Positions 1 through 39,245 of a DNA stretch of 39,245 nucleotides are shown piece after piece. This DNA is from a virus. The notes beneath the pieces are model-generated. The model was not told the DNA's origin. It saw only the letters and a program-made list of their open reading frames with translations, and did no database searches. How positions within the stretch are numbered: the stretch's first letter is position 1; each line of letters begins with the position of its first letter. Position numbers and translations under genes: made by a program. The stretch covers positions 1 through 39,245 of IMG/VR virus record IMGVR_UViG_3300034109_000875. The stretch is one strand, 5' to 3'.

Positions 1-65
1 GCCGGAATTTTGGGCGCGCGGGTTGGGGGGGTGGGGGGGGTTGTTGGCATGGTGGGGGTGGGCTG
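1..65 (+). other. G-rich leader before terS, possible genome-end region
   Basis: This stretch holds no gene of its own. It carries two long G runs (about 31-46) just before the terminase small subunit start. If the window ends are joined, the HNH frame from the right end continues into here without a stop. In siphoviruses with an HNH-terS-terL order the cohesive end site usually lies in this interval, so a cos site is plausible, but I cannot point to a specific nick site. Confidence 0.35.
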
Positions 66-608
66 ATGGCTCGCACCGGGCCGGCGGCGAAGCCGGTGGA
101 GCTGAAGCTGCTGGAAGGCAACCGGGGCCACCGGGCGGTGGACCTGACGTCGACCTTCCGGCCCGAAGTCGGGTTGCCGTCCATCCCTGTCGGACTGAGC
201 CCAGGCGCCCGCAAGGTGTGGCGCCGCCTGTCTGCCGAGCTGCTGCGCTACAACCTGATGTCGGCCATCTACTCGGACACGTTCGAAGACCTGTGCGAAA
301 CCGTCGCCGACGTGAAGACCCTGCGGCGTGCCCTGCGTGCCCGCCAAGCGCTGATGCGCAGCGAAGGAAAGGACGAATCCGAAGCCTGGCTGGCGATGAC
401 GCCCAACCAGATGCCGGTGCAGCACCCGCTGTTCCAGGTGCTGCGCGCCACCCGCGCCGACATGCTGCGCCTGCTGGACAAGTTTGGCCTGAACCCCGCA
501 GAGCAGGCCAGCGTCACCACCGCCATCCGTGCCCAGCTCAAGCTGTTCCCGGGCGACGGCGAAGCCGCCGGCAGTGCCGCCCACGGCTTCGCGGGCTTCG
601 AAGACTGA
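66..608 (+). CDS. terS: Terminase small subunit (P27-like)
   Basis: A 180-residue protein at the usual position immediately before terL. It should bind the phage packaging site and load the large subunit onto concatemeric DNA. The sequence has the charged N terminus with a LLEGNRGHR-type motif typical of P27 small terminases, followed by a helical, Arg/Leu-rich body, and an acidic/Ala-rich tail. The ATG overlaps an upstream TGA (TGATG) in another frame. The terL start follows two bases after the stop, indicating one packaging operon. The family assignment comes from recognised motifs and gene order. Confidence 0.85.
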   Translation: MARTGPAAKPVELKLLEGNRGHRAVDLTSTFRPEVGLPSIPVGLSPGARKVWRRLSAELLRYNLMSAIYSDTFEDLCETVADVKTLRRALRARQALMRSEGKDESEAWLAMTPNQMPVQHPLFQVLRATRADMLRLLDKFGLNPAEQASVTTAIRAQLKLFPGDGEAAGSAAHGFAGFED

Positions 609-610
609 CC

Positions 611-2317
611 ATGCCCACGTACCTGGAACGTGCCGTTGCCTACGCCCAGCGCGTCAAGTCGGGCGCTGAACTGGCCGGCCGCCTGGAGCGCCTGGCGTGC
701 GAACGCTTCCTGGGCGATCTGGAACGCCAGGGCCGCGCCGACTTCCCATATGTGCTGGACGAAGCACAGGGCGCGCGTGCCTGCCGCTTTATCGAGCTGC
801 TGCCGCACATCAAGGGCGAATGGGCAAAGCCCATCTACGTCGACGGCAAGCTGGGCTACGCCAAGATCGCGCTGGGCGACTGGCAGGTGTTCGTCGAGCT
901 GCAGCTGTTCGGCTGGGTGCACCACCAGACCCGTCTGCGCCGCTTCAGGCGCAGCTACGAAGAGGTGGCCCGCAAAAACGCGAAGAGCACCCGCGCCGCT
1001 GGCCGCCTGCTGTACCTGCTGGCGGCAGACAAAGAGCCGGGCGCGCACGTGTACAGCGCTGCCACCACCGGTGAGCAGGCGCGCGAAGTGTTTGACGTGA
1101 TGCGCAACATGGCCCTGCGCGAGCCTGAATTCCAGGCCCGCTTTGGCGTTGAAATCGGCAAGCACGACATCACCGTGCCTGGCACCGCCAGCAGCGCCAA
1201 GCCGCTGAACGCTGAAGGCAGCACGCTGGACGGCCTGAACGTGCACGCGGCCGTGATCGACGAACTGCACGCCCACAAAACCCGCGCCGTGTATGACGTG
1301 ATCGACAGCGCCACGGGCGCCCGCAGCCAGCCGCTGATCAGCATGATCACCACCGCCGGCAGCGACCGTGCAGGCGTCTGCTACGAACAGCGCGAGTACA
1401 CCCGCAAGATCCTCGAAGGTGTGCACCAGGACGAATCCTGGTTCGGCGTGATCTACACGCTGGACCCCGAAGACGACTGGCGCGACCCCACCACCTGGCG
1501 CAAAGCCAACCCCAACCTGGGCGTCAGCGTAAAGCTCGACGACATGGAAGCCGCGGCCCGCAAGGCCATGGCCACGCCCAGCGCCGTGGGCGGTTTCCTA
1601 ACCAAGCGCCTGAACATCTGGGTCAACGCAGACCACGCGTGGATGGACATGCAGGCCTGGGACCGCTGCGCTGACGCCACCCTGTCTGTGGAAGCCCTTC
1701 GCCACCTGCCGTGCTGGGTGCCGCTGGACCTGGCCAGCAAGGTGGACATTGCCGCCGCCCCGCTGCTGTTCCACGACGCGGCCAAAGGCATGTACTACGT
1801 CATCACCCGCGGCCGGTTCTGGCTGCCCGAACGTGCCGTCGAGTCCGGCACCAACAGCCAGTACGACGGCTGGGTGCGCAGCGGCCACCTGGTGGCAACA
1901 CCGGGTGAAGTGACCGACTACGACGCCATCGAAGACCAGCTGCGTGCAGACGCCAGCACGCTGCACGACCTGCGCGAGATTCCCTTCGACCCCTTCCAGG
2001 CCACGCAGCTCAGCAGCCACCTGCTGGCCGAAAACCTGCCGATGGTGGAAATGCGCCCCACGGTGCTGAACTTCAGCGAGCCCATGAAGCAACTCGAAGC
2101 GCTGGTGCTGCAGGGCAAGCTCAAGCACGACAGCAACCCCGCCATGGACTGGATGGTCAGCAACGTGGTGTGCCACCGCGACCAGAAAGACAACATCTAC
2201 CCGCGCAAGGAACGCGCGGAATCGAAGATCGACGGCCCTGTGGCCGTGATCATGGGCCTGGGCCGCGCCATGGCGCCAGGCGAACAAGAACCACCGCCCC
2301 AAGTGATCCGGTTGTGA
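611..2317 (+). CDS. terL: Terminase large subunit
   Basis: A 568-residue packaging motor with ATPase and nuclease domains. A Walker A-like motif, ARKNAKST, lies at residues 120-127. A Walker B-like segment, AAVIDELHAH, is at about 213-222, with the catalytic Glu after the Asp. The nuclease domain begins near DLASKVD, whose acidic residues would bind metal. This pattern fits the HK97/P27-associated terminase_1 family and its length. I chose the ATG at 611 because it directly follows the terS stop; the open frame extends further upstream but only as antisense-like Arg/Gly-rich sequence. The stop overlaps the portal ATG as TGATG. Confidence 0.93.
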   Translation: MPTYLERAVAYAQRVKSGAELAGRLERLACERFLGDLERQGRADFPYVLDEAQGARACRFIELLPHIKGEWAKPIYVDGKLGYAKIALGDWQVFVELQLFGWVHHQTRLRRFRRSYEEVARKNAKSTRAAGRLLYLLAADKEPGAHVYSAATTGEQAREVFDVMRNMALREPEFQARFGVEIGKHDITVPGTASSAKPLNAEGSTLDGLNVHAAVIDELHAHKTRAVYDVIDSATGARSQPLISMITTAGSDRAGVCYEQREYTRKILEGVHQDESWFGVIYTLDPEDDWRDPTTWRKANPNLGVSVKLDDMEAAARKAMATPSAVGGFLTKRLNIWVNADHAWMDMQAWDRCADATLSVEALRHLPCWVPLDLASKVDIAAAPLLFHDAAKGMYYVITRGRFWLPERAVESGTNSQYDGWVRSGHLVATPGEVTDYDAIEDQLRADASTLHDLREIPFDPFQATQLSSHLLAENLPMVEMRPTVLNFSEPMKQLEALVLQGKLKHDSNPAMDWMVSNVVCHRDQKDNIYPRKERAESKIDGPVAVIMGLGRAMAPGEQEPPPQVIRL

Positions 2318-3627
2318 TGGCTGCAGTCTTCGACCTCACCGCCAGGCAGGGCCAGTCCAAGGTGCTCAGCACCTGGCTTGCCGGCCGGCCTGGCGCCGTG
2401 CAGCGTGCCGGCGTGGACACTGCCAGCCCGCAGTCTGCGCTGATCGGCGAAAACGCCACCACGCAGCTCACGCTGGGTGAGCTGGCGTCCATGCTTGGCG
2501 CCGCGCACCGCACGGCATCGGGCGCAGTGGTCACGCCCGACACCGCCATGCGCGTGGCCACGGTGTACGGCTGCGTGTCGCTGATCGCCGGCGCCATTGC
2601 CACGCTGCCCGTGGGCATCTTCGAACGCAAGGGCAACACCCGCGACCGCGCAGACCACGATTACTGGTGGTTCCTGAACGAGCAGGCCTGCGAAGACATG
2701 ACGTCGGCCGCAGCCTGGGAATGGATCATCGCGGCCAAGCTGTTCTACGGTGACGGCTATGCCGAACTGCTGCGGCCAAGCCCCAGCAGCAGCCGGGCAA
2801 TCGGCTGGAAGCCGCTGCACCCCAAGCAGGTGCAGTGCGTCAAAGAGCCGGGCCGCAAGGTCTACCGCGTCACCGACGACGACGGCACCGTCCGAGTGCT
2901 GCCCGATGACGACATCATCCACCTGCCCAGCCTGGGGTTTGATGGCGTCAGCAGCCCAAGCCCGATCACCTACGCCGCACGCGAAGCCATCGGCACCAGC
3001 CTGGCGGCCGAGGAGTACGCGGCCCGATTCTTCAGCGGCGGCGCCACCTTTGACTACGCGCTGAAGACCGACAAGCAAGTCAGCCAGGAACAGCTGGCCG
3101 ACATGAAGGAAAGCCTCATCGCGCGTGCCACGTCTGGCCAGCGCCTGCCGCTGATCCTGACTGGCGGCCTGCAGCCCGCGCAGCTCAGCGTCAACTCAAA
3201 AGACGCCGAAATCCTGGGCACACGCATGTTCAGCGTCGAGGAAATCTGCCGCGTCTTCGGTGTGCCGCCCCACATGGTGGGCCACACCGAAAAGACCACC
3301 AGTTGGGGCAGCGGGCTGGAACAGCAGGGCAGCGGCTTTGTGCGCTACACCCTGCAGCGCCACCTCACGCCCATCGCGCAAGAGCTGAACCGCAAGCTGT
3401 GGCCCACGCGCGCCAAGTACTTTGTCGAACACATCACTGCAGCGCTGGAGCGCGGCGACCTGAAGTCGCGCTACGAGGCATACCGCATCGGCCTGGGCCG
3501 CGCCGGCGAACAGCCGTTTCTGGACCCCGACGAAGTGCGGCGCCTGGAAAACATGCCACCGAACAGCAAGCTGCAGACCAACGCAGGGAACGCAAATGCG
3601 CAACCGACTGATCCAACTACTGTCTGA
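2317..3627 (+). CDS. Portal protein (HK97 type)
   Basis: A 436-residue protein, the usual length for HK97-type portals, forming the dodecameric ring at the capsid vertex through which DNA enters and leaves. The conserved early segment with VYGCVSLIAGAIATLP is present. A late segment near residues 323-345, with HTEKTTSWGS and then a TL...P motif, corresponds to the family region preceding the stem and crown. The start overlaps the terL stop and the 3' end overlaps the protease start by 32 bases, so terL, portal and protease are translationally linked. Confidence 0.92.
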   Translation: MAAVFDLTARQGQSKVLSTWLAGRPGAVQRAGVDTASPQSALIGENATTQLTLGELASMLGAAHRTASGAVVTPDTAMRVATVYGCVSLIAGAIATLPVGIFERKGNTRDRADHDYWWFLNEQACEDMTSAAAWEWIIAAKLFYGDGYAELLRPSPSSSRAIGWKPLHPKQVQCVKEPGRKVYRVTDDDGTVRVLPDDDIIHLPSLGFDGVSSPSPITYAAREAIGTSLAAEEYAARFFSGGATFDYALKTDKQVSQEQLADMKESLIARATSGQRLPLILTGGLQPAQLSVNSKDAEILGTRMFSVEEICRVFGVPPHMVGHTEKTTSWGSGLEQQGSGFVRYTLQRHLTPIAQELNRKLWPTRAKYFVEHITAALERGDLKSRYEAYRIGLGRAGEQPFLDPDEVRRLENMPPNSKLQTNAGNANAQPTDPTTV

Positions 3628-4411
3628 CAACCGCCGCCCGTTTGTGCCCATGGCGCAGCGGGTCCATGCGGCTGTGGACGGTGAAGAAGCCACCATCTAC
3701 CTGTACGACCCCATCGTGGGCGACCGCGCCACGGCCGAATGGTGGGGCGGTGTGTGCCCGCAAGACTTTGTGCCTGCGCTCCACAGCCTGAAAGCAAAGA
3801 AGATTCACCTGCGCGTCAACAGCCCGGGTGGCGACGTGTTTGGGGCTGAGGCCATGTGCCAGGCCCTGCGCGAGCATGACGCCCACATCGTGGCCCACAT
3901 CGAAGGCCTGGCGGCCAGTGCAGCCACCAGCATCACCTGCGCCTGCGACGAAGTGCGCATGACGCCGGCCAGCAAGTTCATGGTGCACGAAACCTGGACG
4001 CTGACGATGGGCAACAAGCGCGACCACGCGGCCACCATGGATCTGCTGAGCAAGTGCGACGAAAGCATGTACGCCGAATATGCGGCCCGCACCGGCCAGT
4101 CGCTGGAGCAGCTGCGCGCCTGGTGCGAAGCTGAAACCTGGTTCACCGCGCAGCAGGCCATCGACGCCGGCTTTGTGGATGCCCTGGCCGAAACCGCCGC
4201 ATCGCGCGGCACCGAAAGCAAGGCCGCAGCCAACGCCCGCTGGCGCCTGAGCGCCTACCTGCACGCGCCGGCGCAAGGCGAACCAGCAGACGCCGACAAC
4301 CCCTTGCCCGCCGTTCCTGCACCCGTGCAGACGTCTGAACAACCCAACACCGGCCACCGCCAGCGGCAGCAGCAAAGGCTGCGCCTGCTGCAGGCCATCC
4401 AGATCGAGTAG
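3596..4411 (+). CDS. Head maturation protease, ClpP-like (S14 family)
   Basis: A 271-residue ClpP-fold protease that cleaves the capsid scaffold (delta) domain during head maturation. The RVNSPGGDVFGA motif at about residues 73-84 forms the oxyanion loop. The nucleophilic Ser is in GLAASAAT (Ser108) and the catalytic His in FMVHETW (His131). A C-terminal Ala/Pro/Gln-rich tail follows the protease fold. A Shine-Dalgarno-like AGGGAA precedes the ATG. The capsid protein downstream has a matching removable N-terminal coiled-coil region, which supports the role. Confidence 0.9.
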   Translation: MRNRLIQLLSDNRRPFVPMAQRVHAAVDGEEATIYLYDPIVGDRATAEWWGGVCPQDFVPALHSLKAKKIHLRVNSPGGDVFGAEAMCQALREHDAHIVAHIEGLAASAATSITCACDEVRMTPASKFMVHETWTLTMGNKRDHAATMDLLSKCDESMYAEYAARTGQSLEQLRAWCEAETWFTAQQAIDAGFVDALAETAASRGTESKAAANARWRLSAYLHAPAQGEPADADNPLPAVPAPVQTSEQPNTGHRQRQQQRLRLLQAIQIE

Positions 4412-4432
4412 CGCCCTCGCGCACCCGAAGCC

Positions 4433-4458
4433 GGCCCGCCTTGTGCGGGCCTTTTTTA
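4433..4458 (+). terminator. Rho-independent terminator before the capsid gene
   Basis: A 7-bp GC stem (GGCCCGC/GCGGGCC, 4433-4439 and 4445-4451) with loop CTTGT is followed by six T residues. It sits between the protease and the major capsid gene. A near-identical hairpin precedes the tail tube gene at 15979. Confidence 0.8.
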
Positions 4459-4478
4459 TTCCCAGAAAGGAAATCATC

Positions 4479-5732
4479 ATGAGCAAACTCGCTCAACTGC
4501 GCGAGCGCCGCAATGCCCTGGCCCAACAAGCCAACGCGCTCAACGACAAGCACCCTGCCACCCAGGCAATGCCCTCTGCAGATGCGTCCGAAATGGACCG
4601 CTTGCTGGGCGAAATCGAAGGCATCGACGATGCCATCGGTTTGGAAAACCGCGCCAACAAGCTGCTGGCCGAACAGACCGACCCGCTGGAACGCCAGCTG
4701 CAGATGGCCACGCGCGACCCGTCCAAGCAGTCGGACAACGCCAAGGCGCTGAAGGCCTACCTGGCCGGCGGCCTGAAGAACCTGTCCAAAGAGCAGCTGG
4801 CCGACCTGGACCGCCGCGTCAACCCCGACATCCGCGCGGCCATGTCCACCACCACCAACGCCGAAGGCGGCTTCACGGTGCGGCCGGAATACAACATCGA
4901 GGTCGAGCGTGCGATGAAGGACTACGGCGGCATGTTGGAAGCCGCCACCATGATGAACACCGGCACCGGTGCCACCATGAACTTCCCCACCAACGACGCC
5001 ACGTCTGAAGTGGGCGCCATCGTGGGCCAGAACACCACGGTCAACCGCGCGGACACCACGTTTGCGAACGTGTCGCTGGACGTCTACAAGTACACGTCCA
5101 ATGACATCGCGCTGCCGTGGGAACTGATCCAGGACACCTTCATTGACATTGAAGCGCTGATCCAGGACATCCTGGCCGAACGCCTGGGCCGCATCCTGAA
5201 CACGCACGCCACGGTGGGCACCGGCACCGGCCAGCCGCGTGGCGCGGTCACGGCTTCGGCGCTGGGCAAAGCCGGCACCACGGGCCAGACGCTGACCGTC
5301 ACCTATGACGACCTGGTGGACCTGGAACACAGCGTGGACCCGGCCTACCGCCGTTTGCCGGGCGTGGGTTTCATGATGCACGACACGTCCCTGCGCGTGG
5401 TGCGCAAGCTCAAGGACTCGCAGGGCCGCCCCCTGTTTGTGCCGGGCTATGAAACCACGTCACCTGGCGGCGCCCCGGACAAGCTGCTGGGCCGCCCCAT
5501 CTACATCAACCAAGACGTGCCGGTCATGGCGGCCAACGCCAAGTCCATCCTGTTCGGTGCTTACAAGAAGTACCGCGTGCGCCGTGTGATGGACCTGACG
5601 ATCTTCCGCATGACCGACAGCGCGTTCACCCGCGCCGGCCAGGTGGGCTTCGTCGCGTTCAACCGCATGGGTGGCAACCTGGTTGACGTGGGCGGCGCCA
5701 CGGTCAAGCACTACGCCAACAGCGCGAGCTGA
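4479..5732 (+). CDS. Major capsid protein (HK97 fold)
   Basis: A 417-residue capsid subunit. Residues 1 to about 115 are a charged, coiled-coil-like delta/scaffold domain. The rest has the HK97-fold pattern, starting near TTTNAEGGFTVRPEYN, with E-loop, A-domain and P-domain style sequence such as NTHATVGTGTGQPRG and VFMMHDTS-like elements. I chose the ATG at 4479 over an upstream in-frame ATG because AAAGGA lies 7 bases before it and the upstream start falls in the terminator. It is separated from the protease gene by that terminator, so its mRNA may be processed or separately dosed. Confidence 0.92.
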   Translation: MSKLAQLRERRNALAQQANALNDKHPATQAMPSADASEMDRLLGEIEGIDDAIGLENRANKLLAEQTDPLERQLQMATRDPSKQSDNAKALKAYLAGGLKNLSKEQLADLDRRVNPDIRAAMSTTTNAEGGFTVRPEYNIEVERAMKDYGGMLEAATMMNTGTGATMNFPTNDATSEVGAIVGQNTTVNRADTTFANVSLDVYKYTSNDIALPWELIQDTFIDIEALIQDILAERLGRILNTHATVGTGTGQPRGAVTASALGKAGTTGQTLTVTYDDLVDLEHSVDPAYRRLPGVGFMMHDTSLRVVRKLKDSQGRPLFVPGYETTSPGGAPDKLLGRPIYINQDVPVMAANAKSILFGAYKKYRVRRVMDLTIFRMTDSAFTRAGQVGFVAFNRMGGNLVDVGGATVKHYANSAS

Positions 5733-5737
5733 TCGCC

Positions 5738-6052
5738 ATGAGCAAGCTCGTCAAAGCGCGCGTCCTGATGGACGTGCTCAGCGCGGTGCCGCTGCTGCAT
5801 GCCGGCTGCGTTGTCGAAGGCGAGCCGGCCGCCATCAAGCGGCTGGCCGACAGTGGCCTGGTCGACACCGCCAAGGCAGCAGTGGCCGCCGCGCTGGAGG
5901 CGGGCGCAGAGGTGGTGGCGCTGGTGGCTGAAGCCCCGGTGCCTGCCCCTGCACCAGCTGCACCGCCAGCGGCACCGTCGGCCCCAGCGCCTGCGCCCAC
6001 GGATGGAGCGGCCACGCCTGGCGCCCCACCCGCGGCCACCGACCCCACCTGA
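5738..6052 (+). CDS. Small capsid-linked protein with Ala/Pro-rich tail
   Basis: A 104-residue protein immediately after the capsid gene. Residues 1-60 form a compact segment (KARVLMDV...GCVVEGEPAAIKRLADSGLVDT) that resembles the short 'value plus position' proteins often found after HK97-type capsid genes. Residues 65-104 are almost entirely Ala and Pro, a flexible tail. The five-base gap to the capsid stop indicates the same transcript. A capsid-accessory or head-completion role is inferred from position only. Confidence 0.7.
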   Translation: MSKLVKARVLMDVLSAVPLLHAGCVVEGEPAAIKRLADSGLVDTAKAAVAAALEAGAEVVALVAEAPVPAPAPAAPPAAPSAPAPAPTDGAATPGAPPAATDPT

Positions 6053-6067
6053 AAGGAACTTTCCACC

Positions 6068-6472
6068 ATGGCACTCAGCCTCAACACTGCGGCCCGCACG
6101 TCGGCGATGCAAGGCATCATCACCGCCGCCGGCGCGGGCGCAAAGCTCAAGGGCTACAACGGCACGCGCCCTGGCGGCGTTGGCGTGGTCACTGGCGGCA
6201 ACACGCTGCTGGCCACCATCACCTTTGGCAGCACCATCGGCACCGCCACCAACGGCACGCTGGACTTCGACGAAGCCGGTGCCACCCAAACGGCAGCCAG
6301 CCACGTGAACGGCACGCCGACTTTCTTTGACATCACCACCAGCGCAGACGTGGTGGTCGCCCGCATCGACATCGGCGCCGGCGCAGGCAACTGGCAGTTC
6401 ACCGGCTCGATTGCCACGGGTCAGGCCGTCACGCTGACGCAGCTGCTGTTCACCGCCGGCAACGCCACGTAA
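6068..6472 (+). CDS. Virion protein, beta-rich, unknown
   Basis: A 134-residue Gly/Thr/Ala-rich protein. It has alternating hydrophobic and small residues typical of a beta-sandwich, no membrane segment and no recognised catalytic motif. AAAGGAAC lies 10 bases upstream of the ATG. Sitting between the capsid gene and three larger accessory proteins, it may be a decoration or adaptor protein. I do not recognise a named family. Confidence 0.65.
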   Translation: MALSLNTAARTSAMQGIITAAGAGAKLKGYNGTRPGGVGVVTGGNTLLATITFGSTIGTATNGTLDFDEAGATQTAASHVNGTPTFFDITTSADVVVARIDIGAGAGNWQFTGSIATGQAVTLTQLLFTAGNAT

Positions 6473-6526
6473 GCGCCGGCTCAGCGCCCCGCAAACGGCA
6501 CCCAGGCCCACAGTCCACCAGCAAGC

Positions 6527-9496
6527 ATGGCAACCGCGCCCGCACTTGCCTACCAAGCGCCAGCCGGCATGGCTTGCCGCGGCGGCAGTTTCCCGCCGGG
6601 CTTGAGCGGGGCGCTGCTTGCCGCGTCTGCCGTGGGCACTGGGGCCGTCGACTCCAGCAACGTGGTGACGCCGCCGGTCAGTGTGCCCGCGGGCGGCATT
6701 CCGCAGTACCTGACCAGCGACGGCGGCACGGCAGGGGTGGGCAGCAACTACAGCGGCCCCACGCGCGACAAGTGGCACAACCGCCTGGGGTTTGCATGGC
6801 TGCGCCCCAACACCATGGGCAACTGGCTGGACGCGAGCCAGGTGCAAGAGGGCTCGACCCCGTTTGCATCGTCAGCGCCCATCACCACCGTGGGCCAGCG
6901 CGTGTCGATCACCGCCACCGCGCTGGTGGCCAGGTGGTTGGCCAACGGCCAAAACCGTGGCACTTACCTGCGGATCACCAGCGGCAGCTTGTTCCCGGTG
7001 GCATTCCATGGCCGCACAGACCCAACCAGCGGCTTGCGGCCCACGCTCACTGTCGTGACCAGCACGGGCACTACCGTGCTCACCGCCCAGTGCAACGCCT
7101 GGTGGCAAAGCAGCAGTTTTCAGGCAGCCGGCAGTGCGCTGGAATGGCGCCTGGCGTCTGGCCAGTCCCCCGCCATCCTGCGTTTTGATGTGTCCGCCAT
7201 CGCTGGCACGCTGAACAGCGCCACGCTGGAATTTAGCGTCAAGGCTTTCCCCAGTGGCGGCAGCACTGGCCAGGTCGTCGCGCTGTTCGAGGCCGACCCG
7301 CCCGCCATCATCGACCCCGTGAGCGTGACCAGCCCTGCGGCTGGCCTGCTGACCGGTTACGCCAACTTCGGCGCGTTCAAAGCCGCCAGCCTGCCCAGCG
7401 TGCTGCTGGCTGACGACTTTGAAAGCCCTGGCCCATTCGACACTGGCTTTACCCCTGCTGCTACCCGCACGCTGAACACCGCCACCGGCACCACCTACGC
7501 ACGCGGCACGATTCAGGGCGGCGGCAGCCCAGGCAGCGGCACGTCCAGCCTGGACAACAACAAAGCCTTTACGGCCGGCACGGGCACACGCGGCGCCCCT
7601 GATGTGGTGCGCCCTGAGCTGTTCGGCCACTACGCCTGGTACATGGAATCGTCGTTTGGCACCCAGCAGGACGACGCCATCAAGATTCCCGCCATGGGCG
7701 TGCAGTTCGGTGTGTGGAACCCGGCAGGCTACTGGCAGCAGACCACAGGCAACGGCGGTTCACGCGGCACCGGCCTGAAAGTCGACAACGGCGGCGCGTC
7801 CAACTTTGAGTACCAGGGCCACAGCGTGCGGCTGCTGACCGGCACCGCCCCCAAAGCCGGCGACGACGACCCCTATACCGGCTGGTTCGGCGTGGGTGTG
7901 TACCCGTACAACCTGGACCAGGTGCAAGACTTTCCCGAAGGCGAAGCGGTGCCCTATGTCGCCCTGCGCCGTGAAGCCTGGTATGACATCGACATTCGGG
8001 TCAAGCAAAACAGTGTGTCGGGCACGCAGGACGCGCTGGGCAACTGGTCCGTCGCCAACGCTGACGGCATCTACCAGATCTGGATCAACGGTTACCTGGC
8101 CTACAGCAAGACGACGTTCAGGTGGCGCCGTCACCTGGAATTCGGCGTGCAGGGCCTGTGGCTTGATGTGTACCACGGCGGCCAGTCCCCCGCGCTGGTG
8201 GACATGCACTACCGCATCGACCGCGTGGCCGTGGCCACGCAGTACATCGGCCCGTCTGCACCGCTGCTGCCCGCCTGGGTGCCGGCGCCGGGTGACGCTG
8301 CCGTGCTCAGCGTGGCCAACGGCAAGCTCACCAACTCGCTCAACAGCGTGTGGGTCAGCTACTACGACACGTTCTATGCGCACCGCATCGTCAGCGACTA
8401 CAGCACCACGGTGCTGAATCCGCACTATGGCCAGTACGGCGCCCTGGTGCTGCACGGCGGCGGCCACAGCGGCACCAACGACAACACCATCGCCGGCCTG
8501 GTGCTGAACGACACCGGCGGCACGTTTGTGCGCTGGGTGGACCCCACGCCCCACTACGGCAGCGCTCCCGGCAACGCCTTCGCCAACAGCAGCACCAGCG
8601 ACGGCAATTTGGCCAACAACACCCACGGCGAAAACATCTCAGACGGCAAGCCTGCGTCCATCCACAGCTATGGCATTGGCGACGTTCTGTCGCCAGCCAA
8701 CGGTGGCGCCGTCATGGGCACCTATGTGCGCGCAGCTGCAGCCGCAGTCAACCAGGCCGGGTTCAAATCAACGCGTGCTTTGCACTCGCTGCCGTTCCCT
8801 GGGGTGCGCAACGCCGCAGCAGCCAACCCGGCGGTGTGGGCCCGGCGCGGCAACAACCCGTCGCCGTTTGCCAACAACACCAACAGCGAATACGCGCCCG
8901 TGTGGACGTGCCTGGTGCCCAGCCAGAACCGCATTTACACCGTCAACGTCAACACGCTGCAGCGCCCGCAGTGGTGGGATCTGAACACCAACACCCACGT
9001 CATCGGCACCGGCACTGCGCTGGACATGACCATCGACGGCGACGGCGGCAACGGCATCAACCAAGGCGCGCTGTTCCACGTTCCCGCGCGCAACCTGCTG
9101 CTGTTCATCTGCCGCAGCGGCGGGGCCATGCGGATCCAGGCGCTGGACACCACGCAAGCGCAGCCCAGCTGGTCCATCGTCGGCACGCCCAGCGTGGCCA
9201 TATCGCTGCCCTTGACCTGGAGCGCTGGCTGCTGGTGCGAAGACAACAACCGCGTCATCGTCGGCAACATCGCCGGCGATGCCAACGCTGTGTACGAGCT
9301 CGAGATACCCACCAACCTGGCCGCGTCTTGGCCGGCCACGCGCCGCCCGATTGGTGGTGCGGCCATCAACTGGTACACCCAGTGCGGCCCCAAAAAGTGG
9401 ACCTACAACCCAAAGACCAAGTGCATCCCGTACTACCCGTTCGGCAGCCAAGGCGGCCAGGATGTGGTGTATGCGTACAGGCCCTTTGGCACCTGA
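6527..9496 (+). CDS. Large capsid-proximal accessory protein with lectin-like and propeller-like regions
   Basis: A 989-residue protein placed between capsid and connector genes, where most HK97-type phages have nothing this large. Residues about 1-260 are beta-rich. About 280-580 resembles a concanavalin-like/polysaccharide-lyase fold (DDFESPGP, then a WYDIDIRVKQN strand and GIYQIWINGYLAYS, then YRIDRVAV). About 580-989 has repeated Gly/Trp blades (LHGGGHSGTNDNT, WWDLNTNTHVIG, SAGCWCEDNNRVIVG) like a kelch or sialidase-style beta-propeller. It may bind or cut surface glycans. Fold calls are by pattern, not alignment. No strong Shine-Dalgarno is visible, so the start is uncertain. Confidence 0.7.
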   Translation: MATAPALAYQAPAGMACRGGSFPPGLSGALLAASAVGTGAVDSSNVVTPPVSVPAGGIPQYLTSDGGTAGVGSNYSGPTRDKWHNRLGFAWLRPNTMGNWLDASQVQEGSTPFASSAPITTVGQRVSITATALVARWLANGQNRGTYLRITSGSLFPVAFHGRTDPTSGLRPTLTVVTSTGTTVLTAQCNAWWQSSSFQAAGSALEWRLASGQSPAILRFDVSAIAGTLNSATLEFSVKAFPSGGSTGQVVALFEADPPAIIDPVSVTSPAAGLLTGYANFGAFKAASLPSVLLADDFESPGPFDTGFTPAATRTLNTATGTTYARGTIQGGGSPGSGTSSLDNNKAFTAGTGTRGAPDVVRPELFGHYAWYMESSFGTQQDDAIKIPAMGVQFGVWNPAGYWQQTTGNGGSRGTGLKVDNGGASNFEYQGHSVRLLTGTAPKAGDDDPYTGWFGVGVYPYNLDQVQDFPEGEAVPYVALRREAWYDIDIRVKQNSVSGTQDALGNWSVANADGIYQIWINGYLAYSKTTFRWRRHLEFGVQGLWLDVYHGGQSPALVDMHYRIDRVAVATQYIGPSAPLLPAWVPAPGDAAVLSVANGKLTNSLNSVWVSYYDTFYAHRIVSDYSTTVLNPHYGQYGALVLHGGGHSGTNDNTIAGLVLNDTGGTFVRWVDPTPHYGSAPGNAFANSSTSDGNLANNTHGENISDGKPASIHSYGIGDVLSPANGGAVMGTYVRAAAAAVNQAGFKSTRALHSLPFPGVRNAAAANPAVWARRGNNPSPFANNTNSEYAPVWTCLVPSQNRIYTVNVNTLQRPQWWDLNTNTHVIGTGTALDMTIDGDGGNGINQGALFHVPARNLLLFICRSGGAMRIQALDTTQAQPSWSIVGTPSVAISLPLTWSAGCWCEDNNRVIVGNIAGDANAVYELEIPTNLAASWPATRRPIGGAAINWYTQCGPKKWTYNPKTKCIPYYPFGSQGGQDVVYAYRPFGT

Positions 9497-9517
9497 CGTT
9501 CGGGACGTGAGGAAACA

Positions 9518-10567
9518 ATGCCCAACCTTCTGACCCCGGCTTTTGGCGCCAGCACCTTCAGCGCCACGCTGACCATCCCGGTCAACTTCGGCAGCAACCC
9601 GAACCGCGCCCTGTTCGGCCAAGCGTTCTTCGACAAGAACTTTGAGCCCAACGTTGGCGACGTCACCAGTGTGGTCATCGACCCCACCGGGGCCAACATC
9701 GCCTGCACCATCGGCGCCAGGCGCGCGGGTTCCAGCGTGCTGGGCCAGCCAGGGTTCCTGCAGTCCTTCGCAGCCGCTGGCAGCTTGCCCACAGGCACCA
9801 AGGATGTGGTCATCACGGCAAACACCGCAGACGGCTTGCCCCGCGGCTGGTGCCAACCGCTGGACGACACCACGGCGCTGAGCGCTGAAGTCACCAGCAC
9901 GGGGTTCAACACCGCACCATCTGCCACGGTGTCCAGCGCCACAGGGCGCAAGGTGTACGCCATGGTGGCCGGCTCGCTGGCGGATGGGCAGACCATCACC
10001 CCATCAGCGCCTGCCACGCAAGCCACCAGGGTGCTGCAGGCTGCTGCCGCGAACTTTGCCGGCGCCATCTGGCAAGAAGATGGCGCTGCATCCGTCACCA
10101 TCGACGGGTCTTACACCGGGTCCACCACACAGTGGGCTGTCACGGCATTCAGCGCCACAGGCCCCGGCCCCGGCGCCACGATTACCGGGTCCATCACCGC
10201 TGACGACGCATTGCCCTCCGGCGCTCTGGGTCTGCAGTCCAGCAGCGTCACCGGCAGCATCGTGCTGGACGCAACGCTGCCAACCGGGCAAGCCAGCGGC
10301 GTGGCCGGCAGCACGCTGCGCACCTTGCCCTACAGCCGCAATTCCGGCTCGCGCCCTGTCAGCCTGCCCGGCAACGCGATTGCGGTGCTCACTGACGACG
10401 CGTCGCTGACGCGCATTGCAGGGGCCACCAGCCTGACCCTGGGGCTCGATGGCCGCCTGACTTTCAGCGATGCGGCGCTGCCAGCGCCAGGCACCAGTGT
10501 GATCGCGGTCACGCGCGAAGCCGACGGCCGCCTGGGCGTCGAGCGTTACCAGGTCGTGTCGGGCTGA
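9518..10567 (+). CDS. Virion accessory protein with SG-type repeats
   Basis: A 349-residue Ala/Ser/Thr/Gly-rich protein. The N-terminal half is a beta-rich domain of unknown family. Around residues 220-270 are two copies of a repeat of the form 'GSI..DA.LPSGA', which recurs in the next gene. The C terminus ends in a compact beta element. GAGGAAAC precedes the ATG, and the stop is seven bases from the next start, so the two are co-translated. The role is unknown; a head or neck decoration protein is the likeliest by context. Confidence 0.65.
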   Translation: MPNLLTPAFGASTFSATLTIPVNFGSNPNRALFGQAFFDKNFEPNVGDVTSVVIDPTGANIACTIGARRAGSSVLGQPGFLQSFAAAGSLPTGTKDVVITANTADGLPRGWCQPLDDTTALSAEVTSTGFNTAPSATVSSATGRKVYAMVAGSLADGQTITPSAPATQATRVLQAAAANFAGAIWQEDGAASVTIDGSYTGSTTQWAVTAFSATGPGPGATITGSITADDALPSGALGLQSSSVTGSIVLDATLPTGQASGVAGSTLRTLPYSRNSGSRPVSLPGNAIAVLTDDASLTRIAGATSLTLGLDGRLTFSDAALPAPGTSVIAVTREADGRLGVERYQVVSG

Positions 10568-10574
10568 GATCCAC

Positions 10575-11303
10575 ATGGCAGCGACCCACCGTTCCGACAA
10601 CGCCTTGCTTGCCGGTTACCACCACAGTGGCGACCGCGGCCTGGGCGTGCTGGGCTCGCAGGTGCCCACCACGGGCAGCCACGGGCCCGGCATGCTGTTC
10701 GCCGGCCTGTCGCTTCCTGCAGAAGCTGGCGACGAATTCATGGTGCGCATCAGCAGCGTGCCCGCTGGCCTGACCCTGGTGGTCGAGGAAGACAGCTCGT
10801 TTGTGGCCAGTGGCGCCGCGTCTGGCGTCTACGTTGGCCTGTATGAAGGCCTCAAGAACGGCGCCAGCTACGGCAGCAACACCTACACCATCACGCTGGG
10901 CCCCGGCCTGGCAGGGGTGGTGGACCTTGACGCGGCTCTGGTCAGCGGTGCGTTCGGCAACACCGGCGGGTCCAACATCAGCGGCGCGCTGGAGCTGGAA
11001 ACCACGCTGGCCAGCGGTGCCTTCGGCATCGGCATTCAGGCCAGCCTGAGCGGCGTGGTCGGGCTTGACGCTGCTGTGGCCACTGGCGCTTTTGGCAACA
11101 CCGGCGGGTCAAGCCTGGCTGGCGCGGTGGATCTTGGCGCGGCTCTGCCCAGCGGCCTCGTGAGCACTGCCGGCATGTCCAACCTGAGCGGGCTCATTCA
11201 ACTTGGCGACGGCCTGCAAAGCGGGCGCCTGCTGGGCCTGCGTGTCCGTGGCGTGTTGTGGCCGGCGCGCGAGGAACGTAGCCTCCTGCGTGAAGGCTGG
11301 TAA
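10575..11303 (+). CDS. Virion accessory protein with short tandem repeats
   Basis: A 242-residue protein. Residues 1-115 form a domain opening with HRSDNALLAGYHHSGDRG and having Ig-like strands. Residues about 116-225 are tandem 23-27-residue repeats of pattern 'LSG.V.LDAAL.SGAFGNTGG'. The repeats are shared with the preceding gene, suggesting the two proteins assemble together or arose by exchange. The gene ends just before the connector start. The function is unknown. Confidence 0.65.
   Translation: MAATHRSDNALLAGYHHSGDRGLGVLGSQVPTTGSHGPGMLFAGLSLPAEAGDEFMVRISSVPAGLTLVVEEDSSFVASGAASGVYVGLYEGLKNGASYGSNTYTITLGPGLAGVVDLDAALVSGAFGNTGGSNISGALELETTLASGAFGIGIQASLSGVVGLDAAVATGAFGNTGGSSLAGAVDLGAALPSGLVSTAGMSNLSGLIQLGDGLQSGRLLGLRVRGVLWPAREERSLLREGW
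10908..11240 (+). repeat. Tandem protein-coding repeats (LSG-V-LDAAL-SGAFG)
   Basis: About four to five degenerate copies of a 70-80-base unit lie inside the accessory gene ending at 11303. Two copies encode the near-identical string LVSGAFGNTGGS or VATGAFGNTGGS (around 10942-10971 and 11083-11112). Related units occur in the preceding gene at about 10170-10310. Confidence 0.7.
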
Positions 11304-11307
11304 AAAA

Positions 11308-11895
11308 ATGTCTATCACCACCATTACACCTGCGGCGTTCGAGCCGGTGACCATTGAAGAAGCGCGTGCACAGTGCCGCTGTGGCGCCGAAGAAGACGTG
11401 CTGCTGGGCATCTACATCGCTGCTGCCCGCGAAGCGTGCGAAACCATCATCCGCCAGAACATCGTGCAGCGGCTGGTGGAGCAGACCGAAGACGGCTTCC
11501 CGGCGCAGGACGACCTGCAGCTGCGCGAGATGCCTGTGTATGCCGTAGCCCTGGTGGAGTACGCCGACGCCAACGGCACCACGCAAGCACTGCCCACAAC
11601 CGCCTATGCGTTTGACCCATCGGGCCTGGCCGGTGGCCGCGCCTGGCTGTCGCCTGCCTTGGGCACTATCTGGCCCACCACGGAAAAGTCCACAGCGGCG
11701 GTGCGCGTGCAGTACGTCAGCGGTTTTGCGGCAACCCCCGAAGAAGTGCCGGCGGCCATCAAGCAGTGGCTGCTGATGACCGTGGCTTTGCTGTACGGCC
11801 AGCGCGAGTCCATGGACGCAGGCGGGCGCATGACCGAACTGCCCAGCCGCTTTGTGGACCGCATGCTGGACCGTTACGTGCAGTACAGCGTCTAA
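11308..11895 (+). CDS. Head-tail connector, gp6-like
   Basis: A 195-residue protein of the HK97 gp6/phiE125 gp8-like connector family. The helical N terminus begins ITPAAFEPVTIEEARAQC, continues with LLGIYIAAAREACE, a central beta region, and the C-terminal helix PAAIKQWLLMTVALLYGQRE. It forms the adaptor ring under the portal. The ATG at 11308 follows the previous TAA by four bases and an A-rich tract. It is separated from the capsid gene by about 5.5 kb of accessory genes, an unusual distance. Confidence 0.85.
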   Translation: MSITTITPAAFEPVTIEEARAQCRCGAEEDVLLGIYIAAAREACETIIRQNIVQRLVEQTEDGFPAQDDLQLREMPVYAVALVEYADANGTTQALPTTAYAFDPSGLAGGRAWLSPALGTIWPTTEKSTAAVRVQYVSGFAATPEEVPAAIKQWLLMTVALLYGQRESMDAGGRMTELPSRFVDRMLDRYVQYSV

Positions 11896-11908
11896 GGCAG
11901 CCAGCACC

Positions 11909-12253
11909 ATGCAAGCCGCCGGCCACTTCAACCAGCGCGTCGTGATCGAGGCGCCCACTGCCGCCCGTGACCCGCGTGGCCAGCGCTCAGCGGCAGCGCC
12001 CACCTGGTCGCCTGTGGCCACCGTGTGGGCCCACGTGCAGCCCCTGCGCGGGCGTGAGTACTTTGCAGCCGGCGCGATGCAAAGCGAAGCCAGCGTGCGG
12101 TTTCGCCTGCGCTGGCGCGACGGCATCACCGGCGCCATGCGCGTGGTGTGGCGCGGCGTGGCATACGCCATCGTGGCGCCGCCCATCGATGTAGACGGTG
12201 GCTGCCACACGCTGGAGCTGATGTGTGCGGCTGGTGGGCGCGACAGCCACTGA
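11909..12253 (+). CDS. Head closure / head-tail adaptor
   Basis: A 114-residue small beta-barrel protein of the SPP1 gp16/HK97 gp7 type. The pattern is FNQRVVIEAPTA..DPRGQ, then WSPVATVWAHVQPLRGREYFAAG, then RFRLRWRDGITGAMRVVWRG. Its ring closes the head exit after packaging. It follows the connector by 13 bases, the standard order. An upstream in-frame ATG exists but lies within the connector gene, so I use 11909. Confidence 0.83.
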   Translation: MQAAGHFNQRVVIEAPTAARDPRGQRSAAAPTWSPVATVWAHVQPLRGREYFAAGAMQSEASVRFRLRWRDGITGAMRVVWRGVAYAIVAPPIDVDGGCHTLELMCAAGGRDSH

Positions 12254-12288
12254 ACAAGCAATTCTTGCAACTCATTGGGGATTCAAAA

Positions 12289-12531
12289 ATGGCAATTCTT
12301 GCAAGCGCTACAGGCGTTCCATTCACGCCGGTCGTCGGGCTTTTTTCGGTCGTCAGCAAGGGCGGACCTGCGACGCTGTTACGAAGGGGCGCATCAGGTG
12401 CGCCGCAGGCCATTGCAGGCGTCATCGAACCTGAGACCGCATTGGATGTCAACAACGCCGTGGCCGGCCAGGTGTGGGAGTTTGCGGCGGCGCCAGGCGT
12501 GACGGTTCGTGCTGACGGTACGCCGGCATAA
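12289..12531 (+). CDS. Small virion-block protein, unknown
   Basis: An 80-residue protein at the left edge of the lower-GC insert. It is hydrophobic and Ala/Val-rich with a predicted beta-hairpin (PQAIAGVIEPETALDVNN). Its spacing to the next gene is 12 bases. It starts after a short AT-richer spacer, and base composition begins to differ from the flanking connector genes here. The family is not recognised. Confidence 0.5.
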   Translation: MAILASATGVPFTPVVGLFSVVSKGGPATLLRRGASGAPQAIAGVIEPETALDVNNAVAGQVWEFAAAPGVTVRADGTPA

Positions 12532-12543
12532 CCGAAGACTGCA

Positions 12544-14391
12544 ATGGCACTTACTGCAATTCGTGGCGTAGTTGAGTCGCCGCTGCAGCCCGCACTGCGC
12601 AGCCCGCTTGCGCCTGGGGTGGGGGGTGCGCCTCTGTCGCTGACAGCGCAAACCCAGGCCATCGCACAAATATCAGGCCGCGTGGCAGCGCTGTTTGACA
12701 CGCAAGACCTGAGCACGATGTACACGACCCGTGCGGGGTCTACGCTGATCGGCACGCCAGGAAATGGGACAGCGCAGTTTGTCGGGCGATGGGAGGATAT
12801 TTCCCGGGGGCGGGTGCTTGGTGCGGAGTTGGTTGCAAACGGGTCGTTTGATTCAACCACTACCGGCTGGGCGCCAGCAGTGGATAGCGTCCTTTCGGTT
12901 GAATCTGGCACGTTGAAGATTTTGACGGCTGTTGCGCAAAGCGCAGCCGGAGCGACTGTTGCAACAGTTGTAGGTAAAACATACAAATTCAGCGCTGAAG
13001 TAATAGAGGCCGAGCGCAATACGTCCATTTGCGTTGGTACTGGCGTCGGTGGTTCTGACCTATTCGGGTCTTCTGAAGCGGCTGGTCCGCGTACAGTTTC
13101 ATGCGTTTTTGTAGCTGTTGGTGCGACAACTCATCTCTATCTGCTATATCGCAATAATGCGCCTGGGCAGTTCGCCAGATTCGACAACATCTCAGTCCGC
13201 GAACTCCCCGGCCACCACGCCCTAGCCCCGAACGACACCACCGGCAGGGTGCAGTTGAGCGCGCGGGTGAATCTAGTCGAGCGCACCGAAGACTTTTCTA
13301 ACGTCTATTGGAGCAAAACGCGCAGCGTAATTACGAGCGGCTTCACAGACCCACTTGGTGGCACGACGGCCAACAAAATAACTGACAACAGCGCAGGCGG
13401 GGCCAATTCAGTAATTGCTGGTAGGACAGGTATAACGCTACCTGCGCTGTCAACGGAATACACCTGGAGCGCGTCCCTAAAGGCAGATCAGTTGACAATT
13501 GGGGCTTTGCGGGTGTCTGGGTTTACCACCCCCGGAAACGTCGCAGCATATTTCAATCTTGCGACCGGGGCGGTTATGACCGTTGGGGCTGGGCTGACAG
13601 CCGCTATTTCGTCGCAGGGAAATGGATGGTATCGGTGCTCGATAAAGTTTACACTTGGCGCCGTTGACGCCAACGGCGATGTTCAGATTTTGCCGATCCA
13701 AACCGATAACAACAACGACTGCGACCTAGACGGTACGTCTAGCATTTTTATCTGGGGCGCCGACCTCCGCCCCACCAACGTCCACGCAGCCGGCTCAATC
13801 CCCCCATACCAGCGCGTCGTTGACGCAGAAACCTACGACTCCGTAGGCTTCCCCTACCGCTTCATCCCCAACGGCACCGGGCAGGGACTTACGACGAGCA
13901 CAATTACTCCGGGGAGTGATAAGGTTACGGTGGTTTCTGGCTTGCGGAAACTAAGTGATGCATCAAGGCAAATCGTGCTGGAACACGGAAACTGGGGAAC
14001 TCCGTTGTCCGGGTCGCTTACCCTAAATGCGCCGACCTCAGGCCCGGCACAATATGTATTCTCGTCTGGCGGCACCACTGCGGTTAACGCATCGACTGCT
14101 GTGATTGCGGCGCCCGATACGGCGGTCATGACGCTACACGGTTCCATAAGCGCACCAAGCGCGAGCATAAATCGCAATAACGGCACTCCCGTTGTAGTGA
14201 CTACAACGCAAGGCACCGGAAACTATCTTGCCTACTCGCTCAACATCTTCGGTCGCAGTGTTGCATCAGGCGGCTCACTCTGGTTTGGCGGCCAAGGTTT
14301 CCGGCAATTCGTCTGCTTCGGCCCGGCCTTGAGCGCTGGCGAACTTGCCACCGTCGAATCCTGGGTTAACGAATCCACAAAGGCGTACTGA
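12544..14391 (+). CDS. Acquired virion fibre/spike-like protein with carbohydrate-binding-like modules
   Basis: A 615-residue protein with clearly lower GC and different codon use from its neighbours. A segment at about 95-220 has the jelly-roll pattern of CBM4/9-like modules (GAELVANGSFDSTTTGW ... ARFDNISVRE). A second module at about 235-420 starts with a phage head-spike/fibre motif (NLVERTEDFSNVYWSKTR) and ends with IFIWGADLRP. The C terminus (about 430-615) has a LamG-like ending with FVCFGPALSAGELATVESWVNE. It is probably a surface-exposed adhesin or decoration protein. GC-rich islands at 13200-13250 and 13765-13860 suggest mosaic assembly. Confidence 0.75.
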   Translation: MALTAIRGVVESPLQPALRSPLAPGVGGAPLSLTAQTQAIAQISGRVAALFDTQDLSTMYTTRAGSTLIGTPGNGTAQFVGRWEDISRGRVLGAELVANGSFDSTTTGWAPAVDSVLSVESGTLKILTAVAQSAAGATVATVVGKTYKFSAEVIEAERNTSICVGTGVGGSDLFGSSEAAGPRTVSCVFVAVGATTHLYLLYRNNAPGQFARFDNISVRELPGHHALAPNDTTGRVQLSARVNLVERTEDFSNVYWSKTRSVITSGFTDPLGGTTANKITDNSAGGANSVIAGRTGITLPALSTEYTWSASLKADQLTIGALRVSGFTTPGNVAAYFNLATGAVMTVGAGLTAAISSQGNGWYRCSIKFTLGAVDANGDVQILPIQTDNNNDCDLDGTSSIFIWGADLRPTNVHAAGSIPPYQRVVDAETYDSVGFPYRFIPNGTGQGLTTSTITPGSDKVTVVSGLRKLSDASRQIVLEHGNWGTPLSGSLTLNAPTSGPAQYVFSSGGTTAVNASTAVIAAPDTAVMTLHGSISAPSASINRNNGTPVVVTTTQGTGNYLAYSLNIFGRSVASGGSLWFGGQGFRQFVCFGPALSAGELATVESWVNESTKAY

Positions 14392-14392
14392 C

Positions 14393-14650
14393 ATGCCAAT
14401 CGTCACCCTTTATGTCGCCGCCGCAGATGCCCAAGCCGCGCACGAATACGCGCAGATTCTGGCCGCAGAAAACGGCACGCCTGATGACGTGCTTGGATTC
14501 TTCCAGCGCGTCAAGTGCTATTCCGAAAACGCTTACGACGAAGACATTGAAGACGGCACTGAGCCTGTCATTGGTTATATCGAAGCTGGCGACTGTCCGC
14601 AGTACCTGATTGACGGCTTTGACCTCGTAAGCTACGTGGAGACTTTGTAA
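14393..14650 (+). CDS. Small acidic protein, unknown
   Basis: An 85-residue acidic protein (ENAYDEDIEDGTEPVIGYIEAGDCP) in the lower-GC insert. It starts one base after the preceding TGA and overlaps the next ATG (TAATG). It has no membrane segment. It may be a chaperone or partner of the fibre-like protein, but that rests only on adjacency. Confidence 0.6.
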   Translation: MPIVTLYVAAADAQAAHEYAQILAAENGTPDDVLGFFQRVKCYSENAYDEDIEDGTEPVIGYIEAGDCPQYLIDGFDLVSYVETL

Positions 14651-14913
14651 TGCCAAGCGTCAAAGCCCCCAAAGAACCCAAGCCGCCGAAGCCGCCAAAG
14701 AATCCGCGTACCAAACCAATCGGCAAGCCTGAAAAGCCAAAGAAGCCGGCAAAGGACAAACCTGCCAAGGCCGAGCGGGTTGCAAAGGTGCGCGCGGCCA
14801 GCAAAGGCAAGTACAAAACCGCCGCTGAAGTGCGCGCGGTCATTGCGAAGATTGAAGCCACGACAGACCCGCTGGATACTGTGCTTTCAAACTTTGGCTT
14901 GAGGGTGGGGTAA
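14650..14913 (+). CDS. Lys/Pro-rich small protein, unknown
   Basis: An 87-residue, very basic protein. Residues 5-45 are Lys-Pro repeats (KEPKPPKPPKNP type), followed by a short helical domain, AAEVRAVIAKIEATTDP. The basic disordered N terminus could bind nucleic acid or an acidic partner such as the gene just upstream, whose ATG junction it overlaps. It closes the lower-GC insert; normal composition resumes at 15005. Its function is unknown. Confidence 0.55.
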   Translation: MPSVKAPKEPKPPKPPKNPRTKPIGKPEKPKKPAKDKPAKAERVAKVRAASKGKYKTAAEVRAVIAKIEATTDPLDTVLSNFGLRVG

Positions 14914-15004
14914 TGACCCCATCCGGCCCCATCCGCATCAAGACCGGAGAGACCCATGCCTCGTGACCTGAACCCCACCCACAGCTCGACGTAAACCACC
15001 CCCC

Positions 15005-15556
15005 ATGCTCTCCGCCAAAGTCACCGGCCTGCCCGACCTGAAAGAAGCCCTGGCCACCTTGGTGCCCAAGCTGCGTGTGCGCGCCCTGCGCAACGCCCTG
15101 GCCGCCGGTGCGCGCCTGGTGCAGGCGTCTGCACGCGCGGCCACGCCGGTCATCAGCCCCGGGGCGCTGGCGGTGCGCAAGGGCTACCGCAAGCCGGGCA
15201 CGGTGAAGAAGGCCATCAGCGTGCGCACCAGCAAGCTGGCCAGGCGCAACGGTGACGTGGGCGTGTTCGTGAACGTGCGCCCGGCCAAGCCAGGCCAGCG
15301 CGGGGCGCGCAACCCGAACGACCCGTTTTACTGGCGCTTCATCAACTGGGACATCAACCCGGCCAACTTCGACCGCAGCGCAGCCGGCCGCCGCGAACGC
15401 CGCAGGCTCAACAACATTGGAGCCCCCAAGCTACGGCGTGGCGCCAGGTTCCTGGAACGTGGCGCCGCACGGCTGGGTGATGCGCTGGCCTTGTTCATTT
15501 CCAAGATCGGACCGGCCATCGCGCGGCTGAACCGCCCCAAGTCCACCGCACCGTGA
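15005..15556 (+). CDS. HK97 gp10-like neck/tail completion protein
   Basis: A 183-residue basic protein. The N-terminal pattern (VTGLPDLKEALATLVPKLRVRALRNALAAGARLVQASARA) is typical of HK97 gp10-like proteins. It is followed by a strand-rich centre and the FYWRFINWD motif seen in this family. These proteins join the head connector to the tail terminator. Codon use is back to the phage norm. The gap of about 90 bases upstream contains only very short frames. Confidence 0.82.
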   Translation: MLSAKVTGLPDLKEALATLVPKLRVRALRNALAAGARLVQASARAATPVISPGALAVRKGYRKPGTVKKAISVRTSKLARRNGDVGVFVNVRPAKPGQRGARNPNDPFYWRFINWDINPANFDRSAAGRRERRRLNNIGAPKLRRGARFLERGAARLGDALALFISKIGPAIARLNRPKSTAP

Positions 15557-15563
15557 CATTGCC

Positions 15564-15926
15564 ATGAGCGTCGAAACCGACTTCCACACCCTGCTGCTGG
15601 GGCACGCCCCGCTGGCGGCCCTGGTGGGCAACCGTGTGGCGCAGCACGCCGTGCCGGAAGGGGCCGACTTCCCGCTGGTGGTCTACACCGTGGCGCACAC
15701 GCCGCTGCTGAGCCTGGGCAATGTGCAGCTGGCCGACCAGTGCGCCATCACCGTGCAGTGCTGGGCCCAGGGCGCGCTGCAGGCCGACGAACTGGCAGAT
15801 GCCGTGGTGCAGGCCCTGGCCGGTGCCAACGGCGCCACAGGCGCCTGCATGGTGGCCCGCGTGGGCCTGTTCGACAGCGACCTGCAGCTGGACTGCACCG
15901 AAGTGAGCGTGGAGTGGTGGGCCTGA
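15564..15926 (+). CDS. Tail completion protein, DUF3168
   Basis: A 120-residue protein of DUF3168 type. It has a short N-terminal helix (FHTLLLGHAPLAALVGNRV), PLVVYTV, and a C-terminal helix-strand unit around ALQADELADAVVQAL. Members cap the tail tube at its head-proximal end. It starts seven bases after the gp10-like stop, and is followed by a terminator before the tail tube gene. Confidence 0.82.
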   Translation: MSVETDFHTLLLGHAPLAALVGNRVAQHAVPEGADFPLVVYTVAHTPLLSLGNVQLADQCAITVQCWAQGALQADELADAVVQALAGANGATGACMVARVGLFDSDLQLDCTEVSVEWWA

Positions 15927-15978
15927 ACCGCAAGCCCGCAATGTGAACTGCGCGGCACCCGCCGCCCGCTTTTTAACC

Positions 15979-16002
15979 AGCCCGCCTTGTGCGGGCTTTT
16001 TT
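15979..16002 (+). terminator. Rho-independent terminator before the tail tube gene
   Basis: Stem AGCCCGC/GCGGGCT (15979-15985 and 15991-15997) with loop CTTGT, running into a T tract. The loop and core stem are the same as in the hairpin before the capsid gene at 4433. Confidence 0.78.
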
Positions 16003-16022
16003 GTACCTGAAAGGAGCCAGTC

Positions 16023-16673
16023 ATGGCACAAGGCGACATCATCATTGGCCGCAACGTGCGGGTCGAGGTCAGCAAGACCGAAGGCACGCCCATCGCGGTT
16101 ACCGCCGTCACCCAGGCATCGCCCGGGGTGGCCACCGCCACGGCCCACGGCCTGGCAACCAAGAGCGTGGGCTACTTCTCGGTGGCCAACGGCATGACGC
16201 AGCTCGAAGGCCAGGCCGTGCGCCTGGGCGCCGTGGCTGCCAACACCTTTGCGCTGGAAGACCAGAACAGCACCACGTACCCGGCCTTCACCACCGGCAC
16301 CTTCGTGCCCATCACCCAGTGGGCCACGCTGGCCAAAAGCACCACTTTCAGCGAAGGCGGCGGCGATGCCGAGAAGATCAACGTCACCACGCTGCTGGAC
16401 AACACCCGCAAAGAACGCAACGGCCTGCTGGCCAGCGAAACCGTGAGCATCCAGCTGCTGGCCGAATCGCTGCCCAGCGAAGCGCTGCAGATCATCATCG
16501 ACGCCGCGCGCCAGAGCAAGCTGCTGGTGTTTCGCGTCACCTGGGCCAACGGCGACGTGGCCGTGTTCCGTGGCGAACCCAGCAAGCCGGGGCGTGACGT
16601 GCAGCAGGGCCAGGCCGGCACTGGCAGCGTGAGCGTCACCGTCACCGGCTTTGTGGCCAACGGCCCGGCCTGA
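16023..16673 (+). CDS. Major tail tube protein
   Basis: A 216-residue protein with the tail tube pattern. It begins MAQGDIIIGRNVRVEVSK, has central strands ITQWATLAKSTTFSEGGG and VTTLLDNTRKERNGLLASETVSIQ, and a C terminus GSVSVTVTGFVANG. It polymerises into hexameric rings around the tape measure. AAAGGAG lies 7 bases before the ATG, the strongest ribosome site in the tail block, in keeping with high expression. It is directly followed by the chaperone gene, whose ATG overlaps the stop (TGATG). Confidence 0.88.
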   Translation: MAQGDIIIGRNVRVEVSKTEGTPIAVTAVTQASPGVATATAHGLATKSVGYFSVANGMTQLEGQAVRLGAVAANTFALEDQNSTTYPAFTTGTFVPITQWATLAKSTTFSEGGGDAEKINVTTLLDNTRKERNGLLASETVSIQLLAESLPSEALQIIIDAARQSKLLVFRVTWANGDVAVFRGEPSKPGRDVQQGQAGTGSVSVTVTGFVANGPA

Positions 16674-17032
16674 TGGCAACGCCTGAAGTCACCCGCGTGC
16701 TGCGGGCGCTGGACCAGCAGCGCATGCACTGGGTGGACATTGCCCCGGGCCTGCGCGTGCAGTACCGCCGGCCGCTGGAATGCGACATGCGCACGCTGCA
16801 CCAGGGCGTGGACGTGGACCACTGCGTTCAGTTTGTCTGCGGCTGGGAAGGCTTCACCGAAGCCACCTTCCTGGGCCAGGGTGTGGGCGCTGACGACCCC
16901 ATGCCATTCGACACTGACCTGTGGGCCGCCTATGTGCGCGACCGTGTGCACCTGGTGGGCACCGTGGCCCAGGCCATTGCGGGCAGCGTGGCGCAGCACC
17001 TGGCGCAGAAAGCGGCTGCAGAAAAAAACTGA
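16673..17032 (+). CDS. Tail assembly chaperone, upstream part (gpG-like)
   Basis: A 119-residue protein between tail tube and tape measure, the fixed place of the lambda gpG analogue. It holds the tape measure during tube assembly. The N terminus is helical with conserved hydrophobic/aromatic residues (HWVDIAPGLRVQYRRP). The 3' end carries a slippery heptamer, so most ribosomes should stop at 17030 and some shift -1 to make the longer GT-type product. Confidence 0.85.
   Translation: MATPEVTRVLRALDQQRMHWVDIAPGLRVQYRRPLECDMRTLHQGVDVDHCVQFVCGWEGFTEATFLGQGVGADDPMPFDTDLWAAYVRDRVHLVGTVAQAIAGSVAQHLAQKAAAEKN
17023..17029 (+). promoter_or_regulatory. -1 ribosomal frameshift site A AAA AAC
   Basis: The heptamer is in the correct phase (X XXY YYZ) with codons AAA and AAC of the upstream frame, and the 0-frame stop TGA follows immediately at 17030. 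Slipping by -1 joins the frame ending at 17268. Confidence 0.85.
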
Positions 17033-17268
17033 TTGCCCTGCTCGACGAACAGTCTGGCGTCGAGTTCAAGGGCGAACACCTGCAGGCCACCGACAACGAC
17101 GTGATGGTCATCCGAGCCTGGAACCTGTTGGCAAACGGCAGCGGCGCCGTGGACTGGGCGGGCCTGCCCTATGCCGTGGCGCTGTTCGGCGTCACCGACG
17201 TGGAAGCACTGTTGCACGGCCTGCTGACCATCAAGACCCACAAACCCCCAACCGCGGCAGACACCTGA
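17029..17268 (+). CDS. Tail assembly chaperone, frameshift extension (gpT-like)
   Basis: An open -1 frame of about 79 residues, beginning after the slippery site with LIALLDEQSGVEFKGEHL and ending with LLTIKTHKPPTAADT. It has no credible start of its own, so it is expressed as the C-terminal part of a fusion of about 198 residues starting at 16673. This is the T domain of the lambda G/GT pair, which recruits the tube protein. It ends two bases before the tape measure ATG. Confidence 0.82.
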   Translation: MIALLDEQSGVEFKGEHLQATDNDVMVIRAWNLLANGSGAVDWAGLPYAVALFGVTDVEALLHGLLTIKTHKPPTAADT

Positions 17269-17269
17269 T

Positions 17270-19318
17270 ATGGCACTTGCCACACTGAGCATTGACCTGG
17301 TTGCCCGCCTGGCGGAAATGCAGGCCGGGCTTGACCGCGCCGGCCGTCTGAACGAAAAGACCGCCGCAGCCATTGAAGCCCGCTGGGACAAGGCCGGCAA
17401 GGTGGCGGGTGCTGTCTTTGCAGGCCTTGGCACCGCGCTGGCCGCCGCCGGCATCGTGGACCGGTTCCGCACCGTCATCGACGGCCTGGACCAGCTCAAC
17501 GACGCAGCAGACGCCACCGGCGCCAGCATCGAAAACCTGTCGGCGCTGGAAGACATCGCGCTCAGCACCGGCACCAGTTTTGAAACCGCCACTGCAGCGG
17601 TGGTCAAGCTCAACCAGGTGCTGTCTTCGGCCAATGCAGGCTCGCAGCAGGCCGCGATTTTTGAAGCGCTTGGCCTCAGCGTTGAAAAGCTGAAGAAAGA
17701 AGACCCGGCCGAAGCCCTGCGCCAGGTGGCCGTGGCGCTCAGTACGTTTTCAGACGACGGTGACAAAGCCCGTGCGGTGCAAGAACTGTTCGGCAAAAGC
17801 ATCCGCGAAGTGGCGCCGCTGCTTAAAGACTTGTCCGAGCAAGGCCAGCTCAATGCCACGGTCACGGCAGAACAGGCAGAGCAGGCCTCTGTGTTCAACA
17901 AGCAGCTGGCGGCCCTGAACAAAAACGTCACGGATGCTGCGCGATCGATTACCAGCAGTCTGCTGCCGGCCTTGAATGAGTTTTTTGCCAGCGTGAAGAG
18001 GCTGCAGGCGAACGAAGGCGGGTTCTTCGGCGGCGTGGCCGAAACGTTCAACGTTGACTTTCTGCGGGGGCGGATCGCGGCTTCAAATGAAGAGATCGAG
18101 CGTCTGGCGCCAAGTGCGGAGCGCGCCCGCGCTTTGCTGGCGATTCAGCCCGACAGCATCCGCGCCAAGGCCACGCTGGCTGAGTTCAGTCAGCTGCAGA
18201 AGGCGGCCGACGACTACTCCAAACAGCTGGACGAAATTCTCTACGCAGGCAAGGGACGGCGGCCGGCAAACGAGGGCGGAGGCGGTTTGTTGAAGTCGGG
18301 CATCGGCAGCGTGCTCGCAGGCGCAGGGGCTCCAAGCAAAGGCAGGGTGGCCAAGTCGGGTGAGTTTGTTGGGCCGTTGCCCGGGTTCGAGACCAAAGCG
18401 TTCGATGAAAAAACAGGGGCAGTCTCCATATTGACGGAGGCGCTCAAGAGCATCGACAACACCGACATCGCCAAACTCCAAAGGCTCAACGCGGTCTATG
18501 ACGAGCTGGTTGGTTTGCGGGCCAGCGGCTTCGGTGGCGGCCCGGGGCTGGAAGAAGCCATCGCCAACATCCGCGACGAGCTCGCCAAGCTGGACCCCGT
18601 GCAGGTGGCCGCCGCTGAAAGCCGCAAGCGACTAAACGACTTGTTGGCCCAGACGCCGGCCGGCAAGCTGGACAAAGTGCTGATTGACGTCGAGCTGCTC
18701 AACCGTGCCTTTGCGGCCGGCCAGGTCGACGCCGAAAAGTGGGCCGCCGGTGTCCGCGTGGCCACCGCGCAGCTGGGCAGCGAAGCCAGGGACCAGCTTG
18801 ATGAGATGTCGGAGTTTGCAGCGCAGGCCAGCCGCAACATCCAGGACTCACTTGGCGCCACGCTCGAAGCCGTGCTGGGCGGCCACTTTGACAGCATCGA
18901 CAAGCTGTGGGGCAACATGATCAAGCGCCTGGTGGCGCAAGCTGCCGCAGCAGAGTTGAGCAAGTCATTGTTCGGTGCGGACTTTGCCAAGACCGGCAAG
19001 GTGGGTGGACTGGCTGGCGAGGCGGTGGACTGGTTCAAGCAGATCCCCTGGGGCGAAGTCTTCGGCGCCCGTGCAAACGGCGGCCCCGTGTCGGCGGGCA
19101 TGCCCTACATCGTGGGCGAACGCGGCCCCGAAATCGTGGTGCCACGCGTGGCCGGCATGGTGCTGCGCAACGGTGTGATGCCGCAGGCCCAGGGCGGCGG
19201 CGGCACCACCATCAGCAACCAGATCATCGTGCAAGGCGATGCCAGCGAAAACACCTTGCGCCTGGTGCAGGGCGCGCTGGCCAACTTTGAGGCGCGCATG
19301 ATGACGCGCAACCGCTGA
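17270..19318 (+). CDS. Tape measure protein
   Basis: A 682-residue, mostly helical protein that sets tail length. It has a hydrophobic stretch at about residues 45-62 (VAGAVFAGLGTALAAAG) and long Ala/Glu/Lys-rich coiled-coil regions. The C terminus has the family motif ARANGGPVSAGMPYIVGERG followed by PEIVVPRVAG. By the usual 0.15 nm per residue rule the tail would be about 100 nm. It follows the chaperone frameshift product by two bases and precedes the minor tail genes by two bases. Confidence 0.9.
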   Translation: MALATLSIDLVARLAEMQAGLDRAGRLNEKTAAAIEARWDKAGKVAGAVFAGLGTALAAAGIVDRFRTVIDGLDQLNDAADATGASIENLSALEDIALSTGTSFETATAAVVKLNQVLSSANAGSQQAAIFEALGLSVEKLKKEDPAEALRQVAVALSTFSDDGDKARAVQELFGKSIREVAPLLKDLSEQGQLNATVTAEQAEQASVFNKQLAALNKNVTDAARSITSSLLPALNEFFASVKRLQANEGGFFGGVAETFNVDFLRGRIAASNEEIERLAPSAERARALLAIQPDSIRAKATLAEFSQLQKAADDYSKQLDEILYAGKGRRPANEGGGGLLKSGIGSVLAGAGAPSKGRVAKSGEFVGPLPGFETKAFDEKTGAVSILTEALKSIDNTDIAKLQRLNAVYDELVGLRASGFGGGPGLEEAIANIRDELAKLDPVQVAAAESRKRLNDLLAQTPAGKLDKVLIDVELLNRAFAAGQVDAEKWAAGVRVATAQLGSEARDQLDEMSEFAAQASRNIQDSLGATLEAVLGGHFDSIDKLWGNMIKRLVAQAAAAELSKSLFGADFAKTGKVGGLAGEAVDWFKQIPWGEVFGARANGGPVSAGMPYIVGERGPEIVVPRVAGMVLRNGVMPQAQGGGGTTISNQIIVQGDASENTLRLVQGALANFEARMMTRNR

Positions 19319-19320
19319 CC

Positions 19321-19929
19321 ATGGCCACCATCGACTGGCCCACCACACGGGCTTTCAGCGCTGCGGCATTCAGCCTGCAGCCGTTCGTGAGCCGCAGCTC
19401 GTTCACCGGCTTTTTGACCGGCGTCAAGCAGCGCCGCAGCAACCTGGTGGACCGGCTGCGTGCCACCATCACCCTGCCGCCTTGCTGGGCCGCTGAAGCC
19501 GCAGAACGCGAAGCCCTGCTCATGGCGCTGCTGAGCACTGGCGACTGGTTGCGCCTGCCCATGCCCCACCGCCCGCGCCTGCGCGGCAGCATGGTGGGCG
19601 GGCCGCTGGTGGCTGCCAACGCAGCGGCCGGGGCGCGCAGCATCAGCATCGTCACCACGGCCGGCGCCACCGTGGCCGGGGGCGACTGGCTGGGCGTGGG
19701 CGGCAACCTGCTGCAGTGCGCCTATGGCGGCGCGGTGGCCAACCTGAGCGGCGTGGTCACGGTGCCGCTGGTGCTGCCCCTGCAGCGTGCTGTGGTGTCT
19801 GGTGCGGCCGTGGCCTACGTGGCGCCCACAGGCGTGTGGCAGCTGGACGACGACGGCCTGCAGCTGGACTACACCGCGCCCGTCTTGCAGCAAGGCATTG
19901 CCCTGCCGCTGCTGCAGGTGATCGTGTGA
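19321..19929 (+). CDS. Minor tail protein, distal-tail position
   Basis: A 202-residue protein directly after the tape measure. The N-terminal pattern WPTTRAFSAAAFSLQPFVSR is seen in minor tail proteins of beta-proteobacterial siphophages, and the rest is beta-rich. By position it corresponds to the lambda gpM or distal-tail protein. The specific family is uncertain. It shares a transcript with its neighbours, with a 10-base gap downstream. Confidence 0.7.
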   Translation: MATIDWPTTRAFSAAAFSLQPFVSRSSFTGFLTGVKQRRSNLVDRLRATITLPPCWAAEAAEREALLMALLSTGDWLRLPMPHRPRLRGSMVGGPLVAANAAAGARSISIVTTAGATVAGGDWLGVGGNLLQCAYGGAVANLSGVVTVPLVLPLQRAVVSGAAVAYVAPTGVWQLDDDGLQLDYTAPVLQQGIALPLLQVIV

Positions 19930-19939
19930 GGCCCGCGCC

Positions 19940-20509
19940 ATGAGGCAGCTCAACACCGCCGCCCTGGCCCTGCAGGCCCGCATGGCTGCCGGCGAACCCA
20001 TCCCCGTGGTGCCGCTGGTGCACTTTGCCTTGCCGGTGCCGCAGCGCTGGGCCCTGTGTGGCTTGCCCCTGGTGTGGGGCGGCTTCACCTGGGAACCGCT
20101 GGACATTGCCATCAACGAAGTAAAAAGCGATGTCACCCAGTTTGATGGGCTGAAGTTCACCCTGTCTGGCGCGACAGAAAGCCAACTGGCCCTGGCGCAG
20201 TCTGGCGGCATCGAGGGCTCTGAATGCGCGGTGTACCTGGCTTGGGTGGACCCGGCCAACGCCGCAGTGGTGGACGCGATGCAGGTCTGGGCCGGTGAAC
20301 TGGACGTTGCCGGCTGGCAGGACGGGCCGCAGGCTGTGGTGCACCTGACTGCCGAGCACCGCGCATCGGTGGCCCTGCGCTCGCGTGTGACCCGCTACAC
20401 CAACAACGAACAGCAGCGCCTGTACCCCGGCGACACATCGCTGGACGTGGACCCCCTGACCGACGCCGCCAACCTGGTGTGGCCGGCGGCCAGCTACTTC
20501 AAGGTGTGA
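19940..20509 (+). CDS. Minor tail/tail hub protein
   Basis: A 189-residue protein. It has a strand-rich N half (VVPLVHFALPVP...WGGFTWEPLDI) and a C half ending SLDVDPLTDAANLVWPAASY, a feature of the small hub proteins that precede gpJ-like tips (DUF2163-like or lambda gpL position). It probably forms the tail hub that carries the host-recognition protein. The stop at 20507-20509 abuts the GTG start of the next gene. Confidence 0.68.
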   Translation: MRQLNTAALALQARMAAGEPIPVVPLVHFALPVPQRWALCGLPLVWGGFTWEPLDIAINEVKSDVTQFDGLKFTLSGATESQLALAQSGGIEGSECAVYLAWVDPANAAVVDAMQVWAGELDVAGWQDGPQAVVHLTAEHRASVALRSRVTRYTNNEQQRLYPGDTSLDVDPLTDAANLVWPAASYFKV

Positions 20510-20510
20510 T

Positions 20511-23500
20511 GTGAGCAACTGGAACTTTGGCCGCCTGTTGCGCATCGGCGTTGGGTATGTGGTCGGCGTCTACAGCGGCAACTGGTCGCTGTTTGCGTCC
20601 GCCTTGATGCGCGAGTACGGATCTGTGCAGCGCAACAAGCAGCAGCGCCGCGCCATCCAAAGCTACAACGACGGGCTCAAAGACCGCCTGGAAATGGTGG
20701 ACCTGCAGCCCGACGCCCCGCGCACGCTGGTGCTGGGCCGCGTGCGGTATGTTGAAGGTGTGCGCCGCCGCTGGACGAGTGGCGCCAACGAAGAAAAGCT
20801 GACCATGATCGTCAGCTTCGCCGGCCACCAGATCGACGGCTTTGAGCAGTTCTACTTCAACGACACCGCCGTCACGCTGGACGCCAACGGCTGGGTGCAG
20901 ACTGAGCCGTTCAACAAGGGCACGCCCACGAACCTGGATGTGTCTGGCGTGACAGACGGCAGCGGCCAGGCCGTCGTTACCCTGCCGGGCACACCGTTGG
21001 CCGGCACGCTGATCGCTGTATACCGCACCGGCGAAGGTGAAAACACCCAGGAAGGCGCGCTCTCGCTGGTCAGCCTGGTGGGCCTGGTGGCCACGTTTGA
21101 AGGCGGCCCGGCGGGCGCGTTTTACAGCGTCACGGCGCAGGTCAACGTGTTGTCGTCGACCGCGCGCATTCGCGCGTTCACCGGTGCGCCTGGCCAGAAC
21201 GTGGGCGCTGCACTGGCGGCCGAGTACCCCGGCAAGATCACCGCCACAGACCGCTTCGAGGGCATGGCCGTGGCGGTGGTGGACATCCTGTTCGACCCCG
21301 ACGTCTACCCCCAGGGCCGCCCCAGCGTAACCGCCGTGATGCGCGGCGCCCGCTGCTACGACCCGCGCAAAGACAGCACCGTGCCAGGCGGCAGCGGCGC
21401 CCACCGCGCAGGCCTGGAAAGCACCTGGGAATTCACGCAAACCCCGCCATTGCTGGGGCTGCGGTATGCCACCTGGTCACACGGCTGGGCATTGCGCCCG
21501 CAAGACTACGTGCTGGCCGACGTGATGGCCGCGGCGAACGTGTGCGACCAGTCCACCAGCTTTGCCGTGGGCCTGGCGCCCACCGGCCCCACCACGCCGG
21601 CCGTGCTGCCGCGCTACCGCTGCGCCATCACCATCACCGCAGACGCTGACCACGCCCAATCCATGGACGCCATCATGGAAACCATGGCCGGCCGGCACGG
21701 CTGGTCGGGCGGCGTGTGGCGGCTGCGCGCCGGTGTGCTGAACACACCCGTGGCCACCATCCGCCAAGACTGGCTGGTCAACAACGACAGCGGCGGCCGG
21801 CCCGACGATTCGCCCGTCATCACCGCCGTGCAAACCGTGCCCCGGCAAGACCGCATCAACCGTGTGACCGGTTCGTGCGTGGACCCCGCGCAGCGTTACC
21901 AGCTGCTGCCCTTCCCGGCGGTGGAGGACGCGGTGTTGTCTGGCACCCAAGGCCAGCGCGCGCTGGAGATCGAGCTGCAGGGTGTGACCCACATCGCCCA
22001 CGCGCAGCACCTGGCCAGCGTGGCCATCCGCCAGGCGCAGGCCGGGCTGCGGCTTGAGCTGGTGTGCGGTGAGCAGGCGTCTGCACTGGAACTGTTCGAC
22101 GTCGTGCAGCTGGACATGCCGCGCTACGGCTTCACCAACAAGACGTTCGAGGTCACCGCCTGGACGTGGAACCAGGCCGGCGCCTACAGCCTGCAGCTGG
22201 CCGAGCTGACGCAGGCTATCTTCGACCCGCTGGACCGCCTGACCGGCCGCGACCCCGCGCCCGACAGCGACATGCGCCCGCCCTGGGACGTGGAACAGGT
22301 CACGGGCCTGACGGTCACCAGCGGCACCGTGGCCACGCGCGACGGCAGCATCATCACCCGCGCCGTGTTGAGCTGGGCGCCCGTGGTGGGCGAATCCGTG
22401 CGCAACGGCGGCACGGTGGAAGTGCAGTACACCCTGGCCAGCGATGCGCTGCCGGCGGGGGACTGGCCCAGCTGGCCCGAACAAGGCAGCGCCACGGGCA
22501 CCGTCATCCCTGGCCTGTTGGCCGGCCGGTACTACCTGTTCCGCGCCCGTGCGGTGCAGGGGCAGCCCCTGGTGCGCGGGCCCTGGAGCCTGAGCGTTGC
22601 GCACCAGCTGGCGGCAGTGCCCATCGTGGACGGGCGCTACACAGACCTGATCTTCCGCCGCAGCGCCACGCAGCCCGCCACGCCCACCGGCACCGGCACG
22701 CCTGCGGGCTGGTTTGACAGCCCGCCTGGAGCCAACGGCAACCCCCTGTGGGTGAGCCTGGTGGACAAGCGGTCTGACGGGTCGCTGATCGGCACCTGGG
22801 CCGTGCCCGTGCAGATCGACGGCGAATCGCTGCAGGTGGAATACAACGACGACGGCGGCCCCACCGGCTGGTCGCCCACGTTCGTGCCCGGCAACAAGTG
22901 GGCGCGGTATCGCATCGGTTCCACGGGCGCGTGGTCGCTGCCCATGAAGATCGTGGGCGAAGACGGCGGTTACACCGACTACATCTTCCGCCGGTCCAAC
23001 GGCGTGCCGGCCACGCCCACAGGCGACGACCCCACGGCCGGGCCCGGCGCGCTGTGGTTCGATGAGCCACCCGCACCCAACGGCCAGGCGCTGTACAGCA
23101 GCCTGGGCCGCAAGGCTGCCAACGGGGTGGTGCAGGGCGGCTGGTCGGTGCCGGTGCAGATCGACGGCGACGACCTGCAGGTCGAGTATTCAGCCAACGG
23201 CACCAGCGGCTGGCACCCAACGTTTGTGTCGGGCACTGACAAGTGGGCGCGTTACCGCATCGGCGCCACTGGCGACTGGAGCGATTCGGTCAAAATCGTG
23301 GGCGAAAACGGCGCCCAAGGTCCGCAAGGCCCGGCGGGCACAACCGGCGAGCCAGGCCCTGCCGGCCCACGCGGCACCGTCACCCGCTACCTGGCCGGCT
23401 ACAGCGCCTGGAACAGCGCCGCGGCCAGCGCATCAGTGCCCAACGGCATTCCCATCGTGGGCGACACGGTGGTGCAGTACGACAACGTGTCGTTTGCACA

Positions 23501-24143
23501 AGAGCGCACGTGGGACGGCACATGGAACCTGCCGGGCACCGTGGTCAACGGCAACGTGCTGGTCAACGGGTCGGTCACTGCCAGCAAGCTGAACGTGGTC
23601 AACCTGGCCGCCGTCAGCGCCGTGATGGGCGACCTGCAGTCTGGGTCGGTCACGGGTGCGCTGATCCGCACCGCAAGTTCGGGCGCCAGGATTGAGCTGA
23701 ACAGCAGCACCAACTCTTTGTTCGGTATCGCGTCCAACGGCTTCAAAACTTTCGAGCTGCTGGCAAATGAAGGGCGCGTCAAGTTTTTCGCCAGCGACGC
23801 AAACGAAACCATCCAAGTCCAGAACTTCAGCGGCCCGGCGGCCATATTCAACACGTCTTCGGCCAGCAGCTTCGCCATAGGCGTCAACTCTGCAGGCCCC
23901 TTGGGAATCAGCGTCAACGCATCGTCACCTGGTGCCAGGGCCGTCTACGGCAACGCAAATTCGGGCTATGGCGGCAGCTTCAACACGCTGGAAATCAGGC
24001 AGGCGCTCAACACCACCAGCGGCGGTGGCCCCATCACCTACCAATTCAACGCGCCCAACGGGTCCGCAGGCCCGCGCTCGGCCGGGTGGCTTCGTGTGGC
24101 CACGCTGAGCGGCGACGTGTGGGTGCCGTGTGTGCCGGTGTGA
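20511..24143 (+). CDS. Tail tip host-specificity protein, gpJ-like
   Basis: A 1210-residue protein starting with GTG directly after the previous stop. Residues about 1-590 are the conserved hub/baseplate part typical of lambda gpJ (ALMREYGSVQRNKQQRRAIQ, EQFYFND and others), followed by fibronectin-type segments. Residues 707 to about 930 hold two tandem repeats of about 112 residues, each containing Y-T-D-x-I-F-R-R-S. A collagen-like Gly-X-Y stretch follows at about 934-956, then a trimeric-fibre-like C terminus. It recognises the host surface. The modular C terminus is the likely host-range determinant. Confidence 0.88.
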   Translation: MSNWNFGRLLRIGVGYVVGVYSGNWSLFASALMREYGSVQRNKQQRRAIQSYNDGLKDRLEMVDLQPDAPRTLVLGRVRYVEGVRRRWTSGANEEKLTMIVSFAGHQIDGFEQFYFNDTAVTLDANGWVQTEPFNKGTPTNLDVSGVTDGSGQAVVTLPGTPLAGTLIAVYRTGEGENTQEGALSLVSLVGLVATFEGGPAGAFYSVTAQVNVLSSTARIRAFTGAPGQNVGAALAAEYPGKITATDRFEGMAVAVVDILFDPDVYPQGRPSVTAVMRGARCYDPRKDSTVPGGSGAHRAGLESTWEFTQTPPLLGLRYATWSHGWALRPQDYVLADVMAAANVCDQSTSFAVGLAPTGPTTPAVLPRYRCAITITADADHAQSMDAIMETMAGRHGWSGGVWRLRAGVLNTPVATIRQDWLVNNDSGGRPDDSPVITAVQTVPRQDRINRVTGSCVDPAQRYQLLPFPAVEDAVLSGTQGQRALEIELQGVTHIAHAQHLASVAIRQAQAGLRLELVCGEQASALELFDVVQLDMPRYGFTNKTFEVTAWTWNQAGAYSLQLAELTQAIFDPLDRLTGRDPAPDSDMRPPWDVEQVTGLTVTSGTVATRDGSIITRAVLSWAPVVGESVRNGGTVEVQYTLASDALPAGDWPSWPEQGSATGTVIPGLLAGRYYLFRARAVQGQPLVRGPWSLSVAHQLAAVPIVDGRYTDLIFRRSATQPATPTGTGTPAGWFDSPPGANGNPLWVSLVDKRSDGSLIGTWAVPVQIDGESLQVEYNDDGGPTGWSPTFVPGNKWARYRIGSTGAWSLPMKIVGEDGGYTDYIFRRSNGVPATPTGDDPTAGPGALWFDEPPAPNGQALYSSLGRKAANGVVQGGWSVPVQIDGDDLQVEYSANGTSGWHPTFVSGTDKWARYRIGATGDWSDSVKIVGENGAQGPQGPAGTTGEPGPAGPRGTVTRYLAGYSAWNSAAASASVPNGIPIVGDTVVQYDNVSFAQERTWDGTWNLPGTVVNGNVLVNGSVTASKLNVVNLAAVSAVMGDLQSGSVTGALIRTASSGARIELNSSTNSLFGIASNGFKTFELLANEGRVKFFASDANETIQVQNFSGPAAIFNTSSASSFAIGVNSAGPLGISVNASSPGARAVYGNANSGYGGSFNTLEIRQALNTTSGGGPITYQFNAPNGSAGPRSAGWLRVATLSGDVWVPCVPV
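22629..23308 (+). repeat. Two tandem ~112-residue repeats in the tail tip gene
   Basis: Each unit contains DLIFRRS or DYIFRRS, then ATPTG, WFD.PP..NG, W.VPVQIDG, LQVEY, KWARYRIG.TG.WS and KIVGE.G. Copies begin near 22629 and 22965. Similarity is clear at protein level and moderate at DNA level. Confidence 0.8.
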
Positions 24144-24184
24144 AGACCAGATCCTGATCGCAATCCAACAAAAAGGCAGTCCCC

Positions 24185-24478
24185 ATGGCAACGCAGCCCC
24201 AAGAACCAAAAGACTGGCACCTAGACAGGCGCCTGCAGATCACGCACATCCTGTCCACCCTGTCGCTGGGCGTGGGCGCTGTGCTGTACGTGGGTGACAT
24301 CCGCAAAGACGTTGAAATCCTGAAAGTGCAGACAACCGCCCAGGCCGGCAGGGACGCATCGCAAGACAAGACCGCCGACCAGGTGCGCGCCGAAACACAG
24401 TCCAGATTCGACCGCATCGACGCCAAACTGGACCGTTTGATCGATTACACGCGCAGCAACGGCAAAGGCGCAAGATGA
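24185..24478 (+). CDS. Small membrane protein, holin candidate
   Basis: A 97-residue protein with one likely membrane span (ILSTLSLGVGAVLYVGDI, residues about 22-39), flanked by a short charged N terminus and a long charged coiled coil. It overlaps the endolysin start (ATGA), the usual holin-endolysin arrangement. The single span and coiled coil also fit the 'DUF-type' membrane proteins found with holins, so it may be a holin or pinholin. No other holin is visible in the window. Confidence 0.6.
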   Translation: MATQPQEPKDWHLDRRLQITHILSTLSLGVGAVLYVGDIRKDVEILKVQTTAQAGRDASQDKTADQVRAETQSRFDRIDAKLDRLIDYTRSNGKGAR

Positions 24479-24960
24479 GCGCCGACCCGCCCTGGCTGGC
24501 CGCCGCCCGCCGCGACATCGGCCTGCGCGAACTGCCAGGCGCCCCCACGGCGCCCCGCATCGCCCGCTGGCTGCAGGACCTGGGCGCCTGGTGGCGTGAC
24601 GATGAAACCCCGTGGTGCGGTACGGCCGTCGCTGCGTGGATGCGTGCAGCCGACCGTCCAATCCCCAAAGCCTGGTACCGCGCCCGCGCCTGGGCCGAAT
24701 GGGGCCAGGCCATCGCGGCACCCCTGCCAGGCTGCGTGGTGGTCCTCGCCCGCCAAGGCGGCGGCCACGTCGGCCTGGTCGTTGGCCGCAACGCAGCCGG
24801 CTGGCTGCTGGTGCTGGGCGGCAACCAGGGCAACGCAGTCAACGTTGCAGCCTTCGACCCGTCGCGCGTCCTGGCTTACCGCTGGCCACCGGGCGTGCAG
24901 ATCCCACCACCCACCAAGCTGGCACTGGGCACCGCCGCTGCCAGCACATCTGAGGCATGA
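24475..24960 (+). CDS. Endolysin, CHAP/NlpC-P60-like (TIGR02594-like)
   Basis: A 161-residue cysteine peptidase-type lysin. The nucleophile is in TPWCGTAVAAW (Cys48), the His in GGGHVGLVVG (His98), and the LGGNQGN motif at 115-120 supplies the polar residue. This pattern is the family hallmark of phage TIGR02594 proteins, which cut peptide bonds in peptidoglycan. There is no signal peptide, so release should depend on a holin. ATGA overlaps connect it to the genes before and after. Confidence 0.82.
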   Translation: MSADPPWLAAARRDIGLRELPGAPTAPRIARWLQDLGAWWRDDETPWCGTAVAAWMRAADRPIPKAWYRARAWAEWGQAIAAPLPGCVVVLARQGGGHVGLVVGRNAAGWLLVLGGNQGNAVNVAAFDPSRVLAYRWPPGVQIPPPTKLALGTAAASTSEA

Positions 24961-25163
24961 CCATGCAGACCACCGCCCGCATCATCACCGCAGCTCTGGC
25001 GCTGGCCTTGGCCGGCTGTGCCAGCATCAACCTGTCCAACCGCGCCAGCCGCACCGTGGCGTGCGACAAGGTGCTGGTCACCAGCATGTACCAGTGGTTC
25101 GGCATCACTGTGGAACTGGACAAGCGGGACGCCGCAGAGCTGCTCAAGGCCTGCAAGTCATGA
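24957..25163 (+). CDS. Small lipoprotein in lysis cassette
   Basis: A 68-residue protein with a classic lipoprotein signal: two N-terminal polar residues and Arg8, hydrophobic core IITAALALALAG, then lipobox Cys21. An alternative ATG at 24963 gives the same signal. It sits where an Rz/Rz1 pair would be, but it lacks the Pro-rich Rz1 body and no inner-membrane partner is nested. An outer-membrane spanin role is possible but unproven. It overlaps the endolysin stop and the next gene's start. Confidence 0.65.
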   Translation: MTMQTTARIITAALALALAGCASINLSNRASRTVACDKVLVTSMYQWFGITVELDKRDAAELLKACKS

Positions 25164-25396
25164 GCCACCGCGCCCGCTGGACGGTGCTGTGGGTGCGCAA
25201 TGCCTGGTTTGTGCGCCGTGGGCCAAACACGGTAGCCCTGTGGACCAAAAAAGCGGATGCCGTGCAGCAAGCCGCAAGGCTGGCCCGCGAACACCGCACC
25301 GCTGGCGGCCTGGCGCAGGTGGTCATTCGCGGCAAAGATGGCCGCATCCAGACTGAACGCACCTACGGGGCAGACCCACGTCGCACAAAGGGCTGA
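25160..25396 (+). CDS. DUF2188-like small protein
   Basis: A 78-residue protein resembling DUF2188. It has WTVLWVRNAWFVRRGPNT, then a helix with KKADAVQQAARLAREH, and a closing strand with VVIRGKDGRIQTERTYG. These proteins have a double-stranded-RNA-binding-like small fold of unknown role. The ATG overlaps the lipoprotein stop. It is the last gene of the rightward late operon before attP. A terminal location suggests an accessory gene. Confidence 0.65.
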   Translation: MSHRARWTVLWVRNAWFVRRGPNTVALWTKKADAVQQAARLAREHRTAGGLAQVVIRGKDGRIQTERTYGADPRRTKG

Positions 25397-25409
25397 TCAG
25401 CCTGCGCCC

Positions 25410-25608
25410 GGTGTACATCCGGTGTAAAAAACGGTCTGGCATAGCCTGCCATCCGCTGCGTTTTCATAGCAGAGGCTAAGCGGCAGCTGGCAGACAAATG
25501 CCTTCACACGGCAGGGGTCGCAGGTTCGAACCCTGCACCGCCCACCATAGGTAAAGCGGGCGTCACGCGGCCCTCTCGTCGGCAGGCTGGTGTAAACCAC
25601 GGTGTAAA
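25410..25608 (+). repeat. Four GGTGTA(A/C) arm-type repeats flanking attP
   Basis: Direct repeats GGTGTAC (25410-25416) and GGTGTAA (25421-25427) lie left of the tRNA-derived core, and GGTGTAAA (25589-25596 and 25601-25608) lies right of it. All are in the same orientation and paired 11-12 bases apart. This matches the layout of lambda-type integrase arm sites. The right pair lies within the 3' end of int. Confidence 0.6.
25499..25547 (+). other. attP: attP core: 3' half of tRNA-Val(CAC)
   Basis: The sequence gives the anticodon arm (stem TGCC/GGCA around loop TTCACAC, anticodon CAC at 25505-25507), the T arm (GCAGG/CCTGC with loop TTCGAAC), the acceptor 3' strand ACCGCCC, a discriminator A and CCA. 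The 5' half (acceptor and D arm) is missing, so this is not a functional tRNA. On integration it would restore the host tRNA-Val gene. It sits 16 bases from the int stop. Confidence 0.85.
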
Positions 25609-26558
25609 TCGGCCAGCGCATTCATGCCGGCATGCACCTGGGCATTGCTCAGGTGGGCATAGACGCGTTCCGTCACTGCTGTGCTGCTGTGGCCCAGGAT
25701 GCGACTGACGACGTGCAGCGGCACGCCCTGCTGTATCAGCAGCGTGCCGCAGCTGCGGCGCAGGTCGTGGAAGGTGACGTGGGGCATGCCCGCGGCTTCT
25801 CGGGCCCGTCTGAATCCAGACTTCAGACCTTCAAAGTTGATCTGCAGCGGCAGCATCGCCAGCCACGGCCTGGCCGGTGGGATGATGGGGACGGATCTGC
25901 TGCGTTCGGACTTGGTGGCGCCGGCCGGCAGCGTGATCACATCGCCGTCGATCATTTCGGGACGCATGGCCAGGACTTCGCCGCGCCTGCATCCGGTCAG
26001 TACCGACAGCCAGATGGCGGCTTGCGTGGACTCGCTGGCGTGGCTGGCCAGGGTTTGCACCTGGCTCAACGTCAGCCAGGTGGTGCGCGCATTGCGTTCA
26101 GGCAGCCGCTTGCACAGGCTGCTGTAGTCCGCCGCCACCGTGCCGCGCTGCCATGCGATACGCAGTGCCTTGCCCAGTGCCCCCAGGCTGCGGTTGATCG
26201 TCGCGGGTTTGTAGTGGCCCGTCATGTCCTGCACGATCGCCGCAACCACGGCGCGGGTTTCGCTGACCCTGCGGCCTGTGCACCAGCGGCCAATGCGCAG
26301 CGCATGATAGCGGGCCGTTTCTGGGCTGCGCAGGGTGTAGGCGTGCCGTTCTGTGTAGTCGGCCAGCAGTTCCGTCAGCATCGGGTCGCCGGCCACCACG
26401 GGCGCGGGTTGTGCTGCGTGCAGCTGCTGCGTCAGTTCGGCTGCGACTCGCTTGGCATCACTCGCAGTTGCACCTTGCGGTAATCGGCGGTGAAGGCGGC
26501 GACGGCCGACGCATGCTTCGGCGTGCCAACGGCCTTGATCGTCTTGTCGGGTGGGCAT
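25563..26558 (-). CDS. int: Phage integrase, tyrosine recombinase
   Basis: A 331-residue lambda-type integrase. An N-terminal arm-binding-like domain ([18 protein letters not shown]) is followed by a core-binding domain and a catalytic domain. The catalytic residues visible are Arg191 (TGCRRGE), Lys216, His264-x-x-Arg267 (HDLRR), His290 (LGH) and Tyr300. The gene points toward the adjacent attP core. Its 5' end overlaps the excisionase-like gene by 127 bases, so both are on one leftward transcript. It is distinct from the integron integrase upstream, which it does not closely resemble. Confidence 0.93.
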   Translation of the reverse strand: MPTRQDDQGRWHAEACVGRRRLHRRLPQGATASDAKRVAAELTQQLHAAQPAPVVAGDPMLTELLADYTERHAYTLRSPETARYHALRIGRWCTGRRVSETRAVVAAIVQDMTGHYKPATINRSLGALGKALRIAWQRGTVAADYSSLCKRLPERNARTTWLTLSQVQTLASHASESTQAAIWLSVLTGCRRGEVLAMRPEMIDGDVITLPAGATKSERSRSVPIIPPARPWLAMLPLQINFEGLKSGFRRAREAAGMPHVTFHDLRRSCGTLLIQQGVPLHVVSRILGHSSTAVTERVYAHLSNAQVHAGMNALADLHRGLHQPADERAA

Positions 26559-26716
26559 GATGTCGCTCGCTCCTGAATCCAGCGGGTCACAGCGGGCAAG
26601 TCAAACCGCCGCCGGCTGCCGACCAGCATACTCGGGCAGCCGTCAAGAATCATGCGCGCGACAGTTCTTTCGCTGGTGCGCAAATGGGCGGCCAGCTCTG
26701 CGGGTGTGAGCATCAT
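26432..26716 (-). CDS. xis: Excisionase-like HTH protein
   Basis: A 94-residue protein with an N-terminal winged-helix of the MerR/excisionase type ([21 protein letters not shown], then [13 protein letters not shown]). Small basic HTH proteins next to int usually direct excision. Its ATG overlaps the stop of intI (ATGA) and its 3' end overlaps int. The second half is polar and less conserved. A role as transcriptional regulator cannot be excluded. Confidence 0.75.
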
Positions 26717-27693
26717 GCCAAGGCGTCCAGTGGGCTGCGCACACCGGCGGCGCCGGTGTTGGCCACGTGGGTGTAGATCATGGTGGTGCTGACGTCACTG
26801 TGACCCAGCAGGGTTTGGATGGTGCGGATGTCCTGGCCGGATTCCAGCAAATGCGTGGCGAAGCTGTGCCGCAGCGTGTGCATGGTGCAGCGGTGCGTGA
26901 TGCCTGCTCGCTTAACTGCAGTGGACAGGGTTCTGCTCAGGGTCTTTTGATGCAGGTGGTGCCGCCTGATGGCGCCTGTGCGCGGACATTTGCTGTAGTC
27001 GGCGGCTGCAAAGACCCACTGCCACTGCCATTCGGTTGCGGCTTTGGGGTACTTCACCGACAGGGCGTGTGGCAGCTCGACGTCCACCATGCCACGGCCC
27101 ATGTCGACGTGGTGCATCTGCAGGCGGCGGGCCAGCTGGCGCTGCAGGCCGGCTTCCAGGCCGCGTGGCAGCATCGTGGTGCGGTCTTTGTCGCCTTTGC
27201 CGCCGCGTATCGTGATGCAGCGCCGGCCAAAGTCAATGTCCTGCACGCGCAGGTGCATGACGTCGGCGATGCGCATGCCGGTGCCGTAGACCAGCGCGAT
27301 CGCCAGGCCTGCGCCGTTGCGTGGCAGGGCGGCGATGACCCGGGCAACCTCTGTTTGGCTCAAGACTGTTGGCAGCCTGGCCGGCTGTTTTGCGCGAACG
27401 ATGTCAGCCATCCATGGCAGGTCCATACCAAGCACCTGGCGATACAAAAACAGCATCGCGGCCAGTGCCTGGCGCTGCGTGCTGGCGGCGACTTCGCGGT
27501 CGGTTGCCAGGTACGTCAGCCAGGCCTGGACACGGTCACCGCCCAGCGTGGCTGGGTGCTTGCAGCCGGCCCAGCGCACGAACTGTTTGTACCAGCCCAC
27601 GTAGCTGCGTTCGGTGGCCAGGCTGTAGTGGCGAACGCGGCAGGCGTTGCGGATCTGGTCTTCTAGCTTGGGCTGCGTGGTGTTAGCAGACAT
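26713..27693 (-). CDS. intI: Integron integrase IntI
   Basis: A 326-residue tyrosine recombinase that is clearly of the integron class. Catalytic residues are Arg141 (GTGMR), a Lys loop at 166-171, His272-x-x-Arg275, His298 (LLGHSD) and Tyr307, all offset by a constant 5 from those of class 1 IntI. It carries the IntI-only insertion near residues 209-228 ([17 protein letters not shown]) that binds extrahelical attC bases, and ends [10 protein letters not shown] as IntI1 does. It should recombine folded attC with attI. It starts 39 bases from attI and overlaps xis, making it part of a phage intI-xis-int operon. No good Shine-Dalgarno is visible. Confidence 0.95.
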
Positions 27694-27705
27694 GGTTGGT
27701 GTTAT

Positions 27706-27722
27706 CAGACAGGGGGTGTCTG
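27706..27722. promoter_or_regulatory. Perfect inverted repeat between intI and attI
   Basis: CAGACA and TGTCTG flank five G residues, a 6-bp perfect dyad located 10 bases from the attI core and 13 bases from the intI start. It could be an accessory recombinase-binding element of attI or an operator for intI. It does not match the LexA consensus. Confidence 0.45.
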
Positions 27723-27731
27723 CGAATTGAA

Positions 27732-27738
27732 GTTAGCC
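27732..27738 (+). other. attI: attI-like core, left boundary of cassette array
   Basis: GTTAGCC (one mismatch to GTTRRRY) lies 39 bases from the intI start. It is exactly complementary to the R'' box GGCTAAC of attC1, as expected if cassette 1 inserted here with the crossover between G27732 and T27733. The surrounding AAGTTAG resembles the attI1 core context. Confidence 0.75.
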
Positions 27739-27773
27739 GGCCTGTGGCGCTCCACCATCCAGGCCGGCGGTGT

Positions 27774-28142
27774 TCACGCCTTGTGGGTGCCTTCCACGCC
27801 ACGGCGCATGCGCTCCAAGGTGCGGCGGTTCAGCCAGTTCTGCGCGTCCTCGATGTGCGTCAGGGCCAGCGCGTTGTAGCGGCTGGCGAATGGGCCTTGC
27901 TGGAAGCTGCGCAACCTATCGGCCACGATTGCAAGCAGCACTTCGTGCGTCAGCCCGTTCACGCCGGCCTCGTTGACCGGCCCGTTCTGGAACTCGATCA
28001 GCACGCTGTTGGCGCCGCTCTTGCCCTTGTATCCGCTCACCTCGTACATGTGGTTTGCACCACCGCTGCCGGGCTCGTCGGTCACGGCCACAGTCAGCAC
28101 GTCGTTTGCGGGGTTCACTTTGTGGTCGGTCAGTTCACGCAT
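27774..28142 (-). CDS. Cassette 1: candidate Acb2/Tad1-hairpin anti-defence protein
   Basis: A 122-residue protein. The N half is beta-like (VLTVAVTDEPGSGGANHMYEV..). The C half (IEFQNGPVNEAGVNGLTHEVLL, then FASRYNALALTHIEDAQNWL, then RRGVEGT) matches from memory a widespread phage family assigned to the Acb2/Tad1 helical hairpin, whose members sequester cyclic or ADPR-derived immune signals. The start at 28142 has GGAG seven bases upstream on the minus strand; the longer frame begins inside attC1. It is the attI-proximal, presumably newest, cassette. The family call needs a profile search. Confidence 0.6.
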   Translation of the reverse strand: MRELTDHKVNPANDVLTVAVTDEPGSGGANHMYEVSGYKGKSGANSVLIEFQNGPVNEAGVNGLTHEVLLAIVADRLRSFQQGPFASRYNALALTHIEDAQNWLNRRTLERMRRGVEGTHKA

Positions 28143-28178
28143 TTGCGCTCCAAGGTTGTGCCGGTTTTCGTGGGGGCC

Positions 28179-28236
28179 GGCTAACCCCTCGCTCAACCTG
28201 ACCGCCTACGGCGGCAAGTTAGCTCGAACGTTAGGC
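28179..28236 (+). other. attC: attC1
   Basis: R'' GGCTAAC (28179-28185), L'' CTCAACCTGACCGCC, a TAC loop, L' GGCGGCAAGTTAG, R' GTTAGGC (28230-28236). CT(C)AAC pairs with GTTAG leaving one extra C on the left arm. At 58 bp it is a short attC with a 3-base loop and an unpaired spacer CCCTCG / CTCGAAC. Confidence 0.9.
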
Positions 28237-28335
28237 GTCAAAGACCGGCTAGGCACATTTGTCGCGGGGCCGGTGTCTTGCCGCGTGAAGTAATCCGGCC
28301 GAAGCCGGGCCGCATGTGCCATGCGACTGTGCCAA

Positions 28336-28530
28336 TCAGCCGAGTTCCACCCGCTCGGGGTAGTTCTGCGGCTCGACCGGGGTTCCAATTTCCATCAGTT
28401 GCAGCATGCGCGCCGCAGCCTTATATGCGTTCGGGTAGCAGGTTTGCGGCAAGCTGTTCCCGGCGTCGTCATAGCCGCCAACATCCCACCCTCGTTCGGT
28501 CTGCGCAACCGTGAATGTCCATGCGCTCAT
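28336..28530 (-). CDS. Cassette 2, second gene: small protein, unknown
   Basis: A 64-residue protein (MSAWTFTVAQTERGWDVGGYD..., then YPNAYKAAARMLQLMEIGTP). Its ATG overlaps the TGA of the Tad2-like gene (ATGA), so the two are co-translated from one cassette. The beta-hairpin followed by an amphipathic helix looks like a small compact domain. I do not recognise a family. Longer upstream frames lie wholly within the other gene and are not supported. Confidence 0.6.
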   Translation of the reverse strand: MSAWTFTVAQTERGWDVGGYDDAGNSLPQTCYPNAYKAAARMLQLMEIGTPVEPQNYPERVELG

Positions 28531-28781
28531 GCTGCAATCTCCCAATCTGTTGCTTCGGTGTCGTCCGTCTCTGGAGCAAATAGCACCTTGCTTTCTGCGC
28601 CCTGAAACACCAGCACCGGGCGGCCGCCATCTGTCCAGGCGGCAGCTAGGCGCGTGGTTTCGGTGCCGCATTCGTAAATCGGCACCCCGTCGCTATGCCC
28701 AATCAGCTTGCGCTGCTGCTGGCTTTTGCGGTGTACGTGATGGCCGCGCTTCATGGCGTCCACAGCTTCAATCCAGTTCAC
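28527..28781 (-). CDS. Cassette 2, first gene: candidate Tad2-like anti-Thoeris protein
   Basis: An 84-residue protein from a GTG start with GAGAGG eight bases upstream. The N-terminal motif WIEAVDAMKRGHHVHRKS and the closing ATDWEI match the pattern of Tad2/DUF2829 proteins ([FW]xEAxxAxKxGkkVxR ... DWE), which bind the Thoeris signal gcADPR. The centre (GTETTRLAAAWTDGGRPVLVFQG) would form the remaining strands. The distinctive GW after the first basic motif is not obvious, so this may be a divergent member. It is translationally coupled to the next small gene. Confidence 0.6.
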   Translation of the reverse strand: MNWIEAVDAMKRGHHVHRKSQQQRKLIGHSDGVPIYECGTETTRLAAAWTDGGRPVLVFQGAESKVLFAPETDDTEATDWEIAA

Positions 28782-28810
28782 TCCATCATCCTCTCGCTTC
28801 GGACACAGAC

Positions 28811-28869
28811 GCCTAACCCCGCCAATCAAGCTGACCGCCTACGGCGGCAGCTTATTTGCAACGTTATGC
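28811..28869 (+). other. attC: attC2
   Basis: R'' GCCTAAC (28811-28817), L'' ATCAAGCTGACCGCC, short loop, L' GGCGGCAGCTTAT, R' GTTATGC (28863-28869). The left arm again has one extra C (AT(C)AAGCTG). At 59 bp it shares its hairpin tip with attC1. Confidence 0.9.
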
Positions 28870-29226
28870 AGCACCAACAGCCAGCCGCAGCGCATCTCGC
28901 GCCATGCTCATCGGGCCGTCGTCGCGGAATCGGGAGGCGCATTCCTCGTCCATAACCTCCTGCATGCGCTCTGCGTGGCGCAGCAGGCTGCACAGCGCGT
29001 TCAGCAGGTCGGGTGCCGCTGCGCAAAGGGTGGCGTTCGCCACAAGCTCAAGCAGCGGCGCGTCATCGCGTCGGCCGCCTTGCATGGTGGCGCTAAAGCG
29101 GTTGCGCTGCGGCTGTCCATGCAGCGCGTACACGGTCGGGCCGCTTCCGCTCACATGCCAAGGCCCCGGCGTGTGCTGCATAACAGGTCGCTGAAGCGGA
29201 GCAACGCCGGCATCATCGGTGGTCAT
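28864..29226 (-). CDS. Cassette 3: HTPGPW-type phage protein, unknown
   Basis: A 120-residue protein. The HTPGPW motif followed by Trp/Gly-rich strands and then LLELVANATLCAAAPDLLNALC matches a common family of small phage proteins of unknown role. The ATG at 29226 lies in the loop of attC3, with GAAAGGA seven bases upstream, also in the loop. Residues 1-16 are encoded by the attC3 left arm. The stop TAA at 28864 is part of the attC2 R' box. Both gene ends are thus made of recombination sites. Confidence 0.8.
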   Translation of the reverse strand: MTTDDAGVAPLQRPVMQHTPGPWHVSGSGPTVYALHGQPQRNRFSATMQGGRRDDAPLLELVANATLCAAAPDLLNALCSLLRHAERMQEVMDEECASRFRDDGPMSMARDALRLAVGAA

Positions 29227-29270
29227 GTTCAAATCCTTTCGGGCGTTGCCCGCTTAGCTTTCAGTTAGGC
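29179..29270 (+). other. attC: attC3 with start codon in its loop
   Basis: R'' GCATAAC (29179-29185), L'' 29192-29209, loop 29210-29241, L' 29242-29256, R' GTTAGGC (29264-29270). Two extra bases, CT(G)AAGCGG(A)GCAACGCC, stand out on the left arm. R'' is the complement of attC2 R' GTTATGC. The loop holds the Shine-Dalgarno and ATG of the cassette 3 gene on the minus strand. Confidence 0.92.
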
Positions 29271-29575
29271 CCTTGAAGGCGGCCAGCATTGCCAAGAATC
29301 GCGTTCCGTATTTCCGTGGCAATCGCCTGCTGCTCAGGGGTCAACCAGCCGGGCGGGCGGAGGCACAGTGCGGCGCACCGCTCGCGCTCTGCAGCCATCT
29401 TTTTCGCAGCGTATGCGCGCATCTGGTCAGCGGTGTATGTGTACATCGCTGCGCCTACGGTCCCGAGTGCCCGCGTGTAAACCGCTCCGCGCGGCATGTC
29501 CCCGAAGCGGATTTCGGGAACATCGGGCCTAACCTGGCAGTCAACCGGACTTGCGCCGGCAGCAGTCGTGGTCAT
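29261..29575 (-). CDS. Cassette 4: small phage-type protein, unknown
   Basis: A 104-residue protein. The N terminus MTTTAAGASPVDCQVRPD is encoded by the attC4 arm. The body has YTADQMRAYAAKKMAAERERCAALC, a charged helix common in small phage early proteins. The ATG at 29575 lies in the attC4 loop, six bases after GAAAGGA; a second ATG at 29581 abuts the Shine-Dalgarno and is less likely. The frame crosses the attC3 R' box as CCT-AAC and stops at the TGA just beyond. Its function is unknown. Confidence 0.75.
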   Translation of the reverse strand: MTTTAAGASPVDCQVRPDVPEIRFGDMPRGAVYTRALGTVGAAMYTYTADQMRAYAAKKMAAERERCAALCLRPPGWLTPEQQAIATEIRNAILGNAGRLQGPN

Positions 29576-29617
29576 CGTCATTCCTTTCGGCGCAAGCCGG
29601 TTACTTCAACGTTAGGC
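29527..29617 (+). other. attC: attC4 with start codon in its loop
   Basis: R'' GCCTAAC (29527-29533), left arm GTCAACCGGACTTGCGCC, right arm GGCGCAAGCCGGTTAC, R' GTTAGGC (29611-29617). The left arm has two extra bases (GT(C)AACCGG(A)CTTGCGCC). The loop carries GAAAGGA and two ATG codons on the minus strand. Confidence 0.93.
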
Positions 29618-29929
29618 CCTTGCGGAGTTCTCAGCGTCTGCGGCTTCTTGCGCCTCAATCATCGTCTCGAATCGTGCAATGCCGCCTTCGCTGTCGCGCA
29701 ACTGCTCCCATGCTGTGTGGCTGACTTGCCTGCACACGTAGTAAGGGCGCAGCTGCGGCCGTTCCAGCATAGAGACAGACCACGGGCCGCAATGCAATTC
29801 GTCTGCGCAGCCGCACTCTGGCCATGCCTCGCACTTGTACGAACACGGGCCCAACACCAAATTCGACTTGAGAGCCAACGGCTGCGGGGCGTGGTCGCCT
29901 GGGTGGGTGTTGTGTGTTTCGGTGGTCAT
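29612..29929 (-). CDS. Cassette 5: Cys-containing small protein, unknown
   Basis: A 105-residue protein with a cluster of five Cys (CSYKCEAWPECGCADELHC), which could bind zinc, and a helical C terminus (FETMIEAQEAADAENSARA). The ATG at 29929 is in the attC5 loop with GGAG in the attC5 right arm. Residues about 8-27, including PLALKSNLVLGP, are encoded by the attC5 left arm. The stop TAA at 29612 comes from the attC4 R' box. The incoming gene from cassette 6 overlaps its ATG as ATGA. Confidence 0.72.
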   Translation of the reverse strand: MTTETHNTHPGDHAPQPLALKSNLVLGPCSYKCEAWPECGCADELHCGPWSVSMLERPQLRPYYVCRQVSHTAWEQLRDSEGGIARFETMIEAQEAADAENSARA

Positions 29930-29962
29930 TTGGTTGGCTCCAAGTCAATGCTGCCGTTGGGC
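29849..29962 (+). other. attC: attC5 with start codon in its loop
   Basis: R'' GCCCAAC (29849-29855), left arm GACTTGAGAGCCAA, right arm TTGGCTCCAAGTC, R' GTTGGGC (29956-29962). One extra A on the left arm (GACTTG(A)GAGCCAA). Unlike the other sites, its R'' matches its own R' rather than the box at the cassette's left end. The reverse of R' has no TAA, so the gene entering from cassette 6 is not stopped here. Confidence 0.85.
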
Positions 29963-30159
29963 GGCTTGGTGTGGTCCAACACTCCGCAGGGCCGCACCGT
30001 CTTGGCCGGGTGGTTACTTTGCTGTGCGCGGTAGTACGTCGGATCGGCGGTCCAACAGTTTGCAAGCCACCAGCGGCTTACGCGCCGGCCAAGGTCGGCA
30101 CCGCATACAACGCACGCGCGCTGGCCTTCGGCCTTCAGGTGCAGCGTCTCTTCACTCAT
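29926..30159 (-). CDS. Cassette 6, second gene: small CxxC protein, reads through attC5
   Basis: A 77-residue protein with ACVVCG near the N terminus and two further Cys, possibly a zinc knuckle. It runs past its cassette's left boundary (29956) because the attC5 R' box lacks an in-frame stop. It ends at a TGA overlapping the ATG of the cassette 5 gene. Its last ten or so residues (GSIDLEPTK) are encoded by attC5. It overlaps the preceding gene's end by eight bases. The Shine-Dalgarno is weak, consistent with coupling. Its function is unknown. Confidence 0.62.
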   Translation of the reverse strand: MSEETLHLKAEGQRACVVCGADLGRRVSRWWLANCWTADPTYYRAQQSNHPAKTVRPCGVLDHTKPPNGSIDLEPTK

Positions 30160-30370
30160 CGCTTGGCAGGCTCTTGGCGCTGGGCCGGCGCGTGTAGCCG
30201 GCTGCGCGCATGCGTTGGCCCCGGCTTGGTTCGCTGGTCAGCATGTACGGCTTTCCGCCGAGCCAGTGCACGCCCAGCGGAGTTTCTGCACGCTTCGGCT
30301 CCAGCCGCCCAACATCGCAGTCAACCGGAGTGCCGCCAGGTTGCGTCGGTGGGGTTTGTGTCTTGGTCAT
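30152..30370 (-). CDS. Cassette 6, first gene: small protein, unknown
   Basis: A 72-residue protein. The N-terminal peptide MTKTQTPPTQPGGTPVDCDV is encoded by the attC6 loop and left arm and resembles that of cassette 4. The body contains LGGKPYMLTSEPSRGQRMRAAGYTRRP, a basic stretch. The ATG at 30370 lies in the attC6 loop with a GGGTGA-type Shine-Dalgarno in the right arm. A GTG at 30379 is an alternative start. The function is unknown. Confidence 0.62.
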   Translation of the reverse strand: MTKTQTPPTQPGGTPVDCDVGRLEPKRAETPLGVHWLGGKPYMLTSEPSRGQRMRAAGYTRRPSAKSLPSDE

Positions 30371-30400
30371 GGGCGTCACCCGGTTACTTTTACGTTAGGC
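30307..30400 (+). other. attC: attC6 with start codon in its loop
   Basis: R'' GCCCAAC (30307-30313), left arm GTCAACCGGAGTGCCGCC, right arm GGGCGTCACCCGGTTAC, R' GTTAGGC (30394-30400). Extra C and A on the left arm as in attC4. R'' is the complement of attC5 R' GTTGGGC, the box at the left end of this cassette, which confirms the cassette limits. Confidence 0.92.
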
Positions 30401-30652
30401 TGCAGGCAGCATGGCCGCATCAACGGCCGTGTCTAGGCTGGCAGCATCGACCGGCGTCAGGTCCATGCGAACCTCGACGCGCAACACTTCTCGCTTTGGG
30501 CTGCCACCGTCGGTATCAATCACCAACTCCCCAAAGTGCTCGCGCAGCCATGCATACCGCTTCGCATATTGCAGCGCCTTCTCGCCATCAATGGCGCTGT
30601 TGCAGTCGCTGCACTTCATCCCGCACGCTGGCGCAATGCAGTAGTAAGCCAT
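30395..30652 (-). CDS. Cassette 7: Cys-containing small protein, unknown
   Basis: An 85-residue protein starting MAYYCIAPACGMKCSDCNSA, with four Cys suited to a zinc site, then a helix (LQYAKRYAWLREHFGELV) and a strand pair (REVLRVEVRMDLTP). AGAGGA lies seven to eight bases upstream of the ATG, which is 23 bases outside attC7. The stop TAA at 30395 comes from the attC6 R' box. The family is not recognised by name, though the Tyr-Cys start is common in phage proteins. Confidence 0.72.
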   Translation of the reverse strand: MAYYCIAPACGMKCSDCNSAIDGEKALQYAKRYAWLREHFGELVIDTDGGSPKREVLRVEVRMDLTPVDAASLDTAVDAAMLPAA

Positions 30653-30675
30653 CGTTCATCCTCTCCGGCCGTCAG

Positions 30676-30777
30676 GCCTAACTCTTCGTTCCAAAACGAC
30701 CCGCCACGGCGGGCCGCGCTACTTCTTCTAATCAACCGTTCGGCGCCGTGGCGGTCGTTTGAACTCGGCCGTTAGGC
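30676..30777 (+). other. attC: attC7
   Basis: R'' GCCTAAC (30676-30682), left arm GTTCCAAAACGACCCGCC then ACGGCG, right arm CGCCGTGGCGGTCGTTTG then AAC, R' GTTAGGC (30771-30777). Extra bases on the left arm at three points (GTTC(C)AAA(A)CGACC(C)GCC). The long perfect GC stem makes it the strongest hairpin of the array. No start codon lies in its loop. Confidence 0.9.
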
Positions 30778-31356
30778 CCCAATCCCATGCGCCGCTTCCA
30801 CCGCGCGGATCAGCGCCTTGATCTCCGCGTCGGTGCATCGCGTGATGTGCGGCGCCCAGCTCAAGCCCCTGTCCAGGTGCTTGCGGGCCAGCTCCAGCGC
30901 CTGTTCATCGTTGAGAGGCGGCCTTCGCCGAAGGTCTGCATAGGCGGCACCCAGCAGCGTGTGCAGTCGCTGGCATTCGGCCAGCGCATCGTGCTTTTCC
31001 TGCACCACGACGCCAAATGCCTCCTTCGCGCCTTCTTCCGCCGCTTCCAGCTCTTGCAATCGCACGCGCCAGTGCCCGCTGCACTCGGTAGTTGCAGCAA
31101 GCACGCACGCCCCCGCGTAGTCGTGCATCTGCTCGGCACTGAACAGCGGCACGCTGCGGGTGGGCTTCATCCCGTTATGCGGTGCCGCGCTGAACTTGCG
31201 CGTGCCATATGGTCCGTCCCATTCGTAGCAGTAGTCGAGCGGCTCGGGCATGGTCACGTTGGGGCCTAACCCCTCGCTCAACCTGAGAGCCAACGGCATG
31301 CCGCCAGGCCCGCCAGCCACAGTGGTAGATTCTTCGTCTGTCGGGCCTGTCGTCAT
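30772..31356 (-). CDS. Cassette 8: coiled-coil phage protein, unknown
   Basis: A 194-residue protein, the longest in the array. Residues 1 to about 33 (with MPLALRLSEGLGP) are encoded by attC8. Next comes PLDYCYEWDGPYGTRKFS and SVPLFSAEQMHDYAGACVLAA, a motif shared with cassette 4 and frequent in phage proteins, then a coiled coil (LQELEAAEEGAKEAFGVVV) and a helical C terminus. The ATG at 31356 in the attC8 loop overlaps the TGA of the upstream phage gene. The stop TAA is in the attC7 R' box. Its function is unknown. Confidence 0.72.
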   Translation of the reverse strand: MTTGPTDEESTTVAGGPGGMPLALRLSEGLGPNVTMPEPLDYCYEWDGPYGTRKFSAAPHNGMKPTRSVPLFSAEQMHDYAGACVLAATTECSGHWRVRLQELEAAEEGAKEAFGVVVQEKHDALAECQRLHTLLGAAYADLRRRPPLNDEQALELARKHLDRGLSWAPHITRCTDAEIKALIRAVEAAHGIGA

Positions 31357-31389
31357 TCCGTCGTCTCCAGGTTAGCTCGAACGTTCGCC
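31264..31389 (+). other. attC: attC8, distal attC fused to a phage gene
   Basis: R'' GCCTAAC (31264-31270), left arm starting CTCAACCTGAG, right arm ending CCAGGTTAG, spacer CTCGAA, R' GTTCGCC (31383-31389, two mismatches to consensus). CT(C)AACCTG pairs with CAGGTTAG. Its outer parts are nearly identical to those of attC1. The right arm and R' encode the last residues of the phage gene ending at 31353. Confidence 0.82.
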
Positions 31390-31817
31390 GCCCGCGCCCA
31401 CATGCGCGCCATCTGCTGCTCAGACCAGTCAGCAGCCTGCGACGCTGTAGGCTGGTCCACGCGTTCTGCAAGATCATCCATCACTTCAATTCCCAGTTTG
31501 GCCACTTGATACTCCACGCCGCTGAACCCGACACGCCCGGTGCGGCCAAAGCGCTCCACCACACGCGTTGACATCTCCATCTGGGCCCGCATGTCTTCTA
31601 CGCGGTAGCCCAACAGGTCGGCCACGCGCGACCAGGTCAGCGTTTGTTCCACCAGGTGCTGCATCACCAGTCCGTCGGCCTGGCCTTTGGCGATAAGGTC
31701 CAGGTTCTGCAGGTGTGCGATGGCCAGGTCGGTCAGTTGGCCACGTTGCAGCTTGGGGCGCAGGCCGCGTGGCGGCATGGCTTCAACGCGGCGGCGCTTG
31801 CAGCTTTTACGGCTCAT
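31353..31817 (-). CDS. Early phage protein, unknown, 3' end passes through attC8
   Basis: A 154-residue basic, helical protein (MSRKSCKRRRVEAMPPRG, LTDLAIAHLQNLDLIAKGQA, WSRVADLLGYRVEDM). Proteins starting MSRK-C-KR are common in early regions of beta-proteobacterial prophages. The last ten residues or so (ANVRANLETTE) are encoded by attC8, and the stop overlaps the first cassette start as ATGA, so translation is handed from phage gene to cassette. The start at 31817 is chosen for its fit to this N-terminal motif; a longer frame begins at 31853. Confidence 0.68.
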   Translation of the reverse strand: MSRKSCKRRRVEAMPPRGLRPKLQRGQLTDLAIAHLQNLDLIAKGQADGLVMQHLVEQTLTWSRVADLLGYRVEDMRAQMEMSTRVVERFGRTGRVGFSGVEYQVAKLGIEVMDDLAERVDQPTASQAADWSEQQMARMWARAANVRANLETTE

Positions 31818-32100
31818 TGCCTGGCGCCATGGCCTGTTTGATGGCCGCAGCAAGCGCTGGGGATGCCATCAGGATGGTTTCGTCTGACATCCTGTCAAAG
31901 GCTTCGTTGAACACGCGGCCCAAATCGCCGCCTGGTGTTTGGTCGGGCAAGGTGATCATCGTCTGGCCGACGAACTCAGCGGGTGACACGCAGCGGTAGT
32001 CGCGCAGCGTGTTCCAGTCGTCGCCTTCCTGCACAAACACCGCTTCGGTGTTGTTCGGCAGGGTCAGCGCCACGGCCTTCAGCTTCCTGGCTTTCAGCAT
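31807..32100 (-). CDS. Small early phage protein, unknown
   Basis: A 97-residue protein (MLKARKLKAVALTLPNNTEAVF, then DRMSDETILMASPALAAAIKQA). It overlaps the next downstream gene by 11 bases and the upstream kinase gene by seven, a tightly packed leftward operon. It has a mixed alpha/beta pattern, no membrane segment and no recognised motif. Its function is unknown. Confidence 0.6.
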   Translation of the reverse strand: MLKARKLKAVALTLPNNTEAVFVQEGDDWNTLRDYRCVSPAEFVGQTMITLPDQTPGGDLGRVFNEAFDRMSDETILMASPALAAAIKQAMAPGNEP

Positions 32101-32720
32101 TGCTTGGCCCCGATGCGCAGGCTGTCGACCAGGCGGTCCACCTGGTCTTCCAGCGTGGCCAGGCTGCCGTTGTTGATCAGCTCATGCGTCACGGGCAGCG
32201 TGGCGCTGTGCTGTTCGCTGGCGTGGGCGGCAGTGGCCGGGGCCATGCCTGCGCCTGGCGCAGCGGTTGCGTCACGCAGCACGCGCACCAGCACACCGCC
32301 GCAGCGGCGGATGTAGTCGGCTTCGTTGGGGAAGCGCACGTCGCTGATGACCACGTTTTCTTGCTGCAGTTCGGGCATGGCCAGGCGCAGGTCCAGCACG
32401 CGCACCCAAAAGTCAGGGTGCAGGCCGCGGCCCCATTCGGTGCCCAGGGTCTGGGCCAGGTGGCGGTAGCTGTAGCCCAGCATGGTGGGCTGTTCTGTCA
32501 GTGCGCGTTCGATGGCCCAGGCGCCGTCAACGCCGGTGAGCGCAAAGAGCACGTGCACCATTTCCAGGATGGGGTCGGCCAGCGCCAGCTGGTGGCAGGC
32601 GTACTGGTCAGCCAGCATCGCGGCCACGGTGCTTTTGCCGGCGCCTGCTCGGCCGGTCAGGCCGATCAACAGGCGGGGTTGTGGCGTGTCGAATGCCGGC
32701 GGCGTGTCATGCGTTGGCAT
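32094..32720 (-). CDS. Deoxynucleoside monophosphate kinase-like protein
   Basis: A 208-residue P-loop kinase. The Walker A loop GLTGRAGAGKST is at residues 20-31. A central segment (LGTEWGRGLHPDFWV) and the ISDVRFPNEADYIR motif near 128-142 are characteristic of phage dNMP kinases such as T4 gp1-like enzymes. It would phosphorylate dNMPs for phage DNA synthesis. It is the only clearly metabolic gene of the leftward operon and overlaps its neighbours, so it is expressed early from PL. Confidence 0.82.
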   Translation of the reverse strand: MPTHDTPPAFDTPQPRLLIGLTGRAGAGKSTVAAMLADQYACHQLALADPILEMVHVLFALTGVDGAWAIERALTEQPTMLGYSYRHLAQTLGTEWGRGLHPDFWVRVLDLRLAMPELQQENVVISDVRFPNEADYIRRCGGVLVRVLRDATAAPGAGMAPATAAHASEQHSATLPVTHELINNGSLATLEDQVDRLVDSLRIGAKQC

Positions 32721-33132
32721 GGTCGGTTTCCTTCGTGGGTGCGGGGGTGGGTGGCTTGCTGGCCATGGCGGTTAACTGTGCGGCCGGCTCGAACAGCACC
32801 ACGCTGTGCGGCTGCTGCAGTACCAGCACGGCGTGGCCGTGGTCCATGCGCAGCTGCAGAGCGGCGGCGGCCGCGCTCACCATGGCGCCGGTGCGCAGGT
32901 GGGGCAGCAGGGCTTCGGCGGCCATGTGGTCGGCGGCGTCGTCGCCCAGGTCCAGCGTGGCAACGTACTGCAGGCCCGCCGCGGGGCGCATGCGCAGGTG
33001 CAGGTGCATGTGGGGTTGGCGGCCGGTGCTGAAGGTCAGCCGCGCGTCGTCGGCCAGCTGGCCGGACACACGCAGGGCGCCCGGGTGCGCCGGCGGGCCC
33101 CGGTGGCGGTGCAGGGTGGCAGCGGTGTGCAC
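32707..33132 (-). CDS. Early phage protein, unknown
   Basis: A 141-residue protein starting from a GTG located just after the stop of the upstream gene, with a GGGGG run before it. It has strand-rich sequence with HMHLHLRMRP, an ADHMAAEALLPHLRTG helix and VLVLQQPHSVVLFEP. The frame extends upstream to 33222 but that part is the antisense of the membrane-protein gene and is not convincing. It overlaps the kinase gene by 14 bases. Its function is unknown. Confidence 0.55.
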   Translation of the reverse strand: MHTAATLHRHRGPPAHPGALRVSGQLADDARLTFSTGRQPHMHLHLRMRPAAGLQYVATLDLGDDAADHMAAEALLPHLRTGAMVSAAAAALQLRMDHGHAVLVLQQPHSVVLFEPAAQLTAMASKPPTPAPTKETDHANA

Positions 33133-33133
33133 G

Positions 33134-33403
33134 TCAGGCCCCCACCCACATGCCCAGACGCAGGGCGCCAGCCAGCGACAGCGCGCCGATAAAGATGCCG
33201 GCCACCAGGCCGCTGCGCACACCGGCCCGCCAGCCGCTGGTGAAGTGGGCGCGTTCGCTGGCGTCGGGGTCCAGCCAGTCGGGCGTGGCCACGGGCACGC
33301 GGCGCGTGGGCGGCACAGGGCGGGCTGTGGGGTCTACCTGCCGCCCACTTGGCGCCTGCCGCAGGCGATATGGGGTGAAGCGGTCATGTGGGTAGGTCTG
33401 CAT
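33134..33403 (-). CDS. First gene of leftward operon, small membrane protein
   Basis: An 89-residue protein. It has a polar, Pro/Arg-rich N half and a C-terminal membrane span (GLVAGIFIGALSLAGALRLGMWVG, residues about 64-87), giving a C-tail-anchored topology. The ATG at 33403 has GGA about nine bases upstream; an in-frame ATG at 33427 is possible. It lies about 55 bases downstream of the PL promoter, so it should be the first early product. Its function is unknown; superinfection exclusion or host-membrane interference are options by position only. Confidence 0.6.
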   Translation of the reverse strand: MQTYPHDRFTPYRLRQAPSGRQVDPTARPVPPTRRVPVATPDWLDPDASERAHFTSGWRAGVRSGLVAGIFIGALSLAGALRLGMWVGA

Positions 33404-33462
33404 CGTCGTCCATCCCGTCGCAGTCACGGCCCCGGCGGGGCGCTGGTGGTGCGATGGACGGA

Positions 33463-33491
33463 AATGTAATCCGCTTTCCGGGACTATGCAA
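33463..33491 (-). promoter_or_regulatory. Leftward early promoter PL
   Basis: On the minus strand, -35 TTGCAT (33491-33486), a 17-base spacer and -10 TACATT (33468-33463). The spacer is almost filled by the operator TCCCGGAAAGCGGATTA. It reads toward the small early genes, the integron array, intI, xis and int. Confidence 0.65.
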
Positions 33492-33508
33492 TCCCCATTC
33501 CGGGATTA
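33467..33508. promoter_or_regulatory. Tandem repressor operators OL1 and OL2
   Basis: OL1 at 33467-33486 and OL2 at 33489-33508 share the pattern YAATCC-x-C-x-TTCCGGGA-Y-TA, a partial dyad (TAATCC/GGATTA). Their centres are 22 bases apart, two helical turns. OL1 covers the PL spacer and OL2 covers the -35 and upstream region. Confidence 0.7.
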
Positions 33509-33553
33509 AGGGGCAAATGGTTTTCCCTAACACCCACAATGGTGTGACGTTTT

Positions 33554-33877
33554 TTACAAAGGCTTGTCTTTGAAGGGGATGAAGCGGGCTATGGCGTCAA
33601 GGTGTTGACGCATCTCCTGGGCCTTGGCGGCAGACATCTCGAGTTGCGGGGGTGCAGCAGGATCAAGATTCGGCACCAGAAGCTGCCATGGCTCGAGCCC
33701 AAAAACCCGTGCCACCTGGGCAACAGAGTCAATTCGAGACGCGGCATCGGCCCTGCGCATTCTGTCAAGGACCCCATTGGGCGGCCCACCTTTGGCGGTG
33801 ATCTTTTTCAGCGTGTTGAGCTCTGGGTGAGCCTTCATCAGCGCTTTAAGGTTGGCCGAAACGATGTCGCGTGGCAT
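33554..33877 (-). CDS. Short phage repressor, XRE-type HTH
   Basis: A 107-residue protein with a helix-turn-helix of the XRE type. It runs VSANLKALMKAHPELNTLKKITAKGG, then VLDRMRRADAASRIDSVAQVARVFGLEPWQLL, the standard Cro/CI helix set. It lacks the LexA-like self-cleavage domain, so induction may not be RecA-driven cleavage. The ATG at 33877 is preferred over the longer frame to 33949 because the extra residues lie in the operator/promoter region. It probably binds OL1, OL2 and OR and keeps PL and PR off. Confidence 0.78.
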   Translation of the reverse strand: MPRDIVSANLKALMKAHPELNTLKKITAKGGPPNGVLDRMRRADAASRIDSVAQVARVFGLEPWQLLVPNLDPAAPPQLEMSAAKAQEMRQHLDAIARFIPFKDKPL

Positions 33878-33915
33878 GCCTAAAGCGTGCCAAAGTGCAC
33901 ATCCCAAATGCGGGC

Positions 33916-33945
33916 TTGCGTATATCCCGGAAAGCGGATTAAGAT
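33916..33945 (+). promoter_or_regulatory. Rightward early promoter PR with operator OR
   Basis: -35 TTGCGT (33916-33921), an 18-base spacer holding TCCCGGAAAGCGGATTA (33925-33941), and -10 TAAGAT (33940-33945). The operator is identical over 17 bases to the one in PL and occupies the same place. The expected start of transcription, about 33951, falls at the cro-like ATG, so the mRNA may be leaderless. Confidence 0.65.
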
Positions 33946-33951
33946 GCAAGC

Positions 33952-34212
33952 ATGGAAGACCAGTCGATTCTTGAACGCTTGCGTGCAGACCTGAAGGTCA
34001 GCGGCCCGGCTGCTTGGCCAGAGATCGCGAACGCCACCGGCGAAACGGTCCACGGCCTGCGCAAGTTGGCCTATGGCGACCGCAAAAACCCGAGTCTGCG
34101 CACGGTGGAAAGCCTGATGCGTTACTTCCGTACGCACAAGGATCACTCGAGCGTTCAAACGCCCCCAGCTGGGCAAGAACAGCAAACACAGGGGCTGGCG
34201 AATGTGCGCTAA
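33952..34212 (+). CDS. Cro-like HTH regulator
   Basis: An 86-residue protein divergent from the repressor. Residues 1-60 form a small HTH (ILERLRADLKVSGPAAWPEIANATGETVHGLRKLAYGDRKNPSLRTVESLMRYF pattern), followed by a polar Gln-rich tail. It has no Shine-Dalgarno; the ATG lies at the predicted PR start. It is the first rightward early gene and should counter the repressor, as Cro does. The alternative is a plasmid-type regulator. Confidence 0.72.
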   Translation: MEDQSILERLRADLKVSGPAAWPEIANATGETVHGLRKLAYGDRKNPSLRTVESLMRYFRTHKDHSSVQTPPAGQEQQTQGLANVR

Positions 34213-34283
34213 AGACACCCAAGTGCAAGTTTTTGGGCGCTCACCCATTGCAGTTGTCTCCTCCGAGCGTTCCGGCGCTCTTC

Positions 34284-34322
34284 GGCACCCTGGGGTTTCG
34301 GCCCTGGGGTGCCAATTTTTTT
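34284..34322 (+). terminator. Rho-independent terminator after the cro-like gene
   Basis: Stem GGCACCC/GGGTGCC (34284-34290 and 34307-34313) with an inner GC-rich region and the tail AATTTTTTT. It is placed like lambda tR1, between cro and the replication genes, so downstream expression may need read-through, antitermination or another promoter. Confidence 0.75.
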
Positions 34323-34395
34323 GGGGGGTGCGTGTGCTGGCAATCCATGGCCTGAGCTTTGCCCACATTCAACTGGTACTTCAACCGGGGCGGCC

Positions 34396-34782
34396 ATGAA
34401 ATTTGACTATGCGCAGCAGCTGCCGCTGCCATTGCTGGGCGGCGTGGTGCAGGCCCAGCGCCTGGTGGTGCCGCCTGAAGTGGTGATGGGGCTGAAGAGC
34501 TACCGCCACGCCTGCCGGCTGGCCTGGAAGCTGCGCAACCCGCGCATCACGCAGCGCACGCTGGCCGAGCTGGCGGGCCTGTACCCCAGCCACGTGAGTG
34601 ACTATTTCAGCATGCTCGAAAACAAGCGCGAGCTGCCGGCCAAGCATGTGGGGCAAGTGTGCCTGGTGCTGGGCAATACGGTCATCGTGCAGTGGCTGGC
34701 CCAGTCTGGCCAGGTCACGGTGCTGGAAGAGCTGCAGGCGCAGCGCCAACGCGCCCCCGTGGCGCAGCAGAGGGCAGCATGA
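34396..34782 (+). CDS. HTH-type regulator in replication operon
   Basis: A 128-residue protein with a central HTH: SYRHACRLAWKLRNPRITQ, then RTLAELAGLYPSHVSDYFS, an XRE/CII-like recognition pattern. It sits at the position of a lambda cII-type activator, just after the terminator. The ATG at 34396 follows GGGGCGGCC; the longer frame to 34309 crosses the terminator and is rejected. Its stop overlaps the next gene start (ATGA). Its specific role is unknown. Confidence 0.65.
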   Translation: MKFDYAQQLPLPLLGGVVQAQRLVVPPEVVMGLKSYRHACRLAWKLRNPRITQRTLAELAGLYPSHVSDYFSMLENKRELPAKHVGQVCLVLGNTVIVQWLAQSGQVTVLEELQAQRQRAPVAQQRAA

Positions 34783-35015
34783 CAAAGTCTGTAGTTCCAG
34801 GCGCGCCACCACGCGGCGCCGTGTTCGCCACGCCTACCGGGCGCCGGGTGAAGTACCTGGGCATGTATGCGCCGCATGGCAGGCCGGACGGCGCGCCTGA
34901 AGCGCACTACACCTACCTGCCTGACGCGACCAAGACTGCCGCTGCAGCAAAGCTGATGCTCGAAGGCCTGGCGCTGACCCAGCGCAACATGCGCCTGCTG
35001 ACCTGGGTGTCGTGA
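34779..35015 (+). CDS. Small protein, unknown
   Basis: A 78-residue protein (MTKSVVPGAPPRGAVFATPTGRRVKYLGMY, then DATKTAAAAKLMLEGLALTQRN). It has a beta-hairpin N half and a helical C half, and overlaps neighbours at both ends by ATGA/TGATG junctions, so it is part of the replication operon. There is no recognised domain. Confidence 0.6.
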   Translation: MTKSVVPGAPPRGAVFATPTGRRVKYLGMYAPHGRPDGAPEAHYTYLPDATKTAAAAKLMLEGLALTQRNMRLLTWVS

Positions 35016-35263
35016 TGCGGCCGCTGGGTGACACATCGCAGGCTTTGCGTGCAGCTGCAGTGCAGCCCGGCACCGTGCGTGACCTGTGCGCCCGCGCGCA
35101 GGTGGGCATGGGCGTGGGGCGCTACACCGCCAGCCGCATGGTGCAGCGGGGTGAGCTGGTGGTGTTGAGCGTGCCCAGCGACGGGGATGAGCAGCCCGCA
35201 CGCGTGGGCCGCCCGGCCGCGCTGCTGGTGGCGGCTGATGTCGCGCCGTGTTTGGTCGGGTAA
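35015..35263 (+). CDS. Small winged-helix-like protein, unknown
   Basis: An 82-residue protein whose pattern (PGTVRDLCARAQVGMGVGRYTASRMVQRGELVVLS) looks like a winged-helix DNA-binding domain of the kind found before phage helicase genes. A GTG at 35012 is an alternative start. It precedes the VapE-type gene and could help open or mark the origin, but this is inference. Confidence 0.6.
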   Translation: MRPLGDTSQALRAAAVQPGTVRDLCARAQVGMGVGRYTASRMVQRGELVVLSVPSDGDEQPARVGRPAALLVAADVAPCLVG

Positions 35264-35282
35264 GTCAAGACCACTGACCCCC

Positions 35283-37838
35283 GTGCAGCCCATTGACTTT
35301 GTTGCGCTGGCAGCCGCGCTGCTAGACCGCGTCGAAACCCTGTTGCCCCAGTGGCTGCCAGGCGGCGTGCGCAAAGGCCGCGAGTGGGTGTGTGGCGACC
35401 TCAGCGGCAACGCTGGCGGCAGCCTCAGCGTCAACATGGTCACAGGCGCGTGGAAGGATTTTGCTGCCGGTGACAGCGGTGGCGATCTGACCAGCCTGTA
35501 CGCGGCCATTCACGGGCTGAACAACGCCAAGGCGGCTACGGAATTGCGTGCCCAGCTGGGCTGGCAGGAACCGCAACGTGCGGCTGCACAAAGCGCGCCA
35601 GTTGGGCCGCCAGCAGCGGACGCTGTTACGCCCCCTGGCAAGCGCAGGACCATGTGGCGTGCAGTGACACCCGTGCCGGATCTGGCCCCACCGCCTGACT
35701 TTAAACACTGGCACTACAGCGAACCCGAATCCACGTGGGAATACCGCTTCGAAGGCGCGCTGTACGGCTACGTGGCCCGCTTTCGCAACAGCACCGGCGG
35801 CAAAGAAGTCATGCCCTTCACGTGGTGCGTGGACGAAAGCGACGGCCGCGGCACCCAGCGCTGGCACTGGAAGCAATGGGAAGTGCCGCGCCCGCTGTAT
35901 GTGCCCGCCACGGTGCTGAGTGCAGACTGTTCACTGCCGGTGGTGTTGGTGGAAGGCGAAAAGTGTGCGCTGGCCGGCCACACCCTGCTGCCCGGCGACT
36001 TTGACTGGGTAAGCTGGCCCGGTGGTGGCCAGGCTTGGGACAGGGCTGCCTGGGGCTGGCTGATGGGCCGCACGGTGTACCTGTGGCCAGACTGTGATGC
36101 CAAGCGCGTGCCGCTGACCAAGGCCGAACGCGAAGCCGGCGTGGACCCCGAAACCAAGCCCTTGCTGCCAGCCGCCAAACAACCTGGCGTGCGTGCCATG
36201 CAGCAGATAGGCGCCGTGCTGCAGGCCCAGTACCTGTGCACCGTGTTCATGTGCCGCGTGCCAGAGCCCGGCGCGGTGGCTGACGGGTGGGACGTTGCTG
36301 ACGCTGTGCAGCAAGGCTGGGGGCCTGAAGAGGTGCGCGCCCTGGTGCGTGGTGCGGTGGCGTTTGTGCCAGACGGCCAGGCGCCCGATGGTGCTGCAGC
36401 TGCGGCACTTGCTGAAGGCACTTCTACCCCACGTTTGGCTGGCGCGGGCAAGGGCAGTGGCGACCACGGCGACGACTTGCGGCCCACCTGGCGTGACAGC
36501 CTGTTGCGCAGCGGTGGCGGCAAGGTGCTGCCGGTGCGTGACAACCTGGTGCTGGCCCTGGAAGGCGTGCCGGGCAGTGGCTTGCCTGGGGTGGAAGGAG
36601 CGGCAGGCCTGGTGGCTTACAACGAATTCACGAACAACGTGGAAAAGACCCGCCCTACCCCGTGGGGTTCGCCTGCAGGCGAATGGGACGAGGTCGACGA
36701 ACTGGAAATGGGCACGTGGCTGGCCCGTGAACACTGGCTGCCCAGCATGTCCCGCGCCACGCTGGAAGAGGCTGTGGCGATGGTGGCCAAGCGCCACCGC
36801 TTCCACCCTGTGCGCGATGCCATGGCGCGGCTGAAGGGCACGTGGGACGGACAAAAGCGCCTGGGCACGTGGCTGCAGGTGTGCTGTATGCAGCCCGGCG
36901 AAGCCGACCCGCTGCTGGCCCAGTACCTGGCCCGCGTGGGCACGTGGCTGGTGATGGCCATTTGCGCCCGGGTGCTGACACCGGGCTGCAAATTCGATTA
37001 CATGACCATCTTTGAAGGCCCCCAAGGCTGGGGCAAAAGCACGCTGGCCCGCCTGCTGGCCCTGGACTGGTTTGCCGACACCGGCCTGGTGCTGGGCGAC
37101 AAAGACAGTTACCAGAACCTGCAGGGCGTGCTGGTCTACGAATGGGGCGAACTGGACGGCCTGAACCGCAGCGAAGTCACCAAGGTCAAGCTGTTTATCA
37201 GCAGCCCCAAAGACCGCTTCCGCGCGTCATTCGACCGCAGGGCGAAAGACTACCCGCGCCAGGTGGTGTTTGTAGGCACCACCAACGAAGACCACTACCT
37301 CACTGACCCCACCGGCAACCGCCGCATGTGGCCGGTGCGGCTCACAAAGCAGGTCGACACCGAATGGTTCAGGGCACACCGCGACCAGCTGTTTGCTGAA
37401 GCTCTGGCGTGCCTGGAAAACGGCGACCGCTTCCACCCCACCCAGCGCGAACAGCGCGAGCTCTTCGACCCGCAGCAGCAACAGCGCCAGGTTGAAAGCG
37501 CCATCCAGGCCGCGTGCTTGCGCTACCTGTACGACCAAGACCAGCGCGTCAGCGGCATGCATGAAAACGGCGCCCTGGTCAACGAAATCACAGCGCCTGA
37601 GCTGCTCAGCCGCCTGGGCATCAGCGTGGACAAGCAAACCCACGTGCTGCTGCGCCAGGTGACAGCAGCGTTGCGGGTGGCTGGCTGGGTGCGGTTCAGG
37701 TCCAGCCGGGCAGACCGCCCGTGGATGTTTCGCCGGCCCGATGGTGCTGCAGGCCTTGTGGCCGGCGCCAGCGGTGGATCAACAGTGCCCACGCAGGGCA
37801 CAGCAACAACGGAAGCCGACAGTGTTTGCCCGTTTTGA
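35283..37838 (+). CDS. Replication protein: toprim-like/primase plus VapE-type SF3 helicase
   Basis: An 851-residue replication protein. An N-terminal segment (NMVTGAWKDFAAGDSGGDLTSLYA) is typical of phage primase-related proteins. A toprim-like part follows (VVLVEGEKCALAG ... SWPGGGQAW ... YLWPDCDAKR). The C-terminal half is a VapE/VirE helicase with Walker A GPQGWGKST near residue 579, Walker B-like YEWGELDGL, and the arginine-finger region PTGNRRMWPVR. It probably starts replication. The start is uncertain: GTG at 35283 follows the previous stop, but an in-frame ATG at 35238 inside that gene is possible. Confidence 0.85.
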   Translation: MQPIDFVALAAALLDRVETLLPQWLPGGVRKGREWVCGDLSGNAGGSLSVNMVTGAWKDFAAGDSGGDLTSLYAAIHGLNNAKAATELRAQLGWQEPQRAAAQSAPVGPPAADAVTPPGKRRTMWRAVTPVPDLAPPPDFKHWHYSEPESTWEYRFEGALYGYVARFRNSTGGKEVMPFTWCVDESDGRGTQRWHWKQWEVPRPLYVPATVLSADCSLPVVLVEGEKCALAGHTLLPGDFDWVSWPGGGQAWDRAAWGWLMGRTVYLWPDCDAKRVPLTKAEREAGVDPETKPLLPAAKQPGVRAMQQIGAVLQAQYLCTVFMCRVPEPGAVADGWDVADAVQQGWGPEEVRALVRGAVAFVPDGQAPDGAAAAALAEGTSTPRLAGAGKGSGDHGDDLRPTWRDSLLRSGGGKVLPVRDNLVLALEGVPGSGLPGVEGAAGLVAYNEFTNNVEKTRPTPWGSPAGEWDEVDELEMGTWLAREHWLPSMSRATLEEAVAMVAKRHRFHPVRDAMARLKGTWDGQKRLGTWLQVCCMQPGEADPLLAQYLARVGTWLVMAICARVLTPGCKFDYMTIFEGPQGWGKSTLARLLALDWFADTGLVLGDKDSYQNLQGVLVYEWGELDGLNRSEVTKVKLFISSPKDRFRASFDRRAKDYPRQVVFVGTTNEDHYLTDPTGNRRMWPVRLTKQVDTEWFRAHRDQLFAEALACLENGDRFHPTQREQRELFDPQQQQRQVESAIQAACLRYLYDQDQRVSGMHENGALVNEITAPELLSRLGISVDKQTHVLLRQVTAALRVAGWVRFRSSRADRPWMFRRPDGAAGLVAGASGGSTVPTQGTATTEADSVCPF

Positions 37839-38124
37839 CCAGCGACGGGGTAGCGGTCCCGAAAAGGTCACGGCAAACCAGGCCATGACGATGTAACGCA
37901 GCGCGCACCGGCGCCCCGGAACACCCGATGTCCACGTGTCCACGTGTTTTGCATTGAGTGCTGGCTTTTTGCTTTTGCAGCAAGGCTGGTAGCTCAGCAG
38001 AGCTGTGCCACAAGCGTCCAGGTGTCCACCACAAAGCGCAGGCAGGCGTGTGCAGGGGCACACACGCGCACACGCCCGTAAGCCCGTTTGATCACTCACA
38101 CCTCAATGCAAAAGACAAGGACAT
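37839..38124. other. Intergenic region with paired GTCCA repeats
   Basis: There is no supported gene in 286 bases. Two pairs of short direct repeats are present: GTCCACGT at 37930 and 37938, and GTCCAGGT/GTCCACC at 38016 and 38024, each pair 8 bases apart. An AT-richer stretch lies between them. This could be an iteron-like origin or a regulator site for the following genes, but nothing proves either. Confidence 0.4.
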
Positions 38125-38412
38125 ATGGACAAGGGTGCAAAAACAACTGGTTGGGAATGGTTGCCGGTCCACATGCCAGGCGTGGCCAAGCTCATGCGTG
38201 ACCAGCGGCAGGCCCAGGGCAATGCCCACGTGAACATGTGCTGGCGCAAAGGCGTGGTTGAAAAGCAGCCCGGCTGGTTTTTCTGCCGCGAAGGGCCCCT
38301 GGCTGTGGGTGTGCCATGGCCGGCCATTGCAGACGTCGCAGGGTGGCAGCTGACCGCCACCCAGGCCATGCTGTTTCTGGCCCCATTACCTGAGGTGAAG
38401 CATGGCGCGTGA
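38125..38412 (+). CDS. Small early/middle protein, unknown
   Basis: A 95-residue protein (WEWLPVHMPGVAKLMRDQRQAQG, then CWRKGVVEKQPGWFFCREGPLAVG). It has AAGGACAT before the ATG and overlaps the next gene by 11 bases. The Trp/Gly-rich sequence suggests a small beta domain. It precedes the late regulator candidate. The family is not recognised by name. Confidence 0.65.
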   Translation: MDKGAKTTGWEWLPVHMPGVAKLMRDQRQAQGNAHVNMCWRKGVVEKQPGWFFCREGPLAVGVPWPAIADVAGWQLTATQAMLFLAPLPEVKHGA

Positions 38413-38761
38413 TCCGCAGGTGCAGGCCCGTTTGCTGCGTTGGGCTGCGTGGGTGACGGTGGGTGATGGATCTGGTTACCCAGTTATGAGCGTCATTCAC
38501 CCGGAATGGCAGCCACCAAGTCCAGGCGTGACGCCTACCCTGAAGGTAGGTGCGGTGACCGACGTGAGGCAGACGCACCGCGCTATTCAGGGCTTAAGCC
38601 TGCGTTTGCGCAACACCCTGGTGGTGCATTACGTGATGCGTTTGTCGTTAGCCGAACAGGCCCAGCGTTTGGGATGTGAGGTCAGCACGGTGATTGCCCG
38701 CGTGGCATCTGCGCACCGAACTCTGGCCAAGGAGTTTTGCAACAAATTAGAAGTAGGGTAG
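38402..38761 (+). CDS. Late regulator candidate, sigma-region-4-like HTH
   Basis: A 119-residue protein with a C-terminal HTH resembling sigma-70 region 4 (LRNTLVVHYVMRLSLAEQAQ, then RLGCEVSTVIARVASAHRTL). Such proteins precede the HNH/terminase genes in many phages and act as late transcription activators or antiterminators (Q or RinA-like). It is followed by a terminator-like hairpin before the HNH gene, a fitting target for antitermination. The exact class is uncertain. Confidence 0.68.
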   Translation: MARDPQVQARLLRWAAWVTVGDGSGYPVMSVIHPEWQPPSPGVTPTLKVGAVTDVRQTHRAIQGLSLRLRNTLVVHYVMRLSLAEQAQRLGCEVSTVIARVASAHRTLAKEFCNKLEVG

Positions 38762-38810
38762 ATTCAGGCAAGCTCAGGGAATCTACACCCTGGGCCTGTA
38801 AGTCCAATCA

Positions 38811-38840
38811 AGCCCCGCACAGCGCAAGTTGTGCGGGGCT
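38811..38840 (+). terminator. Strong hairpin before the HNH gene
   Basis: AGCCCCGCAC (38811-38820) pairs perfectly with GTGCGGGGCT (38831-38840) around a 10-base loop. The following bases are only moderately T-rich, so termination may be weak or conditional. Confidence 0.6.
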
Positions 38841-38850
38841 TGTGCTTTCT

Positions 38851-39245
38851 ATGCCTCAAGCTGCCCCTAAACCCTGTACTCGCGCTGGCTGCGGCGCCCT
38901 GGTGCGTGACGGCACGGCGCGCTGTGCTGCCCACAAGGTGGTCGAAGGTTCGTTTGCTGACCGCCGCCGGGGTTCGCGCCATGAGCGTGGCTATGGCGCA
39001 GCGTGGGATAGGTTGCGCGTGCAGGTGTTGGCCCGTGACAAGGGTGTGTGCCAAGAGCACATCAAAGCTGGCTTGTTCCGCCTGGCCCGCGACGTGGACC
39101 ATATCCGCAACCGTCAAGCCGGTGGCACCGACGACATGAACAACCTGCAGTCGCTGTGCCGTGAGTGCCACCAAGCCAAGACCGCCCGCGAAGCGCGCAT
39201 GGGCAGGGGGGGTGGCCAAAACTCTGAGTCGAGCACTTGCAGGAC
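38851..39245 (+). CDS. HNH endonuclease, open at the window end
   Basis: At least 131 residues, running off the window. An N-terminal Cys pair (CTRAGCGALV ... CAAH) precedes RGYGAAWDRLRVQVLARDKGVC, then the HNH core RDVDHIRNRQAGGTDDMNNLQSL with CRECHQAKTA. The His-Asn-His and Cys pairs fit phage HNH proteins that assist terminase cutting at cos and sit next to terS. If the ends are joined, the frame continues into the G-rich start of the window without reaching a stop before terL, so its true end is unclear. Confidence 0.85.
   Translation, partial: MPQAAPKPCTRAGCGALVRDGTARCAAHKVVEGSFADRRRGSRHERGYGAAWDRLRVQVLARDKGVCQEHIKAGLFRLARDVDHIRNRQAGGTDDMNNLQSLCRECHQAKTAREARMGRGGGQNSESSTCR

Follow-up and report, generated by a model that had tools for sequence, protein, structure and literature searches.

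Inverted integron cassettes with putative translation starts inside attC hairpins in a temperate phage operon

Introduction

The locus considered here raises the question of whether an integron recombination site can also serve as the place where translation of its own cassette begins. Canonical integrons need a platform promoter, and the attC hairpins there block translation; in the phage array described below, the hairpin itself would be the start signal, and a promoterless gene could enter a viral operon translation-ready. The window, i.e., the whole stretch of DNA that was analysed, is the 39,245-base virus record IMGVR_UViG_3300034109_000875, in which tail, integrase, nucleotide kinase, and primase/helicase genes were recognized. 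A first-pass annotation of this DNA had proposed that, in cassettes 3, 4, 5, 6, and 8, the start codon is located in the loop of the attC hairpin and the Shine-Dalgarno (SD) sequence in the loop or the right arm.

Materials and methods

Viral loci were gathered via IntI searches and two attC pattern scans that contained no start-codon terms, which provided 151 loci besides the window. The attC finder and the coding-strand score were both home-made; the structural finder returned 249 unique attC sites, against approximately 9 from shuffled DNA at an equal score. A loop start was defined as an ATG in bottom-strand sense that is preceded by an SD match of 4 or more bases and opens an ORF continuing for at least 40 codons past R''. 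The non-redundant set, obtained by clustering at 85%, consists of attC sites from metagenomic IMG/VR phage contigs. The rule for attC orientation was checked on class 1 integron plasmids, Vibrio, a Shewanella phage integron, and the array of phage TJE1 (PMC9892861), and gave the canonical result on all of them; the bacterial controls were few and mostly class 1.

Phage context and anatomy of the array

Read leftward on the minus strand, the window contains, in order, phage gene 31853–31353, eight cassettes, intI, an excisionase-like gene, and the phage integrase; the array forms an integron in a temperate phage's leftward operon, which would also transcribe it. Eight sites show the hallmarks of integron attC: an R' and an R'' box, L arms that pair, and extrahelical bases in L''. 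The features are as follows.

26713–27693, minus strand: intI, integron integrase (TIGR02249, 427 bits against a cut-off of 265)
27732–27738, plus strand: putative attI core GTTAGCC, adjoining the intI start (sequence motif only)
27774–28142, minus strand: cassette 1 ORF, weakly Acb2/Tad1-hairpin-like, start outside attC1 (PF24729, 1e-4, below cut-off; PHROG 2428, 1.9e-34)
28179–28236, plus strand: attC1, short loop, no internal start (attC fold; extra base in the L'' arm)
28527–28781, minus strand: cassette 2 ORF, Tad2-like (PF11195, 6.4e-7, 30.3 bits, cut-off 25)
28811–28869, plus strand: attC2, short loop
28864–29226, minus strand: cassette 3 ORF, attC3-coded leader, PHROG_1273 homology from residue 16
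29178–29270, plus strand: attC3, SD and ATG in the loop (fold, extrahelical-base orientation)
29224–29240, minus strand: attC3 start signal, SD GAAAGGA at 29234–29240, ATG at 29224–29226
29261–29575, minus strand: cassette 4 ORF
29527–29617, plus strand: attC4, SD and ATG in the loop
29573–29588, minus strand: attC4 start signal, SD GAAAGGA at 29582–29588, ATG at 29573–29575
29612–29929, minus strand: cassette 5 ORF, its ATGA overlapping the stop of ORF 29926–30159
29849–29962, plus strand: attC5, ATG at the loop edge, SD paired, within the 5' arm of the mRNA hairpin
29926–30159, minus strand: second ORF of cassette 6, running into attC5, stop at ATGA
30152–30370, minus strand: first ORF of cassette 6
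30307–30400, plus strand: attC6, ATG in the loop, SD GGTGA in the 5' arm
30395–30652, minus strand: cassette 7 ORF, start immediately past R'' of attC7, TAA stop within the R' box of attC6
30676–30777, plus strand: attC7, start codon outside, past R''
30772–31356, minus strand: cassette 8 ORF, ATGA overlapping the stop of the upstream ORF 31353–31853
31264–31389, plus strand: attC8, last attC ahead of the left operon of the phage, helix containing SD and ATG

The intI gene is presumably active, and its product clusters with the viral-only IntI sequences L003, L008, and L011. A search for this IntI clade in 84,980 species genomes gave no close relative and two distant recombinases only, so no cultured host was found; among isolate phages and plasmids, all IntI matches were below 60% identity. 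No close relative of the window phage was found among isolate phages. The nearest primase/helicase matches belong to phages of Acidovorax, Burkholderia, Pseudomonas, and Variovorax, and it is because of these matches that our guess for the host is Burkholderiales. An Rfam scan of the window gave no matches. In another locus of the set, L006, positions 9001–9435 contain a phage intI with an internal deletion and both ends still in frame, apparently a decayed integrase. Phage gene 31853–31353, located upstream of the array, ends inside attC8, and its C-terminal residues are coded by the recombination site.

Orientation of the cassettes

On the plus strand, the extra L-arm base lies in the left arm, matching the top strand of a canonical attC. 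Since the same rule proved valid on the control arrays, the attC sites of the window are canonical relative to intI, and it is the cassette ORFs that are inverted; the cassettes are not of canonical build, all of their ORFs running in bottom-strand sense. Because of this inversion, each ORF has its attC at the 5' end, and the strand present in the mRNA is the bottom one, which is recombinogenic and folds. In the related set, 168 attC sites were scored as reversed and 16 as canonical. Arrays of canonical orientation (L015, L144, and L032) make up a minority of the viral contigs, and both kinds occur in viral collections. The inversion had been overlooked in the first-pass annotation, as had the stop codon in the R' box and the starts past R'' in short-loop cassettes, which are described below.

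Start signals within the attC sites

The five ATG codons previously named as internal starts are all present on the minus strand, and each is accompanied by an SD match within its attC site: AAGGA at 7 nt for 29226 (attC3), AAGGA at 6 nt for 29575 (attC4), GGAG at 8 nt for 29929 (attC5), GGTGA at 5 nt for 30370 (attC6), and GGAG at 8 nt for 31356 (attC8). All five are situated between the R' and R'' boxes. Each ORF reads from its internal ATG through L'' and R''; MTTDDAGVAPLQRPV is an example of a predicted attC-coded leader. The placement of the start in the hairpin loop held for attC3, attC4, attC6, and, at the loop edge, attC5, but not for attC8, where the fold takes up both the ATG (unpaired 0.15) and the SD in a long, imperfect helix. 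In the attC3 loop, the unpaired values were 0.71 for the SD and 0.73 for the ATG, and in the attC4 loop 0.51 and 0.99, respectively. The SD sequences of attC5 and attC6 are within the paired 5' arm of the mRNA, which is the right arm of the earlier description. When the sites were judged as initiation regions by SD spacing, start codon, accessibility, and open frame, attC3 and attC4 were complete in every respect, and the SD was paired in attC5, attC6, and attC8; because the SD of these three sites lies in paired sequence, their starts may be weak or coupling-dependent.

The short-loop sites attC1 and attC2, as well as attC7, have the start of their ORF just outside R'', as the earlier restriction of internal starts to five cassettes had implied. 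Cassette 2, for instance, possesses a GTG start past R'' of attC2, with the SD GAGAGGA.

Stop codons, cassette boundaries, and module reuse

The R' box of attC6 carries a TAA that is the stop codon of the upstream ORF, and such an R' TAA ends 76 of 150 preceding ORFs. Cleavage in the ORF sense falls at GCCTAA^C, so this TAA belongs to the preceding cassette itself. Identical cassettes found between unrelated flanks in related contigs have both boundaries exactly at GCCTAA^C, with the attC before the ORF (e.g., 394 nt at 99.5% in L029 and L050), which points, indirectly, to mobile cassettes cleaved at G^TT of R'.

Unrelated cargo follows near-identical attC/leader modules in three pairs of contigs, L029/L088 (99%), L049/L061, and L092/L131; in the first pair, the 99% identical attC sites occupy positions 2032–2127 of L029 and 339–434 of L088, with unrelated cargo behind them. 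The attC of L092 had no match among isolate phages. A different kind of exchange was observed at 8470–8880 of L045 and 5430–5832 of L087, where the attC loops ahead of one and the same cargo ORF differ and the junction falls inside L''; this arrangement suggests that the exchange occurred within attC and not at R'.

Survey of phage attC sites

The search of other arrays proposed in the first-pass annotation revealed strong enrichment of loop starts, on the predicted strand only and in long-loop attC sites only. Among the 249 unique sites, 63 loop starts were found in bottom-strand sense against 6 on the top strand, and 56 of the 63 ATGs are in the terminal loop. In the non-redundant set, 58 of 128 long attC sites contain an ATG with an SD opening an ORF via R'', so loop ATG and SD are absent from over half of the long sites; 100 shuffles gave a mean of 8.4 and a maximum of 15, and the opposite strand gave 5. 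When an SD of at least 5 bases was demanded, 40 long sites remained, compared to 2.8 in shuffles. No internal start was present in any of the 68 short non-redundant attC sites. Sites outside the search pattern were enriched as well (loop start in 51 of 124), and at least one loop start occurs in 42 of the 92 attC-bearing loci.

The loop ATGs were more often unpaired than other SD-ATG starts of the same loci (0.69 vs 0.49, p = 7e-7), and an A-rich, low-GC signature is confined to the SD and codons 2–5 of the loop-start ORFs. Passage through R'' uses the V-R frame in 36 cases and the L-G frame in 27; the TAG frame, excluded by the open-ORF requirement, was used in none. The homology of cargo proteins to PHROG families, where present, mostly begins near or past the end of the attC-coded leader: two cassette proteins have PHROG_1273 homology from residues 16 and 18, their leaders being ~16 and ~18 residues long, respectively, and for a protein whose leader is ~22 residues long, PHROG_839 homology begins at residue 21. 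One MT-A70 protein is an exception, its PHROG homology extending from residue 8. A start past R'' was present in 85 of 103 short attC sites. The conserved motif CGAAGCGAGAGGA, located past R'', might have been a second start module of general use, but it was found in only 4 of the 103 short sites, and this idea was ruled out.

Proposed mechanism and alternative explanations

In a long-loop attC, the variable terminal loop would act as the translation initiation region, providing SD and ATG. The ORF then passes L'' and R'' in either of the two frames in which the TAG of GTTAGGC is not read, this passage adding a leader of about 16–30 residues, and the far end of the cassette, GCCTAA, often provides the TAA stop. 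A short-loop attC is too small for a ribosome-binding site, and the SD and start usually lie just 3' of R''. Each cassette would thus be a complete translation unit, able to enter a phage operon without a promoter. We infer that ribosomes initiate at the loop ATGs, and we consider it likely that the inverted cassettes, with their attC-borne starts, are translated as self-contained units in the phage operon. The earlier proposal that each cassette arrives ready to translate in an existing operon is, as an interpretation, supported by the enrichment, the accessibility, and the base-composition signature.

The loop ATGs might instead be incidental, the ORFs extending back into attC and the real starts being downstream of R''. 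The ATG in R'' of attC3 matches the usual N-terminus of PHROG_1273 proteins, and some cassettes, e.g., L011 4397, have a second SD and ATG past R''; however, a competing in-frame ATG with an SD past R'' exists in only 6 of the 63 loop-start cassettes, the loop ATGs are in 7-fold, strand-specific excess over shuffles, the A-rich signature is at the loop ATG, and the same attC/leader occurs with unrelated cargo, all of which makes incidental ATGs quite unlikely. Misassignment of attC orientation in an ordinary canonical array has to be considered too, as attC is near-palindromic and its orientation depends on extrahelical bases and box asymmetry. Such an error is highly improbable, given that the rule was correct on known canonical arrays and that the mobile units begin at R', with the attC ahead of the ORF.

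Two further readings concern the role of the hairpin and of the leader in cassettes that are inverted and self-contained. The first-pass annotation had mentioned that the hairpin could regulate translation; as a translational switch, it would expose a paired SD once ribosomes finish an upstream ORF inside attC (ATGA coupling), and this would add to the self-contained-unit explanation for some cassettes. At attC8, and by ORF overlap at attC5, coupling is suggested by an upstream ORF that ends at ATGA together with a paired SD; L096 contains two similar cases, and the stop of 9 of 13 run-in upstream ORFs falls between −5 and +1 relative to the ATG. Over the whole set, however, no significant difference in SD pairing separated run-in from non-run-in sites (p = 0.25), and the SD is unpaired in most loop starts, so that a switch appears rather doubtful. 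A functional role of the attC-coded leader, as an N-terminal tag common to cassette proteins, has a very small chance of being correct: leaders such as AVAGPVERxVRP and LGLSEGLG recur on unrelated proteins, but the common residues are explained by the conserved L'' and R'' DNA. Leader substitutions were distributed over the three codon positions as 74/75/76, with no bias and no selection on the leader peptide found in this comparison; in the absence of codon-position bias, the leader looks like a tolerated by-product.

Comparison with known systems

The phage cassettes have much in common with those of class 1 and chromosomal integrons, namely, a TIGR02249 IntI, attC sites with R', R'', L', and L'' and extrahelical bases, and G^TTRRRY bounds. 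They differ in that the ORF is inverted, attC precedes it, the start codon lies within the attC loop, and a phage operon would read the cassettes toward intI. Phage integrons and CALINs, i.e., attC arrays, sometimes with intI and with methyltransferase cargo, were reported in phage genomes (Qi et al. 2023, PMC9892861); they include pieces of host integrons and arrays of typical orientation, and the sections of that paper drawn on here do not mention inverted cassettes or attC starts.

A recombination site containing SD and ATG that aids cassette translation is exemplified by ORF-11 of attI1 (Hanau-Bercot 2002, as cited in PMC8876359). That ORF, however, is located in attI, is a separate 11-aa reading frame, and couples to the first cassette only, whereas in the phage array the start of each cassette would lie within that cassette's attC and be in frame with the cargo. 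According to the same source, attC is a translation barrier and contains short ORFs (Jacquier 2009, via PMC8876359). Hairpins of attC in mRNA influencing translation and ORFs inside attC are common to that system and the phage array, but there the mRNA bears the top strand and downstream expression is lowered, in contrast to the phage array, where the mRNA bears the bottom strand and the loop would be the start site. In the open-access literature, no inverted phage cassettes with attC-loop starts were found, and priority is therefore uncertain.

We regard the inverted cassette, read as a self-contained translation unit, as a new type of integron cassette. It seems somewhat probable that a class of integron peculiar to phages has evolved: its hairpin would provide the ribosome-binding site and N-terminal coding sequence and the cassette end the stop, it would shuffle counter-defence and other small phage genes in an early operon, and recombination and translation would compete for the hairpin sequence. 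In this way, phages could exchange small genes, among them likely counters to restriction and to Thoeris-type defence, in parallel with the integrons of bacteria. Note that the orientation rules and ORF calling of integron tools may overlook or mis-start such cassettes.

Cargo of the cassettes

Cassettes 1 and 2 resemble Thoeris/CBASS counter-defence proteins, the Tad2-like match being above the cut-off and the Acb2/Tad1 match weak. Other cassettes of the set code for DNA methyltransferases and a Lar restriction-alleviation protein, besides numerous small unknown phage proteins; a counter-defence role would apply to a minority of the cassettes. A related phage array, at 1326–8904 of L011, contains about ten attC sites and several DNA methyltransferase cassettes, one of them MT-A70-like.
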